Assembly (NCBI RefSeq): GCF_024346315.1
Contig: NZ_JAGQCS010000001.1
Span: 186,001-250,000 of the forward strand
Direction: 5' to 3'
DNA length: 64,000 bases
Origin: Cyanobium sp. ATX 6F1
Lineage (GTDB): Bacteria > Cyanobacteriota > Cyanobacteriia > PCC-6307 > Cyanobiaceae
The position numbers and the translations under genes were made by a program. This document shows, in pieces, positions 1 through 64,000 of this stretch. The first letter of the stretch is position 1, and each line of letters begins with the position of its first letter. The notes under the pieces were generated by a model. It ran no database searches, was not told where the DNA came from, and worked only from the letters and a program-made list of their open reading frames with translations.

Positions 1-917
1 GCCCAGCGCTGGTGATCACCAGCAAGCTGCTGCCGGGGGTGCCCCTGGAGCAGGGCCAGCTCCAGTTACGCGACTGCCTCGCGCGCCTGGGGGTGAAGCG
101 GCTCGACAACCTGGCGGTCCATGGGTTGAACCTCCCGGAGCACCTGGGCTGGGCCCTAGGCGGTGAGGGCTCCGAGCTGCTGCGCTGGGCCCTGGGGGAA
201 GGGCTGGTGGGCCAGGTGGGCTTCAGCAGCCACGGCGACAACGACCTGATCGAGGCGGCCCTGGCCAGCGGCCGCTTCGGCTTCTGCAGCCTGCACCTGC
301 ATCTGTTCGACCCCCAGCGGCTGCCCCTGGCCCAGGCGGCCCTGGCCGCCGGCCTGGGGGTGCTGGCCATCTCCCCCGCCGACAAGGGCGGTCGGCTCTA
401 CGACCCGCCCGCTGAGCTGGTGGGCGACTGCCAGCCCCATCACCCCCTGGAGCTGGCCTACCGCTTCCTGCTGGCCCAGGGGATCAGTTCTTTGAGCCTG
501 GGGGCCGCCGCACCGGGCGATCTGGACTGGGCGAAGCGCCTGGCGGGGGCCATAGAACCCCTCGGGGCCAGCGAAAGGGCCGCTTTGGAGCAGCTGGAGC
601 GGCGAGCCGCCGAGCGGCTGGGGGCGGAGCGCTGCGGCCAGTGCCGGGCCTGCCTGCCCTGCCCCAACGAGGTGCCGATCCCCGAGTTGTTGCGGCTGCG
701 CAACCTGGCCCTGGGCCACGGCATGGGGGCCTTCGCCCGCGAGCGCTACAACCTGATCGGCCGCGCCGGCCACTGGTGGGAAACCCTCAACGCCAGTGCC
801 TGCCAGCGCTGCGGCGACTGCCTGCCCCGCTGCCCCCATGGGCTGGCCATCCCCGATCTGCTCGCCGACACCCACGCCCGCCTAGTAGAGGCCCCGCGGC
901 GGCGGCTCTGGGGCTGA
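1..917 (+). CDS. aldo/keto reductase with C-terminal 4Fe-4S domain (5' end missing)
   Basis: The reading frame is open to the left edge of the window (…PALVITSKLL from base 3), so the true start lies upstream and the GTG at 12 is probably internal. The N-terminal two thirds look like an aldo/keto reductase barrel lacking its first strands. The last ~95 residues hold two ferredoxin-like cysteine clusters, CGQCRACLPCP and CQRCGDCLPRCP, each followed by a Pro-Ile or Ile-Pro segment, as in the predicted oxidoreductases that join an AKR barrel to a bi-cluster ferredoxin domain. It probably passes electrons between NAD(P)H and an Fe-S partner; the substrate is unknown. It ends 29 bases before a convergent gene. 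Confidence 0.85.
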   Translation, partial: PALVITSKLLPGVPLEQGQLQLRDCLARLGVKRLDNLAVHGLNLPEHLGWALGGEGSELLRWALGEGLVGQVGFSSHGDNDLIEAALASGRFGFCSLHLHLFDPQRLPLAQAALAAGLGVLAISPADKGGRLYDPPAELVGDCQPHHPLELAYRFLLAQGISSLSLGAAAPGDLDWAKRLAGAIEPLGASERAALEQLERRAAERLGAERCGQCRACLPCPNEVPIPELLRLRNLALGHGMGAFARERYNLIGRAGHWWETLNASACQRCGDCLPRCPHGLAIPDLLADTHARLVEAPRRRLWG

Positions 918-946
918 GGAATAAGCCAGGGGGAGCCGAAGGCGGC

Positions 947-1981
947 TCAGGCGGCCGTCTGATCCCAGAGCCGCTGGTAGCGCTGGCGCTCGGCGGGGCT
1001 GAGCGGAGCGAGGCTGTTGCAACGCTCCAGCACGGCGGCCTCGGGGTAGAGCAGACGGGCCTGCTCCCTCGGCCAAAGGGCCAGGGAGGCCCCGAGGCGC
1101 TCCCGGGGCAGGGGCGGCACCCAACCGCCGCTGAGCAAGCGATCGAGCAGGGGAGGTGAGCGACTCTCCCGCAGCCACTCCAGGGGGGGGGCGGGATGCT
1201 CCCCCGCCGGCCGCAGCAACAGGTTCCACCACAGGGGGGAGCCGCTCTCGGGCAACAGGGCCACCAGGCGGAGATCACGGCGCAGCAGCGGCAGCACCAC
1301 CTGGCTGGGCAGCACCGCCGCCTGGGCGTTCCCAGCCAGCAGCAGGTTCAGCCCATCGCGCTCATCAAAGGCCAGGGCCTGGCGCCGCAGCCGTGCCAGC
1401 TGGGCGGGCAGGCGCGAATCCTCCAGGGCGCCGGCCTCGGCACTGGCCAGACCCAGCTGACGCAGGGCCAGCTCGATCACCACGCGCGGGCTGGAGGGCA
1501 GCACCAGTTGTTGCTTCAGCGAGGGATCCAGCAGCAGATCCCAGCCCCGGTCGGGCTGCGTGGCCAGATCCGGTCGACTGCGCAGCAGCAGCAGCCAGGT
1601 GCCGAAGGCCCAGGGCAACGCCACGGGCGGGCCGACGCGGAACAGGCGGCTCACCGCTTCGGCCTGGCTCAGCAGGCCCTCCAGGGCGGCCGCGGGCTCA
1701 AAGGCCTGCAGGGCGGCGGGCTCAAGGGTCTGGGCCCAGCCATCCCCCAGTTGCAACAGGGCGCTGCGGGGCTGCGTTGCCGCCCCGATCACGGCGGCGG
1801 CCGTCTCCAGTCGCCGGGCCTGCCAGGGGGAGGGCAGGCGCTTGAGCCAGGCGGCGGGGAACTGGCCGCTGGAGCTGAGCAGCTGAGGGGACCGGCCATC
1901 AGCGCAGCCCGCCAGCAGCCCCACGGCGCCCAGGGCCGAGAGGCGCAGCAGCTGGCGGCGGGAGAGCGGCGGAGCGGTCAT
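947..1981 (-). CDS. predicted ABC-type solute-binding lipoprotein with Tat-like signal
   Basis: A 344-residue protein. The start is placed at the ATG giving MTAPPLSRRQLLRLSALG, because the N-terminus then carries a twin-arginine stretch (SRRQLLRL), a hydrophobic core and a lipobox LLAGC near residue 25. It should be exported and lipid-anchored. The rest resembles extracellular solute-binding proteins of the spermidine/putrescine or iron type, with features such as PWAFGTWLLLLR and WDLLLDPSLK. No permease or ATPase gene adjoins it, so the ligand cannot be named. It lies 10 bases after the cobT-like gene on the same strand. The family call rests on fold-like patterns and is moderate. Confidence 0.6.
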   Translation of the reverse strand: MTAPPLSRRQLLRLSALGAVGLLAGCADGRSPQLLSSSGQFPAAWLKRLPSPWQARRLETAAAVIGAATQPRSALLQLGDGWAQTLEPAALQAFEPAAALEGLLSQAEAVSRLFRVGPPVALPWAFGTWLLLLRSRPDLATQPDRGWDLLLDPSLKQQLVLPSSPRVVIELALRQLGLASAEAGALEDSRLPAQLARLRRQALAFDERDGLNLLLAGNAQAAVLPSQVVLPLLRRDLRLVALLPESGSPLWWNLLLRPAGEHPAPPLEWLRESRSPPLLDRLLSGGWVPPLPRERLGASLALWPREQARLLYPEAAVLERCNSLAPLSPAERQRYQRLWDQTAA

Positions 1982-1991
1982 GGGGCCGACC

Positions 1992-3125
1992 CTAGGTGCC
2001 GCCCAGGAGCTGCCCGCAGGCCCGATCACAGGCCTCGGCCAGGGACTGCGGGCTGCGGCCGCTCAGCTCCCAGAGCAGGGCCAGCCCGCCCGCCCCCACC
2101 CCTTCCTTGACGTAGCCGTCCTCGTAGTCGCGCAGGGCGCGGCTGCGGCAAGCGCCAAAGCGCAGGCCGGCGGCAAAGGCCAGGGGAGCCACGCCCCAGC
2201 GCCGTCCGATCCACTCCAGCAACAGGGCCAGATCGCTCTGGGGCTCTGTGGCCACCCAGGCCGTGGTGCCCAGGGCAACCTGCCCAGCCAGCTGCTGGCG
2301 CTGGTGGGCGGGCGCCAGGGCCAGCGCCAGGGCGAGCACGGCGGCCATCTGGCTGCCGCCCGCCAGCAGCACCGGGCGGCCCTGCTCCGCGGCCGCCAGC
2401 ACCAGGGCCGCCGCGAGCACCTGCATGGCGTCCCCCACGGCGGTCACCACCGCCAACGGATCGACCGCGCCGCCTCGTGCAGCGGAGCGGCCACCCAGAC
2501 CAGCGGCCCCCAGCCCCCGCTCCACCAGTTCCGCCTTGAGCCGGTGGGCCGGCTCCCGGAGGCTGCCGCTCACCAGCCCCGCCGCCGCGATGCCCAGGCC
2601 CGTGAGCAGCGCCTGGGCCGTGCTGGTGCCCCCCGGCACGCACTCCGCCAGCACCAGCGGAACCGCCGAGGGCCGACGGCCCCAGCGGCGGCCCAGGGCC
2701 AGCAGGCGCTGCACCTGAGCGGGATCGAGAGCGGAGCCTGTGCTCAGGCAACGGGCGGGCGCCTGCAGCAACCGCACGTGGGGCACCGCGGGGGCGATCG
2801 GGGCCCCCAGGTCGATCACCAGGGGCTCGAGCTCCAGGCCCGCGCAAACCACCTGGCTGATCAACGCCGGGCTGACACCCGCCGGCAGCGGCGGCAGGGC
2901 ATGGGGGCGGTGGGCCAGGGGCCCCAGCAGCAGCAGCTCCGCATCGGCGGCGGCGGTGAGGCGACGGGAGACGGCGGTGGCCCCGGCGGCGGAGATGCCC
3001 TCCACGGCGGCCGTGTCGGTACCCGCCAGCAGCAGCAGCACCCGGGCGCGGCGGGCCTGGGCCGCCACCCGCGCGCACCATTGCGCCCCCAGGACGGGAT
3101 CACCGCAGAGTTGCCGTGGGCCCAC
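1992..3125 (-). CDS. CobT-like nicotinate-nucleotide phosphoribosyltransferase family protein
   Basis: A 377-residue protein. The open frame extends much further upstream, but that part is the shadow of the DUF2232 gene, so the GTG at 3125 (MGPRQLCGDP) is chosen, five bases after that gene's stop. The sequence is rich in glycine loops (LLLAGTDTAAVEGISAAG, LLAGGSQMAAVLALAL, ECVPGGTSTAQALL), matching the archaeal/cyanobacterial branch of the CobT superfamily, thought to activate the lower ligand base in cobamide assembly. That fits cbiB further along (56577-57665). Picocyanobacteria make pseudocobalamin with adenine, so the true base substrate may not be dimethylbenzimidazole. Confidence 0.7.
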   Translation of the reverse strand: MGPRQLCGDPVLGAQWCARVAAQARRARVLLLLAGTDTAAVEGISAAGATAVSRRLTAAADAELLLLGPLAHRPHALPPLPAGVSPALISQVVCAGLELEPLVIDLGAPIAPAVPHVRLLQAPARCLSTGSALDPAQVQRLLALGRRWGRRPSAVPLVLAECVPGGTSTAQALLTGLGIAAAGLVSGSLREPAHRLKAELVERGLGAAGLGGRSAARGGAVDPLAVVTAVGDAMQVLAAALVLAAAEQGRPVLLAGGSQMAAVLALALALAPAHQRQQLAGQVALGTTAWVATEPQSDLALLLEWIGRRWGVAPLAFAAGLRFGACRSRALRDYEDGYVKEGVGAGGLALLWELSGRSPQSLAEACDRACGQLLGGT

Positions 3126-3130
3126 CGGAC

Positions 3131-3784
3131 TCAGAGCGGGTCGAGGGCCACCAGGGAGCGCAGCAGCTCGGGGGGCTCGCTGATGGGGGCTTGGAGGCGA
3201 GGAAAGATCCAGTAGGCGAAGGCGTGCAGGGCCAGCACGTAGATCAGGTTCTGGAACAGCACCAGGCCCAGGGCCATCAGCTGCACGGCGATCAGTTCGG
3301 GTCCACCGCCGAGGTTGAGCAGGCCGGCGAGCTGATCGAGCAGACCGGCGGCGGCGTTGGTGATCACCACCCAGAGGTTCTCCCCCACCAGCACCGAGAG
3401 CACCGCCACCCGCACCAGAAACCCCAGCGCGCCGATCAACGTTCCAACGCCCCAGGTGAGCCACCAACTGAGCCGGCGGCTCCAGCCCCAGCCCAGCCAC
3501 AGGGCCAGCAGGCCGTAGGGGAACAGCATCAGCGGCCCCCTGATCGGCCCCATCAGCGCCACCAGCAGCAACAGCGCCACCAGCACCCCCTCGGCGCCGC
3601 AGCGCCAGCCGTTGCGCAGCAGCAGCAACGCCAGGGGCAGGGGCAGGGCCAGCCGGAACAGGGGGCCGCCCACGGGCAGGTAATAGAGCGCCACCCAGAG
3701 CAGGGCCGTGGCCGAGGCCAGGTAGGCGGTCTCCATCAGCTGGCGGGCCTGACGTCGGCTGAGGCTGCGCGGCGGGGGCGGCAT
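3131..3784 (-). CDS. DUF2232-type multi-spanning membrane protein
   Basis: A 217-residue integral membrane protein with about five to seven hydrophobic segments and a basic N-terminus (SLSRRQARQLMETAYLASATALL). The phrase MGPIRGPLMLFPYGLLALWLGWGW and the overall layout fit the DUF2232/YybS-like family found throughout cyanobacteria, whose function is unknown. It sits between a Pro/Ala-rich lipoprotein gene (10 bases upstream) and the cobT-like gene (5 bases downstream) and is probably co-transcribed with topA. A role in substrate uptake for cobamide synthesis is possible but not shown. Confidence 0.65.
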   Translation of the reverse strand: MPPPPRSLSRRQARQLMETAYLASATALLWVALYYLPVGGPLFRLALPLPLALLLLRNGWRCGAEGVLVALLLLVALMGPIRGPLMLFPYGLLALWLGWGWSRRLSWWLTWGVGTLIGALGFLVRVAVLSVLVGENLWVVITNAAAGLLDQLAGLLNLGGGPELIAVQLMALGLVLFQNLIYVLALHAFAYWIFPRLQAPISEPPELLRSLVALDPL

Positions 3785-3794
3785 CGGATCGAAC

Positions 3795-4379
3795 TCAGCG
3801 GGCCGGGGGAGCCGGGGTCACCAGGGGTGACGGGGCGGGGGCCGCAGTGACGGATGGTGCGGCCGCTGGGCCGGAGCGGATGCGCTCGATCGTCTCCACC
3901 TCGAAGCGCACGCCTGCGGCCCGCAGGGCCTCGGTGACCACCTCGGCGGGGGCGGAGGGATCCGCAGCGGGCAGCTTGATCGTGACCCGATAGGGGACGG
4001 GAGCGGCGCCCCTTGCCGCGGATGGACGGGCCTGGGCAGCCGTTGGTGATGGGGACAGCGGGGGCTGCGCAGGCTTGGCCCCGGCGGCCTTGGGCTCAGC
4101 GCCTGGCGGGGAGGTTGACGGGCTGGCCGGCTGGGCCTCTGCTGGTGCCGCTGGCTGGGTCGTGGCAGGTTCCGCCGTCGAGCTCGAAGCTCCCGTGGCG
4201 CCAGGGGTGCCCGCACCAGAGAGCACCGCCGGCGGCGGTGCCTCAAAGCTGCTGGACAGCCGCCGGCCGATCGTGGTGCTGCCGCAGCCCCCGAGGGCAA
4301 GCAGGGCCGCCAGGCCCAGAGCCGAACCGGCCCAGGGCCCGGTGGGGCTGAAGGAACCAGGACGACCGAGCCGGCTCAA
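3795..4379 (-). CDS. proline/alanine-rich lipoprotein, function unknown
   Basis: A 194-residue protein whose TTG start overlaps the topA stop in the sequence TTGA (bases 4376-4379). A hydrophobic stretch ends in a lipobox-like LLALGGC near residue 32, so it is probably a lipoprotein. The middle ~90 residues are low-complexity Pro/Ala/Ser. A more ordered C-terminal part ([20 protein letters not shown] followed by [20 protein letters not shown]) looks like a small alpha/beta domain and may be the functional piece. No recognised family. The start is uncertain, since an internal start would also keep the lipobox. Confidence 0.6.
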
Positions 4380-7141
4380 CTGCTGGCGGCCTTGATGATG
4401 CGCACCGCACCGGCCCGGGGCTTGCCGCTGCGGCTCGCCTTGGGGAGCGCCGGGGCCTTCGGGCTGGCGGCCTTGGTGGCGGTCGACCGGGAGGCCGCTC
4501 GGGGCTTGCTCGCCGCCTTGGTTGCAGCCGACTTGGTTGCCGCCGACTTCGTTGCCGCCGCCTTGCGGCTGGCCGCTTTGCTGGCCTTGCCCGTCGCCGC
4601 CTTGGCCGCCAGCAGCTCGATCGCCTCGGCCAGGGTGATCTCCTCGGCGCCCTTGCCCTCCGGCAGCGAGGCGTTCACCTTGCCCTGTTTGACATAGAGG
4701 CCGTAGGGGCCGTCAAACACCTGGATGGTTTCGGAGTCGCCCTCGGGGGCGCCCAGGTCCTTGAGGGCGGTGCGGCCGCCGCGGCCGCGCTTGGGCTGGG
4801 CCAGCAGCTCGATCGCCCGCTCCAGAGCCACGCTCAGCACGTCGTCCTCGGCCTTGAGCGAGCGGAACTCCTTCTCCCCCTTGCCCTTGTCGTGCACCAC
4901 ATAGGGGCCGAAGCGGCCCAGGCCCGCCTGCACCTTGCCGCCCTCAGGGTGATCCCCCAGCAGGCGCGGCAGTCGCAGCAAGCCGAGGGCATCCTCAAGG
5001 CTGAAGTCCTCGGGTTTGACCCCCTTGGGCAGGGAGGCGCGCTTGGGCTTGGGGTTCTCGTCGCTGACCTGGCCCTTCTGCACGTAGGGCCCGTACTGGC
5101 CGAAGAGCAGGTACACCAGCTCGCCGGTTTCGGGGTCTTCGCCGAGGCTTTCGGGGCCCTCGGTCTTCTGGCGCAGGATCTGCTCGGCATGGTCGGCATC
5201 CAGATCGGCGGGGGTGACCTCCTGGGGCAGGGTGGCCTTGACCAGTTCCTCGGTGCCGTCCTCGGCCACACGCTTGGCCTCCAGGTAGGCGCCGAAGCGG
5301 CCGATGCGCACCACACAGGGCAACCCCTCCAGCTGAATCGTGCGTGAGGCGGTGGGGTCGATGTCGCCCTCCCGCTGGGCCACCTGGGTTTCCAGGCCGC
5401 CCTCGCCCTTGAAGAACTTGGTCAGGTAGGGCAGCCAGCGCTCCTTGCCGGTGGAGATCTCATCGAGGGTGGTCTCCATCCGCGCCGTGAAGCTGGTGTC
5501 CACCAGATCCGGGAAATGCTCCTCCAGCAGGGCGGTGACGGCAAACGCCGTAAAGCTGGGGGTGAGGGAGTTATTGGCGAGGGTGGCGTAGCCCCGGTCG
5601 ACGATCGTGCCGATGATGCTGGCGTAGGTGGAGGGGCGGCCGATGCCCTCTTTTTCGAGCATCTTCACCAGCGCCGCCTCGCTGTAACGGGCCGGGGGCT
5701 GGGTCTGGTGGCCCAGGGCCTCCACCCCCCGGCAGGCGGGGGAATCGCCCACCGCCAGGGCGGGCAGCAGCACCTCCTGGCCCTCGAGGGCGGCGTCGGG
5801 ATCGTCACTGCCTTCCACGTAGGCGCGGAAGAAGCCGGGGAAATCGATGCGCTTGCCGGAGGCCCGGAAACTGGCGCCGGCCACCTCCAGTCCCACGCTG
5901 AGCATGGTCAGGCGGGCGTCAGCCATCTGGCTGGCCACGGTGCGCTTCCAGATCAGCTCGTAGAGCGATAGATCCTTGCCCTCGAGGCCGGTCTCGTTGG
6001 GGGTGCGGAAGCGATCGCCCGAGGGGCGGATCGCCTCGTGGGCCTCCTGGGCGTTGCGGCTCTTGGTGGAGAACTGACGCGGGGCCGGGCTGAGGTAATC
6101 CTTGCCGTACTTCTCGGCCACGCAGCTGCGGGCGGCGCTGATCGCCTGCTCCGAGAGGTGCACCGAGTCGGTGCGCATGTAGGTGATGAAGCCGCGTTCG
6201 TAGAGCCCCTGGGCGGTGCGCATGGTGTCGCGGGCCGAGAGCCGCAACTTGCGGTTGGACTCCTGCTGCAGGGTGCTGGTGGTGAAGGGCGGCACGGGTT
6301 TGCGCAGGGTGGGCTTCTCTTCCACCTCCGCCACCCGCCAGGCGCCCGCCTGCACCGCCGCGCGCAGGGCCGTGGCCTCGACTTCACTGAGCAGCTTCAC
6401 CTTGCTGCCGGCCTTGAGGGCGCCGGTGGTCTCATCGAAATCGGAGCCACCGGCGATGCGCTCGCCCAACAGATGGGTGAGCTTGGCCTCGAAACGGCCG
6501 CTCCCCTGCTCCAACTGAGCCTTGAGGTCCCAGTAGCTGCCGCTGCGGAAGGCCCGCCGGGCCCGCTCCCGCTGCACCAGCAGCCGCACCGCCACCGACT
6601 GCACCCGGCCGGCCGAGAGGCCCCAGGCCACTTTCTTCCAGAGCAGGGGCGAAAGGGTGTAGCCCACCAGGCGATCGAGGATGCGGCGGGTCTCCTGCGC
6701 ATGGACCAACTCCATGTCCAGCTCGCGGGTCTGGTCAAGGGCCTTGGCGATCGCCTCCTTGGTGATCTCGTGGAACACCATGCGCTTGACCGGCACCTTG
6801 GGGTTGAGCAGCTGCAGCAGGTGCCAGCTGATGCTCTCCCCTTCCCGGTCCTCGTCCGTCGCCAGCAGCAGTCGATCGGCGCCCTTGAGGGCGTCCTTGA
6901 GCTCCTTGACGATTTTTTTCTTGTCCTTCGGCACCACGTAGAGGGGCTCGAAGTCGTTGCTGGTGTTGACGCCCAGGTTCGACCACTTCTCGCCCTTGTA
7001 GGCGGCCGGAATCTCGCTGGCGTTGTTGGGCAGGTCGCGCACATGGCCCATCGAAGCCTCCACCTTGAAGTCCTTGGGAAGGAATCCACGGATGGTGCGG
7101 GCCTTCGTGGGGCTCTCGACGATGACCAGGGTGTGCGCCAC
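4376..7141 (-). CDS. topA: DNA topoisomerase I
   Basis: A 921-residue type IA topoisomerase that relaxes negative supercoils. The start is the GTG giving [14 protein letters not shown], the normal beginning of the Toprim domain; the upstream frame is discarded. Visible features are the Toprim acidic motif TDEDREGE near residue 96, [13 protein letters not shown] near 178, and the catalytic tyrosine in [10 protein letters not shown] near 321. After the core come several repeats of the topoisomerase C-terminal kind ([45 protein letters not shown]) and a ~75-residue Ala/Lys/Ser tail that probably binds DNA electrostatically. It is divergent from ndhB across 110 bases. Confidence 0.97.
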
Positions 7142-7251
7142 AGGCAGGCGAAAAACCGGCTCCCTCTTTATCGCACCGCCGGCCCGCGATGGCGACATGG
7201 GCGTTCCATGACGACTACAGTCCGCACCACCGGCCCCCCATTTCCGCTGAC

Positions 7252-8808
7252 ATGACGCTGATTGGTGCCCTCGCCGATGTGGCCCCGACGATCACCAGCT
7301 TGCAGCTGAACGCTGGGGCGATCGCTCCGGAAGTGGCTGTGCTGTTCGCCCTGGTGGGCTGTCTGCTGGTGGACCTGGCCGGAGAACGGGTGGCCAGCCA
7401 GTGGGTGCCCCCGATCTGCTACGCCGGCCTGGTCGCCTCCCTGGTGCTGCTGGCACTGCAGTGGAATGCCCCCCTGGAGCCCTCGTTCCTCGGCTCGTTC
7501 CTGGCCGACAACCTCGCTGTGGCCTTCCGTGCCGTGGTGGCCGGCTCCACCCTGCTGTCGCTGCTGATCAGCTGGCGCTACGTGGAAAGCAGCGGCACGC
7601 CGGTGGGGGAGTACGCCGCGATCCTGCTGGCCGCCACCCTCGGAGCGATGTTCCTCTGCGGATCCACGGATCTGATCAGCATCTTCATTTCCCTGGAAAC
7701 TCTCTCGGTCTCCAGCTACCTGCTGTCGGGCTACATGAAGCGGGATGCCCGCTCCTCAGAGGCGGCCCTGAAATATCTGCTGGTGGGCTCGGCGGCGGCG
7801 GCCGTGTTCCTCTACGGCGCCTCGCTGCTCTACGGGCTCACCGGCGGCGCCACCGGTCTCGATGCGGTGGCCCTGGCCCTCAAGACCAGCGAAACCCCCG
7901 TCACCGCCCTGGCCCTGGTGTTCGTGCTGGCCACGGTGGCGTTCAAGATCGCCGCTGTTCCGTTCCACCAGTGGACCCCGGACGTCTACGAAGGCTCCCC
8001 CACTCCTGTGGTGGCCTTCCTTTCGGTGGGCTCGAAAGCGGCGGGCTTCGCCCTGGCCCTGCGCCTGCTGGTGGGCTGCTTCGACAGCTTTGAAACCCAG
8101 TGGAAGCTGCTGTTCACCGTGCTGGCGATCCTGAGCATGACCCTGGGCAACGTGGTCGCCCTGGCCCAGACCTCGATGAAACGGATGCTGGCCTACAGCT
8201 CCATCGGCCAGGCGGGCTTCGTGATGATCGGCCTGGTGTGCGGCACCGAAGAGGGCTTCTCGGCCATGGTGCTCTACATGGCGGCCTACCTGTTCATGAA
8301 CCTGGGGGCCTTCGCCTGCATCATTCTGTTCTCGCTGCGCACCGGCAGCGATCGCATCTCCGACTACGCCGGCCTGTATCAGAAAGATCCGCTGATCACC
8401 CTGGGCCTCAGCCTCTGCCTGCTCTCGCTCGGAGGGATTCCGCCGATGCTGGGCTTCTTCGGCAAGATCTATCTCTTCTTCGCCGGCTGGGCCGACCACC
8501 AGTACCTGCTGGTGGTGGTGGGCCTGATCACCTCGGTGGTGTCGATTTATTACTACATCTCCGTGATCAAGATGATGGTGGTGAAGGAGCCCCAGGAAGC
8601 GTCCGACGCCGTCAAGGCCTATCCCGAAATCACTTGGTCGGTGGCCGGCATGCCCTCCCTGCGCACAGCGCTGGTGGCCTGCGTGCTGATCACCGCCGTG
8701 GGCGGGGTGCTCTCGAATCCACTCTTCAACTGGGCCAGCGCCACGGTCGCCGGCACGCCGATGCTGCAACGGGCGATTGCCTCAGGCCTCTCGGTCGCCA
8801 CCGGTTGA
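7252..8808 (+). CDS. ndhB: NAD(P)H-quinone oxidoreductase (NDH-1) subunit 2
   Basis: A 518-residue antiporter-like membrane subunit of thylakoid NDH-1, which takes part in cyclic electron flow, respiration and CO2 uptake. The start at [10 protein letters not shown] matches the usual N-terminus, which runs into [13 protein letters not shown]; an upstream ATG at 7189 is rejected. About 14 transmembrane helices are apparent. The conserved loop lysines and the [21 protein letters not shown] proton-channel motif are present. It is followed after 7 bases by an ABC ATPase gene whose start is TTG. Confidence 0.97.
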
Positions 8809-8815
8809 GGATCCC

Positions 8816-9490
8816 TTGAGTGAAGCGGTCGCTGAGCTGATCCACGTCAGCAAGGTTTACGGGCAGGGTGACACCGAAGTTCATGCCCTTGACGACCTCA
8901 GCCTGAGCGTGGGGCGCGGTGATTACCTGGCGGTGATGGGCACCTCCGGCTCGGGAAAATCCACGGCGATGAACATCCTGGGCTGCCTGGATCGTCCCAG
9001 CAGCGGCAGCTACCGCCTCAACGGCATCGCCGTCAATGAACTCGACGACGACGAACTGGCGGCGCTGCGCAACAGGGAACTGGGCTTCGTCTTCCAGCAG
9101 TTCCATCTGCTGGCCCACATGAGCGCCCTCGAAAATGTGATGTTGCCGATGATCTACGCCGGCGTGGAACCCGAGCAACGGGCCCAGAGGGCCAAAGAAG
9201 CCCTCGAGCGCGTCGGATTGGGGGCGCGCCTGCAGAACAAGCCCAACCAGCTCTCCGGCGGCCAGCAGCAGCGGGTGGCGATCGCCCGGGCGATGATCAA
9301 CCATCCGGCGATGCTGCTGGCGGATGAACCCACCGGCGCCCTCGATTCGCGCACCACGGCCGAGGTGCTGGGAATCCTTGACGAGCTCCATGACCAGGGA
9401 ATCACCGTGGTGATCGTCACCCACGAAGACGATGTGGCGGCCCGGGCCCAGCGCATCGTCCACTTCCGGGACGGCCGCATCGCCGGCTGA
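8816..9490 (+). CDS. ABC transporter ATP-binding protein, MacB/LolD/DevA type
   Basis: A 224-residue ATPase with Walker A GTSGSGKST, signature LSGGQQQR, Walker B MLLADEPTGALD and the H-loop VTHE. The N-terminal layout (LIHVSKVYGQGDTEVHAL) and the spacing are those of ATPases that pair with MacB/FtsX-type permeases (LolD, DevA, SalX). The TTG at 8816 is chosen because it falls just after the ndhB stop; a longer frame would overlap ndhB by about 30 bases. The partner permease is not in this window next to it, so the export substrate cannot be named. Confidence 0.9.
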   Translation: MSEAVAELIHVSKVYGQGDTEVHALDDLSLSVGRGDYLAVMGTSGSGKSTAMNILGCLDRPSSGSYRLNGIAVNELDDDELAALRNRELGFVFQQFHLLAHMSALENVMLPMIYAGVEPEQRAQRAKEALERVGLGARLQNKPNQLSGGQQQRVAIARAMINHPAMLLADEPTGALDSRTTAEVLGILDELHDQGITVVIVTHEDDVAARAQRIVHFRDGRIAG

Positions 9491-9499
9491 GGCCCGGGC

Positions 9500-10645
9500 T
9501 CAACCCGCCTTGGCCTGGGGCGCGGCGGCCCTGGGCCGCTCCAGAGTCTGCAGCAACTGCCCCATCAGCAGGGCGATCGCATCGCTGCCGGCGGAACCCT
9601 TGCCGGGGTCGAGTTCGCCCGGATCCACCGCCACCCAGCCGCCGTCCTGGGGCAGGCGCAGCTCGAAGTGCAGGTGGGGACCGGTGCTCAGCCCGGTGCT
9701 GCCCACCCGGGCGATCACGTCCCCCTGGCGCACCCAGTCCCCCTCCTTGACGTAGATCTCCGAGAGATGGCCGTAGAGGGTGCGGCGGGTGGGGCGCTGG
9801 TGCTCCAGCTCCACGGCGATGCCATAGCCCCCGGCCAGGCCGCTGCTCACCACCCTTCCGCTGAGGGCCGCCACCACGGGGGTGCCCTCCGGGGCCGCCA
9901 GGTCACGGCCGGCATGCATCAGCCAGCTGCCCAGCACCGGATGCAGGCGCCAGCCGAAGTTGCTGGTGGTGAGGGCGGATCCGATGATCGGAAACAGCAA
10001 CAGGCGGTTGCCGTTGCCGATCAGCGGCGCTGGCCGGGGCGTGACCCCGAACACCTGGGCCAGGTTGAAGCTGCCACCGCTGCCCGCGAGCAGAGCGGAC
10101 ACCGGCACGGTGATCTGAGGCAGGGGCATCCCATCGGGACCGATCCGCTCCAGCCCACCGGCCCCGGCCAGTCCTGTCTCACCATTGCGGCTGCGCCAGC
10201 GAATCGCCAGCCCCGAACGGCATTCCTGCTCGGAAAGGGCGCCGCTGCGGCAGGCCTGCTGGTGGGCGGGCACATCGATCGGCACCTGGATCGAACCCTG
10301 GCGGAGCTGGGCGCGCTCGCTCGGGGTCACCACCCCCTCGCGCACCAGCTCATCCAGCGATTGATCAAAGCGGCGGGGGGCCGTCTCCGCCCCAGACCAC
10401 TGGCCGGTGTTGGGGCGCAGCGGCTCCTGCACGGCGCCGGAAACGGGGGCCCGCTGGGGTGGCAGGGGCGGCAGCAGGGGGGGAGGCAGCAGGGGGCCTG
10501 GGCTCTCCGAAGGAGCGGCTGCCGCAGGCCCCGGGGCGCTCGGATCTTGCTGGGCCCAGGCCAGGGGCAAGCCAGCGAGGGGCGCGACGGCAGCCAGGGC
10601 GAACAGGACCAGGGAGCGCGCGCGGGGCAAAGGCTGGACGGCCAA
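9500..10645 (-). CDS. secreted M23 (LytM) family metallopeptidase
   Basis: A 381-residue protein. The TTG at 10645 gives an N-terminal signal peptide (SLVLFALAAVAPLAGLPLAWA) and leaves 14 bases after birA; a longer frame would run into birA. A Pro-rich linker follows, then a segment repeating VPIDVPAHQQACRSGALS, and the LytM domain near the C-terminus with HAGRD and the GPHLHFEL metal/catalytic motif. It should cleave peptidoglycan cross-links or act as an envelope scaffold in the periplasm. All expected zinc ligands appear present. Confidence 0.88.
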   Translation of the reverse strand: MAVQPLPRARSLVLFALAAVAPLAGLPLAWAQQDPSAPGPAAAAPSESPGPLLPPPLLPPLPPQRAPVSGAVQEPLRPNTGQWSGAETAPRRFDQSLDELVREGVVTPSERAQLRQGSIQVPIDVPAHQQACRSGALSEQECRSGLAIRWRSRNGETGLAGAGGLERIGPDGMPLPQITVPVSALLAGSGGSFNLAQVFGVTPRPAPLIGNGNRLLLFPIIGSALTTSNFGWRLHPVLGSWLMHAGRDLAAPEGTPVVAALSGRVVSSGLAGGYGIAVELEHQRPTRRTLYGHLSEIYVKEGDWVRQGDVIARVGSTGLSTGPHLHFELRLPQDGGWVAVDPGELDPGKGSAGSDAIALLMGQLLQTLERPRAAAPQAKAG

Positions 10646-10659
10646 CGGATCCGGGCAGC

Positions 10660-11397
10660 TTAGAAACAGCGCCGCAGCTGGGCCCGCCGCGGACCGAGGG
10701 CCAGCTCCAGGGCCCCGTCGCTCGCCAGGCCGGTGGCCCGCCACAGCTCCCCCTCGAACGGCACGGGAGCCTCGGGCAGCAGCAGGCGACCCTCCGCCTC
10801 CCGCCGCACCCGTTCAGGGGCCAGGGCATGGGCGGCGGCCCACTCCAGGGCCAGCAACGCCCGGGCAGAGAGCGCAGCGGTATCGAGGCGGCGGCGGCCC
10901 AGGGCACGGGCCAGGGCCAGCCCCCCCGGCGGCACGGGATTGTGCCCATTGAGACCCAGACCCACCTGGGCCCAGCGGATCCGCTCCCCGCGGCGACGCA
11001 GCCGTGGCAACAGACCAGCCACCTTGGCGCCCTGCACCAGTAGGTCGTTGGGCCACTTCAGGCGCGGCTCCAGGCCGAGCGCTTCGAGCTGCAACGCCAA
11101 CCCCACCGCCACCGCCAGCCCCAGGGCCGCCGTGCCGTCAACCTGGGGTGGCCAGGGCAGGGCGGCGCTGATCCAGACCCCCCCGGACGGGGCCTGCCAG
11201 GGCCGCCCCTGCTGACCATGGCCAAAGCGCTGATGGCCCGCCAGCACCGCCAGAGGTGCGTCAGCCCCGGCCAGCAACCAGCGCTCCAGCTCTGATTCGG
11301 TGCTGGCGCAGACGGCTCGCCATTGCAGTCGCCAGGGAAGGCCTGGGCCTGCCCTCCCCAGCACCCGGAGGCGTGCGGCGGCGATGCGCCCGATCAA
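10660..11397 (-). CDS. birA: biotin--[acetyl-CoA-carboxylase] ligase
   Basis: A 245-residue protein that attaches biotin to the acetyl-CoA carboxylase carrier protein. The biotinyl-AMP loop is seen as GHGQQGRPWQAPSGGVW (family GRGRRGRxW), and the biotin site as LKWPNDLLVQGAKVAGLL. It lacks the N-terminal helix-turn-helix of E. coli BirA, so it is an enzyme only, not a repressor. It lies 16 bases after the aminotransferase gene and 14 before the M23 peptidase gene in one minus-strand run. The C-terminal domain is short. Confidence 0.9.
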   Translation of the reverse strand: MIGRIAAARLRVLGRAGPGLPWRLQWRAVCASTESELERWLLAGADAPLAVLAGHQRFGHGQQGRPWQAPSGGVWISAALPWPPQVDGTAALGLAVAVGLALQLEALGLEPRLKWPNDLLVQGAKVAGLLPRLRRRGERIRWAQVGLGLNGHNPVPPGGLALARALGRRRLDTAALSARALLALEWAAAHALAPERVRREAEGRLLLPEAPVPFEGELWRATGLASDGALELALGPRRAQLRRCF

Positions 11398-11413
11398 GGG
11401 CTCGCCAACTCAG

Positions 11414-12622
11414 TCACAGACTCGAGAGCCAGGCGCCGATGCGCTCGGCGCCAGCCTCCAGCTCCGCCGCAGGATGCACCAGCGCCAGCCGCTGCCAGCC
11501 CTCACCCTGGGCCCCGAAGCCATTGCCAGGGGTGAGGGCCACGCCGGTGGCCTCCAGCAGCTGGCCGCAGAAGCGTTCGGAATCAAGGCCGGCGGCCCTA
11601 GCCGCCGGTGGCAGCTCCAACCAGAGGTAGAGCGCCATCTGGGGCCATTGCACCGGCCAGCCGTGACGCTCCAGGGCCTTCGCCATTGCCTCACGCCGTT
11701 GGCGATAGGTGACAAGCAGCTGGGCCGGCCAGTCGGGAGCCTGCTCCAGGGCGGCGATCGCCCCGGCCTGAAGCGCCAGCGATTGGTTGAAGTCCACCAC
11801 AGCCTTCACCTGGCGCAGGGCCGTGATCAGCGCTTCGGCGCCGATGGCGAAGGCCATCCGGTAGCCCCCCAGGCACCAGCCCTTGGAGAAGGAGAAGAAT
11901 TCGATCCCGCACTGGCGCCAGAGCGGGCTGCGCAGCAGCGCCGGGGCCTCCCCCTCGAGCACCAGGTCGACGTAGGGGTTGTCGTGGGCGAAGACCAGCC
12001 CATGGCGCACCGCCCGTTCCGCCGCCTCATCCACCCAGGCCTGCTGGCCCACGGTGGCCGTGGGGTTGTGGGGAAAGCCCAGCACCATCAGCTTGAGCTG
12101 ATCCCAGGCGCTGGCGGGCAGTTGGTCGAAATCCGGGCACCAGCCCTGCTCCGGCCGCAGCCGCAGGAAACGGGGCTCGGCCGAGGCGAGATGCAGGCCA
12201 CCCAGGTGGGAGGGGTAATAGGGATCCAGCAGCAGGGCTGAATCGCCTGGATTGAGCACCGCCAGGGGCAGGTGGGCGGTGCCCTCCTGGGAGCCCACCA
12301 GCAGCAGCACCTCCCGCTCCGCATCCACCGCCACGTCGAAACGCCTGTGGGCCCAGGCGGCCACGGCCTCCCTGAAGGGACCGGTGGCGGCGTGCAGGCA
12401 GTAGCTGGAACTGACGGGCTGCCGCAGGGCTTCAGCGATGGCGGCGATCGCCCCGGGCGGGGGCTGGAGGTCGGTGGAGCCGAGGGAAAGATCCAGCAAC
12501 GGCGCCAGGGGCCTGCCGCCCACGGGCCCCGCACGCAGCCGATCGACGTAGGCAGCCTTGCGCTGGTCGTTGCGGGCGAAGACGCCGCTGCCCAGACGCC
12601 TCAGCCGCTCAGAGGTGTGCAT
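11414..12622 (-). CDS. class I/II PLP-dependent aminotransferase
   Basis: A 402-residue fold-type I aminotransferase. The PLP-binding lysine is in FFSFSKGWCLGGYRMAF, the substrate/PLP motif in LGFPHNPTATVG, and the aspartate contact in FAHDNPYVDL. It is most like the LL-diaminopimelate/alanine aminotransferase-type sequences of cyanobacteria (MalY/AlaC/DapC-like), but the amino-acid substrate cannot be fixed from sequence. Its start overlaps the end of the thioredoxin gene by 14 bases, so the two are translationally coupled. Confidence 0.85.
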   Translation of the reverse strand: MHTSERLRRLGSGVFARNDQRKAAYVDRLRAGPVGGRPLAPLLDLSLGSTDLQPPPGAIAAIAEALRQPVSSSYCLHAATGPFREAVAAWAHRRFDVAVDAEREVLLLVGSQEGTAHLPLAVLNPGDSALLLDPYYPSHLGGLHLASAEPRFLRLRPEQGWCPDFDQLPASAWDQLKLMVLGFPHNPTATVGQQAWVDEAAERAVRHGLVFAHDNPYVDLVLEGEAPALLRSPLWRQCGIEFFSFSKGWCLGGYRMAFAIGAEALITALRQVKAVVDFNQSLALQAGAIAALEQAPDWPAQLLVTYRQRREAMAKALERHGWPVQWPQMALYLWLELPPAARAAGLDSERFCGQLLEATGVALTPGNGFGAQGEGWQRLALVHPAAELEAGAERIGAWLSSL

Positions 12623-12929
12623 CCAGGAACGCCTGCAGCTGGGGTTGGGCCATGGCCCCCTCGTGGCGTGCCAGCTCGACGCCTCCCCGGTAGAGGATCA
12701 ACGTGGGCAGCCCCTGCACCTTCTGGCCATCGCGGCTAAAGGGATTGGCATCGGATTCCAGCTTGCCGACGCTCAACGTTGCCGCGTAGGCGGTGGCGGC
12801 CCAGTCCATGAGCGGCGCCATCAGGAGGCAGGGGCCGCACCAGGAGGCCCAGACATCCACGAGCACCGCACCGGGCTGATCGAGCACGGCGGCCTGGAAA
12901 TTGGCATCGTTGAACTCGGCGACGGCCAC
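12609..12929 (-). CDS. thioredoxin
   Basis: A 106-residue thioredoxin with the active site WASWCGPC near residue 29 and the cis-proline loop GLPTLILYRGG. The open frame continues upstream into the vipp1 region, but that part is an out-of-frame shadow. The GTG at 12929 (MAVAEFND) gives the normal family length. It reduces disulfides in the cytoplasm or thylakoid stroma-side proteins. It lies 91 bases after vipp1 and overlaps the next aminotransferase gene. Which cyanobacterial thioredoxin class it belongs to is not determined. Confidence 0.88.
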   Translation of the reverse strand: MAVAEFNDANFQAAVLDQPGAVLVDVWASWCGPCLLMAPLMDWAATAYAATLSVGKLESDANPFSRDGQKVQGLPTLILYRGGVELARHEGAMAQPQLQAFLDAHL

Positions 12930-13020
12930 GGCGGCGAACGGAAGCTGGGCCGATTGTATGGACGCGTGGTCCTGGACCGAGCCGATGCTCAGGCCCAGGC
13001 TCGCCGCTCGGATGGGGCGA

Positions 13021-13797
13021 TCAGAGCTTGTCGATCGAGCGCTTGAGGTCTTCGAGCTCCGCATCCACCTGGGCTGCCTTGGCGGGCTCCAGCTTGGGCA
13101 GCGGAGCATCGGCGGCCAGCAGGGGGATGGCCGCCGCACCGCCCTCGAGCCGATTCTTGAGGGCGGCCAGTTCGTCGTCCACGTCGCTGCCGCCCTCGAG
13201 GGAGGCGAACTGGCTTTCCAGATCGGCGCCGGCCAGCTCGGCGGCCGCCTGGCTGCGGGCCTCCTGCTGCAGCACCTTCTCCTCCATCTGCTCGAAGGCG
13301 GCCATGGCGGAATTGGTGCCCAGCCCGCTGACGGCGCTCTGGAGCTGCTCCTGGGCCTGGGCGGCCTGGGAGCGGGCCTTGAGCATGTCTTTTTTGGTCT
13401 TGGCCTCGGCGATCTTGCCCTCGAGGGCCAGAAGGCTTTTCTTGAGCGTCTCCACCTGGCCGGCCTGGCCATTGAGCTGGGCGTTCAGGGCGGTGGCGGT
13501 GTCCTGGTAGGTCTTGCGGCGACTGAGCGCTTCGCGGGCCAGATCCTCTTCACCTTTCTTGAGCGCCAGCTCGGCCCGTTCGTACCAGGTTTTCGACTGG
13601 GACTCCGCCTGCTCGGCCTGGTTCTGGATGCGCTTCTGGCTGGCGATGGCGGTGGCCACGGCCGTGCGCAGCTTCACCAGGTCGGCCTGCATGTCGGCCA
13701 CCGATTGATCCAGGATCTTCCCGGGGTCCTCAGCCTTGCTCACCAGGTCGTTGAGGTTGGCGCGCAGCAGACGGCTCAACCGATCGAAGAAGCCCAT
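13021..13797 (-). CDS. vipp1: membrane-associated protein Vipp1 (IM30, PspA family)
   Basis: A 258-residue ESCRT-III-like protein that builds and protects thylakoid membranes. It starts MGFFDRLSRLLRANLNDLV, the amphipathic membrane-binding helix of the PspA/Vipp1 family, followed by long coiled coils. It keeps the extra C-terminal helix after a linker (VDAELEDLKRSIDKL), which separates Vipp1 from bacterial PspA. It is divergent from the DUF721 gene across 90 bases and heads a minus-strand run with thioredoxin, aminotransferase, birA and the M23 peptidase. Confidence 0.95.
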   Translation of the reverse strand: MGFFDRLSRLLRANLNDLVSKAEDPGKILDQSVADMQADLVKLRTAVATAIASQKRIQNQAEQAESQSKTWYERAELALKKGEEDLAREALSRRKTYQDTATALNAQLNGQAGQVETLKKSLLALEGKIAEAKTKKDMLKARSQAAQAQEQLQSAVSGLGTNSAMAAFEQMEEKVLQQEARSQAAAELAGADLESQFASLEGGSDVDDELAALKNRLEGGAAAIPLLAADAPLPKLEPAKAAQVDAELEDLKRSIDKL

Positions 13798-13887
13798 GAA
13801 TCAAAGTGGGAGCGATCCGGAGGCTAGCGGCAGCGCCCGGTCAAAACAGTCCGGCCAGGGCCGGATGCCCGCACCTAGCCTTGTGCC

Positions 13888-14427
13888 ATGGCCCGCGCCC
13901 GCCCCGAGCAGACCCGCCGCATCGGCAACCTGTCGCTGCTGATGGCGGCGCCGCGCCCCCCCGCCGCAGCCCTCGGCGACTGCCTGGCGCGTCTCCAGCA
14001 GGAGTGGCAACGGGAAGGAAGCCTGGCGGCCCTGTGGCAGGCCTGGCCACGCATCGCCGGCCCGCAGTTGGCGCCCCACTGCCGCCCCACCAGCTTCCGC
14101 GGCGGTCTGCTCACGGTGGGAGCCAGCCACCCCCAGTGGCTGCAGGGGCTTCGCTACAACCGACATCAGCTGCTGGGGGCCCTGCGCGGGGCGGGCTTCA
14201 CGGTGCGCGACCTGCGCTTCCAACAGATCCAGCCCGCCGCCCCCTTCACCCCCGGCGCCGAGGCGGAGGCGGCCACCTGGGCCGTCCATCCCAGCCGCGT
14301 GGATGTGCATGGCATGGGCACCTGCCCCGACTGCGGCCGCCCCTCCCCTGGCGGTGAAATCCAGCGCTGGGGGCACTGCAGCTTCTGCCGGCGCCAGCCC
14401 CAGGAGCCCTTGGGCGAATCTCAGTAG
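13888..14427 (+). CDS. DUF721 (DciA-like) protein with C-terminal zinc ribbon
   Basis: A 179-residue protein. Residues ~25-115 match the DUF721 fold (LWQAWPRIAGPQLAPHCRP, then GGLLTVGASHPQWLQGLRYN), the domain of the DciA replicative-helicase operator. The C-terminal ~35 residues add a Cys4 zinc-ribbon candidate (CPDCGRPSPGG … HCSFCRR), absent from the simple DUF721 proteins. It may help load or hold DnaB at forks; this is inferred from the family. Its last 7 bases overlap the end of the convergent GT39 gene. Confidence 0.78.
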   Translation: MARARPEQTRRIGNLSLLMAAPRPPAAALGDCLARLQQEWQREGSLAALWQAWPRIAGPQLAPHCRPTSFRGGLLTVGASHPQWLQGLRYNRHQLLGALRGAGFTVRDLRFQQIQPAAPFTPGAEAEAATWAVHPSRVDVHGMGTCPDCGRPSPGGEIQRWGHCSFCRRQPQEPLGESQ

Positions 14428-16307
14428 CGCTCCGGCCGGGGATCCCGCCACTGGATCCGGGCCTGGCCCCGGTTGATCAGCCCCCGGGCCCGCTCGTCCA
14501 GGCGGCGGCGGTCCAGGCGCCAGAGCTTGTAGAGGCCAATGTGGGCCAGTTCCTCGGCCCCCAACCCCTGCCAATAGGGCTCCTGGGAGGTGGTGTCGTC
14601 GATCACCACCAGCACCGTGGGCGCCTCATCAAGGCGGGCGGGGGCCTGGCCATGGCGGCGTTCGTTCAACAGCCGGTCGTTGAGGTTGACCAGATCCGCC
14701 GGCAGGCGGCCCTCGTAGAGCACGACCCGGCGGCTGTAGTAGTGCAGCGACGGCTTCAGGATCCCGACCATCGCCACCGATTCACTCGGCCGTCGCTGGC
14801 GCACCAGCTCAGAAGCGATCTGGCGCACCGGCCGCTGGCGCACCCCATCCCCCAGGCTCCACATCGGCAACACCGCCACGGCCTGGAACAGCACCAGCGG
14901 CAGCTGCACGGCCAGCAGCCAGCCCGGGGGCCGCAGGGGCCAGCGCCAGAGCACCAGGCCCACCACCACCAGCAGAGAGAAACAGAAGGCCGCCCGCAGC
15001 ACCAGTCCACTGGCCAGCAGCTCAGCGGGCAGGGTGGGCATCTCCGGATCGTTGATCAGCGGCACCCAGCGGGGGGAGGCCCAGAGGGCAGCGGCCAGTA
15101 GGGCCCCCAGCAGCAGGGTCAGGCCCTGGGCCCAGGCCAGGGGCCGATCCGGCACCGGCCTTGAAGGCCAAGGGGGAGCCGGCTGATCGGCGCCCTGGGC
15201 CGCCAGGGCGACCAGCAGGGCTGCGGCCGGGGTGGCCGGCAGCCAGTAGCTGGGCAGCTTCGTGGCCGAGACCGTGAAGAAGGCCAGCACCACGAGCAGC
15301 CAGCAGGCGGCAAAAGCCCCAAGGCTGGTGGCAGGAGGGCTGGTCGCAGGAAGGCTGTTGGCCTGCCGGCCCGCACCTCGGGGGCGCCCCAGGGCACGCC
15401 CCAGGCCCAGCAGCAGCAGGGGCGTGAACGGCAGGCTGGCCACCACCAGCACCGGGCCGAAGTACCACCAGGGCTGCAGGTGCTGGTTCACCACCGAGCT
15501 GAACCGCTGCAGGTTGTGGTACCCGAAAAAGCTGTCCCAGAAAGGCTTGCCTTCCACCACCAGCTCAGCGGCGAACCAGGGCACCGCCACCAGGGCGGTG
15601 ATCGCCAGGCCCCGCAGGGGGCGAAACCGCCCCACCAGGACGCCAAGGTTGCCCTGGTGCAGGCCGAAGACCAGCAGGGTGAGACCCACCAGGAGCAGCG
15701 CCACCGGCCCCTTGGCCAGCACCGCCAGCCCCAGCAGCGGCCAGGGGGCCCACCTGGGGCGGCGTGGGTCGGCGTGGGCCTGCCAGAACAGCAGCAGGGT
15801 GAGGGCGACGCCGGCGGTGAACAGACCATCGCTGACGCCGATGCGCCCCCAGAGGATCACCAGGGGCGAAAGGGCGAAGGCCAGGGGCGCCGCCAGGGCC
15901 GTCAGCGCCGGCCAGCGCGGGGGCCGCCCTGACGATCCGGCCGGCTGGGGCCAGCGCAGCAGGGTGAAGGCCAGGGCCACCATCACGGCGATCGACGCCA
16001 GGGCCGTGGGCAGGTTGGCGGCCCAGGTGCCCAGGGGGTTCCAGTGCGGCTGGCCGGGCAGCAGGTAGCCCAGGGCCATCGCCCAATAGACCAGTGGCGG
16101 CTTGTCGTAGCGGGGCAGGCCGTTGACGGCGGGGGTCAGCCAGTCGCCCGTCTCGGCCATGGCCCGGGCAGCGGCGGCAAACAGGGGCGGGGTCTCATCC
16201 ACCAGGCCCGATTCGCCCAGCCCCCGCAGGAACAGCAGCACCCCCAGCGCCACGGTGAGGCCCAGAACCACGCCGCTGCTCAGGCGGGAAGGACGCTCTG
16301 GAATCAC
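14421..16307 (-). CDS. GT39/ArnT-like membrane glycosyltransferase
   Basis: A 628-residue multi-spanning protein with a GTG start. The first periplasmic loop carries DETPPLFAAAARAM and RYDKPPLVYWAMAL, the acidic and KPP motifs of the GT-C fold ArnT/PMT (GT39) enzymes that move sugars from polyprenyl-phosphate donors. About 11-13 transmembrane helices are followed by a soluble C-terminal domain. It is likely to glycosylate a lipid or protein at the envelope. It sits 42 bases upstream of nothing obvious but follows the GT4 gene on the same strand. Confidence 0.88.
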   Translation of the reverse strand: MIPERPSRLSSGVVLGLTVALGVLLFLRGLGESGLVDETPPLFAAAARAMAETGDWLTPAVNGLPRYDKPPLVYWAMALGYLLPGQPHWNPLGTWAANLPTALASIAVMVALAFTLLRWPQPAGSSGRPPRWPALTALAAPLAFALSPLVILWGRIGVSDGLFTAGVALTLLLFWQAHADPRRPRWAPWPLLGLAVLAKGPVALLLVGLTLLVFGLHQGNLGVLVGRFRPLRGLAITALVAVPWFAAELVVEGKPFWDSFFGYHNLQRFSSVVNQHLQPWWYFGPVLVVASLPFTPLLLLGLGRALGRPRGAGRQANSLPATSPPATSLGAFAACWLLVVLAFFTVSATKLPSYWLPATPAAALLVALAAQGADQPAPPWPSRPVPDRPLAWAQGLTLLLGALLAAALWASPRWVPLINDPEMPTLPAELLASGLVLRAAFCFSLLVVVGLVLWRWPLRPPGWLLAVQLPLVLFQAVAVLPMWSLGDGVRQRPVRQIASELVRQRRPSESVAMVGILKPSLHYYSRRVVLYEGRLPADLVNLNDRLLNERRHGQAPARLDEAPTVLVVIDDTTSQEPYWQGLGAEELAHIGLYKLWRLDRRRLDERARGLINRGQARIQWRDPRPERY

Positions 16308-16349
16308 GCGGCGCGAAACACGGCAAACGAACTTATTCCCAGATGGCTG

Positions 16350-17444
16350 TCAAGCAGGCGACCGCCCCAGGGCGCTCAGCAGCCAGCGCTCCAGGCGCTC
16401 CGCGAAGGCGGCCCTCGAGCAGGTGCGCTCCACCCAGGCCCGGCAGGACTGGCGATCGAGTCCCTCGGCGTCGGCCACCGCCGCCGCCAGGGCGGGCACG
16501 TCGTCGGGGGGGACCAGCAGCCCATTGATCCCGGGCTGCACCAGCTCCCCAGGGCCGCCGCGGCGGTAGGCCACCACGGGCACGCCGCAGGCCATCGCCT
16601 CCACCACCACATTGCCGAAGGCCTCGTTCCACTTCGGGGTGTTGAGCAGCGCCGCGCAGCGGCCCAGCTCGGCCTGGAGCTCGGAGGTGGGCAGGAACCC
16701 TCGCCAGTCGACGGTGCCGGCGGGCACCGCGGCCTCCACGGCGGCGGCGTAGGCGGGATCCTCCACGAGCCCCCACACCGCCAGACGCCGCCCCAGCAGG
16801 GCTGCCGCCCTGGCCGCGTCCTCGAGCCCCTTCTCCGGGGCGATCCGCCCCACCCAGCCCAGCAGGGGCTCGGGCGCGGCGCAGAAACCGTAGGCCTCCA
16901 GATCGAAGCCGTTGCCCACCAGCACCGGCGCTTCGCTGAGCTCGAAATCGTCGGCCTGGGCCCGGGTGTGAAACGCCAGCCGGCGTTGATCCCAGCGGGC
17001 CACATCGGCGATCACCGCATCCATCACCTCCGCCACCGAGCCCATGCTCACCAGGTGCAGCAGGGGGGTGTGCAGCTGGGGCGTCAGCCAGAACGGCAGC
17101 CAGTCGTAGGCCAGGTTGATCAGGGCATCGAAGCCGGCTTGCGACCCCACGGCCCGCTGCCACAGCCGCGGCAGCAGGGCCTGCGCGGGCATCACGACGG
17201 GGGAGTCCCGGCGCTGGTGCTGCCAGCTGGGCTGGTCCACTCCGGGGCAGCTCCAGAGGCGAGCGCGCTCGCAGCCTGCGGGCAGCCGCGACCCATCGGC
17301 CGCCAGCACGGTGAGGTGGTGGCCGCGCTCCAGCAGGCCCGCCACCAGGCTGGCCAGGGTGAGCTCCACCCCGCCGCCCCTGCCGCTGCCGAGGGCCCCG
17401 ACCGGGGTGCTGACCACCAGCAGCCGCAGCGCCTCAGCCCCCAT
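16350..17444 (-). CDS. GT4-family glycosyltransferase
   Basis: A 364-residue cytoplasmic transferase of the GT-B fold. The N-terminus has the glycine-rich acceptor loop ([21 protein letters not shown]), and the C-terminal half has the donor-site signature EAFGNVVVEAMACGVPVVA (E-x7-E). It likely uses a nucleotide sugar. Its first 11 bases overlap the 3' end of the EamA permease gene, so the two are translationally coupled. The acceptor is unknown. Confidence 0.88.
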   Translation of the reverse strand: MGAEALRLLVVSTPVGALGSGRGGGVELTLASLVAGLLERGHHLTVLAADGSRLPAGCERARLWSCPGVDQPSWQHQRRDSPVVMPAQALLPRLWQRAVGSQAGFDALINLAYDWLPFWLTPQLHTPLLHLVSMGSVAEVMDAVIADVARWDQRRLAFHTRAQADDFELSEAPVLVGNGFDLEAYGFCAAPEPLLGWVGRIAPEKGLEDAARAAALLGRRLAVWGLVEDPAYAAAVEAAVPAGTVDWRGFLPTSELQAELGRCAALLNTPKWNEAFGNVVVEAMACGVPVVAYRRGGPGELVQPGINGLLVPPDDVPALAAAVADAEGLDRQSCRAWVERTCSRAAFAERLERWLLSALGRSPA

Positions 17445-18384
17445 CGCCTGGGCCCTCCCAGAGTTGCTGGCGCCGGTTGATCAACAGCACGGAGATCAGG
17501 GCCACCACCGCCCCGAGCCACTGCAGGGGCCTGAGCTCCTCCGCCAGCAGTAGCTGGCCGCACACCAGGGCGAACAGGGGGGTGAGGAAGGTGAGGGAGC
17601 TGAAGCCGGTGAGGTCCCCGCGGCTGGCGAATGTGAAGAACAGGCCATAGGCCAGGGCGCTGCCGAAGACGCTGGCGTAGGCCATCAGGCCCCAGTCCTG
17701 GGCGCTCCACTGGGGCCAGAAGGGGGGGGCGCCGCTCCAGATCAGCGGGGCCAGAGCCGAAGCGAGCAGCAGGGGCACACCCCCCAGCAGCATGTGCCAA
17801 CCGGTGATCGCCACAGGATCGCTGGAACGGCAGGCGTAGCGGCTGATCACGGTGCCGAAGGCCATGGCCAGGGCCGCCCCCAGCATCCACAGTTCGCCGT
17901 GGCTCCAGGCCCGGGCCCCGAGGCTGGAGGGGGCTTCCAGCCACCAGTGCTGCAACAGCGGCGCCGGGAGTCCCAGGCAGACGATGCCCAGCACCCCCAG
18001 CAGCAGGCCGAGCCAGCCCACGGGATTGATCGCCTCAGCGAACAGGCTGCGGGCCAGCAGCGCCACCACCAGGGGTTGGGAATCGATCAACACCGACCCC
18101 AGGCCGGCACCGGTCTGGCCCAGGCCCACGGCCAGCAGCGCCTGGAACAAGGTGGCGTCGACGGCGGCAAACAGCAGCAGCCAGCCCAGGTCCCGGCGCT
18201 CGACGCGCAGGGAGCGGCCCAACAGGGCAGCGGCCAGCAGCACCAGCAGGCCGGCGGGCACCAGGCGCATCCAGGCCAGGGTGAGCGGACCGGCGCCCAC
18301 CAGCAGAGGTTTCATTGCCGCCATCGCCGTGCCCCAGAGCGCGAAGGGCAGCAGCATCAGGAGCCAGCGCGGCAAAAAGGGCAT
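17434..18384 (-). CDS. EamA-family (DMT) permease
   Basis: A 316-residue membrane protein with about ten hydrophobic segments in two EamA repeats (LPFALWGTAMAAMKPLL … and LGAALAMAFGTVISRYACR …). The start at MPFLPRWLLM is chosen; upstream codons read toward the divergent sppA promoter. The family exports amino acids or other metabolites; no substrate can be assigned. It shares a 54-base divergent intergenic region with sppA and overlaps the downstream GT4 gene. Confidence 0.88.
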   Translation of the reverse strand: MPFLPRWLLMLLPFALWGTAMAAMKPLLVGAGPLTLAWMRLVPAGLLVLLAAALLGRSLRVERRDLGWLLLFAAVDATLFQALLAVGLGQTGAGLGSVLIDSQPLVVALLARSLFAEAINPVGWLGLLLGVLGIVCLGLPAPLLQHWWLEAPSSLGARAWSHGELWMLGAALAMAFGTVISRYACRSSDPVAITGWHMLLGGVPLLLASALAPLIWSGAPPFWPQWSAQDWGLMAYASVFGSALAYGLFFTFASRGDLTGFSSLTFLTPLFALVCGQLLLAEELRPLQWLGAVVALISVLLINRRQQLWEGPGDGG

Positions 18385-18437
18385 CGGGCAGGCTGCAGAA
18401 CCCCTTTTTAAGATCCAGCGACTCTGCACCGCGTTTC

Positions 18438-19250
18438 ATGTCCTGGCCCTGGCGCCGCAAGTCCCGCCGCAAGCTGGCCCGGATTGCCATCGAAGGAGCG
18501 ATCGCCGGCGCCACCCGGGAGCGGGTGCTCAAGGCCCTGCGGCAGGTGGAGGAACGCGAATTCCCCGCCCTGCTGCTCCGGATCGACAGCCCCGGGGGCA
18601 CCGTCGGCGACAGCCAGGAGATCCATGCCGCCCTGATGCGCCTGCGCTCCAAGGGCTGCAAGGTGGTGGCCAGCTTCGGCAACATCTCCGCCTCCGGCGG
18701 CGTCTATGTGGGGGTGGCGGCGGATCGGATCGTCGCCAACCCGGGCACGATCACCGGCTCGATCGGCGTGATCCTGCGGGGCAACAACCTCTCGAAGCTG
18801 CTGGAGCGCGTCGGCATCAGCTTCGAGACGGTAAAGAGCGGCCTCTACAAGGACATCCTTTCCCCCGATCGGGCCCTCACCGAGGGGGAGCGGGAGCTGC
18901 TGCAGGCCCTGATCGATTCGAGCTACGGCCAGTTCGTCACGGCCGTGGCCGAGGGCCGCAGCCTCAGCGAGGAGGTGGTGCGGGGCTTCGCCGACGGGCG
19001 CGTGTTCAGCGGTGCCCAGGCCAGGGAGCTGGGCCTGGTGGACGAGCTGGGTGATGAGGATGCGGCCCGGCGGCTGGCGGCCCGGCTGGCCGATCTCGAT
19101 GAGGAGAAAACCCGGCCGGTGAGCTTCGGCCATCCGCGCAAGGGCCTGGGGAGCCTGATCCCGGGCCGGGCCCTCTGGGGTGAGCTGCGGGCGGCCCTCA
19201 GCCTGGAGCTGGCCTGGGGCGGCCAACCCCTCTGGCTCTACCGCCCATGA
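18438..19250 (+). CDS. sppA: signal peptide peptidase SppA (S49 family)
   Basis: A 270-residue serine protease of the short, 36-kDa class. The start is the ATG giving MSWPWRRKSRRK. The catalytic serine lies in GNISASGGVYVG and the general-base lysine in SGLYKDILSP; the substrate groove motif RIDSPGGTVGDSQEI is intact. There is no clear N-terminal membrane anchor beyond a basic patch, so it may sit peripherally. It degrades cleaved signal peptides and has been tied to light acclimation in other cyanobacteria. Its stop overlaps the aroH start in ATGA. Confidence 0.93.
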   Translation: MSWPWRRKSRRKLARIAIEGAIAGATRERVLKALRQVEEREFPALLLRIDSPGGTVGDSQEIHAALMRLRSKGCKVVASFGNISASGGVYVGVAADRIVANPGTITGSIGVILRGNNLSKLLERVGISFETVKSGLYKDILSPDRALTEGERELLQALIDSSYGQFVTAVAEGRSLSEEVVRGFADGRVFSGAQARELGLVDELGDEDAARRLAARLADLDEEKTRPVSFGHPRKGLGSLIPGRALWGELRAALSLELAWGGQPLWLYRP

Positions 19251-19627
19251 GCGAGACCCTGGCCCTGCGGGCCCTGCGGGGGGCCACCACCGCCAGCGCC
19301 AACAGCGCCGAAGCGATCGCCGAGGCGGTGGCGGAACTGATCAGCGACCTGATCGAGCGCAACCAACTGCAGGCAGAGCGCGTGCTCTCGGTCACCTTCA
19401 GCTGCACGACGGATCTGGATGCCTGCTTTCCCGCGGCGGTGGCCCGGCAGCGGGCCGGCTGGGACGCCGTCGCCCTGCTGGACTGCCAGCAGATGGCCGT
19501 GGCCGGCGACCTGCCCCGCTGCATCCGGCTGCTGGCCCACGCCTGGATGGAGCGCGACCAGCCGGTGGTCCACCCCTACCTGCGAGGGGCAGCCCTGCTG
19601 CGACCAGACCGATCTGGTCACAACTGA
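19247..19627 (+). CDS. aroH: chorismate mutase, AroH type
   Basis: A 126-residue monofunctional mutase converting chorismate to prephenate. It carries the N-terminal arginine motif LRALRGATTAS, the ERNQL segment, the FSCTTDLDACFPA stretch, and the RCIRLLAHAW helix of the trimeric Bacillus-type AroH fold. It starts within the sppA stop (ATGA), an unlikely partner by function that suggests packing rather than shared function. It is about 100 bases before a DUF2808 gene. Confidence 0.93.
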   Translation: MSETLALRALRGATTASANSAEAIAEAVAELISDLIERNQLQAERVLSVTFSCTTDLDACFPAAVARQRAGWDAVALLDCQQMAVAGDLPRCIRLLAHAWMERDQPVVHPYLRGAALLRPDRSGHN

Positions 19628-19726
19628 CAGCTCGCCTGCCGCCCACCTGGGGAGCTGCGGGTCCCCCATGCTGACCAGAATCCAGTCGTTGGCGCGCCGC
19701 CTCGGCGCCCGCCTCTCCTCACCACC

Positions 19727-20344
19727 ATGACCTCTCCGTTTGCCGTCCTGCGGCGCCCCCTGGCCATCGCCGCCGCCGCCGCCGGTGCCACCGTGTTGGG
19801 GGGTCTGACGGTGGCCGGTGGCACGGCCCTGCTGGAGGGCGCCGCGCCCGCCCCGGCCCGGGCCCAGGGCACCCCCAGCCTGCTGGAGTTCCGCTGGGAC
19901 AACAACCGGGATTACCGCAAGCTCTACTACTTCGTCACCGACACCACGCGGCTGAAGCGTTCGGAGTATTACCTGATCCTCAAACCGAAGGACCGCAAGA
20001 CCGCCATCCTCAAACTGAGCATCACCATCCCCGAAAGCTTTGATGTGAAGATCGATCCCAAGGACGTCAAACTCTGCGTCATGAAGGAAGGTGGCATGCT
20101 CTCCCGCACCCGTTGCTTGCAGGAGATTCCTGCCGTGGTGGAGATCCCCAAGGGTGGCCGGGCGATCGAGATCTTCCCCAACACGCCTGTCCCGGATGAC
20201 AAGACCATCGGGGTCTACATCAACCTGTTCAACCCCTTCAACATCGGCATGTACCAGTTCAATGCCCTCGCCCAGGCTCCCGGTGACGTGCCGATGTCCG
20301 GCTACCTGGGCAGCTGGATTATCCAGATCGATCCCTCGAACTGA
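19727..20344 (+). CDS. DUF2808 secreted protein
   Basis: A 205-residue protein with an N-terminal export signal (residues ~10-45 ending PAPARAQG). The mature part (FRWDNNRDYRKLYYFVTD; YINLFNPFNIGMYQFNALAQ) matches DUF2808, a family found widely in cyanobacteria with unknown function. It is likely periplasmic or outer-envelope. It lies 55 bases upstream of rpmH. Confidence 0.85.
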   Translation: MTSPFAVLRRPLAIAAAAAGATVLGGLTVAGGTALLEGAAPAPARAQGTPSLLEFRWDNNRDYRKLYYFVTDTTRLKRSEYYLILKPKDRKTAILKLSITIPESFDVKIDPKDVKLCVMKEGGMLSRTRCLQEIPAVVEIPKGGRAIEIFPNTPVPDDKTIGVYINLFNPFNIGMYQFNALAQAPGDVPMSGYLGSWIIQIDPSN

Positions 20345-20399
20345 CGGCGCCGACTGATAGGTTGATCGATCAAGACGAAATAGCAGCAGAGCCTGAGCC

Positions 20400-20537
20400 A
20401 TGACCAAGCGGACCCTCGAAGGAACCAGCCGTAAGCGCAAGCGGGTCTCGGGCTTTCGCGTGCGCATGCGCAGCCACACCGGCCGTCGCGTGATCCGCAC
20501 CCGCCGCCGCCGCGGCAGGGCCCGCCTGGCGGTCTGA
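20400..20537 (+). CDS. rpmH: 50S ribosomal protein L34
   Basis: A 45-residue, very basic protein: [19 protein letters not shown] followed by [19 protein letters not shown]. The length and pattern are those of L34. It lies 37 bases before rnpA in the classical rpmH-rnpA-yidC order. No dnaA gene is beside it, which is usual in cyanobacteria. Confidence 0.97.
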
Positions 20538-20574
20538 ACGGTCTGAACCGGTTTCACCCAACGGCCCCGCAGCC

Positions 20575-20964
20575 ATGGTCCTGCCTAGGGAACATCGGCT
20601 GAGGGGCCGTTTCGTGTTCGATCACCTCTACCAGCAGGGGGTGCGCCACCACGGCCAATGGATGGTGCTACGCACCATGGCGGCCCGTGATGAGCTGCTC
20701 AGGAGCGAACTGCGCCGGCAGGCCCCCAGCCCCTGCCGCTGCGCGGTGGTGATCAGCACCAAGGTGAGCAAGCGCTCGGTGCAGCGCAACCGCCTGCGGC
20801 GTCTGTTCCACGACCACCTGCGGCTGTTCTGCCATGCCCAGGCGCCCGAGCAGCCGGCCCAGTGGATCCTGCTGAGCCTGAAGCCAGGGAGCGCCGAGGT
20901 GCCGGACGACGATCTGCTGGGAGAATGTTCCATGCTTCTGCAGAAAGCTGGACTGCGCCCATGA
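20575..20964 (+). CDS. rnpA: ribonuclease P protein component
   Basis: A 129-residue basic protein that helps the catalytic RNA trim tRNA 5' ends. It shows LPREHRLRGRFVFDHLYQQG at the N-terminus and the RNR motif in SKRSVQRNRLRRLF. Its stop overlaps the start of the PH-domain gene in ATGA. It follows rpmH, as in most bacteria. Confidence 0.95.
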   Translation: MVLPREHRLRGRFVFDHLYQQGVRHHGQWMVLRTMAARDELLRSELRRQAPSPCRCAVVISTKVSKRSVQRNRLRRLFHDHLRLFCHAQAPEQPAQWILLSLKPGSAEVPDDDLLGECSMLLQKAGLRP

Positions 20965-21395
20965 CCCCCGACACCAGCACACCCCTGACCAGCTCCGAAA
21001 CCCTGTTCTACGAAGGGGGGCCCGCCCGGGGTGACCTGATCTTCAACCTCCTATTCGGGCTCACCCTGATCGGCCTCCCGTTCACGGTGGGAGCGATCAT
21101 CCGGGCCCTCTGGCTGCGCTTTCGGATCACCAGCCGCCGGGTGTCGGTCACGGGTGGCTGGATGGGCCGTGACCGCAGCCAGGTGGCCTACGGCCAGATC
21201 AAGGAGGTGCGCTCGATTCCGCGCGGTTTTGGCTTCTGGGGCGACATGGTGTTGGTGCTGAGCGACGGCGCCCGGCTGGAGATGCGCGCCATGCCCCGCT
21301 TCCGCGAGGCGGAGGCCTACATCAACGAGCAGATCGCGGCACGCACCCCAGCGGCCGCCAACGGTTTCGGCAACCCCCAGGCCGCCAGCGCCTGA
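20961..21395 (+). CDS. PH-domain membrane protein
   Basis: A 144-residue protein starting MTPDTSTPLTSSETLFYEGG. One hydrophobic hairpin (LIFNLLFGLTLIGLPFTVG) precedes a bacterial PH-like domain (RITSRRVSVTGGWMGRDRSQ, then DMVLVLSDGARLEMRAMP). It is coupled to rnpA by ATGA and lies 73 bases before yidC, a conserved place in picocyanobacteria. A role alongside YidC in membrane insertion is suggested only by position. Confidence 0.82.
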   Translation: MTPDTSTPLTSSETLFYEGGPARGDLIFNLLFGLTLIGLPFTVGAIIRALWLRFRITSRRVSVTGGWMGRDRSQVAYGQIKEVRSIPRGFGFWGDMVLVLSDGARLEMRAMPRFREAEAYINEQIAARTPAAANGFGNPQAASA

Positions 21396-21468
21396 GCCCG
21401 CCCGTCAACACCGGCCTGTGCTCATGCACACTGTCCCCATCGAACCTGTCCTCTGAGACCCCGACGCC

Positions 21469-22608
21469 GTGATCGGCTACATCTCCGACAATCTGCTGCT
21501 CCCGATCCTCGATTTCTTCTATGGATTGGTGCCCAGCTACGGGCTGGCGATCATTGCCCTGACCGTGGTGATCCGGCTGGCCCTGTTCCCCCTGAGTGCC
21601 GGCTCGATCCGCAGTGCCCGGCGCATGCGCATCGCCCAGCCGGTGATGCAGAAGCGCCAGGCGGAAATCAAGAGTCGCTACGCCTCCGACCCCCAGAAGC
21701 AGCAGGAGGAACTGGGCAAGCTGATGAAGGAGTTCGGCAGCCCCCTGGCGGGCTGTCTGCCTCTGCTGGTGCAGATGCCGATCCTGTTCGCTCTCTTCGC
21801 CACCCTGCGCGGCTCACCGTTTGCGGATGTGCCCTACACCCTCAACCTCAAGGTGGTGCCCGCCGAGGAGATCGCAGCGCTGGAGACCAAGCCCTTCGCC
21901 AGCGCCAGCCACTCGATCTTCATCACCGAGACCAGGCACGTGCCGGTGATCGCCAGCCTGCCGACCGGCACCAAGCTCGGGGTGGGTGAACGCCAGCAGG
22001 TGAAGATCGAAACCAAAGAAGGTGAAGCCTTCAGCTCCCTGCTGGCCGGGATCGACAACGGTGACGCCTTCAGGCCCAGTTGGAAGGTGAGCAAGGGCGA
22101 GGAGGTGGTGCGGGTCAGCGGCGACGGCACGATCGAGGCCCTGGCCCCCGGCGATGCCACCGTGGAGGCCAGCATTCCCGGCCTCGCGGCCCGAAGCGGT
22201 TTCCTGTTCATCAAGGCCCTCGGCCAGGTGGGCTTCTACACCGATGGAGCGATCAACTGGGACATCGCCATCCTGGTGGCGGGCTTCGGCCTGAGCCTGC
22301 TGGCCTCTCAGCTGCTCTCGGGCATGGGCATGCCGGCCAACCCCCAGCAGGCCACCGCCAACAAGATCACCCCGGTGATGATCACGGGGATGTTCCTGTT
22401 CTTCCCCCTGCCGGCCGGGGTGCTGCTCTACATGGTGGTGGCCAACATCTTCCAGGCCCTGCAGACCTTCCTGCTCACCCGTGAGGCCCTGCCGGACAAT
22501 CTGCAGACGATTCTCGACCAGCAGATCGCCCAGCAGGCCGTGGCCGTCACGGCAGGGGGCAGCACTGAGGGCGGGCGTCTTCCCTTTGAGCCCAAGGGCA
22601 AGAAGTGA
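21469..22608 (+). CDS. yidC: membrane protein insertase YidC with extracytoplasmic Ig-like insert
   Basis: A 379-residue insertase of the Oxa1 fold with a GTG start. The core has the positively charged groove ([18 protein letters not shown]), the cytoplasmic helical hairpin ([23 protein letters not shown]), and the [20 protein letters not shown] segment. Between the second and third core helices (residues ~118-250) is a long insert. Its second half ([20 protein letters not shown] … [20 protein letters not shown]) has the look of a BIG2 bacterial Ig-like repeat. It inserts proteins into thylakoid and plasma membranes. It is coupled to the DUF177 gene by GTGA. Confidence 0.95.
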
Positions 22609-23123
22609 GCGGCGCGCTCCTGCCGGTGCCCCTGCAGGAGCTCAGGCTCCTGGCGGACGGCCGCCGCTGGACCGTGGACCAACCCCTGGACGATCTGGCC
22701 AGCCTCACCCCGGTGCGGGGGGAGCTGGAGGCCGTCCATCGCGGCACCGTGCTCGAGGTGCGTGGCCGGGCTGAAACAATCGTCACCCTTTGCTGCGACC
22801 GCTGCCTGCAGCATTACAACCATCCGCTCAGGAGCGACAGCAACGAGCTGATCTGGTTGAGCGAAGCCGAGGTGGAGTGCCCTGAGGTGCTGGAGCTCGA
22901 TCCCGAGGCGCCCTGCGAAACCCTCGATCCCCGCGGCAGCTTCGATCCGGCCCGCTGGCTGTTTGAGCAGCTGCACCTGCAACTGCCCCTGCGCAACGAC
23001 TGCGGCCTCGACTGCCCAGGCCCTGACCTGCCCAAGGAGCGCCCGGAGCCCACGGCCAGCGAGGCCGCGGAGCCCTGCGGCGACCCGCGCTGGGCGGCAC
23101 TCCGACTCCTGCAGTTGCCCTGA
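22605..23123 (+). CDS. DUF177 (YceD-like) protein
   Basis: A 172-residue protein with a GTG start overlapping the yidC stop (GTGA). The family's cysteines are present in [10 protein letters not shown] and DCGLDCPGP, and the middle holds the acidic [22 protein letters not shown]177/YceD proteins are linked to 23S rRNA accumulation in E. coli and chloroplasts. Here it is wedged between yidC and the AAA ATPase gene. The residues that would bind metal are visible but binding is not shown. Confidence 0.85.
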
Positions 23124-23129
23124 GGCACC

Positions 23130-24608
23130 ATGGGCCAGGCCTGGTCGGACCACCTGGATCTGCTGATCCGCGCCCGCACGCCGATCCTCTGGATCCGCAG
23201 CCCTGAGGAGGAGCGCATCGCCACCCTGCTGGGGGAGGGGGCCCGGCGGCTGGGCCAGCGCCTGCTGCTGCGCTGGGATTTCATCCACGGCCTGCGCGGC
23301 CTCCCCAACCGCGACGGCGAGGCCGCCCGCAACCCCCTGGCGGCCCTGGAGTGCCTCGAGGGCCTCGGCGGTGAGCAGGGGGCGATCCTGGTGCTGCACG
23401 ACTTCCACCGCTACTGCGAGGACGGCGCCGTCTGCCGCAAGCTGCGCAACCTGTTCGTCAGCCTGCGCCAGCACCCGCTCACCGTGGTGATCACCGCTGC
23501 CGAGTGGCAGCTGCCCCGGGACCTGGAGGAGTGCGTCACGCTGCTGGATCTGCCCCTGCCGGAGGCCGATGCGATCCGTGCGCTGCTGCTCAGCATCGCC
23601 CAGGCCAGCGGCCAGCCCCTGGAGGCCGGCGAACTGGAGCAGCTGACCCACAGCTGCAGCGGCCTGAGCGAGCAGCGCATCCGCCAGGTGGCGGCCCGGG
23701 GCCTGGCCCGCCGCGGCCGCCTGAGCAGCGATGATCTGGCCGAGATCCTCGAGGAAAAACGCCAGGCCGTCGCCCGCAGCGAACTGCTCGAGTACTGCCC
23801 CAGCGACGCCAGCCCCGCCGACATTGGCGGCCACGACGCCCTCAAGCAATGGCTGGAGCGCCGCCACCAGGCCTTCAGCGACGAAGCCCAGCGCTACGGC
23901 CTGCCCCTGCCCCGGGGAGTGCTGCTGGTGGGCCCCCAGGGCACGGGCAAGTCGCTCACCGCCAAGGCGATCGCCCACGGCTGGGGGATGCCGCTTCTGA
24001 GGCTGGATGTGGGCCGGCTGTTCGCCGGGCTGGTGGGGGCCAGCGAAGCGCGCACCCGCGACATGATTCAACGGGCCGAGGCCATGGCCCCCTGCGTGCT
24101 CTGGATCGACGAGATCGACAAGGGCTTCGGGGGTGATGGCCGCAGCGATGGCGGCACCAGCCAGCGGGTGCTGGCCAGCCTGCTCACCTGGATGGCGGAG
24201 AAGGCCTCAGCGGTGTTCGTGGTGGCGACCGCCAACGGGGTAGAGAACCTGCCGGGGGAGCTGATGCGCAAGGGTCGCTTCGACGAGATCTTCCTGCTCG
24301 ACCTGCCGGATGCCACCGAGCGACGGGCGATCCTCGATCTGCAGCTGCGCCGCCGCCGCCCCGCCCATGGCATCCCGCTGGAGGTGGTGGTGGACAGGAG
24401 CGAAGGCTTCTCCGGCGCGGAGCTGGAGCAGACGGTGGTGGAGGCGATGCATCTGGCCTTCAGCGAGGGCCGGGAGTTTGGCGAGGCCGACCTGATCGTG
24501 GCGGCGGCCCAGCTTGTGCCCCTGGCCCGCACCGCCAAGGAACAGCTGGCGGCGCTCAAGCAATGGGCCAGCGGCGGCCGGGCCCGGCCTGCCTCACTCC
24601 ATTGCTGA
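23130..24608 (+). CDS. Ycf46-like AAA ATPase
   Basis: A 492-residue protein. The N-terminal half is a degenerate ATPase-like region (LDLLIRARTPILWIRSPEEE; AILVLHDFHRYCED). The C-terminal half is a full AAA domain: Walker A LLVGPQGTGKSLTAKA, Walker B CVLWIDEIDKGFGG, sensor/arginine region FVVATANGVENLP and MRKGRFDEIFLLDLP. This is the Ycf46 pattern of cyanobacteria and red plastids, linked by others to inorganic carbon or photosynthesis regulation. It lies 6 bases after the DUF177 gene. Confidence 0.9.
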   Translation: MGQAWSDHLDLLIRARTPILWIRSPEEERIATLLGEGARRLGQRLLLRWDFIHGLRGLPNRDGEAARNPLAALECLEGLGGEQGAILVLHDFHRYCEDGAVCRKLRNLFVSLRQHPLTVVITAAEWQLPRDLEECVTLLDLPLPEADAIRALLLSIAQASGQPLEAGELEQLTHSCSGLSEQRIRQVAARGLARRGRLSSDDLAEILEEKRQAVARSELLEYCPSDASPADIGGHDALKQWLERRHQAFSDEAQRYGLPLPRGVLLVGPQGTGKSLTAKAIAHGWGMPLLRLDVGRLFAGLVGASEARTRDMIQRAEAMAPCVLWIDEIDKGFGGDGRSDGGTSQRVLASLLTWMAEKASAVFVVATANGVENLPGELMRKGRFDEIFLLDLPDATERRAILDLQLRRRRPAHGIPLEVVVDRSEGFSGAELEQTVVEAMHLAFSEGREFGEADLIVAAAQLVPLARTAKEQLAALKQWASGGRARPASLHC

Positions 24609-24729
24609 AGACGACACCGGCCAGATTGCGCGGCGTAACGAAAACCAACGCTGGGTAACGAAGAGCGGGGGGAGGTCCTGGCGCAGCGGGCCACGGCCCT
24701 TAGCTTCAGCGCACCCGATCGGTGATCCC

Positions 24730-24891
24730 TTGGAGACACGTCCTTCCATCGCCATGCAGCTGACCGTGGCCTGCATTGGGGCCGGAGTGATCACCAGCTT
24801 TGCGGTGGCCCAAGGTCAGAACCCGCTCACCGCCCTGGGGATCACGCTGTTTTCAGCTGTGGCGGCAGTGATGGTGGGTCAGGTGCTCTGA
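24730..24891 (+). CDS. small membrane protein (53 residues), function unknown
   Basis: A short frame starting at TTG 24730 (LETRPSIAMQLTVACIGAG) or at the ATG 24754. It encodes two hydrophobic stretches (VACIGAGVITSFAVA and ALGITLFSAVAAVMVGQ) joined by QGQNPLT, and ends at base 24891. The amino-acid pattern is coherent and unlike a random frame. Nothing else occupies 24609-25089. No family is recognised. The start is unsure. Confidence 0.55.
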   Translation: METRPSIAMQLTVACIGAGVITSFAVAQGQNPLTALGITLFSAVAAVMVGQVL

Positions 24892-25089
24892 GCCAAGGGG
24901 TCCGCCTGCCTGCCCTGATGGAGGCCTCGTTCTTGCGAGCGAGCAGATTTTCCCTGGCTCCTCCTGCCTGACGGGAGTAAAAGCTGCCCTCAGCTGAGCT
25001 CAACCCCGCTCTTACTCAAGACCGCTGAATCACCAACAGGGCTGCCACTTGCCTCGCCGCCTGCACCGTCTGGCCTTTCCCTGCGCCGG
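24892..25089. other. intergenic region with a long imperfect hairpin
   Basis: This gap separates a small membrane protein gene from the class V enzyme gene. It contains GAGTAAAAGC at 24975-24984 and GCTCTTACTC at 25008-25017, which pair over 9 of 10 positions, and the inner palindrome CTCAGCTGAG at 24989-24998. No T-run follows, so it is not a standard terminator. It could be a leader structure or a protein-binding site. No promoter is clear. Confidence 0.35.
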
Positions 25090-26319
25090 GTGGTGCCAAC
25101 CTTGGCGGATGTCAGCAGGTCAGCCTTGAGCGCGGAGCAGCACAGGGCCCTGACCCCAGATCAGCTGCGGGCGCTGATGCCCGCCCTGGCGAACAAGACC
25201 TACTTCAACTACGGCGGCCAGGGCCCCTTGCCCACCCCCTCGCTTGAGGCGATCAACGAGGCCTTCGCCACCATTCAGGAGCTGGGGCCGTTCACCAGCG
25301 CGGTCTGGCCCTGGCTGGAGACGCTCACCTCCAGGCTGCGCCGCACCCTCTCGGCCGCCTGCGGCGTGCACCCCCACCGCCTGGCGCTCACGGAAAACGT
25401 CAGCAGTGGCTGCGTGCTGCCCCTCTGGGGCCTGCCCTGGGAGCCAGGCGATCAGATCCTGATCAGCGACTGCGAGCACCACGGGGTGGTGGCCGCCTGC
25501 GCTGAGCTGGCCCGGCGCCAGGGGCTCCAGCTGGGGAGCTTTGGCGTCAAGGCGCTGGTGGGGGCCGAGGGGGCCAGTGCTCCGGCAGCGGCCCTGGAGG
25601 CCCTGGAACGCTCCCTCACCCCCAACACTCGCCTGGTGGTGCTCTCCCACCTACTCTGGAACACGGGCGTCGAAATGCCGATGGCGGCGGTGGCCGAGCG
25701 CCTGGCCGCCCACCCCAGGCGCCCCTGGCTGCTGGTGGATGCGGCCCAGTCCTTCGGCAGCCTGGCGATCGGCCCGGCCGCCAATGCCGCCGACATCTAC
25801 GCCTTCACCGGCCACAAGTGGGCCTGCGGACCCGAGGGGCTCGGGGGCGTCGCCCTCTCCGAACGCGTGCTGGAGCAGGCCCAGCCCACCCTGATCGGCT
25901 GGCGCAACCTGCGCCAGGAAACCGACGAGCACAGCGGCTGGCACCGCGATGGCCGCCGCTTCGAGGTGGCCACCTCCTGTGTGCCTCTGTTCGCCGGTCT
26001 GCTGCGCTCCCTGGAGCTGCTGGAGCAGGTGGGCCCGGTGGCGCAGCGCCTGGAACTGATCACCGAGCGCAGCGGCCGCCTCTGGCGGGGGTTAAACGAT
26101 CTGCCGGGTGTGGAGCCCGTGCTGGCCATCCCTCCCACAGCAGGGCTGGTGAGTTTCCGCCTGCGGGGCGATGACCCCGCCGCTGTGGTCAAGACCCTGG
26201 GGGAGCGGGGGCTGTGGATCCGCAGCCTCGATCAGCCCGCCTGCCTGCGGGCCTGCACCCATGTCACCACCACCGAAGCGGAAGTGGATCAGCTGCTGGA
26301 GGCCCTCGCCAGTCTCTGA
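25090..26319 (+). CDS. class V PLP-dependent enzyme (cysteine desulfurase / C-S lyase-like)
   Basis: A 409-residue protein with a GTG start at 25090, though a later start is possible. The core resembles NifS/C-DES proteins: N-terminal FNYGGQGPLPTPSLEAI, the PLP stacking region ISDCEHHGVVAACAELARR, and the PLP lysine in FTGHKWACGPEGLGGV. An active-site cysteine loop like that of IscS is not evident, so it is closer to the C-DES/cysteine-lyase side of the family. It may supply sulfur or degrade cystine. It stands alone on its strand. Confidence 0.8.
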   Translation: MVPTLADVSRSALSAEQHRALTPDQLRALMPALANKTYFNYGGQGPLPTPSLEAINEAFATIQELGPFTSAVWPWLETLTSRLRRTLSAACGVHPHRLALTENVSSGCVLPLWGLPWEPGDQILISDCEHHGVVAACAELARRQGLQLGSFGVKALVGAEGASAPAAALEALERSLTPNTRLVVLSHLLWNTGVEMPMAAVAERLAAHPRRPWLLVDAAQSFGSLAIGPAANAADIYAFTGHKWACGPEGLGGVALSERVLEQAQPTLIGWRNLRQETDEHSGWHRDGRRFEVATSCVPLFAGLLRSLELLEQVGPVAQRLELITERSGRLWRGLNDLPGVEPVLAIPPTAGLVSFRLRGDDPAAVVKTLGERGLWIRSLDQPACLRACTHVTTTEAEVDQLLEALASL

Positions 26320-26451
26320 GCGGCCTGCAATGGATCAGCGCCGGCTGGGTCATGAAACAACCTGTGGCGATCGCGGCTGATTCTGGAGGCTTTGCTTAGA
26401 TTTTTTCCAGGTGCTTCAGGACTTCCCTTGACACCCCGCTGGAGTGAATCG

Positions 26452-26856
26452 ATGCCAACGTTTTTCAGGTCGTCGCGCCATCCACTCAGGTTGACCCTGG
26501 CCGCCGGGGTTCTGGCCCTGATCTGCGTGGCTCCGGTCGTTGCCGGCACAGACCTCGCTGCCGGCCCCGCTGGCGGCCCCGGTGCGGGCACGCAGGCCGC
26601 GGGCAGCGAGAAGCAGTCCCCCTATGCCGCCGCCACCGATGACGCCGGCAGCGATGCACCCGTTCCCCTGGCAGGTCCGATCGGTGGCACCAAAGCCCCA
26701 GGGAGCAAGAAGTCGTCGCCCTACGCCGCCGCCAAAGACTCGCCCCTGCTGGGCTCCCCTACCCTTGGGCGCCTCTGGGGCCTGCTGTTGCCCTTGGTGT
26801 TAGCTGCTGGCAGTTATGTCTTCCTGCGCTCGAAGGAAGGGAATGAGTTGGCCTGA
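26452..26856 (+). CDS. exported protein with repeated motif and C-terminal membrane helix
   Basis: A 134-residue protein starting MPTFFRSSRHPLRLTLAAGV, with a signal peptide ending near VAPVVAG. The body contains two copies of a motif of the form GTxAxGSxKxSPYAAAxD (around residues 45-62 and 80-96). A hydrophobic helix (LWGLLLPLVLAAGSYVFL) and a charged end (RSKEGNELA) follow, so the C-terminus is probably membrane-anchored. No known family is recognised. It lies 133 bases after the class V gene and is convergent with aqpZ. Confidence 0.6.
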   Translation: MPTFFRSSRHPLRLTLAAGVLALICVAPVVAGTDLAAGPAGGPGAGTQAAGSEKQSPYAAATDDAGSDAPVPLAGPIGGTKAPGSKKSSPYAAAKDSPLLGSPTLGRLWGLLLPLVLAAGSYVFLRSKEGNELA

Positions 26857-26904
26857 GCAGCCAACATCTTCTTCCCCATACGGTGAGAAGAGCCCGCGGC
26901 CGTT

Positions 26905-27645
26905 TCAGTCGCCGCGGCCCTCCAGCAGGTTCCGATGCACCCAACCGGCCAGCAGGGCGCCCACGATCGGCGCCAGCCAGAACAGCCACAGCTGACCCAC
27001 CGCATCACCGCCCACCCACAGGGCCACGCCGGTGCTGCGGGCGGGATTCACTGAGGTGTTGGTGATCGGGATGCTGATCAGGTGAATCAGCACGAGCGAA
27101 AGGCCGATCGGCACACCCGCCAGGTCTTTGATGGCGTCTTTGTGAGTGGTGCCGAGGATCACCAGCAGGAAGATGAACGTCAGCACCACCTCGATGATCA
27201 AGGCAGGCAGCAGCCCATAGCCCCCAGGCGAATGGGCCCCGAAGCCGTTGGTGGCCAGGGGGTTGCTGCCCGTGAGCTGGAAGCCGGCGCGGCCGCTGGC
27301 GATGGCGAACAGCAGCCCACCGGCGATCACTCCGCCGAGCACCTGGGCGACGATGTAGGTGAGCAGGTGGGAGCCCGGAAAACGACCGCTGGCCCAGAGA
27401 CCGAAGCTCACGGCCGGGTTGATGTGGCAGCCCGAGACATGGCCGATCGTGTAGGCCATCGTCAGCAGGGTGAGTCCGAAGGCCAGTGACACGCCCAGGA
27501 AGCCGAGGCCCAGGGGGTTGTTGTCGGCCTGGGCGTAGGGGAACACCGCCGCCAGCACGGCACTGCCGCAGCCGCCGAACACAAGCCAGAAGGTGCCGAT
27601 CAGTTCGGCCAGGAACTTTCTCGAGAGGGGGACAGCAGCAGCCAT
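26905..27645 (-). CDS. aqpZ: aquaporin Z
   Basis: A 246-residue water channel with six transmembrane helices. Both pore NPA boxes are present, in [11 protein letters not shown] and [16 protein letters not shown], with the selectivity arginine after the second NPA. It carries water across the plasma membrane and is linked to osmotic response and light-dependent volume change in cyanobacteria. It is convergent with the repeat-containing gene upstream and read away from murE. Confidence 0.95.
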
Positions 27646-27742
27646 GGACGCAGAAAAAAGATCGCTTCAACGCTGCAAAGTTACGTGCAGACGCGCTGGC
27701 CTCCCTGTGGCACCGGCCAGGGTGTGGATCGGAAGACAGAGT

Positions 27743-29302
27743 TCAAGCCGGGGCGCTGGCGGCACGGCTGCGCAACGCCATCTCCGCCTGTTCGCGGTCG
27801 TCGAAGTGAATGCGGGTGGTGCCGAGAATCTGATAGTCCTCGTGGCCCTTGCCGGCGATCAACACCAGATCGTTGGCGTTGGCCTGGGCCACGGTGGTAG
27901 CAATCGCCGTCGCCCGGTCCCCCTCCACCAGCAGATCGGTGCCGGCCGGGATGCCCGCCACCACATCGTCGAGGATCCGCTGGGGGTCCTCGGTGCGCGG
28001 GTTGTCGGAGGTGACGACCACCCGATCCGCCAGGGCGGCGGCGATCGCGCCCATCTGGGGCCGCTTGCCGCGGTCGCGGTCGCCGCCGCAGCCGAACACA
28101 CAGATCAAGCGCCCGGCGGCAAACGGCCGAGCGGCCTTGAGGGCGTTCTCCAGGCCATCGGGGGTGTGGGCGTAGTCCACCAGCACGGTGGGCGCCGCCG
28201 CCGTCGTGCCGGAACCAGTTGAGCCGGGTCCAGTGGCGTCGTGCCTGGTGCTCACCCGCTCCATGCGCCCAGGCACGCCGCCGAAGCGGCCGATGGCCGC
28301 CAACAGCGTCTCCAGGGGCAGACCCTGCTGCAGCAGCGCTCCCACCGCCTGGAGCAGGTTCATCAGGTTGAAACGCCCGAGCAGCGGTGAGTCGAAGCGC
28401 CCCTGACCGAGTGGAGTGATCAACAAGCCGCTCACACCACTGGAGCCGAAGGCAAGATCCTTCACCCGCAGCTCTGCCTCAGCGGACTCAGTGGCCAGCA
28501 GCGAACTGCGCCAGCAGAGCCCACCGAGCCGCTCGGCGAGCTGCCGCCCCCAGGGGTCGTCCACGTTGACCACCGCCCTGGCCCCTTCGCCGCCGGCCAG
28601 CAGGGGCGGGGCAAACAGCAGGGCCTTGGCCTCGAAGTAGGCCTCCATCGAGAGGTGGTAGTCGAGGTGGTCCTGGGTGAGGTTGCTGAACACAGCCCCG
28701 GCGAAGTCACAACCGGCCACCCGGCCCTGGTCAAGGGCGTGGGAGCTCACCTCCATCGCCCCGACCCGGGCGCCCGCCGCCACCGCCGCCGCCAGCTGGG
28801 CCTGGAGCTGATCAGCGAAGGCGGTGGTGTGGCTGGCCGTCTCGCCATGGCCCGGCCAGCGGTTCACCAGGGTGCCGAACAGGGCGCTGGGGCGGCCGCA
28901 GGCCGCCGCCAGATGCTCGATCAGGTGGGTGATGGTGGTCTTGCCATTGGTGCCGGTGACCCCGATCAGGGCCAGCTGGCGGCTGGGGTGATCCCAGAAC
29001 GCCGCCGCCAGCCGCCCCGCCAGGGGGGCCAGGGGCGCCGGGGCCACCAGCACCGCATCGGCTGGGGAGGGCGGCGCCAGCGCCGCCGCCGCCGGGCTGA
29101 TCACCGCCGCCACGGCCCCCGCCGCCAGGGCCGCCGGCCAGAAGCTGCCCCCATCGACGCTCTGGCCCGGAAGGCCCACGAACAGGGTGCCGGGGCCCAC
29201 CCGGCGGGAGTCACAGCTCAGGGCCTCCACCTCCCCATTGACCAGCCCTTCGGGCACGTCCAGGCCGACCGACTGCAGCAGTGGATGAAGCAAGGGGCTC
29301 AT
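27743..29302 (-). CDS. murE: UDP-MurNAc-tripeptide synthetase MurE
   Basis: A 519-residue ligase adding the third residue to the UDP-MurNAc dipeptide. The start at [11 protein letters not shown] is chosen over an upstream extension into the glutaredoxin-like gene. The ATP loop [18 protein letters not shown], the substrate motif [12 protein letters not shown], and [11 protein letters not shown] are intact; the DNPR sequence marks meso-diaminopimelate specificity. It is the third gene of a yidD/glutaredoxin/murE run on the minus strand. Confidence 0.95.
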
Positions 29303-29357
29303 GGGTGGTGGGGTCGCGGCATCCGGACCAATCACCGGACGCAGGGGCGGGGCCTTT

Positions 29358-29636
29358 TTAAGCGGGCGGGAGCGTAACGCTGTTCTTCCGCAACCATTCC
29401 CGCAGTCCATCCCCCGCCAGCCGCGGCGACACCCGCGGCAGTTCGCGCCAGCCGCCCCCCTGCCGAACCGCCAGCACCGGCACCTCCAGCCCGTAGCGCG
29501 CCTGGAGTTCCGGGTCGGTGTCCACGTCGATCAGCACCAGTTCCGGCGCCGGATCAAGGGCCGACAGGCGCTCCTCCAGGCCCTGGCAGAGGCAGCAGTC
29601 GGAGCGGGTGTAGAGCCGGTAAGGGGCTTCATGCAT
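29358..29636 (-). CDS. glutaredoxin-like (DUF836) protein
   Basis: A 92-residue protein of the thioredoxin superfold. The active-site motif appears as [16 protein letters not shown] (CxxC with an extra cysteine before it), and the cis-Pro loop as [10 protein letters not shown]. This is the glutaredoxin-like DUF836 layout. It lies 12 bases after yidD and 55 before murE. The redox partner is unknown. Confidence 0.82.
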
Positions 29637-29648
29637 CGACAGGGGGGC

Positions 29649-29948
29649 TCAATCGGGAACGGGATCGCAGCCGCAGGGGGTGAAGGGGTGGCAGCGCAGC
29701 AGCCGCCGCAGGGTGAGCCAGCCCCCCCGCCAGGGACCATGGCGGCCGATCGCCTCGAGGCCGTAGGCGCTGCAGCTGGGGATGAAGCGGCAGCGCGGTC
29801 CGAGCAGCGGGGAAATCCAGCGGCGATAGCCACCGATCAAGGCCAGCAGCAGGCTGGCCAGTGCCGTTGAAACGGCCGCCAGGCCAGCGGATAGGATCGT
29901 TGGCTGGCGTTCCAAGCGGAGAGTTGCCGAGGGCCTTCCCTCCAGCAT
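29649..29948 (-). CDS. yidD: membrane protein insertion efficiency factor YidD
   Basis: A 99-residue protein. The family signature is clear: [19 protein letters not shown] followed by [15 protein letters not shown] and ending [18 protein letters not shown]. The N-terminal ~25 residues are an extension before the amphipathic helix, and a later start is possible. YidD assists YidC. Here it is about 7 kb away from the rpmH-rnpA-yidC cluster, next to murE and divergent from rpsD. Confidence 0.9.
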
Positions 29949-30000
29949 GCTCCCGAACCTGGGCCACGCCACATCGTTCAACCTTTGATTTCCTTCCTCA

Positions 30001-30609
30001 ATGTCTCGATACCGCGGCCCTCGCCTGAGGATCACGCGGCGCTTGGGAGACCTTCCCGGTCTCACCCGTAAGTCCGCCAAGCGGGCTTATCCCCCCGGTC
30101 AGCACGGCCAAGCCCGTCGCAAGCGCTCCGAATACGCCATCCGCCTCGAAGAGAAGCAGAAGCTTCGTTTCAACTACGGGATTTCCGAACGTCAGCTGGT
30201 TCGCTACGTCAAGAAAGCCCGTGCCCAGGAAGGTTCCACCGGAACCAACCTGCTCAAACTTTTGGAAAACAGGCTCGATAATGTCTGTTTCCGCCTTGGT
30301 TTCGGTCCCACCGTCCCCGGCTCCCGCCAACTGGTGAACCACGGCCACGTAAGCGTCAACGGCCGCGTCGTCGACATCCCCAGCTATCAGTGCAAGGCCG
30401 GCGATGTGATCGTCATCCGGGAACGCAAGGCCAGCAAGAGGCTCGCCGAAGGGAACCTGGAGTTCCCCGGCCTGGCCAACATCCCCCCCAACCTCGAACT
30501 CGACAAGGCCAAGCTGACCGCCAAGGTCAACGGCAAGATCGAGCGCGAGTGGGTGGCCCTGGAGATCAACGAACTGCTGGTGGTCGAGTTTTACTCCCGC
30601 AAGGTCTGA
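30001..30609 (+). CDS. rpsD: 30S ribosomal protein S4
   Basis: A 202-residue primary 16S rRNA-binding protein. It begins [20 protein letters not shown], as in cyanobacteria and chloroplasts, and has the S4 RNA-binding domain ([20 protein letters not shown] then [18 protein letters not shown]). It is divergent from yidD across 52 bases and followed by a strong terminator. Confidence 0.97.
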
Positions 30610-30630
30610 ATTCGTTTCCTCTTATCTCCT

Positions 30631-30675
30631 GGCTCTGGCCGGGAGTCCAACCCCGGCCAGAGCCGGGGTTTTTTC
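30631..30675 (+). terminator. rho-independent terminator after rpsD, with an alternative pairing
   Basis: AACCCCGGC (30649-30657) pairs with GCCGGGGTT (30662-30670) around a CAGA loop, followed by a T-run. The same bases can also pair upstream: GGCTCTGGCCGGG (30631-30643) is complementary to CCCGGCCAGAGCC (30652-30664). The two hairpins exclude each other. The second is the standard terminator; the first lacks a T-run right after it. Confidence 0.85.
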
Positions 30676-30713
30676 ATGGGCCCAACGCCCAAGGCGTGGC
30701 CCACCCAGCCCAC

Positions 30714-31598
30714 TCAGCCGCCGATCAAGGTCTCCAGGGCGGCCGTCACGTCCGGCTGCCGCATCAGCGCTTCTCCCACCAGCACCGCGTCCGCACCTGC
30801 GCTCACCACCCGGTCCAGATCGCCGCGGTTGAGCAGGCCCGATTCGCTCACCAGCAGGGCCCCGCTGCGGCGCACCCGCTCGCCGTAGGTCGCCATCAGC
30901 GTTTCGGTGACGGCCAGATCGGTGTGGAACGTGGCCAGGTCGCGGTTGTTGATGCCGATCAGGTTCACCCCCTCGAGCCCCAGCACCCGCTCCAGTTCGG
31001 CGCCGTCGTGCACCTCCACCAGCGCGGCCAGGCCCAGGCTCCTGGCCACCTTGAGCAGATAGGCCAGATCCTGATCGCTCAGGATCGCGGCGATCAGCAG
31101 GGCGGCGTCGGCCCCGGCCGCCCTGGCCTGGAACAGTTGATAGGGCGAGAGGATGAAGTCCTTGCAGAGCAGTGGCAGGTCCACCTGCTGGCGCACCGCC
31201 ACCAGCACCTCGAAGCCCCCCTGGAAGAAGGCCTTATCGGTGAGCACCGACAGGCAGCTGGCCCCACCGGCGGCGTAGCCCCGGGCGATCGCCTCCGGGT
31301 CGAAGGCCTCGCGGATCACCCCCTTGCTCGGGCTCGCCTTCTTGATTTCGGCGATCACCGCCGGTTTGCGGCAGCTGGCACGCAGGGCGGCCACAAAATC
31401 CCTGGGCGCAGGCAGGAGCGCCACCTGCTTCTTGAGTTCCGCCAAGGGAACCCGTTCACGGGACGCGTCCACCTCCCTGTCCTTGGCCCAGACGATCTCC
31501 TCGAGGATGTGGCGCGGTTCCGCCTCCGGATGGCGGATGCCGAACTGGAGGTGGGCCACCTTCACCGGCGGGTTCGGGGGGCGACGACGGATCTCCAT
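30714..31598 (-). CDS. trpC: indole-3-glycerol phosphate synthase
   Basis: A 294-residue TIM barrel of the tryptophan pathway. It carries [15 protein letters not shown] (catalytic lysine), [35 protein letters not shown] and [12 protein letters not shown], ending in [16 protein letters not shown] and [11 protein letters not shown]. The N-terminal ~40 residues are an extension seen in cyanobacteria. It lies 3 bases after lpdA, so the two are co-transcribed, and is convergent with rpsD. Confidence 0.96.
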
Positions 31599-31601
31599 CG
31601 C

Positions 31602-33071
31602 TCAGACCCCCACGGGCTGACGGGCGGCGCTCACCGCTGAAGCCGCCTGCTTGTAGGCCACCTCCACCAGCTCGCTGAGGGTCGGGTGGGTGTGCACCTC
31701 GGTGGCCAGCTGCAGCACGCTCTGGCGGCGGGCGACGGCGTTGGCGATCTCCTGGATCAGATCAGCCGCATGGAGGCCGTAGATGTGGGCGCCGAGCACC
31801 TCGCCGCTGGCCTTGTTGAACAGCAGCTTCATCATTCCATCGCTCTCCAGTTCAGCCAGGGCCTTGGTGTTGGCCTTGAAGTAGCTGCGCACCACCCCCA
31901 GCTCGAAGCCGCCGGCGACAGCCAGGTCCTTGGCATCGGCTTCGCTCAGCCCCACCGAGCTGATCTCCGGATGGGTGAAGGTGGCCGCAGGGATCGAGCG
32001 GTAATCGATCGTGCGGGGGTGGCCCAGGATGTTGTCCACCGCCACGGTGCCCTGGGCGGCGGCGGTGTGGGCCAGCATCAGCTTGCCGGTCACATCGCCC
32101 ACGGCCCAGAGGTGGGGCACCGGCTCCCCGTTCAGCAGCACCCGCAGGCTGTCATCGACGGGGATGAAGCCGCGGTTGGTCTCGACGCCAACGCTCCCCA
32201 GGTTGAGTTCCTTGCTGGTGGGCACCCGGCCGGTGGCCACCAGCACCGCATCCACCTCCAGCACCTCCACCAACTCCTTGCTGGCCATGTCGGCCAGCTC
32301 GATGCGCACGGGGCTGCCGGGGGTGACCTTGCGGGCCAGCAGACCGGTGCGCGTCTCGATGTCGCGGCCCTCGATCAGCTTGCGGGCCGCCAGCTTGGCG
32401 ATGTCGGGATCAAAGGTGGGCATCACCCGATCGAGCGCCTCGATCAAGGTGACCTCACAGCCCAACGCCGTGTAAACATCAGCAAACTCCAGGCCGATGT
32501 AGCCGCTGCCGATGATCGCGATCCAGCGCGGCAGCGAGGCCAGTTCGATCGCCTCGTCACTGGTGAACACGGTGCGGCCGTCGGTTTCGATGCCGGGGGG
32601 CACGAACGGATCGGAGCCCGTGGCGATGATCACCTCCCGGGCCGAGTAGATCCGATCGACGCCATTGCTCTGGCGCACCCCCACCTTCTGGGGCCCCTCC
32701 AGCCGGCCCTTGCCCCGCAGGATCGTGGCCCCGGAGCGCTCCAGGGTTTTGGTGAGGTTGGCGCGGATCGCGGCCACCAGCTGGGCGGCGTGGTCGGCGA
32801 TCGCCTGGCGCTCGAAACGCACCGGGGCGGCGTGAATACCGAAGGCGCGAAGGTGCTCGGCGTCGGCCAGTTCCCGCACCCGGCCGCTGGCCGCCAGCAG
32901 GGCCTTCGAGGGCACGCAGCCGCGGTTCACGCAGGTGCCGCCCATGTCGCGGGATTCGATGATCGCCGTGCGCAGGCCGTGGTCGGCGGCGTGTTTGGCC
33001 GCATCGAAGCCGCCGTAGCCGGCGCCGATCACGATCACATCGAAGTCGAAAGGCGCGCTTGCGTCAGACAC
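31602..33071 (-). CDS. lpdA: dihydrolipoyl dehydrogenase
   Basis: A 489-residue FAD enzyme (E3 of pyruvate dehydrogenase and the glycine cleavage system), with a GTG start. FAD binding is shown by VIVIGAGYGGFDAAKHAA, the redox disulfide by GGTCVNRGCVPSK, NAD binding by IAIIGSGYIGLEFADVY, and the C-terminal active base by HTHPTLSELV. It lies between the SpoU methylase gene (45 bases) and trpC (3 bases). Confidence 0.96.
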   Translation of the reverse strand: MSDASAPFDFDVIVIGAGYGGFDAAKHAADHGLRTAIIESRDMGGTCVNRGCVPSKALLAASGRVRELADAEHLRAFGIHAAPVRFERQAIADHAAQLVAAIRANLTKTLERSGATILRGKGRLEGPQKVGVRQSNGVDRIYSAREVIIATGSDPFVPPGIETDGRTVFTSDEAIELASLPRWIAIIGSGYIGLEFADVYTALGCEVTLIEALDRVMPTFDPDIAKLAARKLIEGRDIETRTGLLARKVTPGSPVRIELADMASKELVEVLEVDAVLVATGRVPTSKELNLGSVGVETNRGFIPVDDSLRVLLNGEPVPHLWAVGDVTGKLMLAHTAAAQGTVAVDNILGHPRTIDYRSIPAATFTHPEISSVGLSEADAKDLAVAGGFELGVVRSYFKANTKALAELESDGMMKLLFNKASGEVLGAHIYGLHAADLIQEIANAVARRQSVLQLATEVHTHPTLSELVEVAYKQAASAVSAARQPVGV

Positions 33072-33116
33072 CGGCCGGAGGCAACTGAGGTGGCATTCTC
33101 CCCCGCCGCAGCCCCC

Positions 33117-33950
33117 TCAGTCCGTCCCCGGGCCCTCGCCCCCTGAAGCGAAGCGCTGGCGGCTGCGCTCCAGCAGCAGCGGAGCCGCCGCCACGGCCAC
33201 GTTCAGCGATTCCACCTGGGGGCTGTGGGGAATGCTGATCCGCTGAGTGCAGCACTCCAGCAGCTCCGGAGCCAGCCCCGCCCCCTCGTTGCCCAGCAGC
33301 AACACCGTGGGCTGACACCAATCCAGCTGCCAGTAGGGCAGGCCGCCGCGCACCACCGTGGCCACCACCTGCAACCCCTGGTCCCGGGCGGCGATCAGCC
33401 GCTCCAACAGGGCCGCCGTCCCCTCCAGGCGGCGCAGGGGCAGGGCCAGGGCCGCACCGGCGGAGGCCCGCAGCACCTTGGGCTGCCAGGGATCCGCCCC
33501 CGCCGCCAGCCAGAGCTCGTCGACACCGGCCGCCAGGGCCGTGCGCATCAAGGTGCCCAGGTTGCCGGGATCCTGGAGGCGATCGAGCGCCAGCACCAGA
33601 TCGAGCTGTGGGGCCGGCCCCGGTTCGATCAGGGGCAGGCTGAGCACGACCCCATCGGGGTGCTCGGTGGTGGCGACCGCCGCCAGCAGCGACTCCCCCA
33701 CAGGCTGCAGCGCAACATCCAAAGGAAGGGCCCGCACCAGGGGCCCGTGGCGTTCAAGCCAGGCTTCCGTGGCCAGCACCAGCTCAGGGCGCAACTGCCG
33801 CGCCATCACCTCCTCGAGCAGATGGGTGCCCTCCAGCAGCACCAGACCCTGCTCCCGCCGGCCACGGGCGCCATGGAGGGCACGAAAACGGGCCACCAGC
33901 GGATGGCGACGGCTGCTGATCAGCTCGGGCAGGGTCCGACCAGCGCTCAT
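33117..33950 (-). CDS. SpoU/TrmH-family rRNA 2'-O-methyltransferase
   Basis: A 277-residue SPOUT methylase. The N-terminal substrate domain (SSRRHPLVARFRALHGARG … LVLLEGTHLLEEV) is followed by the knot with ALDRLQDPGNLGTLMRTALA, LLLGNEGAGLAPELL and SIPHSPQVESLNVAVAAA. The arrangement is that of RlmB/TrmH-type enzymes acting on 23S rRNA; the exact target base is not set. It starts 21 bases after a small conserved gene. Confidence 0.9.
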   Translation of the reverse strand: MSAGRTLPELISSRRHPLVARFRALHGARGRREQGLVLLEGTHLLEEVMARQLRPELVLATEAWLERHGPLVRALPLDVALQPVGESLLAAVATTEHPDGVVLSLPLIEPGPAPQLDLVLALDRLQDPGNLGTLMRTALAAGVDELWLAAGADPWQPKVLRASAGAALALPLRRLEGTAALLERLIAARDQGLQVVATVVRGGLPYWQLDWCQPTVLLLGNEGAGLAPELLECCTQRISIPHSPQVESLNVAVAAAPLLLERSRQRFASGGEGPGTD

Positions 33951-33971
33951 CGGGCCTGCCGCGGCCGAGGC

Positions 33972-34220
33972 TCAGAACAACTGATGACGGCGTACATGGA
34001 GCTTGTCACCGAGCACCAGCTTGGTGTCAGCGAGGTCGAGACCGTTCACGGAGGCCACCTCACCCTTGAGACCCTCCTGGGAGAGGTTTTCGACCAATTT
34101 TTTAACCAGGATGTCTTCCATCATCGAATCATCGAGGCTTTCGGGGCTAAGGCTTCCGAGAAACTTTCCAAGTTTCGATGCCACCACTTCAGAGGCGTTG
34201 GTGATCTTCAGCACGATCAT
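33972..34220 (-). CDS. small conserved cyanobacterial protein, function unknown
   Basis: An 82-residue protein beginning MIVLKITNASEVVASKLGKF and ending LVLGDKLHVRRHQLF. The sequence is charged, with no membrane segment or known motif, and has a composition unlike its GC-rich neighbours (more Lys, Asp, Ser). It sits 51 bases downstream of a tRNA-Leu on the same strand and 21 before the SpoU methylase gene. It looks like a conserved picocyanobacterial gene, but no function is known to me. Confidence 0.75.
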   Translation of the reverse strand: MIVLKITNASEVVASKLGKFLGSLSPESLDDSMMEDILVKKLVENLSQEGLKGEVASVNGLDLADTKLVLGDKLHVRRHQLF

Positions 34221-34271
34221 GTGGAGGGCTCAGCTGAGGTGATGAAGCGAGAAGAGCCGAGAAGAGTGAAG

Positions 34272-34355
34272 TGCGGATGGGGAGACTTGAACTCCCACGA
34301 CATTGCTGCCACTAGTACCTGAAACTAGCGCGTCTACCAATTCCGCCACATCCGC
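34272..34355 (-). tRNA. tRNA-Leu (CAG)
   Basis: Read on the minus strand the gene starts GCGGATGTGGCGGAATTGG and ends with the paired CATCCGC plus a discriminator A. The anticodon arm is CTAGT-TTCAGGT-ACTAG, with anticodon CAG. A long variable arm and the class II layout identify leucine. CCA is not encoded. It is divergent from murA. Confidence 0.95.
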
Positions 34356-34540
34356 GGGCGTTCGTCGCGATGGCGACCTGGCCACCATAAAACACCGCCT
34401 GGCGCCCACACCCTCCATGGCCGGAACTTGTCCCATGGCAGTGGAGGACTGGGGGACAAGACAGTTCCAGCGGCGGACCTCTAGACGGTGCAGCGAATCA
34501 TTGTCAAGATGTCGGCACAAAAAGCGGAACCGCTTAAGTC

Positions 34541-35839
34541 ATGACCCTGACGGCCGTTCCGTCCCAGAGCCTGGTGACACCCCAACTCGAAATCTCCGGC
34601 GGCCGCCGTCTCAGTGGGGATCTTCGCGTCAGTGGCGCCAAGAATTCCGCTCTGGTGCTGATGGCGGCCTGCCTGCTGAGCGAAGACGGCCTGCGACTGC
34701 GCAACGTGCCTCCGCTCACCGACATCGCCGCCATGGGCGAGATCCTCGCCGCCCTTGGGGTGGGTGTGCGCCGGGGGGGCGACTGGATCGAAATGGACGG
34801 CCGCACGCTGAACAAATCGGCGCCGCCCTATGAACTGGTGAACAGCCTGCGGGCCAGTTTCTTCTGCATCGGCCCCCTGCTGGCCCGCCTCGGCGTCGCC
34901 CGGGTTCCCCTGCCCGGTGGCTGCCAGATCGGCACCCGTCCCGTGGTGGAGCATGTCAAAGGGCTCAAGGCCCTCGGTGCCCAGGTCACGATCGAGCACG
35001 GGGTGGTCTCGGCGGTGGTCCCGGGCCGCGGCCACCGGCTCAGCGGCGGCCGCATTCACATGGACTGCCCCAGCGTCGGCGCCACCGAGACCCTGATGAT
35101 GGCCGCGGTGCTGGCCGACGGCGAGACGGTGATCGAGAACGCCGCCCTCGAGCCTGAGGTCGTCGATCTGGCCGGTCTGCTGATCGCCATGGGCGCCCGC
35201 ATCCGTGGCGCCGGCACCCCAAGCATCACCATCGTCGGGGTTGATCGCCTGCACGGTGCCGACTACGCCGTGATCCCCGACCGCATTGAAGCCGGCACCT
35301 TCCTGCTGGCCGCCGCCATCACCCGCTCGACCCTGCGGGTGTCGCCGGTGATCCCCGAGCACCTGGGCGCCGTGCTCACCAAGCTCGAAGAGGCGGGCGC
35401 CCTGCTCGAAGCCGATGGCACCGCCATGACCATCTCGGCCGAGACCATCAACGCCGTCGACCTGCGCACCCAGCCCTTCCCCGGTTTCCCCACCGACCTG
35501 CAGGCCCCGTTCATGAGCCTGCTGGCCACCGCCAAGGGCACCAGCGTGATCACCGAGAACATCTTCGAGAACCGCCTGCAGCACGTGGCTGAACTGCAGC
35601 GCATGGGGGCCGCGATCCGCATGCAGGGCAACACCGCCTTCATCGAAGGGGTCCACCGCCTCAGCGGTGCGCCCGTGCAGGGCAGCGACCTGCGGGCCTC
35701 CGCCGCCATGGTGCTGGCGGGTCTGGCGGCAGAGGGGATCACACGGGTGCAGGGGCTGGAGTATCTCGATCGGGGTTACGCCGACTTCGAGGGCAAGCTG
35801 AACGCCGTCGGAGCCTCGATTCGTCGCCACGGCGGCTGA
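34541..35839 (+). CDS. murA: UDP-N-acetylglucosamine 1-carboxyvinyltransferase
   Basis: A 432-residue enolpyruvyl transferase, the first committed step of peptidoglycan synthesis. It shows [18 protein letters not shown] near the N-terminus, the catalytic cysteine loop [16 protein letters not shown], and [17 protein letters not shown] at the C-terminus. The cysteine rather than aspartate at the active site implies fosfomycin sensitivity. The 185 bases upstream hold the promoter but no clear consensus. Confidence 0.97.
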
Positions 35840-35885
35840 AGCGCGGCACGAAGCCAGCGAAGGCCCTCACCTACAGTCGAAGGGC

Positions 35886-35967
35886 GGGAGCGTGCCGGAA
35901 TTGGTAGACGGACTCGACTCAAAATCGAGCGCCTTCGGGCATGTGGGTTCGAGTCCCACCGCTCCCA
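35886..35967 (+). tRNA. tRNA-Leu (CAA)
   Basis: The acceptor is GGGAGCG (35886-35892) with CGCTCCC (35960-35966) and a discriminator A. The anticodon arm is CTCGA-CTCAAAA-TCGAG, giving anticodon CAA. The T arm GTGGG-TTCGAGT-CCCAC and a long variable arm are present. CCA is not encoded. The 3' end is 11 bases before the argD start codon. Confidence 0.95.
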
Positions 35968-35978
35968 TCTCGGCCGTG

Positions 35979-37166
35979 ATGGACACCTACAGCCGCTTCG
36001 ATCTGGAGCTGGTGAAGGGCAAGGGCGTCTGGGTGAAGGACAGCCACGGCCGCAGCTACCTCGACTGCGTGGCAGGCATCGCCACCTGCACCCTGGGGCA
36101 CAGCGACCGGGCCCTGCGCAAGGCCCTGAGCAGGCAGCTGGGCCGGCTGCAGCATGTTTCCAACCTCTACAGGATCCCCGAGCAGGAGGAGCTGGCCCGC
36201 TGGATCACCGACCACAGCATCGGTGAGCGGGTGTTCTTCTGCAATTCCGGCGCCGAAGCCAACGAGGCCGCCATCAAACTGGCCCGCAAGCATGGCCACC
36301 AGCAGCGCGGCATCGAGCGGCCGGTGATCCTCACGGCCCAGGCCAGCTTCCATGGCCGCACCCTGGCGGCGGTGAGCGCCACGGGCCAGCCGAAGTACCA
36401 CCACGGCTTTGAGCCCCTGGTGGAGGGCTTCCGTTTCTTCCCCTACAACGACACCGCCGCCTTCGAAGCGCTGCTGGAAGAAACCGAGGCCGAAGGCCCG
36501 AGGGTGGCGGCGGTGCTGATCGAGCCCCTGCAGGGGGAGGGTGGGGTCAATCCCGGCGATCCCGCCTTTTTTGCCCGGGTGCGCGAACTCTGCGACCAGC
36601 GCAACATCCTGCTGATCTTCGATGAGGTGCAGGTGGGGGTAGGCCGCAGCGGCAAGCTCTGGGGCTATGAGCGCCTGGGGGTGCGCCCCGATGCCTTCAC
36701 CCTGGCCAAGGGTCTGGGGGGCGGCTTCGTGATCGGCGCCCTAGTGACCACCGCCAAGGCTGATCTGTTCAAACCCGGGGAACATGCCAGCACCTTCGGC
36801 GGCAATCCCTTCGCCTGCCGCGCCGCCCTCACCGTGGTGCACGAACTGGAGCGACGCGATCTGGTGGCCCATGTGGCGGCCGTCGGCGCCAAGTTGCGGC
36901 AGGGGCTCGAAGACCTGGTCCGGCGCCATCCAGACCAGTTGGAGTCGGTGCGGGGCTGGGGGCTGATCCAGGGCCTGGTGCTCCAACCCGGAGCCCCCAG
37001 TGCTCCTGAGCTGGTCAAGGCGGCGATCGATCACGGCCTGCTGCTGGTGCCGGCGGGCCCGAATGTGGTGCGTTTCGTACCGCCCCTGGTGATCCGCCCC
37101 CGGGAACTCAAGCAAGCGGTGAAGCGCTTTGAGACGACCCTGATCCAGCTCACCGCCGCCGGCTGA
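35979..37166 (+). CDS. argD: acetylornithine aminotransferase
   Basis: A 395-residue class III aminotransferase of arginine synthesis. The frame runs back through tRNA-Leu(CAA), but the ATG giving MDTYSRFDLELVKGKG matches the usual family N-terminus. Cofactor and substrate motifs include FFCNSGAEANEAAIKLARK, IFDEVQVGVGRSG and the PLP lysine in TLAKGLGGGFVIGAL. The start is only 11 bases after the tRNA and has no visible Shine-Dalgarno sequence. folC follows after 4 bases. Confidence 0.95.
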   Translation: MDTYSRFDLELVKGKGVWVKDSHGRSYLDCVAGIATCTLGHSDRALRKALSRQLGRLQHVSNLYRIPEQEELARWITDHSIGERVFFCNSGAEANEAAIKLARKHGHQQRGIERPVILTAQASFHGRTLAAVSATGQPKYHHGFEPLVEGFRFFPYNDTAAFEALLEETEAEGPRVAAVLIEPLQGEGGVNPGDPAFFARVRELCDQRNILLIFDEVQVGVGRSGKLWGYERLGVRPDAFTLAKGLGGGFVIGALVTTAKADLFKPGEHASTFGGNPFACRAALTVVHELERRDLVAHVAAVGAKLRQGLEDLVRRHPDQLESVRGWGLIQGLVLQPGAPSAPELVKAAIDHGLLLVPAGPNVVRFVPPLVIRPRELKQAVKRFETTLIQLTAAG

Positions 37167-37170
37167 GCGG

Positions 37171-38457
37171 GTGAGCGCCAGCCGCGTTGATCCGTTGGCG
37201 GATCTGATCGAACCCTTCCAGCGCCGGGGGGTGGACCTGGGTCTGGAGCGCCTGCAGGGTGCCCTGGCCGAACTGGGCCACCCCGAACGCCGGTTCATGG
37301 CCGTGCAGGTGGCCGGCACCAACGGCAAGGGCTCCATCTGCACCCTGGTGCACGCCGCCCTGCTGGCGGCGGGCCACTCCTGCGGGCTCTACACCTCTCC
37401 CCACCTGCTGAGCTGGTGCGAGCGCATCCGGCTGGGGGCCGAGCCGATCACCGAAGGTGAGCTGCGGCGCCGGCTCCTGGAGCTGCAACCGCTGGCCCGC
37501 CGCCACGATCTGACCCCGTTCGAGCTGATCACGGCGGCGGCGTTTGTGGCCTTCGCGGGCGCGGGGGTGACGATCGCCGTGCTGGAGGTGGGCCTGGGGG
37601 GGCGACTGGATGCCACCACCGTCCACCCCCGCCGCGACGTGATCGGCCTGGCCTCGATCGGCCTCGATCACAGGGAATTCCTCGGCCCTGACCTGGCCAG
37701 CATCGCCACGGAAAAAGCCGGGGTGCTGCACCCGGGCGCCCGGGTGGTGAGCGGCCCCCAGACGGCGGCGGTGCGGGCGGTGCTGGAGGCCCAGGCCGTG
37801 CGACAGGGCTGCCAAATGCAATGGCGCGAACCCCTGCAGCAACAGGGCGAGGAGTTGGTGGCCAGGGAATTGCGTTGGTGCAGCGGCCTGGCGGGGTCGG
37901 TGCAGCGCACCAATGCGGCCGTGGCCCTCGGGCTGATCGAGGCCTTGCGCGAGCTGGGCTGGGCGATCCCGGATCAGGCGATCCGCCGTGGCTTCAGCGA
38001 GGCCCGCTGGCCGGGGCGCCTGCAGCGCGTCCGCTGGCGCGGCCAACCCCTGATCCTTGATGGGGCGCACAATCCACCCGCTGCCGTTGCCCTGCGAGCC
38101 GAGCGGGATCGGCTCGGCGACGGGTCGATCCACTGGGTGCTCGGGATCTTGGCCAACAAGCAGGCGCCGGAGATGCTCGAAACCCTGCTCGCCCACCAGG
38201 ATCGGGCCTGGATCGTGCCGGTGAGCGGCCACAGCAGCTGGGGGGCCGAGGAGCTGGCGGCCGCTTGCCCCGCACTGGCGGGCCGGCTCAGGGGCGCCGG
38301 AGATCTCGAGGCCGCCCTCACGGACGCCACCGGCTCGCGAGAGAGCCCCACGCGCCCGGTGATCGTGGCCGGCTCCCTCTACCTGCTGGGCGACCTGCTG
38401 GCCGCGGCGGACCTAGACCAGGGTGAGACGCCGTCCCCGCCATGCCATCCGTTTTGA
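37171..38457 (+). CDS. folC: folylpolyglutamate / dihydrofolate synthase
   Basis: A 428-residue Mur-ligase-fold enzyme with a GTG start that adds glutamate to folates. It shows the ATP loop VAGTNGKGSICTLVHAALL, the SPHLLSWCERIRL motif, the metal region IAVLEVGLGGRLDATTV and LILDGAHNPPAAVAL. It lies 4 bases after argD. Its last 16 bases overlap the start of the pentapeptide-repeat gene in another frame. Confidence 0.95.
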   Translation: MSASRVDPLADLIEPFQRRGVDLGLERLQGALAELGHPERRFMAVQVAGTNGKGSICTLVHAALLAAGHSCGLYTSPHLLSWCERIRLGAEPITEGELRRRLLELQPLARRHDLTPFELITAAAFVAFAGAGVTIAVLEVGLGGRLDATTVHPRRDVIGLASIGLDHREFLGPDLASIATEKAGVLHPGARVVSGPQTAAVRAVLEAQAVRQGCQMQWREPLQQQGEELVARELRWCSGLAGSVQRTNAAVALGLIEALRELGWAIPDQAIRRGFSEARWPGRLQRVRWRGQPLILDGAHNPPAAVALRAERDRLGDGSIHWVLGILANKQAPEMLETLLAHQDRAWIVPVSGHSSWGAEELAAACPALAGRLRGAGDLEAALTDATGSRESPTRPVIVAGSLYLLGDLLAAADLDQGETPSPPCHPF

Positions 38458-38972
38458 TGCCTCGGTGGGGGATCGCCGGTCGCTGCTGGCGTTTGATGGC
38501 GCTGGGGTCGCTGCTGCTGGCTCTGGTGCTGGGCGCCCCCGGTCCCTGGAGGGCCGCCCCCGCGTTCGCCGTCGATTTCACGCTCACCAGCCAGAACGGC
38601 GCCGATTTCCACGGCCAGGAACTGGCGGGCAGCTCCTTTGCCGGGGCGGTGGCCCGCGGTGCCAACTTCGCCGGTGCCCAGCTGCAGGGCGCGATCCTCA
38701 CCCAGGCCAACTTCGCCGAATCCGATTTCAGCGGCGCTGACCTCTCCGATGCCCTGATGGACCGCACCGATTTCAGTGGCACCAACCTCACCGGAGCCGT
38801 GCTCACAGGCGTGATCGCCAGCGGCAGCAGCTTCAGCCAGGCCCGCATCGACGGGGCCGATTTCAGCGGCGCCCTGCTGGACCGCAACGACCAGCGCAGC
38901 CTCTGCCGGCGCGCCCAGGGCACCAACCCGATCACCGGCGCCGACACCCGCCTCAGCCTCGATTGCGGCTGA
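38442..38972 (+). CDS. exported pentapeptide-repeat protein
   Basis: A 176-residue protein. The N-terminus is a long signal peptide (LMALGSLLLALVLG … AFAVDF), so it is exported, plausibly to the thylakoid lumen like related cyanobacterial proteins. The body is a run of pentapeptides of the form A(D/N)(F/L)xx (GANFAGAQLQGAILTQANFA; FSGADLSDALMDRTDFSGTN) that would fold as a right-handed quadrilateral beta-helix. The C-terminus adds a small cysteine-containing cap (SLCRRAQGTNPITG). Its role is unknown. Confidence 0.85.
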   Translation: MPSVLMPRWGIAGRCWRLMALGSLLLALVLGAPGPWRAAPAFAVDFTLTSQNGADFHGQELAGSSFAGAVARGANFAGAQLQGAILTQANFAESDFSGADLSDALMDRTDFSGTNLTGAVLTGVIASGSSFSQARIDGADFSGALLDRNDQRSLCRRAQGTNPITGADTRLSLDCG

Positions 38973-39004
38973 GTTGAGCTGGCCCGTGCGGCTCCCATGC
39001 CACT

Positions 39005-40375
39005 TCAGCGCTCCAGCCAGCCCCGCAGCTTGCCGGGGTTGAGCAGACCCCTGGGGTCATGGGCCGCCTTGGCGGCCACCTGGTCGGCGTCGATCACCCC
39101 CAGGCCGCCATCCTCGACGGTGAGCACGTGGGGATTGAACAGCACGCCCCCCAGCTCCTTCACCTGGGCGATCAGCTCCGCAAGGGGTCCATCCCCGCTC
39201 CAGCGCACCAACGGCAGCGCCGCCAGCCGCGCCACCCCCTGCTGACGCACCGCTTCGAGGTGCCAGAGCAGGTCGTCGCCCCAACGCCGGCGCAGGGCCG
39301 CGATCGCTGGGCCCTCAGGCTGGGGCAAAAGGAGTTGCAGGTAGGTCCAACCGGGATCCTGGGCGCGCAGGTGCAGGGTGGTGTGGTTCCAGCTCAGCTC
39401 CCGCAGCGGCAGCCCCCTGGCACCCGCCTGGGGGGCCTGCCAGACGATCCGTCCCCCCAGCTGGGGCACCCAGGGCTCCAGCACCGGCAGGGCATCGGGG
39501 GCCGCCAGCAGCAGCAGCCGGTGGCCGGCGGCCGGCGGGCAGCCCGCCGGGCTGGGAAGCCGCCTGGCCAGGGGCGCCTCCAGCAGGCAGAGGGCATTGA
39601 GCAGCAGGGCCGCGGCCGGCAGGGCGCGGGCCGCCTCCAGGGCGGCGTCCCAGTGCTCGAACTCCAGCACCAGTTGCCGCCAGTCCACCGCTTCGGTGGT
39701 CGCCAGGGTGAGGGCGGTGAGCAGGCCGTTGGTGCCGTAGGCGTGGTTGAGCGCCCGGCTGGCGGAGGCATCGAGCTGCAGCAACCTGGGTTCCCGCTCC
39801 AGCGTGACCACCTCCAGGCCCAGCAGATGGCCCGGATCACGCAGGAAGCCCCAGCGGATCGAGCCGATGCCGCCGGAGCCCCCGGCGATGAAGCCGCCGA
39901 GGGTGGCGCTCCGGTAGGTGCTGGGGGCCAGCCGCAGGGCCCGGCCGTGGGGCTCCAGCTGGCGGTCGAGGCTCGCCAGCAGGCAGCCCGCTTCGGCGGT
40001 GACGATGCCGCTGGCCGGATCGAAACCCCGCAACCGGTTCAGCCCACTGAGATCCAGCACCACGCCACCGGCCAAGGGCACGCACTGGCCGTAGTTGCCG
40101 GTGCCCGCCCCCCGCGGCGTCAGCGCCACCTCGTGGCGGGCGCAGGCCGCCGCCACCCGAAGCACGTCATCGACGGATTGAGCCCGCACCACCAACTGGG
40201 CCAGCCGTCCCTGGAGCTGGCGATGCAACAGCGGTGAGTAATCGAAGTAGTCGCTGGAGAGGCGTTCCAATTCGAGGCCCGCGCGCACCAGATCGAGGCC
40301 GCTGAGATCGGCGACCAGCGCCTCGAGCCGCTCGGCGCTGGCCGGAGCGGGCGACTCGTGGGCCGGGCGGGTCAT
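39005..40375 (-). CDS. FAD-binding oxidoreductase, GlcD/VAO type
   Basis: A 456-residue flavoprotein. The start overlaps the amidohydrolase stop in ATGA (40372-40375). FAD binding is shown by ALTPRGAGTGNYGQCVPLAGG and STYRSATLGGFIAGGSGGIGS; the C-terminal region ends with DPRGLLNPGKLRGWL, as in GlcD/lactate-dehydrogenase-like enzymes. The overall length is shorter than glycolate oxidase GlcD. The substrate is unknown and may be related to the amidohydrolase product. Confidence 0.85.
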   Translation of the reverse strand: MTRPAHESPAPASAERLEALVADLSGLDLVRAGLELERLSSDYFDYSPLLHRQLQGRLAQLVVRAQSVDDVLRVAAACARHEVALTPRGAGTGNYGQCVPLAGGVVLDLSGLNRLRGFDPASGIVTAEAGCLLASLDRQLEPHGRALRLAPSTYRSATLGGFIAGGSGGIGSIRWGFLRDPGHLLGLEVVTLEREPRLLQLDASASRALNHAYGTNGLLTALTLATTEAVDWRQLVLEFEHWDAALEAARALPAAALLLNALCLLEAPLARRLPSPAGCPPAAGHRLLLLAAPDALPVLEPWVPQLGGRIVWQAPQAGARGLPLRELSWNHTTLHLRAQDPGWTYLQLLLPQPEGPAIAALRRRWGDDLLWHLEAVRQQGVARLAALPLVRWSGDGPLAELIAQVKELGGVLFNPHVLTVEDGGLGVIDADQVAAKAAHDPRGLLNPGKLRGWLER

Positions 40376-41670
40376 GGGCCCTGGGGTTGCGGTGACAACC
40401 CCGCCAGAAACGGGGAGTCGGTCGGTTCCGGCGCCAGCCACTGACCGGCGCGCAGCACCCGCCGTTGGGGCGGTCGGGCCAGCAGCTCACCCCAGGAGCC
40501 GGCCGAGAGCACCACCAGATCGGCGGGGGCCCCCACCCGCAGCACCCCATCCCAGGCCAGGCCCAGGAGCCGGGCGGCCGCCGTCGTGAACGGCGCCAGC
40601 CCCAGCCGCTGCCAGGGGGCCAGCTGGGCCGCCGCCAACGACTGGCGCAGCAGTTCGATCGGATCAAAGGCGCCGCCGGGATACCAGGGGTCCTGGACGT
40701 TGTCGCCGCCGACTGCCACGGTCACCCCGGCCCGCTGCAACTGCCGGATCGGGGCCAGGGGCCGGCGGCTGGGGGTGGCCTCGCCGCGTCGACCCAGCAG
40801 CCAGAGGTTGGTGAGCGGCAGGGCCACGACCCCCAGGCCCGCCGCCGCCATCGCCTCCGCCAGCCGTTCCAGGGCCGGCGCGCTCAGCAGGCCCAGGCTG
40901 CTGCTGTGGCTGCAGGCCAGGGGCACCCCGAACCCGTGCCGGCGCACCAGGCGGCTCACCAGGGAGACGCCCACCCCGGGCTGGACGTCGGCCTCATCCA
41001 CATGCAGATCCACGCCGCAACCCAGCCCTTCCGCCAGGCGCAACAGGGCAAGCAGCCCCGCCTCTGCCGCCTGGGGCGCCACAAACCCCGGCCCCAGCAC
41101 GCCCCCCAGCAGCCCAGCGGCATCCGCCACCCGCCGCGCCAGGGCCGCCCCCTCGGGCGCCTGCCAGTGGTCGATCGGCACCAGGGCCACCAACTGCAAC
41201 TCGATTCGCCCCTGCCAGCGTTGGCGCAGCTCCAGCAAGGCCTCCCAGCTGACCGCCGCCGCAGGACCAAGGCTGTCGATGTGGCTGCGCACGGCCCGCA
41301 GCCCCGAGGCCCAGGCCAGCCCCAAGGCCCGCTCCCCCCTCTCCAGCACCCGCTCACGCGTGCGGCTGAGGTGCTCCTGGCCGTTGGCCGCCAGGGCTCC
41401 CGCCACGGTGCCGGCTTGGTTGGGATGCTCCGACCAGCTGAAGGCCTTGTCGAGGTGGGCGTGGGGCTCCACCGGCGGGGTCAGGGCCAGGGGGAGCGGC
41501 GCGCCGCCCTGGGGCTCATGGGGCTCCAGGGCGCTGATGCGTCCCTCGGCCACGCGCAGCTGCACCGCCACCAGGCCCTCGCCATCGGCCCTGGGACAGG
41601 CGAGCCAGAGGGGATCAAGCAACGCCCGCGGCAGGAGCAGGGGCGGCAGCGGAGGGCCCGAGCGACTCAC
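40372..41670 (-). CDS. cytosine deaminase-like amidohydrolase
   Basis: A 432-residue metal-dependent hydrolase. The start is GTG overlapping the DUF4359 stop (GTGA, 41667-41670). The metal site is seen in PPVEPHAHLDKAFSW (HxH), GVDLHVDEADVQ and CSHSSSLG, with the final aspartate in AVGGDNVQDPWYPGG. This is the pattern of cytosine deaminase and related imidazole/triazine deaminases. The substrate cannot be told from sequence. Confidence 0.85.
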   Translation of the reverse strand: MSRSGPPLPPLLLPRALLDPLWLACPRADGEGLVAVQLRVAEGRISALEPHEPQGGAPLPLALTPPVEPHAHLDKAFSWSEHPNQAGTVAGALAANGQEHLSRTRERVLERGERALGLAWASGLRAVRSHIDSLGPAAAVSWEALLELRQRWQGRIELQLVALVPIDHWQAPEGAALARRVADAAGLLGGVLGPGFVAPQAAEAGLLALLRLAEGLGCGVDLHVDEADVQPGVGVSLVSRLVRRHGFGVPLACSHSSSLGLLSAPALERLAEAMAAAGLGVVALPLTNLWLLGRRGEATPSRRPLAPIRQLQRAGVTVAVGGDNVQDPWYPGGAFDPIELLRQSLAAAQLAPWQRLGLAPFTTAAARLLGLAWDGVLRVGAPADLVVLSAGSWGELLARPPQRRVLRAGQWLAPEPTDSPFLAGLSPQPQGP

Positions 41671-42107
41671 TTCCGCTCCACCGGGCGGCTGATGGCCTCC
41701 AGCTGCAGGAACTGGCCGGCCCCCGCCAGGGTGGTGACGTGGTAACGGGGCAGATGCAGCCAGGGCAATACCTCCTGCCCCCCCACATCGGTGTTGTAGA
41801 GGCTGAACAGGCCAGCGTTGAAACGACGGGTGTTCGCAGCCGCCAAGGAGCCCAGCAGCTTGCGCTGGCCGTGCACCAGCTCCGGGCAGTTCTGCACCAG
41901 CAGGCCGAGCAGCATCGGCAGACCGTCGTCGCCGCAGATCTCACGGGTGGTCAGGTCCACCAGCCGCTCCCCTGCGTAGAGCTCGAACTCGGCGGGGGTG
42001 GGATTGCTGAACACCAGCGCCGCGCCAGCGGCCAGCGCCGCTCCGCCACCCAGCAACAGGGTCCGCGCTCGCCGGGTCGAGGTGGTGGGCGGGGGGCTCA
42101 ACGGCAA
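41667..42107 (-). CDS. DUF4359-like exported or membrane protein
   Basis: A 146-residue protein. The frame continues upstream through tRNA-His, so a TTG at 42107 (or 42101) is preferred. After a short basic N-terminus comes one membrane/export helix (LLLGGGAALAAGAALVFSNP), then the family-like segment NPTPAEFELYAGERLVDLT and a C-terminal domain with CGDDGLPMLLGLLVQNC, two cysteines that could pair. The call to DUF4359 is by resemblance. It is coupled to the amidohydrolase gene. Confidence 0.7.
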   Translation of the reverse strand: MPLSPPPTTSTRRARTLLLGGGAALAAGAALVFSNPTPAEFELYAGERLVDLTTREICGDDGLPMLLGLLVQNCPELVHGQRKLLGSLAAANTRRFNAGLFSLYNTDVGGQEVLPWLHLPRYHVTTLAGAGQFLQLEAISRPVERK

Positions 42108-42147
42108 GGGAACAGAGGAGTCAGGTTGATAGGATCGCGCAGCCCAC

Positions 42148-42221
42148 GGCGGGCGTAGCCAAGTGGTTAAGGCAGCGGATTGTGATTCCGCCATTCGGGG
42201 GTTCAATTCCCCTCGCTCGCC
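42148..42221 (+). tRNA. tRNA-His (GTG)
   Basis: The acceptor is GCGGGCG (42149-42155) with CGCTCGC (42214-42220). The base G at 42148 opposite discriminator C at 42221 is the extra G-1:C73 pair that marks histidine. The anticodon arm GCGGA-TTGTGAT-TCCGC gives anticodon GTG. CCA is not encoded; a run of five T's begins at 42223. Confidence 0.96.
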
Positions 42222-42260
42222 CTTTTTCTCTTCGCTCCCCTTCGGCTTCGTCCCTCGCCG

Positions 42261-43367
42261 TCAGTCCCCCAGCAGGGCTTCGAGAAGCGTGGCACCCCCG
42301 TTTCTGACCGGATCGTCCGTGGGCAGGCCAAGCCCATTCTGACAAACCTCGATCGCCGTTGATGCCCCGGCCGGATCGAGGCCACTGGTGTTGAGGGCGA
42401 TGGCGCGCACCCGCGGGGGGGCCGCCACGCAGCCGACCGGACGGGCCAGGGCGGCCAGGGCCTCCACCACGGCCACCAGCTGCTCCAGGGGGGGAATCGG
42501 CACCGGCGCCGCTCCCGGCCGCTCCCGGATGCACTCCTGAGCAGCCCGGTGCACCAGCACCAGATCGGTGGGCTGGCTGCCCCGGATCAGGGGCAAGGTG
42601 GCGGTGGAGCCCGGATGGCAGAGGGAGCCCTGGCCCTCCACCAGCAGCAGTCCGTCCTCGGGCAAGCCCTGGCCCGCCTCCAGCACGGCCCGCTCCACCG
42701 CCCCGGCGGCGTAGTCGACGCGCACGGCATCGAGGGGCACCCCTGTGCCGGCGATCAGGATCCCCGCCTGGCCGGTGCCCACGAAGCGGGCGTCCAGCCC
42801 GCGACCCAGGGCCGCGGCCCGCAGCTCCAGGCAGACGCTCATCTTGCCCACGGCCATGTCGCTGCCCACCGCCAGGAGGCGCCGGCCCGGCAACGCCGCG
42901 GCCCGGGCGGCCCCCACCTGCAGCCCCTCGGGCTCCTGGCGCAGGTCCCAGATCCACTGGCCCTCCCCCACCAGGGCCGCCAGGGCGGGGTCGTCCCCCA
43001 GGCGCGTATGCAGCCCGCTGGCGACGTTCAGGCCCGCCGCCAGCGCCGCGAGCAGATCCCGCCGCAACGGCTCCGGCAGCAGCCCGCCGGAGGGGGCCAG
43101 CCCCACCACCGCCACCTGCGGCCCCAGGGGCAGGGCCTCCTGCAGCGAGGCCAGGATCGGCACCGCCCGCTGAATTCCCGTGAGCGCCCCGAGATCTTCG
43201 CCCGCGTGGGCCGGGTCCACCACGGCCACGATCGGTCCGGAGCGATAGCGGAGCATCGCCAGACCGGTCTTGCCGGAGAGGTTGTCGAGGCCGCCGTGCT
43301 GCAGCAGCACCAGCGGCGCCTGGGGATCCAGCGGTGAACGGGGGCCCAGCGCCAGGGCCGCGCTCAT
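42261..43367 (-). CDS. DUF1611 protein (DgcN-like P-loop protein)
   Basis: A 368-residue protein. The N-terminal third is a Rossmann-like domain (VVDPAHAGEDLGALTGIQRA). The C-terminal part has a P-loop variant, LLAVGSDMAVGKMSVCLEL, and downstream motifs VGTGQAGILIAGTGVPLDAV and LLVEGQGSLCHPGS, which identify DUF1611. One member of this family, DgcN, acetylates D-glutamate in marine bacteria and pairs with an enolase-superfamily racemase. Here its start overlaps the stop of a dipeptide epimerase gene in ATGA. Confidence 0.85.
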   Translation of the reverse strand: MSAALALGPRSPLDPQAPLVLLQHGGLDNLSGKTGLAMLRYRSGPIVAVVDPAHAGEDLGALTGIQRAVPILASLQEALPLGPQVAVVGLAPSGGLLPEPLRRDLLAALAAGLNVASGLHTRLGDDPALAALVGEGQWIWDLRQEPEGLQVGAARAAALPGRRLLAVGSDMAVGKMSVCLELRAAALGRGLDARFVGTGQAGILIAGTGVPLDAVRVDYAAGAVERAVLEAGQGLPEDGLLLVEGQGSLCHPGSTATLPLIRGSQPTDLVLVHRAAQECIRERPGAAPVPIPPLEQLVAVVEALAALARPVGCVAAPPRVRAIALNTSGLDPAGASTAIEVCQNGLGLPTDDPVRNGGATLLEALLGD

Positions 43368-44446
43368 GGCCGGCCGATCCAGCGCACCCCCAACCCCGGC
43401 CGCTCCGACGGCCGCACCCGGTCGCCCTCCAGCGGCGGGCCCTCGAAGGGGTCATCCACCAGGTTCAGGTGGCTGTCCAGGTCGGGCCAGCGCACCAGGG
43501 GCAGCAGCTGGGCGGCGGCGCCGTTGAGCAGGGCGCTGTCGGAGTAGCAGCCGAGCATCAGATCAAGCCCCAGCCGCTGGGCGACGCCGGCCATCAACAG
43601 GGCCTCGCTGAGGCCCCCGGTCTTGAGAAGCTTGAGGTTCACCCCATCCACATGGGGAGCGAGCCGCAGCAGATCCTCGAGGTTCCAGCAACTCTCATCG
43701 GCCACCAGGGGAATCGGGCAGTGCAGATCGAGGGCGGCGAACCCCGCCGTATCGGCCTCGGGATCCGCCAGGGGCGCCAGGGGCTGCTCCACCAGCACCA
43801 CCCCCTGCTCCGCCAGCCAGGGGATCAGCCGGCAGGCCGCCTGCAGGTCCCAGCCGCCGTTGGCATCCACCTGCAGCTCCAGCGCCTCACCCTGGGCCTG
43901 GCCCTGGCGCGTCAGGGCTTCCGCCACCGCCCGCACCAGGGCGCGGTCATGCTCCACCCCATCGGGGCTGCCCAGCTTGAGCTTGAGACGGCGCGCCGGC
44001 AGCTGCAGCCACCAGCGCTCCAGCCGCGAAAGCACCTGCTCCACGCTGCCCAGCCCCAGGGTGAGGCTGGTGGGCTTCACGGCCGTTGGATCCAGGCCCC
44101 AGAGCCGCCAGAGGGGCTGCCCCAGCCGCTGGCCCCACCAGTCATGCAGGGCCAGATCCAGGCCGCAGCGGGCCGGTGGCGAGAGCTCTGCGAGCAGGGG
44201 CTCGAGGGCCTGGCGATTGGCGGGGTCCCGTCCCGCCAGGGCCGGTGCCAGGGCCCGCAGTTCGGCTTCCACCGGCTCCAGGTGGTAAGCCCGGTGACCG
44301 GTCTCGAAGCCGCCGGTTTCCCCCTGGCCTTCGATCCCTTCATGGATCAGCCGCACCCGCAGACGCGTGACCGCAGCGGTGGTGCCGCGGCTGATCGCCA
44401 GCGGCACGGCCTTGGTGAGCACGAAGCGATCGAGGCGCAGCTCCAT
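43364..44446 (-). CDS. dipeptide epimerase (enolase superfamily)
   Basis: A 360-residue enolase-superfamily enzyme, start MELRLDRFVLTKAVPLAISR. The catalytic KxK is at about 155-157 (RRLKLKLGS), metal ligands at D194 (VDANGG), E220 (VEQPL) and D250 (VADES), and the opposing lysine in VNLKLLKTGG. A DLD motif near 322-324 (WPDLDSHLNL) is typical of L-Ala-D/L-Glu epimerases, where it holds the dipeptide amino group. It could recycle murein peptides, or act as a DgcA-like racemase given its DUF1611 partner. Confidence 0.88.
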   Translation of the reverse strand: MELRLDRFVLTKAVPLAISRGTTAAVTRLRVRLIHEGIEGQGETGGFETGHRAYHLEPVEAELRALAPALAGRDPANRQALEPLLAELSPPARCGLDLALHDWWGQRLGQPLWRLWGLDPTAVKPTSLTLGLGSVEQVLSRLERWWLQLPARRLKLKLGSPDGVEHDRALVRAVAEALTRQGQAQGEALELQVDANGGWDLQAACRLIPWLAEQGVVLVEQPLAPLADPEADTAGFAALDLHCPIPLVADESCWNLEDLLRLAPHVDGVNLKLLKTGGLSEALLMAGVAQRLGLDLMLGCYSDSALLNGAAAQLLPLVRWPDLDSHLNLVDDPFEGPPLEGDRVRPSERPGLGVRWIGRP

Positions 44447-44535
44447 GGGGGCGGGGCCTTGTCCGCAGAAGGCTTGCACCGTAGCCAGCGCCAGCGAAGT
44501 CAGCGCATGGGCCGGCGATCAACGAAACTGGGCCC

Positions 44536-45900
44536 ATGGGCGCGCAACCAGCCGTGAGGGGCAGCTACTGGATCACCACCTTCGGGTGCCAGATGAACAA
44601 GGCGGATTCCGAGCGCATGGCCGGGATCCTGGAAACCATGGGCTATGCCCCCGGCAGCGACGAGCACAGCGCCGATCTGGTGCTCTACAACACCTGCACG
44701 ATCCGCGACAACGCCGAGCAGAAGGTCTACAGCTACCTGGGCCGCCAGGCCCAGCGCAAACGCCTCAATCCCCACCTCACCCTGGTGGTGGCGGGCTGCG
44801 TGGCCCAGCAGGAAGGCGAAGCGCTGCTGCGGAGGGTGCCCGAACTGGACCTGGTGATGGGACCCCAGCACGCCAACCGCCTGGGCACGCTGCTGGAGCA
44901 GGTGGAGCTCGGCCAGCAGGTGGTGGCCACCGGCGAGCACCACATCCTCGAAGACCTCACCACCCCCCGGCGTGACAGCGGCAGCTGCGCCTGGGTGAAC
45001 GTGATCTACGGCTGCAATGAGCGCTGCACCTACTGCGTGGTGCCGGCCGTGCGGGGGAAGGAGCAGTCGCGGCTGCCGGAAGCGATCCGGCTGGAGATCG
45101 AGGGGCTCGCGGCCCAAGGTTTCAAGGAAATCACCCTGCTGGGGCAGAACATCGATGCCTATGGCCGCGATCTGCCCGGCATCACCCCCGAGGGTCGCCG
45201 CCAGCACACCCTCACCGACCTGTTGCATCACATCCATGGCGTCGAAGGGATCGAGCGGATCCGTTTCGCCACCAGCCATCCGCGCTACTTCACCGAGCGC
45301 CTGATCGACGCCTGCGCGGATCTGAGCAAGGTCTGCGAACACTTCCACATCCCGTTCCAGAGCGGCGACAACGACGTGCTCAAGGCCATGGCCCGCGGCT
45401 ACACGGTGGAGCGCTACCGGCGGATCATCGAGCGCATCCGCGTGCGTATGCCGGAGGCCTCGATCAGCGCGGATGTGATCGTCGGCTTCCCGGGCGAAAC
45501 CGATGCCCAGTTCCGCCACACCCTCGATCTGATCGAGGAGATCGGCTTCGATCTGGTCAACACCGCCGCCTACTCCCCCCGCCCGGGCACCCCGGCCGCT
45601 GACTGGCCCGGCCAGCTCAGCGAGACGGTCAAGGTGGAGCGGCTGCAGGAGCTCAACGCCCTGGTGGAGCGCACCGCCCGCGCCCGCAGCGCCCGCTACC
45701 TGGGGCGCGTCGAGGAAGTGCTGGTGGAGGGCGCCAACCCCAAGAATCCCGGCCAGCTGATGGGCCGCACACGGACCAATCGGCTCACCTTCTTCCCGGA
45801 CGAAGGGCAGGGCCTCGGCGCGCTGGTGCCCGTGCGCATCGAGGAAACCCGCTCCTTTTCGCTCAGCGGTCGCTCCCTCGCCCCCGCCCTGCGGCACTGA
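44536..45900 (+). CDS. miaB: tRNA-2-methylthio-N6-dimethylallyladenosine synthase MiaB
   Basis: A 454-residue radical-SAM methylthiotransferase modifying A37 of tRNAs. The N-terminal auxiliary-cluster cysteines are in [25 protein letters not shown] and [10 protein letters not shown]. The radical-SAM motif is [13 protein letters not shown], and a C-terminal TRAM domain is present ([20 protein letters not shown]). It is divergent from the epimerase gene across 89 bases and followed after 41 bases by ddl. Confidence 0.97.
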
Positions 45901-45941
45901 TACGTTTGGGCCCTGCCCCCTGGCCCCTGGGCCAGTTCCCG

Positions 45942-47087
45942 ATGCCGTCTGCGCCCACCTCGATCGGTCTGGTGTTCGGCGGAGTGTCCGGGGAGCATGC
46001 GGTCTCGATCCGCTCGGCCGCCACCGTGGCCGGCGCCCTTGGCCGCGGTGCCAATGCAGAGCGCTACCGGCTGTTGTGCTTCTACATCGACCAGGCCGGC
46101 CATTGGTGGCCGCCGGCGGTGGCCGAGGCGGTGCTGGCGGCGGGCTGCCCCCCCGAGCCGGAGGAGCAGCCGGCCACGTCGGTGCGGCCGGGCTTCCAGG
46201 GGCTGCCCGCCGGGGCGGCTGAGGTGGAGGTCTGGTTTCCGGTGCTGCACGGCCCCAACGGGGAAGACGGCACGATCCAGGGGCTGTTCACCCTGATGCA
46301 GGTGCCCTTCGTGGGCTCCGGGGTGCTGGGCTCGGCCGTGGGCATGGACAAGCAGGCGATGAAGGCCGCCTTCGCCGCCGCCGGCCTGCCCCAGGTGCCC
46401 TATGTCTGCGTGCAGGCCGCCGAACTGGACGCCCCCCAGCGCGCGGCTGCCCTGCTGGAGCGCCTGGAGGCCAGCCTCGGCTATCCCTGTTTCATCAAGC
46501 CCGCCAACCTGGGGTCCTCGGTGGGCATCAGCAAAGCCACCGACCGCGCCAGCCTCGAAGAGGGCCTGAAAGAGGCCGCTCGCCACGACCGGCGCCTGGT
46601 GGTGGAAAAGGGCATCGTCGCCCGCGAGCTTGAATGCGCCGTGCTCGGCCGCGAGGCGATGCGGGCCTCGGTGTTGGGGGAAATCCGCTTCGACGCCGAC
46701 TGGTACGACTACACCACCAAGTACACCGAGGGGCTCAGCCACACCGTGATCCCCGCCGATGTGCCAGAGGCGGTGAGCGAGCGGGCCCGGGCGCTGGCGA
46801 TCCAGGCCTGCCGGGCGGTGGCGGCCGAAGGGCTGGCCAGGGTCGACTTCTTCTATGAAGAAAGTGGCGGCGACGCGGGCGGCGCCGCAAGCGCTGTCGA
46901 AGCTGGTGGCGGCACCCTCTGGCTCAACGAGATCAACACCCTCCCCGGCTTCACCAACCAGAGCATGTATCCGCTGCTCTGGGCCGCCACGGGCCTGCCG
47001 CTGGAGGAGCTGGTGCACCAACTGGTGCAGCTGGCGGGAGAATGGTCCATCGACACCCACCCAGACAGGGAGGCACAGGCGGCATGA
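45942..47087 (+). CDS. ddl: D-alanine--D-alanine ligase
   Basis: A 381-residue ATP-grasp ligase. The start at [19 protein letters not shown] is the family N-terminus. It shows [51 protein letters not shown] and the metal-binding [17 protein letters not shown]. The extra Gly/Ala loop before the last motif is a small insertion. Its stop overlaps the next gene start in ATGA. Confidence 0.96.
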
Positions 47088-47494
47088 GTCAGGGACTGCT
47101 GTGGTTGCCGTTGCTGGTGGTGTTCGTGCTGCTCACCGCCCTGGGCTGGCTGGAGCGGCGGCGCCAGCGGCTGTTCCAGGAGTGGGCGGAAGGCTCTGAG
47201 CTGGCCAAGCTCGATGGCTGCGGCGCGGCCCGACTGATCGATGGTGAACTGAGCTGGAGCCGTTTCCACGCCGGCAACCTGGAGCTGGAGGACACCTTCA
47301 CGATCAAGTCGCTGGAGCTCGTCGAGCTGCTGGCCCTGGGATCCGGAGAAGCGCCGCTCACCGAGGAAAGCCAGGGCAGCTGCCGCCTGCGGCTGGTGGG
47401 CTCCGGTATTCAGAAGGATCTCCCCTTCGCCGATGCCGAACGGGCCCGCCGCTGGATGGACGATCTGATGTCGCGCTCCCGCTGCGAACTGTGA
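47084..47494 (+). CDS. membrane-anchored conserved protein between ddl and ftsQ
   Basis: A 136-residue protein, starting [20 protein letters not shown]. One N-terminal transmembrane helix is followed by a soluble domain of ~100 residues ([40 protein letters not shown]). It is coupled at both ends, to ddl by ATGA and to ftsQ by GTGA, so it is very likely made with them. No family is recognised. Its position suggests a wall or division role. Confidence 0.75.
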
Positions 47495-48357
47495 GTTCCA
47501 AGCCGGAGTCCCCGCCCGCAGGACCCCGCCAGGTGCTCCCCGCCGGCGCCGAGCGGCGGCGCCAGCTGCGCCAGCAACGACGCACTCAGCTGCTGCGCCA
47601 CAGCTGGCAGGTGGTGGTGCTCAGCGCCGCCGCGGCCGGCCTGGGCTGGGTGCTGTTGCGCCAGGGCTGGACCCTGCAGAGCCCTGCGCAGGTGGAGGTT
47701 TCCGGAAGCCAGCAGGTGAGCCGCGAGCAGGTGATCCAGGCCGCCCAGCTGCGGTTCCCCTTGCCGCTGCTGGAACTGCGTCCCCAGGCGATCACGGCGG
47801 CACTGGCGGCGGCCCTGCCGGTGGAAAACGTCCAGGTGAGCCGGCTGATGCTGCCGCCCCGGCTGCGCATCCAGCTGGTGGACCGCCAGGCGGTGGCCCG
47901 GGCCGAACGGCGCACCCCCCGGGGGCTTGAGCTGGGCTATGTGGATCGTTTCGGCAGCTGGATGAGCCGGCGCCAGCAGCAGGGGGCCGGTGGCGCCGGC
48001 CCAGCCTCCAGGACCACCGTGGTCGGCTGGCAGGAGCGCTATCGCCCCGCCCTCGGACAGGTGCTGGCCCGCCGCGATGACCTCGGTAGCCCCCTGCTGG
48101 AGGTGCGCTTCGAGCCCAGTGGCTCCCTGTGGCTGCGCACCGCCTCCCTGGGGTTGATCCGCCTGGGTCCCCCCGACGCCCAGCTGGAGCGCCAGTTGGA
48201 GGTGCTCAGCCACCTGTCCGAGGAACTGCCCGCCAAGGTGCGCAACCTCAAATTGCAGTCCATCGACCTGAGCAACCCCGACCAACCGGAGCTGGGACTG
48301 CCAGCCCCCTTCAACGGCAGCGGCGGCAAGGGAGCCACTCCGGCCGGGGTGGACTGA
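47491..48357 (+). CDS. ftsQ: cell division protein FtsQ
   Basis: A 288-residue bitopic protein with a GTG start overlapping the previous stop. A basic cytoplasmic tail ([20 protein letters not shown]) precedes one membrane helix ([16 protein letters not shown]) and a POTRA domain ([20 protein letters not shown]). Sequence beyond POTRA is divergent, as usual for cyanobacterial FtsQ. It stands about 200 bases before ftsZ. Confidence 0.9.
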
Positions 48358-48554
48358 GTGCAGCGCCGTCCCCCTGGGCTCAGGCCGATTGCCGGCTGTG
48401 GGGAATCCGGCAAAGGTGTATCAGGAGACGAAGACCCATCGCGCTTTCCACCGACATAATGCTGCCCATGGTCTTCGGAGCGGTGCGCCCCATGGAACAG
48501 CCCCCCGAGGCCCTGCCGACCGTCCCCATCCCTCTATTTGCGGTACCCGCCGAC
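48358..48554. other. ftsQ-ftsZ intergenic region
   Basis: About 200 bases upstream of the preferred ftsZ start. In-frame ATGs at 48459, 48468 and 48492 could also be used and would lengthen FtsZ by 21-32 residues. A CATAAT at 48455-48460 resembles a -10 box but has no matching -35, so no promoter is called. No other structure is seen. Confidence 0.4.
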
Positions 48555-49661
48555 ATGTCCCTGAGCCCCGCCAGCAGCAACGGCATCGTTCCGAGCCAAT
48601 CCGCGCGGATCGAGGTCATCGGCGTCGGCGGCGGCGGCAGCAATGCGGTCAACCGCATGATTGCCTCCGACCTCCAGGGGTTGAGTTATCGGGTGCTCAA
48701 CACCGACGCCCAGGCCCTGATCCAGTCGGCGGCGCAGCAACGGGTTCAGCTGGGCCAGAAACTCACCCGTGGCCTCGGCGCCGGAGGCAACCCGGTGATC
48801 GGCCAGAAGGCGGCCGAGGAATCCCGGGCCGAACTGGCCCAGACCCTGCAGGGCGCTGATCTGGTGTTCATTGCCGCCGGCATGGGCGGCGGCACCGGCA
48901 CCGGCGCCGCCCCGATCCTCGCGGAGGTGGCCAAGGAGTGCGGCGCCCTCACGGTGGCGATCGTCACCAAGCCCTTCAGCTTCGAGGGCCGCAAGCGCAT
49001 GCGCCAGGCCGAAGAGGGCATCGCCCGCCTGGCCGAGCATGTGGACACCCTGATCGTGATCCCCAACGACCGGCTGCGGGAGGCGATCGCGGGCGCGCCG
49101 CTGCAGGAGGCCTTCCGCGCCGCCGACGACGTGCTGCGCAGCGGCGTCAAGGGCATCAGCGACATCATCACCAGGCCGGGCCTGGTGAACGTGGACTTCG
49201 CCGATGTGCGCTCGGTGATGGCCGAGGCCGGCACCGCCCTGCTGGGCCTTGGTGTGGGCTCGGGCCGCTCCCGTGCCACCGAGGCCGCCCAGGCGGCGAT
49301 CAGCAGCCCCCTGCTGGAGGCGGCCCGCATCGACGGCGCCAAAGGCGTGGTGATCAACGTCTGCGGTGGCAAGGACATGACCCTCGAGGACATGACCAGC
49401 GCCGCTGAGGTGATCTACGACGTGGTCGACCCCGAGGCCAACATCATCGTTGGAGCCGTGGTCGACGAAAGCCTTGAGGGCGAGATTCACGTCACCGTGA
49501 TCGCCACAGGCTTCGATGCCGGCAACACCTACCGCCCGGAGGCCTCGATCAGCAGCTTCGTCTCCTCCCTGGGCTCCTCCAACGCCAGCACCAGCGAAAC
49601 GGAGCTGCGGGGCGCCACGATTCCGGCTTTCCTGCTCAACCGCCAGAAACACGAGGGCTGA
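48555..49661 (+). CDS. ftsZ: cell division protein FtsZ
   Basis: A tubulin-like GTPase of 368 residues from the preferred ATG ([20 protein letters not shown]), which matches picocyanobacterial length. It has [14 protein letters not shown], the GTP loop [14 protein letters not shown], and the T7 catalytic loop [14 protein letters not shown]. The C-terminal conserved peptide is short ([15 protein letters not shown]). It builds the division ring. The start is the only unsure point. Confidence 0.95.
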
Positions 49662-49771
49662 CGCTGGCTCTCCCAGGGCCCGCAGCTGTGCTGCCGAGTG
49701 TGCTGGCGAATCGCTGAAAGCGTGGGGCCTAAGGCCATCGAGCCGCCAACGGCGAGTCCCATGAAAAGGGT

Positions 49772-49865
49772 GACCCGGAGTCCACGCCTGCCCCGAGCAT
49801 CCCGTTTGGCTGCTCCCTTCCGGGTCTGACCAGGTTTGGGCGTCTGAGCCGCGTGGGTCCGAGTC
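49772..49865 (-). ncRNA. ffs: signal recognition particle RNA (4.5S-like)
   Basis: On the minus strand the sequence contains the domain IV signature ACCTGGTCAGACCCGGAAGG followed by GAGCAGCC, which is the conserved SRP tetraloop and asymmetric loop seen in E. coli 4.5S RNA. The ends (GACTCGGACCCACGC and GCGTGGACTCCGGGTC) pair to close the hairpin, and CCCTTTTC follows. The exact ends are estimated. It binds Ffh in co-translational targeting. Confidence 0.93.
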
Positions 49866-49871
49866 GAATGG

Positions 49872-50726
49872 ATGCTAGCAATGGCCCCTGCGCACCTCTG
49901 GCCTGTGCCCCTGCGTCCCGGTGATCTGATCAAGCGGAAGCAGGCCGGCCAGCGCTTCGCGGTGCTGACCGCCTGGGACGCCCTCTCGGCCGCCCTGGTG
50001 CTGGAGGCCGGCGCCGATGTGGTGCTGGTGGGCGACTCCCTGGCGATGACGGTGCTGGGGCACGCCACCACCCTGCCTGTGACCCTCGAGGAGATGATCC
50101 ACCACACCCGCGCGGTGGCCCGGGGCCTGGGCGCCGCGCCAGCCAGCCAACCCTTGCTGGTCTGTGATCTGCCCTTTCTGAGCTACCAGTGCGGCTTGGA
50201 TCAGGCCGTGGCGGCGGCCGGGCGGGTGCTCAAGGAGACCGCCGCCGCCGCCGTGAAGCTGGAGGGGGGGGAGAGCGAAACCGTGGCCGTGGTGGACCGG
50301 CTGGTGCGCAGCGGCATTCCGGTGATGGGTCACCTGGGGCTCACCCCCCAGTCGGTGCACCGCCTGGGCTACCGCCGCCAGGCCAACGACCCGATCAGCC
50401 AGGAGCGCCTGCGCCGGGCGGCCCTCGACCTCGAGGCCGCCGGCTGCTTCGCCCTGGTGCTGGAGCACGTGCCGGCCGCCCTGGCGGGCGCCCTGCGGCG
50501 GGAGCTCTCCATCCCGGTGATCGGCATCGGCGCCGGCGACGACTGCGACGGCCAGGTGCGCGTCACCGCCGACCTGCTCGGCCTCACCCCCAGCCCGCCC
50601 CCCTTCTGCCCGCCGCTGCTGCCGGGCCGGGAGCTGGCGGTGGAGGCGCTCAGGGGCTGGCTGGAACGGCAGCGGCAGAGCGCTGCTCCCACCACGCCAG
50701 CAGCTCCCGCAACACCGCATTGCTGA
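49872..50726 (+). CDS. panB: 3-methyl-2-oxobutanoate hydroxymethyltransferase
   Basis: A 284-residue TIM-barrel enzyme of pantothenate synthesis. It shows [34 protein letters not shown], the metal/substrate motif [16 protein letters not shown]-like region ([18 protein letters not shown]) and [13 protein letters not shown]. An internal ATG at 49881 could be the start. The last ~25 residues are low-complexity Ala/Pro/Thr, and the final 77 bases overlap the end of convergent hemW. Confidence 0.95.
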
Positions 50727-51876
50727 GGGCCAGACCCTCCGGGTCGCTCAGCCGCCAGCGGGGTCCCTCGATCCGCAGCAGCCCCCGCTCCCTGAACGGC
50801 GCGCAGAGCTCCCGCAACTGATCGAGCTCACCGGCCCCCAAGCCCGACTCAACCGCCAGCTCGGCCATGTCGACCCCTTCCCGGCGGCGCAGGCCCACCA
50901 ACAGACGCTCATCGAAGGGCAGGGGCACCGCCGCCGCATGGTTCAGCTCGATCGGGGGCTCCGCCGTCGCCTGGAGCTCCCCCAACCAGGCGGCGTAGGC
51001 CGCCCGGGTGCGGGGCCTGGCCAGGCGCCGGCCGTAGGGGGCGGAGGTGGCCCCGAGGCCAAACCCCCACCAGCCGGCCCCACTCCAATAGACACGGTTG
51101 TGGCGGGAGGCATGGCCAGGAAGGGCGTAGTTGGAGATTTCGTAGTGGCCATAGCCGGCCGCCCGCAGCCGCTCGGCGCTCAACTCCATCAGATCAGCGC
51201 TCTGGTCTGGATCCGGCAGGGGCAACTGGCCCCGGGCCTGCAGGCGCTCGAACACGGTGCCGGGCTCAACGATCAGGTCATAGATCGAGAGGTGAGGGGG
51301 CGCTTCAGCCAGGGCTTGCTCCAGCTGCGCGCGCCAGTGCTCCAGGCCCTGCTCCGGCAGCCCCTGGATCAGATCCAGGCTCCAGCTGCCCAGCTCCCCC
51401 ATCGCCTGGGCCTGGCGCAGCCAGCCGGCGGCCTCGAGCAAATCCTGTCGCCGGTGGCGCCGCCCCAGGCGCGCCAGCACGGCGTCATCGAAGCTCTGGC
51501 CCCCCAGGCTCACCCGGTTGATGCCCGCCGCCAGGTAGCCCGCCAGCCGGCCCTGGTCGAAGCTGGCGGGATCGAGCTCCAGGCTGATCTCCGCCCCCGG
51601 GGCAATTCGGAACCGCATCGCCAGGGCCGTCAGTAGCCGCCCCACCTGGGCCGGGGTGAGCAGCGAGGGGGTGCCGCCCCCCAGGTACACCGTCGAGAGC
51701 GGTGGGCCGCCTGGCGAGCGCTCGATTTCGGTTTCGATCAGCTCGAGGTAGGCGGCGATCGAGCCGGAGGAGGCGCCGTCAGCGTGGTCCCCCAGGGGCA
51801 CCACCGCGAAATCACAGTAGAAGCAACGCCTGTGGCAGAAGGGGATGTGGAGGTAGGCGCTGCGGGGCTGGAGCAA
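50650..51876 (-). CDS. hemW: HemW-type radical SAM protein
   Basis: A 408-residue protein of the oxygen-independent coproporphyrinogen oxidase-like family. The cluster motif is CHRRCFYC near residue 14, followed by [14 protein letters not shown] and DLIQGLPEQ. The HNRVYW sequence marks HemW, the heme chaperone, rather than HemN. It is convergent with panB, overlapping by 77 bases. Confidence 0.9.
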
Positions 51877-51969
51877 GGGCTGGCCCCGAGGTGCGGTTAC
51901 CTGGCCGAGTCAAACCGGCCATCGTCCGGCATGCTGCCTGCCTGAGCGCAGGACTGCCGCAAGCCGGCC

Positions 51970-53052
51970 ATGGTGGACACCCTGATCCTGGTGCTGTTCC
52001 TGATCTCCGGTGCGGCCACGGGGTGGCTGGGGGTCGATCTGCTTCCCGAAGACCTTCTGATCAAGGTCAGCGATCTCGCCAAGCTGCGCTGGGAACTGGC
52101 GGGCTTCGGGACCTTCGTCGCCCTGCTGGCGGGCCTGTTCTTCCAGCAGCTGCGCCGGCGGCTGATGGCCCAGGTGCGCAGCATGCCCACCGACCTGCTG
52201 GTTAGCCGGGCGGTGGGGCTGATCCTGGGGCTGCTGGTGGCCAACCTGCTGCTGGCGCCGATCCTGCTGCTGCCGCTCCCCTGGGAGGTGGTGTTCGTCA
52301 AACCGCTGGCGGCGGTGCTCAGCAACGTCTTCTTCGGGGTGCTGGGCTACAACCTGGCGGAGGTGCACGGCCGCACGCTGCTGCGCCTGTTCAACCCCTC
52401 CAGCACCGAGGCCCTGCTCGTCGCCGAGGGGGTGCTCCAGCCCGCCAGCGCCAAGATCCTCGACACCAGCGTGATCATCGACGGCCGCATCCGCGGCCTG
52501 CTGGAGTCGGGGCTGCTCGAAGGCCAGGTGATCGTGGCCCAGGCGGTGATCGATGAGCTGCAGGCCCTGGCCGATTCGAGCAACAACGAGAAGCGGGGCA
52601 AGGGGCGTCGGGGTCTGATCCTGCTGGCGGAGCTGCGCAAGCTCTACGGCCGCCGGCTGGTGGTCAACACCACCCGCTACGAGGGCATTGGCGCCGACGA
52701 GAAGCTGCTCAAGCTCACCGCCGACACCGGCGGCACCCTGCTCACCGCCGACTACGGATTGACCAAGGTGGCCCAGGTGCAGGAGCTCAAGGTGATGAAC
52801 CTGAGCGAGCTGGTGATCGCCCTGCGGCCCGAGGTGCGGCCGGGGGATGCCCTGCAGCTCAAGATTGTGCGCGAGGGCAAGGAGGCCGAGCAAGGGGTGG
52901 GCTACCTGGACGACGGCACGATGGTGGTGGTGGAAGCGGCCAGGGGGCGGATCGGCGAGCGCCTGCCGGTGACCGTCACCGGTGCCCTGCAGACCCCATC
53001 GGGCCGCATGGTCTTCGCCCGCTGGGATCAGGAGCCCGCGCCCCCCCGCTAG
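51970..53052 (+). CDS. PIN/TRAM-domain membrane protein (YacL type)
   Basis: A 360-residue protein. Three or four N-terminal membrane helices precede a PIN nuclease domain with acidic residues in KILDTSVIIDGRI, AVIDELQALAD and LLTADYGLTK, and a C-terminal TRAM domain (GVGYLDDGTMVVVEAARGRI). It resembles B. subtilis YacL. It probably cleaves RNA, but activity is inferred. It lies 34 bases before clpR. Confidence 0.9.
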   Translation: MVDTLILVLFLISGAATGWLGVDLLPEDLLIKVSDLAKLRWELAGFGTFVALLAGLFFQQLRRRLMAQVRSMPTDLLVSRAVGLILGLLVANLLLAPILLLPLPWEVVFVKPLAAVLSNVFFGVLGYNLAEVHGRTLLRLFNPSSTEALLVAEGVLQPASAKILDTSVIIDGRIRGLLESGLLEGQVIVAQAVIDELQALADSSNNEKRGKGRRGLILLAELRKLYGRRLVVNTTRYEGIGADEKLLKLTADTGGTLLTADYGLTKVAQVQELKVMNLSELVIALRPEVRPGDALQLKIVREGKEAEQGVGYLDDGTMVVVEAARGRIGERLPVTVTGALQTPSGRMVFARWDQEPAPPR

Positions 53053-53086
53053 GCTCCAGCGCAGTGGTTTTGGAGTGAGCCCTTTG

Positions 53087-53758
53087 ATGTCGGTGTCGGC
53101 CCCCTACTACGGCGATTCAGCCGTCATGCGCACACCGCCGCCTGATCTGCCCTCGCTGCTGCTCAAGGAACGGATCGTCTACCTCGGGTTGCCGCTCTTC
53201 TCCGACGACGATGCCAAGCGGCAGATGGGCGTCGACGTGACCGAGCTGATCATCGCCCAGCTGCTTTTTCTGGAGTTCGACAACCCGGACAAGCCGATTT
53301 TCTTCTACATCAACTCCACCGGCACCAGCTGGTATTCGGGCGATGCGATCGGCTTCGAGACCGAGGCCTTCGCCATCTGCGACACGATCCGCTATGTCAA
53401 GCCGCCGGTGCACACCATCTGCATCGGCCAGGCCATGGGCACCGCCGCGATGATCCTCTCGGCCGGCGCCAAGGGCCACCGGGCGGCCCTGCCCCATGCC
53501 TCGATCGTGCTGCACCAGCCCCGCTCCGGCGCCCGCGGTCAGGCCACCGACATCCAGATCCGGGCCACCGAGGTGCTGCACAACAAGCGCACGATGCTCG
53601 AGATGCTCTCTGAGAACACCGGTCGCAGCCCCGAGCAACTCTCCAAGGATTCCGATCGCATGACCTACCTCACCGCCGCCGAAGCGGTGGAGTACGGCCT
53701 GATCGACCGCGTGCTCACCAGCCTCAAGGACCTGCCGGCACCGCTTCCTGGGCTCTGA
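53087..53758 (+). CDS. clpR: ClpR, inactive ClpP-like subunit
   Basis: A 223-residue ClpP homologue. The nucleophile region reads CIGQAMGTAAMIL where active ClpP has [10 protein letters not shown], so the serine is replaced. The oxyanion strand reads INSTGTSWYSGDA instead of INSPGGSV. The equivalent histidine (IVLHQP) remains. This is the ClpR of cyanobacteria, which joins ClpP3 in a mixed ring. clpP follows 48 bases later on the same strand. Confidence 0.93.
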   Translation: MSVSAPYYGDSAVMRTPPPDLPSLLLKERIVYLGLPLFSDDDAKRQMGVDVTELIIAQLLFLEFDNPDKPIFFYINSTGTSWYSGDAIGFETEAFAICDTIRYVKPPVHTICIGQAMGTAAMILSAGAKGHRAALPHASIVLHQPRSGARGQATDIQIRATEVLHNKRTMLEMLSENTGRSPEQLSKDSDRMTYLTAAEAVEYGLIDRVLTSLKDLPAPLPGL

Positions 53759-53806
53759 GCCTTTCCTCCCACCGATCCCGCTTCCACCACTGCACCTGCT
53801 TCCGCC

Positions 53807-54409
53807 ATGCCCATCGGCACCCCCAGCGTTCCCTACCGCCTCCCCGGCAGCCAATACGAGCGCTGGGTCGACATCTACACCCGCCTCGGGGTGGAGCGGA
53901 TCCTGTTTCTGGGCTCTGAGGTGAATGACTCGATCGCCAACAGCCTGGTCGCCCAGATGCTCTATCTGGATTCCGACGACAATAGCAAACCCATCTACCT
54001 CTACATCAATTCACCGGGGGGGTCGGTGACCGCCGGCCTGGCGATCTTCGACACCATCCAGTACGTGAAATCCGATGTGGTGACGATCTGCGTGGGCCTG
54101 GCGGCCTCGATGGGGGCGTTCCTGCTGGCGGCGGGCACCAAGGGCAAACGCCTGGCCCTGCCCCACAGCCGGATCATGATCCACCAGCCCCTGGGAGGCA
54201 CCAGCCAGCGGCAGGCCAGCGACATCGAGATCGAGGCGCGCGAGATCCTGCGCATGAAGGACATGCTCAACCAGTCGCTCGCCGACATGTGCGGCCAGAG
54301 CCTCGAGAAAGTCACCAAGGACACCGACCGCGACTACTTCCTCAGCGCCGCCGAGGCCAAGGAGTACGGCCTGATCGACCGGGTGATCGCCCACCCCACT
54401 GACGCCTGA
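53807..54409 (+). CDS. clpP: ATP-dependent Clp protease proteolytic subunit (ClpP3-type)
   Basis: A 200-residue serine protease. The catalytic triad is visible: serine in [10 protein letters not shown], histidine in IMIHQPLGG, aspartate in [10 protein letters not shown]. The pairing with clpR is that of the ClpP3/ClpR proteolytic core used with ClpC for essential turnover. It is followed after 61 bases by ilvC. Confidence 0.95.
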
Positions 54410-54440
54410 TCTCTCTTAGGCCGGTCGGCCGCGACCGTAA

Positions 54441-55466
<1,026 letters not shown>

Positions 55467-55530
55467 GCGCGGCGCAACGGGCTGGCTCGAACGACCTCCG
55501 GGGGCAAACTGGCGCCAATCGCCTGAAGCC

Positions 55531-56580
55531 ATGAGCAGCCTGCTTCCCTCCCTGGCCTGGGGCAGTGCCCAGGCCGGTGGAGCCCTCACGGTGGCCTCCA
55601 CCGGCTGGCTGGTCAGCGGGCTGAGCCCCTCACCACTGGTGAACAGCCTGCTCCCGGCGCTCGGAGCCCTGCCGGCCCTGCTGCCCCTGCCCCTGAAGGC
55701 CAAGGAGGGATACGGCCTGCAGTTGGCCAGCGCGCTGCTGCTGCTGGCGGTGAGCGTCAAACTCACCGGACCCTCGGTGCTGTGGCCGCTGCTGGCGGTG
55801 CTGCTCTTCGGCCTCGGGAGTCAGATGAGCCGCCTGCCCCTGCAGCAGACCCTGCTCAGCCGCTCGCGGGTGCCGATGGAGCAGCTGCGCCTCGGTGGAT
55901 CCCTCGGTCAACTCCTGGGAAACCTGCTCACCGGCGTGCTGTTCCCGATCGGCAAGGCCGTCGCCCAGTACGCCAACGCCCTGGTGCTGCTCTTGCCCCT
56001 GTTGCCCCTGGCCTGGGCCTCCGGCCGCAGCGGCCCTGAGGCCGCGCCCCCAACGCCGCTGCCTGTGCCCAAGGGTGGATTCGAGCTCCGCAGCCTCCTG
56101 CAGGGGGTGCTGTTCGGCAGCCTGTTTGCCCTGCTGGCGCTGTGGGTGCGCAAGGTGGGCGCGGGCAACTGCTTCGATTTCGGCATGGTGCTGACCGCCT
56201 ATGGGCTCGGCCGCACCCTGGGGGCCACCCCGCTGCAGCCCAGGCTGCGGCCCGGGCTGCCCTACCTGCTGATCGCCCTGCTGCTGGCGGCCACCCAGGC
56301 GCTGCCGGGCTGGGGGGCGGTGCTGCTGTTCCTGCCGATGGGCCTGCTGGCGGCCGGCAGCGACGGCCATCTGATCGACGCGCTGGCCCCCTTGGGGGCG
56401 GTGGCCGTGCGCTGGCAGGTGCTGGAGCGCTCAGGGGCCCTGGGGGGTCTGCTGGGCACCCTGGCGATCGGAGCTCTCAGTCAGGCACTGGGCCTGGAGC
56501 GGGCCCTGCCCATCGTTCTGGCGGCCTTCGTGCTTGCCGCCCTGCTGCTGCACCGCCGCTGGCGCCCCCAGCTGGCGTGA
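55531..56580 (+). CDS. MFS-like membrane protein upstream of cbiB
   Basis: A 349-residue protein with about ten hydrophobic helices (LPLLPLAWASGRSG; SLLQGVLFGSLFALLALWVR; GWGAVLLFLPMGLLAAGSDG). The motif RVPMEQLRLGGSLGQLLGNL resembles MFS loop regions. It ends in the GTGA that starts cbiB, so the two are translationally coupled. A link to cobamide or cobalt transport is plausible from position only. Confidence 0.72.
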   Translation: MSSLLPSLAWGSAQAGGALTVASTGWLVSGLSPSPLVNSLLPALGALPALLPLPLKAKEGYGLQLASALLLLAVSVKLTGPSVLWPLLAVLLFGLGSQMSRLPLQQTLLSRSRVPMEQLRLGGSLGQLLGNLLTGVLFPIGKAVAQYANALVLLLPLLPLAWASGRSGPEAAPPTPLPVPKGGFELRSLLQGVLFGSLFALLALWVRKVGAGNCFDFGMVLTAYGLGRTLGATPLQPRLRPGLPYLLIALLLAATQALPGWGAVLLFLPMGLLAAGSDGHLIDALAPLGAVAVRWQVLERSGALGGLLGTLAIGALSQALGLERALPIVLAAFVLAALLLHRRWRPQLA

Positions 56581-57665
56581 ATGCCACCAGCCTCGACGTC
56601 ACCGCCACAGCGGCACTGGGGACCAGGCTGCTGGTGACCTGGTTCCTGGTGGCCTTGGCCTGTGGGCTCGATCGCCTGCTGGGGGACCCGCGCCGCTGGC
56701 TGCATCCGGTGCAGGTGATGGGCTGGGTGATCGACGGCCTGCGGAGCTTGGCCGAGGCCTGGGCGGGCGATCGGCCCGCTGCCCTGCGGTTGGCGGGGCT
56801 GCTGATCACCCTGCTGCTGCTGGGGGGAAGCGCCGCCGCGGGCCTGGCGGTGGAGCACCTGGTGCTTGCACGTCCGTTGCTTGGGCTGCCGCTGCTGCTG
56901 CTCGGCCTGGCCAGTGCCCTGGCCGGCCGCAGCCTCGAGCAGGCCGTGGGGAGCGTGCTGGCCGCCCTCGCGGCCGGCGACCTGGAGCAGGCCCGCGAAC
57001 GCCTGAGCTGGATCGTGGGCCGCGATGTGGAGGGTCTGGCGGAGGCGGAGATCCTGCGGGCAGCGGCGGAGACCGCCGCGGAAAACGCCGTTGACGGGCT
57101 GTTCGGACCCCTGTTCTGGATGCTGCTGGGGGGGTTGCTCTGGCCCTTGGGGGGCCCTGGCCCCCTGGCCCTGGCCTGGGTCTTCAAGGCGGCCAGCACC
57201 CTCGATTCGATGCTGGGCTACCGCCGCGGCCGCCTGCGCTGGCTGGGCACCGCCGGGGCGAGGCTCGACGATCTGCTCACCTGGCTGCCTTGCCGACTGG
57301 TGGCCCTGGGGCTGGGACTGCTGGCAGGGCACCCCATCAAGCTGCTCCAGCAAGCCCTGGCTGATGGGGCGCCCGACCCCTCCCCGAACGCGGGGGTCTC
57401 CCAGGCGGCCTACGCCCATGCGGCCAGGCTGCAACTGGGAGGGGCCAACCGTTATGGCGGCCAGTGGATGAACAAACCCGTGCTGGGAACTGGCCTGGGG
57501 GCCGTCACGGCCCCGGGGGTTGGTCGCATCCTGTCGCTCAGCCGCAGGCTGGAGGGACTCTGGCTGGGGACCAGTCTGGCGGTGGCGCTGGCTCTTCCGG
57601 CTGGGCTCCAGGCGGCTGGACGGCTGGCGACTTGGCAGCTGGGAAGCTTGCCGCTGCCTCAGTAG
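56577..57665 (+). CDS. cbiB: adenosylcobinamide-phosphate synthase CbiB
   Basis: A 362-residue membrane enzyme that attaches the aminopropanol arm in cobamide synthesis. The start GTG overlaps the upstream stop. It shows CGLDRLLGDPRRWLHPVQVM, LSWIVGRDVEGLAEAEI, AAETAAENAVDGLFGPLFW and SPNAGVSQAAYAHAARLQLG, all CbiB/CobD features. Its end overlaps the convergent sugar-transferase gene by 7 bases. It completes the CobT-like step found at 1992-3125. Confidence 0.93.
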   Translation: MNATSLDVTATAALGTRLLVTWFLVALACGLDRLLGDPRRWLHPVQVMGWVIDGLRSLAEAWAGDRPAALRLAGLLITLLLLGGSAAAGLAVEHLVLARPLLGLPLLLLGLASALAGRSLEQAVGSVLAALAAGDLEQARERLSWIVGRDVEGLAEAEILRAAAETAAENAVDGLFGPLFWMLLGGLLWPLGGPGPLALAWVFKAASTLDSMLGYRRGRLRWLGTAGARLDDLLTWLPCRLVALGLGLLAGHPIKLLQQALADGAPDPSPNAGVSQAAYAHAARLQLGGANRYGGQWMNKPVLGTGLGAVTAPGVGRILSLSRRLEGLWLGTSLAVALALPAGLQAAGRLATWQLGSLPLPQ

Positions 57666-58420
57666 GCGCCGCGGTCGCGGGGGAACAGGATCACGCCGAT
57701 GGTGCGCACGATGATGCCCAGATCCATCACCAGGCTGCGGCGGCGCGCGTAACGCAGATCCAGGCTCACCCGGGTTTTATAGCTGAGGTTGTTGCGGCCC
57801 GACACCTGCCAGAGGCCTGTGAGACCCGGGCGCACGGCCAGCACCTCATCCATCTGCAGGCCGTAGCGCTTGAGTTCGGCGCGCACGATGGGACGCGGAC
57901 CCACCACGCTCATTTCGCCCCGCAACACATTCACGAACTGGGGCAATTCATCGAGGCTGGAGCGGCGCAGAAATTTCCCGATCCGGGTGATGCGCGGGTC
58001 ATCCTTGAGCTTGAAATCGTTCCTGAATTCCGCCTCCAGTTCCGGTGAGCGCTGCAGCAGTTCAGGCAAGATCCGATCGGCGTCCTTGCGCATCGTGCGG
58101 AACTTGATGCAGCCGAAATCGCGGTAGCCCCGGCCCACCCTCCGTTGCACGTAGAACACCGGCCCGTGGGAACTCAGCTTCACGACCACCGCCAGAGCCA
58201 GCAGCACGGGTGATCCGAGCGTCAGCACCAGGGCAGCGAAGAGCAGATCACCGCTGCGCTTGAGCACCCGTGAACCGATCGCCTGGGCGTCGATCAGATC
58301 CTGGGCCGTGGGCACTGAAGTCCGGCGCTGATGATCAAGTTCCACGAGCAACAGATCACCAGCGCGATCGTTCAGGCGGCGGGGTGAAGGGCTCAGCGTG
58401 CTGTCAGCCATGGACATCAT
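57659..58420 (-). CDS. undecaprenyl-phosphate sugar phosphotransferase
   Basis: A 253-residue initiating transferase of the bacterial sugar-transferase (WbaP/EpsL) family. One membrane helix (DLLFAALVLTLGSPVLLALAV) is followed by the catalytic domain with RVGRGYRDFGCIKFRTM, LRRSSLDELPQFVNVLRGEM, SVVGPRPIV and LTGLWQVSGRNNLSY. It puts the first sugar on the lipid carrier for surface polysaccharide. A GT4 gene lies 41 bases upstream on the same strand. Confidence 0.92.
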   Translation of the reverse strand: MMSMADSTLSPSPRRLNDRAGDLLLVELDHQRRTSVPTAQDLIDAQAIGSRVLKRSGDLLFAALVLTLGSPVLLALAVVVKLSSHGPVFYVQRRVGRGYRDFGCIKFRTMRKDADRILPELLQRSPELEAEFRNDFKLKDDPRITRIGKFLRRSSLDELPQFVNVLRGEMSVVGPRPIVRAELKRYGLQMDEVLAVRPGLTGLWQVSGRNNLSYKTRVSLDLRYARRRSLVMDLGIIVRTIGVILFPRDRGAY

Positions 58421-58461
58421 TCAATGATCCCCAGGTGCGTCGATCCAATCGCCAGGGTCAC

Positions 58462-59697
58462 TCAAACCAGAGGCACAGCGCCCGGTCGGCTGTCGTGGGC
58501 CAGCCGGCGCCGGTGCTGCTCCCAGCTGCGCTCGAGCACGCTGAGCATGCGTTCCTCGAAGCGCTCGGGGGCGAAACGCTCGGCCCAATGGCGCAGGGCC
58601 TCGCTGGAGAAACGCCTCCAGAGCTCCTGGTCGTGGAAATAGGCGACGGCCGCCTCCAGTGAGGCCACGGTCTGCTCGGGGAACAGCAGACCGGTGGGGC
58701 CCGGCACGCCACTGCGCAGGCAGCGCACGCTGTCCAGCAGGCCCCCCTGGCCCAGCCCGATCACCGGGGCGCCCGCCGCCATGGCCTCCACCGGGGCAAT
58801 GCCGAAATCCTCCAGTCCGGCGAACACGTAGGCGCGGCAGCGCCCCATCAGCTCATTCACCTCCGCCTCGCTGCGGCGCCCCAGCAGCCGCACGGTGGGG
58901 CCCGCGATCGCCTCAAGCCGCCGCCGCTCAGGGCCATCGCCGACCACCAGCAGCGGCAGGGCGAGGCGATTGAAGGCCTCGATCACCAGATCCACCCGCT
59001 TGTAGGGCACCAGGCGGCAGAGAGAGAGATAGAAGTCATCGCGGGGGGCCCCCGGTCTGAAACGGGAGAGGCTCACCGGCGGCGGCACCACCAGGCTCTC
59101 GCGCCGCCAGTAACGGCGGATGCGGCGGGCCGTGAAGCGGGAATTGGCCACGAGCACATCAACCCGGCCGCTGCTGAGCGTGTCCCACAGACGCAAGCGG
59201 TGAAGTTGCCAGCGGATCAGCGGCCCCAGGGGGCTGCGGGCCAGGGCGGAGCTGGCCAGATAGGGGTGCATCTGGTCCCAGGCGTAGCGCACGGGGGTAT
59301 GCACGTAACTCACGTGCAGCTGGTCGGGGCCGGTGAGCACCCCTTTGGCCACCAGATGGTTGCTGCTCACCACCAGGGGATAGCCCGCCAGATCGAGCTG
59401 CTCGATCGCCAGGGGCAGCAAGGGCAGGTACTGCTGCACATGGCTGATGCCCCAGGGCAGCTGCTGAATGAAGCTGGTGCGAATGCGGCGGCCCGCCAGC
59501 CAGCTGTCGTCGCGGTGGCTCTCGCCATCCACCAGGGCGAACAGGTCCGGCCGCAGCACCGGATCGAGGGCCTGCACCACCTGCTCCGATCCCCCCACCG
59601 AGCGGGGGGTGAACCACTCGTGCACGAGGGCGATCGGAGCGGGAAGGCGGTGCATGGGCGCACCGTAGGTGGCGCTGCCATCGGGGGCGGACATCAC
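58462..59697 (-). CDS. GT4-family glycosyltransferase (exopolysaccharide)
   Basis: A 411-residue GT-B enzyme. The N-terminal acceptor region is IALVHEWFTPRSVGGSEQV, and the donor-site signature is EDFGIAPVEAMAAGAPVIG. An internal ATG (MHRLPAPIALVHEW, base 59655) may be the true start. With the sugar transferase it forms a two-gene surface polysaccharide block. Confidence 0.9.
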   Translation of the reverse strand: MMSAPDGSATYGAPMHRLPAPIALVHEWFTPRSVGGSEQVVQALDPVLRPDLFALVDGESHRDDSWLAGRRIRTSFIQQLPWGISHVQQYLPLLPLAIEQLDLAGYPLVVSSNHLVAKGVLTGPDQLHVSYVHTPVRYAWDQMHPYLASSALARSPLGPLIRWQLHRLRLWDTLSSGRVDVLVANSRFTARRIRRYWRRESLVVPPPVSLSRFRPGAPRDDFYLSLCRLVPYKRVDLVIEAFNRLALPLLVVGDGPERRRLEAIAGPTVRLLGRRSEAEVNELMGRCRAYVFAGLEDFGIAPVEAMAAGAPVIGLGQGGLLDSVRCLRSGVPGPTGLLFPEQTVASLEAAVAYFHDQELWRRFSSEALRHWAERFAPERFEERMLSVLERSWEQHRRRLAHDSRPGAVPLV

Positions 59698-59762
59698 GAA
59701 AGCTCTCAGCTGATTGCCCCCCAGCCCAGAGATTCCGATGCTGTCCGAAGTTCCGTCAGGCC

Positions 59763-60005
59763 ATGCCGATCCGCGAGCTGCTTGAAGACGCCATGAAGGA
59801 GCCGTCGATCGGCACGACGGCCTGTTTCAGCTGGCATGCCACCCCGGTGGGCATCGCGGCGCTCTGGCGTGTGGGGAAGCCGCCCGTCTCGCCGCCCTAT
59901 GAGGACGCCCTCAAGGAGGGCCTGCTGGTGGGACTCGACCTGAGCCGTGAGGAGCGGGAGTTTCACCAGCTCAGCAACGGTCTGGTGCTGTTGTTCCACT
60001 CCTGA
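59763..60005 (+). CDS. small conserved protein, function unknown
   Basis: An 80-residue protein starting MPIRELLEDAMKEPSIGTTA and ending HQLSNGLVLLFHS. The mixed hydrophobic and acidic pattern reads like a real folded domain, and codon use matches its neighbours. No motif is recognised. It is divergent from the GT4 gene across 65 bases. Confidence 0.65.
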   Translation: MPIRELLEDAMKEPSIGTTACFSWHATPVGIAALWRVGKPPVSPPYEDALKEGLLVGLDLSREEREFHQLSNGLVLLFHS

Positions 60006-60039
60006 GTTTCGGCGGTGAGCCGGCAAGGAGCGCCGCCCC

Positions 60040-60303
60040 TCAGGGCAGGGAGGAGGGGGAGGAGGTGGCCGACAGGCGCTGCTGCTCCCAGTACTGCTGG
60101 GCGGTGGGCAGCAGACCGATCTGGACCTGACCCAGCAACAACATCAGGCGGTTCTGGGTCTCGGGATCCTGTGGCATGAAATCCGAGAAGATCGCCGCAT
60201 GGCAGACATCAACGAACAGGGCTGCCTCCTCTGAAGACAAGCCGATGAGGTGCTCGTCGTTGTAGTGGGTGACTTTCAACGTCCAACGGCCCGTTGCTTT
60301 CAC
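60040..60303 (-). CDS. small protein, function unknown
   Basis: An 87-residue frame starting MKATGRWTLKVTHYNDEHLI and containing LSSEEAALFVDVCHAAIF and LMLLLGQVQIGLLPTAQQYW, which predict helices. The C-terminus is Ser/Pro-rich. It looks coding rather than a shadow, since no gene opposes it. It is convergent with the previous gene, ending 35 bases after it. Confidence 0.6.
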   Translation of the reverse strand: MKATGRWTLKVTHYNDEHLIGLSSEEAALFVDVCHAAIFSDFMPQDPETQNRLMLLLGQVQIGLLPTAQQYWEQQRLSATSSPSSLP

Positions 60304-60732
60304 CCTAAACCCGCTACCTCAGTCCTGCTCAAACGCAAGTGTGACAACAGATCACCCGAGCGAGCCCTCTCCAGGGCCATGGGTTCGGGCCCATGGTCGA
60401 TCGATTGAGGAAGCAACTACACGGATCGGTGAACCGAACCGCCCAAGACGAGAGATTCGTTACAAAGTGCCATAAAGTGGAACTGGTCATCGAGCGGAGC
60501 CACCCGGGTCCGCTTTTTTCTTGCCCATCCATGCTTCCAGCAGCGATCTGGCCTACGGAAGGTTGCTAACAACCGTTGCCGAGGGGTAGAGGGTGCCCCA
60601 GAGCCATGACGCTCCAGTAGGGATCGGTCCCAGCCGCGCCCATGGGCCGATCCGCTTCCTCGTTCTCGCCCGGGCCCCCAGCTCGATCGTTGCCGCGATC
60701 CGTGCAAGACAACCAAGCGGATCTCGCTGGGC
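60304..60732. other. gene-poor 429-base region
   Basis: No coding frame here is convincing; the frame on the minus strand at 60417-60767 has unlikely composition. The region holds an orphan plus-strand terminator (60493-60519) and a short hairpin TCGG-TGAA-CCGA near 60425-60436. A small RNA ending at the terminator is the simplest reading. Confidence 0.45.
60493..60519 (+). terminator. orphan intrinsic terminator
   Basis: AGCGGA (60493-60498) pairs with TCCGCT (60509-60514), enclosing a 10-base loop, followed by six T's in a row (60514-60519). No plus-strand gene lies directly upstream: the nearest plus-strand stop is at 60005 with a minus-strand gene between. This suggests a small RNA transcript. 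Confidence 0.6.
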
Positions 60733-60921
60733 TCAATCACCCTGCAGGCGACGAATCTGCCCATCAAGCAACTCCAGGGCGACTTCGTTGATCGACCGGC
60801 CCGTGCGCTGCGCCAGCTCGATCAGGAGTTCCATGGCCTCTGCGGAGATCTCCAGCTCAAGGCGGCGGGGGAACCGCGCCGGATCCAGGCCTTCATCCAA
60901 GCCCAAGCAGGCACAGACCAA
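60733..60921 (-). CDS. ribbon-helix-helix-like small protein
   Basis: A 62-residue frame with a TTG start. The C-terminal part (LELEISAEAMELLIELAQRT, then GRSINEVALELLDGQIRRLQ) fits an RHH (CopG-type) DNA-binding fold, with the strand followed by two helices. Such proteins often are antitoxins. No obvious toxin gene follows directly. It lies 170 bases after the YoeB gene on the same strand. Confidence 0.5.
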   Translation of the reverse strand: MVCACLGLDEGLDPARFPRRLELEISAEAMELLIELAQRTGRSINEVALELLDGQIRRLQGD

Positions 60922-61091
60922 CGTTGCAGCATAGATGCATCACATACGCTCCAAGGCAAGGCTGAGGTCCCGCCGCGCAGCCCAACTTCTCCGCTGCTGC
61001 CCGATCAATCACCCACCGGGCCTGGAGTGGCCCATGGCACTCCCGGGGGCTCACCCCAGCAACGTCACGGGCTCTTGCCGAGCTGCCCGTT

Positions 61092-61361
61092 TCAGCGGTA
61101 GTGATACCGGCAAGCCAGGATCAGCAAAACACCTGCCTCCAGTCGATAAAACAGCCGGTGCTCGTCGTTGATGCGCCGCGACCAGCAACCGGAGAGATTT
61201 TCACGCAACGGCTCAGGCTTGCCGATGCCCGCACAAGGGTCCCGCAGACAGGCCTGGATCAGTTGATTGATCCGCCGAAGCTGTTGGCGGTCCTGACCCT
61301 GCCAGTAGAGGTAGTCCTCCCATGCCGCCGGGGTCCAACCGAGCCGCTCAGCTGCCGGCAT
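61092..61361 (-). CDS. yoeB: toxin YoeB (Txe family)
   Basis: An 89-residue RelE-fold mRNA interferase. It starts MPAAERLGWTPAAWEDYLYW; a start six codons earlier is also possible. The conserved catalytic region shows GKPEPLRENLSGCWSRRIND, EHRLFYRLE, and a terminal CRYHY (catalytic His and Tyr). It cuts mRNA on the ribosome when freed from its antitoxin. The gene overlaps the end of the antitoxin gene by 14 bases. Confidence 0.93.
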   Translation of the reverse strand: MPAAERLGWTPAAWEDYLYWQGQDRQQLRRINQLIQACLRDPCAGIGKPEPLRENLSGCWSRRINDEHRLFYRLEAGVLLILACRYHYR

Positions 61362-61623
61362 CAGCGAGATCCGGATCAATCAGACCATGCTGGAACAGCT
61401 CACCGCGCTCCGCCTGCCCAAGGGAACGCTGAAGGTGGGCTGCATTGGCGGGAGAGCGCAGCAGATGCACCGTCTCCATCAGGCTGTTGTAGGTGTTGAG
61501 CGACATCAGTACGGCGCCCTGGGCGTGGCGGCGGGTGATCAGGGTCACATCCGCATCAGCTTCCACGCGATCAAGGACGGCCTTGAAGCTCTCGCGGGCC
61601 TCCGAAAAACTGACCACCTGCAT
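61348..61623 (-). CDS. yefM: antitoxin YefM (Phd/YefM family)
   Basis: A 91-residue antitoxin starting MQVVSFSEARESFKAVLDRV. The N-terminal Phd/YefM DNA-binding fold shows VTLITRRHAQGAVLMSLNTY and NSLMETVHLLRSPANAAHL. The acidic C-terminal half would wrap YoeB. It precedes yoeB with a 14-base overlap. A TGTACA hexamer lies 19 bases upstream of its ATG. Confidence 0.92.
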   Translation of the reverse strand: MQVVSFSEARESFKAVLDRVEADADVTLITRRHAQGAVLMSLNTYNSLMETVHLLRSPANAAHLQRSLGQAERGELFQHGLIDPDLADAGS

Positions 61624-61641
61624 CTGATCCGTCCAATTCCC

Positions 61642-61647
61642 TGTACA
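61642..61647. promoter_or_regulatory. putative YefM operator core TGTACA
   Basis: The palindrome TGTACA sits in CTGTACAACAG, 19 bases upstream of the yefM start. In E. coli, YefM-YoeB binds palindromes with this same TGTACA core and represses its own operon. Only one copy is seen here. A consensus -10/-35 pair is not clear. Confidence 0.6.
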
Positions 61648-62042
61648 ACAGGCTAAAGCTTCTACCTGGGATGAGCACGGCAACAGCAGGGGGAACTCCC
61701 TATTGGCGCTTGCCCCACCCAGCGGCCGTCCCTGCGCCGGGTCTTGGCGACGGAGCGAGCCACCCAGGGCTAGAGGCGATCGCGGTCGTGGTGCCTGGTA
61801 CCGGCTTTGTGACCGCTCGACGGAGGGCCCAAATTGCTTTCCCCGAAAGCATTTTGGAATTCGCGGAGGCCATCTTGCCGCAAAGGCTCCGAACGCAGAG
61901 GCGCCGTAGTTGACGGTATCGGCGTCAGCCGGGGGTTGATGCAGGCGGATTTCCCCGGATCAGCCCGGACCAGGGTTTCCTCAAAAGCCTTACGGTGCAA
62001 CACTTCTCGTGCGCCGCCGGATTTCGTCGGATGGAGCAAAAA
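61648..62042. other. gene-free region between yefM promoter and tRNA-Ser
   Basis: About 395 bases. Open frames on both strands have implausible composition; the minus-strand one at 61770-62153 runs through tRNA-Ser. The only clear sequence feature is the T-run GTTTTTGC just after the tRNA 3' end on the minus strand, which likely ends its transcript. No repeat or insertion element is seen. Confidence 0.5.
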
Positions 62043-62127
62043 CGGAGAGGGTGGGATTCGAACCCACGGAAGGTTTCCCTTCAAACGATTTCGAGTCGTT
62101 CGCTTTCGACCACTCAGCCACCTCTCC
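62043..62127 (-). tRNA. tRNA-Ser (CGA)
   Basis: On the minus strand it starts GGAGAGGTGGCTGAGTGG and ends in CCTCTCC with discriminator G. The anticodon arm AACGA-CTCGAAA-TCGTT gives anticodon CGA. The long variable arm (GAAGGGAAACCTTC) marks the serine class. CCA is not encoded and a T-run follows. Confidence 0.95.
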
Positions 62128-62222
62128 AGACCACCGCGCTGCAGGGACCACAACGCCTGGCCGGCCCGCAGGCCGAGGGCACTGTAGACATCGGCCCTGG
62201 GTCCGCAGATCCAGCAACGGCC

Positions 62223-64000
62223 TCAGCCCGGCGGCCCCTGCAGGGAACCGCTGTCCCCACTGGCGAACCAGCCCCCGGGTAGCGCCCCCTTCCCGGCCGG
62301 GGCCCGTCCGCTCAACCACAGCCGCGGGGGAGCCAGCGACGCCAGCCACACCCGCTCGGCCCGGCGGGGCCGGAAACCCAGCCACAGGCCCGCCAGCCGT
62401 GGCCTTTCGCCGACGACCGCCTGCTGCCAAGACCACAGCGACTGGCGATCCGGCAGCAGCACCCAGGGGTGCTCCCCCACCTGCAGCCGCAGGGCCAGAC
62501 CGCCGGCCGCCAGAGCCTCCAGGCTCAGCCCCGGACTCTCCAGCCGCTGCCCAGGCGCCAGCGGCAAGCGCTGCTCACCGGAGCTGAGCACCAGGGGTGA
62601 GAGCGCACGCCAGCAGGCCGGGTCGGCCGCTGCCACCGGATCGCTGACCAACAGCCAGTCGTAGCGCTGCAGACCGAGGCCCAGGGCCAGCTGACGGGCG
62701 CGGCTGCAGCTGAGGCCATCGCTTCGGGTGCTCACCAGGGCAGCGCGTCCCTGGTGGGTGGCCAGCAGCAGATCCCCCGCCCCCTGGTGCACCAACAGCA
62801 GCTGGTCGACACCGATCAGGGCCAGGTGCACCGCGCTCGCCAGGGCGATCAAGGCCAGCCCGCAGGCCCGACCCCGGCGCCATCGACCCAAGGACGCCAC
62901 CAGCAGCGGCAGCAAACCCAGGCTGAACAGCAGCACCAGCCCCGCATTGGGCCGCCCCAGCTGCCACTGGGCCATGGGCAGGGCCGCAAACCAGCGGGTG
63001 ATCGCCAGCAGCACTCCGGTGAGGGTCACAAGGGGCCAGGCCAGCAGAACCAGCAGCGGTGGCGCCAGCACCGCCAGCAGCGCCATCGCCATCGCCCCGA
63101 GGGTGAGGGGCGTCAGCAGTGGTGAGACCACCAGATTGGAGGGCACGGCCCAAATCGGCACACTGCCGAAGTGCAGCAGCTGCAGCGGCAGGGTCCAGAG
63201 CGAGGCCGCCAGGGGCACCGCCAGCCCCGCCGCCAGGCCCCCCGACAGCTTGTGCGCCCAGGGAGCGGAACTGAGCGACCGCAGGCGAGCGGCCAGGGCT
63301 GTTTCCAGGTCGCGGGAGGTGAGCATCAGACCGGCGGTGGCCGCCACCGAGAGCTGGAAACCCACATCCAGCAGCCACAGGGGCTGCACCAGCAGCATCA
63401 GCAGCACCGTGAGCAGCAGCACCCCCAGGGGCCGGCCGCGCTGGCCGCTCTCCAGCACCACGAAGGCCACCGCCCCCATCAGCACGGCCCGCACCACCGA
63501 GGGCTGGGGCCCCGCCAGCAGCAAGAACAGCAGCATCGCCCCGCCGGCCAGGGTCCAGCGGATCGGCCGGGGGGAGCGCCGCCCCAGCACCATCACCGCC
63601 CCGAGCAGCACCGTGAGGTGAAAGCCACTGGCCGCCAGGGCGTGGGAGAGGCCGGCGACGCGAAAGGCCTCGCGCACGGCCTGCGGCACGGGCACCACGG
63701 CGCTGCCCAGCACCAGGGCCGCCAGCACCCCGCCCCTGTCGGGTCCGCCCTGCTGGAGCAGGGCCGTGGCCATACGCCGGCGCAAGTCGGCCACCGGCGT
63801 CGCCGGTCGCTCCAGCACCTCCACTTTCTCCACACGCATCTGGCTCCAGATGCCCTGGCGGGCCAGCCGCTCGGCGGCACTACTGAGCAGGGGATGGGGC
63901 CCCGAGGCCGGCCGTCGCAGGACGCCGCTGACACGCAGGCGCCAGCCCTGGCGCAGGTCGGGGCAGGTGGAAAAACGCAGCTCCGTGGCGCCCCCGGCCT
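62223..64000 (-). CDS. comEC: ComEC/Rec2 competence protein (5' end missing)
   Basis: The frame stays open to the right edge (…LLSSAAERLARQGIWSQ…), so the ATG at 63839 is internal and the N-terminus lies outside the window. The competence domain is clear: GLSHALAASGFHLTVLLGAV near the start and repeated membrane helices. It forms the channel that takes up single-stranded DNA. The C-terminal part aligns in position with the beta-lactamase-like domain but lacks the HxHxDH metal motif. It lies 95 bases upstream of tRNA-Ser on the same strand. Confidence 0.9.
   Translation of the reverse strand, partial: AGGATELRFSTCPDLRQGWRLRVSGVLRRPASGPHPLLSSAAERLARQGIWSQMRVEKVEVLERPATPVADLRRRMATALLQQGGPDRGGVLAALVLGSAVVPVPQAVREAFRVAGLSHALAASGFHLTVLLGAVMVLGRRSPRPIRWTLAGGAMLLFLLLAGPQPSVVRAVLMGAVAFVVLESGQRGRPLGVLLLTVLLMLLVQPLWLLDVGFQLSVAATAGLMLTSRDLETALAARLRSLSSAPWAHKLSGGLAAGLAVPLAASLWTLPLQLLHFGSVPIWAVPSNLVVSPLLTPLTLGAMAMALLAVLAPPLLVLLAWPLVTLTGVLLAITRWFAALPMAQWQLGRPNAGLVLLFSLGLLPLLVASLGRWRRGRACGLALIALASAVHLALIGVDQLLLVHQGAGDLLLATHQGRAALVSTRSDGLSCSRARQLALGLGLQRYDWLLVSDPVAAADPACWRALSPLVLSSGEQRLPLAPGQRLESPGLSLEALAAGGLALRLQVGEHPWVLLPDRQSLWSWQQAVVGERPRLAGLWLGFRPRRAERVWLASLAPPRLWLSGRAPAGKGALPGGWFASGDSGSLQGPPG

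Follow-up and report, generated by a model that had tools for sequence, protein, structure and literature searches.

The window, that is, the whole stretch of 64,000 nucleotides that was analysed, contains a gene for an enolase-superfamily epimerase or racemase followed on the same strand by a gene for a DUF1611 protein (Table 1). Both ORFs, the four bases they share and the variant P-loop of the DUF1611 protein had been described in an earlier note on this DNA, and all of them were found. The note had also placed several cell wall genes nearby. This was confirmed with NCBIfam models for murA, ddl and ftsZ, but no NCBIfam model matched the ftsQ candidate at E ≤ 1e-40. That the pair lies near ddl and ftsZ reflects synteny in the family. 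The divergent ORF upstream of the pair is, from its sequence, presumably miaB. A scan for promoters and terminators yielded no site of either kind.

Table 1. Positions of the gene pair, its sequence features and surrounding genes in the window.
Feature	Position	Strand	Remark
Epimerase/racemase of the enolase superfamily, DgcA/AEE-like	43364..44446	(-)	ORF of 360 aa
KLK catalytic lysine motif, epimerase K155 and K157	43976..43984	(-)	
DLD motif, epimerase residues 322-324	43475..43483	(-)	
ATGA overlap of 4 bases, epimerase stop and DUF1611 start	43364..43367	(-)	read directly
DUF1611 protein, DgcN-like	42261..43367	(-)	368 aa; N-terminal Rossmann-like and C-terminal P-loop domain
P-loop variant GSDMAVGKM, DUF1611 residues 168-176	42840..42866	(-)	Met replaces Walker A Ser/Thr
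DUF1611 Asp218	42714..42716	(-)	candidate specificity residue, from alignment
DUF1611 Arg355	42303..42305	(-)	candidate binder of side-chain carboxylate, from alignment
tRNA-His	42149-42222		downstream of the pair
miaB (presumed)	from 44536		divergent, upstream of the pair
ddl	45906-47087		at least one NCBIfam cut-off passed
ORF, ftsQ candidate	47491-48357		
ftsZ	48129-49661		at least one NCBIfam cut-off passed
murA	34541-35839		at least one NCBIfam cut-off passed

The DUF1611 protein was matched by the Pfam models PF07755 (202.6 bits) and PF17396 (DUF1611_N, 92.9 bits), both above the gathering cut-offs. Its predicted model (mean pLDDT 94.5) has the two-domain DUF1611 fold and resembled most closely the structures 2obn (Z 48.0), 2g0t (Z 37.8) and 7xrj (Z 36.1), the last being DgcN of marine Proteobacteria, with the title N-acetyltransferase DgcN-25328 (329 residues aligned, rmsd 3.4, 34% identity). 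The next match dropped to Z 13.6 and belonged to the P-loop enzymes of the CobB/BioD/HypB type, which cover the C-terminal domain only. The protein in 2obn, Ava_3511 of Anabaena variabilis, is an apparent orthologue of the window protein (50% identity), and its PDB title gives the DUF1611 family but no function.

The last position of the Walker A motif, where Ser or Thr normally binds Mg, was occupied by Met in 92 of 98 aligned sequences and by Ser or Thr in none. The altered loop probably represents a repurposed nucleotide site, which would accommodate CoA. The loop GxDxxxGKM, D218, R355 and N326-T327 are common to the window protein and three DgcN sequences. Most columns conserved to at least 95% among 88 sequences of the epimerase-linked type are identical in these DgcN and in four sequences linked to PLP racemases. 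The epimerase-linked type and the three DgcN both conserve Asp218 and Arg355, for which the four PLP-racemase-linked sequences have Gln and Ser/Thr, respectively. Shared ancestry alone could produce this pattern, given the greater distance of the PLP-linked set. Furthermore, DgcN lacks D51 and E302, two residues that both the epimerase-linked and the PLP-linked set conserve, which indicates divergence in the DgcN lineage too. In a quick tree, with the four included PLP-linked sequences set as outgroup, the window protein and DgcN fell into different main groups; the nearest named relatives of the window protein were cyanobacterial. DgcN (NF041892) was the best NCBIfam match of the window protein, which scored 207.6 bits or 43% of the cut-off of 480.

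The epimerase was matched by MR_MLE_C (104.9 bits) and MR_MLE_N (38.1 bits), both above the Pfam cut-off. The catalytic lysines K155, K157 and K272 and the metal ligands D194, E220 and D250, whose roles are those familiar from the enolase superfamily, are intact, and all catalytic residues of DgcA, the N-acetyl-D-glutamate racemase, are present. In R20, the arginine of the ISRG motif, and in the other active-site residues the protein agrees with DgcA as well as with E. coli YcjG. Tyr301 is found in a cyanobacterial-planctomycete group, where DgcA and most others carry Met, and the window protein reads GCYSDS in place of the GCM[LV]G of the DgcA examined. DgcA (NF042940) was again the best NCBIfam match, at 152 bits versus a cut-off of 400 (38%); the L-Ala-D/L-Glu epimerase model NF011708 (YcjG) reached 103.6 bits versus 343.

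According to the earlier note, the DLD motif, a DxD motif for the amino group of a dipeptide, argues for murein recycling. This argument fails. The cyanobacterial proteins share DLD with all three annotated DgcA examined, with 4gfi, which is DgcA-like by sequence, and with E. coli YcjG, 3iji, 3jva and 3rit. Since both DgcA and YcjG possess it, the motif cannot separate activity on N-acetyl-Glu from activity on L-Ala-Glu and is unusable for calling murein recycling. Phylogeny was tried as a discriminator and failed likewise. In a quick tree with SH-aLRT support only, in which long branches meet at the outgroup, YcjG was nested inside the DgcA clade, and thus the enolase fold alone cannot distinguish the two activities. 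The closest solved epimerase, 3iji, a dipeptide epimerase of B. thetaiotaomicron, stood at the base of a cyanobacterial-Melainabacteria-Bacteroidota group (support 91). It is the partner genes, rather than the epimerase sequence, that carry the functional information.

Among 292 sampled genomes of the phylum (match threshold E ≤ 1e-10), 82 gave a DUF1611 match and 86 an epimerase match. Both occurred in 81, DUF1611 only in one, the epimerase only in five and neither in 205 (Fisher p = 7e-65, a value computed over genomes of shared ancestry, which is not a count of independent events). The single genome with DUF1611 only (G211) holds just a divergent PLP-linked paralogue (31% identity). Of the five with the epimerase only, four gave matches of 28-37% identity, with E values between 4e-11 and 1e-32; the strongest is a full-length match at 36% in G053, a genome with no DUF1611 match. 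The fifth carries a truncated remnant (G266). In 75 of the 81 genomes the two genes lie on one strand at most 2.1 kb apart, 65 of these at most 206 bases apart; in the other six they are apart and both are retained. The epimerase gene comes first in 70 of the 75 linked pairs. The remaining five, with DUF1611 first, all belong to one family (f38), in which the frames of the two genes overlap. Within the class of the window's organism the pair was found in 76 of 139 sampled members. The linkage of the two genes, which the earlier note proposed to check, lies far above what chance would give.

The pair was lost jointly in some relatives. In 12 of the 23 sampled genomes of the organism's own family that lack an intact pair, the syntenic stretch next to miaB was inspected. 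In G266, epimerase residues 1-127 run in frame into DUF1611 residues of about 259-364, and G139 retains remnants of epimerase residues 1-33 and DUF1611 residues 301-364. Because the missing stretch spans the junction in both, one deletion can explain the joint loss in each of them, as judged from the remnants. In the other ten, no remnant was found at E ≤ 1e-3. The neighbouring genes for miaB, an amidohydrolase and an FAD oxidase were retained in all 12 and were rejected as members of the module; the amidohydrolase and the FAD oxidase consequently lie outside it.

A scan of 84,980 species genomes with the DUF1611 alignment gave at least 588 stretches with at least 580 relatives, of which the best 80 loci, chosen by two peptide patterns, were kept. 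At 61 of these 80, an epimerase gene was found on the same strand within the fetched flank of up to 4 kb, with the epimerase first in 39 and DUF1611 first in 22. Among the best 80, linkage was seen in Cyanobacteriota (23 of 29), Bacteroidota (7 of 8), Chloroflexota (3 of 6), Pseudomonadota (4 of 4) and others, as well as at all 15 loci of haloarchaea (listed as Methanobacteriota), which are organisms without murein. It was absent in Gemmatimonadota (0 of 2), Sumerlaeota (0 of 2) and Armatimonadota (0 of 1). Thirteen of the 19 unlinked loci are flanked on either side by 1.2 kb or more. A genome-wide search covered 14 of these 19, all but the five on short contigs (L079, L083, L109, L126 and L135), and 13 of the 14 genomes held an epimerase elsewhere, whose orthology is less sure in several non-cyanobacterial genomes with more than one enolase-family match. 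The exception is a divergent DUF1611 gene of Candidatus Spechtbacteria (L107), which adjoins a MurC-like ligase gene (253.9 bits, below the cut-off) and has a D-Ala-D-Ala carboxypeptidase gene near it.

Six plasmid regions with DUF1611 were read: three contain annotated pairs of adjacent dgcN and dgcA genes (Ruegeria, Vibrio pelagius and Pantoea), one a PLP racemase and two (L035 and L037) no annotated racemase near DUF1611. The three plasmid pairs have the order dgcN-dgcA, unlike the prevailing order in the window's phylum. A haloarchaeal pair, with 252.7 bits for DgcN and 250.5 bits for DgcA, also remained below the NCBIfam cut-offs. Haloarchaea are named in the title of the original DgcN paper (Yu et al. 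2023, ISME J 17:537).

The most probable explanation, in which we place moderate confidence, is that the pair forms a two-enzyme module working like the marine DgcN/DgcA system, to which it is distantly related. Both proteins score far below the NCBIfam cut-offs, the DUF1611 protein at less than half, and hence the likeness is one of working and does not amount to formal membership. According to PMC11747546, DgcN is EC 2.3.1.312 and DgcA is EC 5.1.1.25; PMC12363236 covers their function as well. The genes of the module, their coupling, their conserved residues and the fold are direct observations, and like dgcN, the DUF1611 gene adjoins that of an enolase-fold racemase. The connection to DgcN/DgcA and D-glutamate drawn in the earlier note thus gains support from fold, residues and near-absolute co-occurrence.

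For substrate, acyl donor, direction and product fate we infer the following. The DUF1611 protein would use acetyl-CoA to N-acetylate D-glutamate or an acidic D-amino acid close to it, and its modified P-loop would probably bind CoA by the phospho-ADP part. The enolase-fold partner would then racemise N-acetyl-D-glutamate to N-acetyl-L-glutamate, using lysines that face the alpha carbon from its two sides (K155/K157 and K272) and a Mg ion presumably held by D194, E220 and D250. The product might be deacetylated or fed into arginine synthesis. Murein turnover or an external supply may be the source of the D-glutamate itself.

Alternatively, the epimerase could be of the ordinary L-Ala-D/L-Glu type and take as its substrate what a YkfC-like endopeptidase releases, with DUF1611 as an accessory of the same pathway. 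The organism's own genome provides some ground for this. It encodes two S66 carboxypeptidase-like proteins and an SH3b-NlpC/P60 protein near 2evr and 2hbw (193 and 185 bits), the structures of AvPCP and NpPCP, the cyanobacterial type of endopeptidase. According to PMC2954226, where this type is described, E. coli YcjG is a dipeptide epimerase with MpaA as its partner, and ykfB has ykfC as its neighbour, an adjacency also present in B. thetaiotaomicron; the partner of the window epimerase, in contrast, is DUF1611. The genome was also found to encode MurC, MurD, MurE and two ligases of the MurF type, of which one is fused to an alanine racemase, and none of the five Mur-ligase matches passed the Mpl cut-off. 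With the endopeptidase, S66 proteins and Mur ligases present, L-Ala-D-Glu may well be made in this organism. The epimerase itself shares fold, catalytic residues and the retained DLD motif with YcjG (1jpd) and 3iji, the latter also being its closest PDB epimerase.

The distribution of the endopeptidase, however, does not follow that of the pair. It was detected in 132 of the 139 class members, 62 of which lack the pair, and six pairs occur without a detected endopeptidase, so that there is no positive association (odds 0.19, p 0.13). By comparison of the place tables by eye, the endopeptidase gene lies at least 16 kb from the pair or on another contig in 69 of the 70 genomes with both; in the one exception (G123) it is found 2.7 kb away on the same strand. 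The only NlpC/P60 match of the organism's own genome is located on another contig (C8), and a YkfC-like neighbour is accordingly missing from the window; for this kind of epimerase a murein endopeptidase neighbour (YkfC or MpaA) is usual and not strictly defining. The epimerase is associated with DUF1611, its partner in nearly all genomes examined, and the endopeptidase is not associated with the pair. Together with the pairs in haloarchaea, the endopeptidase test weighs against recycling of the cell's own wall as the main role, and we consider this explanation unlikely, both for the pathway as a whole and for this main role.

Less likely still is that DUF1611 is a dethiobiotin-synthetase-like P-loop ATPase or ligase, which would activate the carboxylate of D-Glu or of a gamma-D-Glu peptide before the epimerase acts on the product. 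The C-terminal domain indeed resembles CobB-like, HypB and BioD enzymes (Z 12-14), and Foldseek returned MurC and MurD at low TM-score, but the complete lack of Ser/Thr at the last Walker A position speaks against such an activity, and the nearest relative with a named activity is the N-acetyltransferase 7xrj. That the same chemistry serves another acidic D-amino acid or amide, such as D-Asp or D-Gln, is very improbable, since against Tyr301, a feature confined to the cyanobacterial group and the groups closest to it, stand R20 and the other active-site residues shared with DgcA and YcjG, both of which are reported to prefer Glu.

A second type of DUF1611 is linked to PLP racemases. It occurred in 7 of the 292 genomes, six of which also hold the first type. 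A gene of the Ala_racemase_N cluster was present in all seven fetched regions and adjoins DUF1611 in the six where both frames were resolved. One of these seven cyanobacterial neighbours was analysed with Pfam and NCBIfam and scored 386 bits to Orr, an ornithine racemase with a cut-off of 480; blastp clustering placed the remaining six together with it. The same arrangement of DUF1611 and PLP racemase, the latter examined with NCBIfam, exists on a V. parahaemolyticus plasmid.

The presence of DUF1611 beside two unrelated racemase folds is the main reason for regarding it as a general partner of racemases. In a wider reading, which we offer tentatively and hold to be possible, DUF1611 is a family-wide racemase partner, namely a non-GNAT P-loop amino-acid N-acyltransferase, with a division between acidic and basic or neutral substrates and a D-Glu route in cyanobacteria. 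Judging from the aligned residues, forms with an enolase-fold partner would act on acidic D-amino acids (Arg355, Asp218), and those with an ornithine-racemase-like PLP partner on basic or neutral ones (Ser/Thr355, Gln218). Wall-derived D-Glu of cyanobacteria would be converted to N-acetyl-L-Glu and pass into arginine and cyanophycin synthesis.

DgcN and DgcA are already named in NCBIfam. That the step is undescribed in cyanobacteria, as the earlier note suggested, holds in the sense that no paper linking DUF1611 or DgcN with cyanobacterial D-Glu metabolism was found in the open-licence literature, which is weak evidence of absence. PMC3605383, on a land-plant epimerase, and PMC10845958 contributed nothing decisive for the pair. 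The results provide a testable function for DUF1611, of which a structure was released in 2007 without a stated role. They also widen the DgcN/DgcA kind, as the pair reaches many phyla and haloarchaea, and the curated DgcN/DgcA cut-offs miss the tested pairs of cyanobacterial, haloarchaeal, Bacteroidota and Melainabacteria-like origin. If the explanation is true, cyanobacteria would possess an acetylation-gated route from D-Glu towards L-Glu or arginine, separate from glutamate racemase.

A larger operon was rejected: clustering of the neighbours in 38 regions of the phylum and at the 80 loci across phyla, with Pfam applied to a chosen part of them, revealed no general third partner. Isolated cases were a family-5 solute-binding protein beside one locus (L145) and an S33-type hydrolase at three others, detected by Pfam at L109 and by clustering at L125 and L135.

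Beside the epimerase–DUF1611 pair itself, one residue of the epimerase attracted attention. Almost every cyanobacterial epimerase examined carries Tyr301 (Table), as do both planctomycete enzymes and one that is unclassified, whereas DgcA and YcjG, like the remaining epimerase groups, possess a methionine at this position. Tyr301 could serve to adjust the acyl or N-terminal pocket of the enzyme.

Table. Positions of the features discussed.
Feature	Location	Strand	Source or remark
Amidohydrolase (cytosine-deaminase-like) and FAD oxidase (GlcD-like) block	window 39005-41670	-	
DUF4359 gene, longest frame	window 41667-42206	-	
tRNA-His	window 42149-42222		
Epimerase Tyr301	window 43544-43546		motif GCYSDS
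MurF-type ligase and full alanine racemase, single open frame	L164:28-2604		own genome, contig C8; 859 aa
YkfC-like endopeptidase gene near the pair	G123:C218:23262-28644	same as pair	
Family-5 solute-binding protein and C39-like peptidase, after the pair	L145:5125-7856		Eremiobacter genome
Divergent DUF1611 between D-Ala-D-Ala carboxypeptidase and MurC-like ligase	L107:2087-6478		Candidatus Spechtbacteria

Several neighbours of the pair were identified in other genomes. A YkfC-like endopeptidase gene lies on the same strand and less than 5 kb away in only one (G123) of the 70 genomes with both this gene and the pair. By clustering, relatives of the Eremiobacter solute-binding protein and C39-like peptidase occur near DUF1611 in L136 and L113, respectively; uptake of a D-Glu source by means of such neighbours is possible.

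DUF1611 was also detected in other surroundings. In the Candidatus Spechtbacteria genome, in which no epimerase was detected, one small ORF separates the upstream carboxypeptidase from the divergent DUF1611 gene. Furthermore, ornithine-racemase-like PLP enzymes adjoin a second cyanobacterial DUF1611 lineage (L058-L064), and the same neighbourhood occurs on a Vibrio parahaemolyticus plasmid (L036). DUF1611 precedes the racemase wherever both frames were read, which leaves L064, with the racemase frame alone resolved, outside this statement.

In the own genome, the fused MurF–alanine racemase frame scored 564 bits to NF008897 (cut-off 804) and 283 bits to TIGR00492, above the cut-off of that model. 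A second, stand-alone MurF (L160) is also encoded, and the SH3b-NlpC/P60 gene follows about 1 kb downstream of the fusion.

The amidohydrolase (276.6 bits to PRK07583, cut-off 403) and FAD oxidase block of the window was kept in all 12 family members without an intact pair that were read. The longest DUF4359 frame begins inside tRNA-His, and therefore the true start lies further downstream; short matches in five relatives at about residues 2-20 are probably tRNA.
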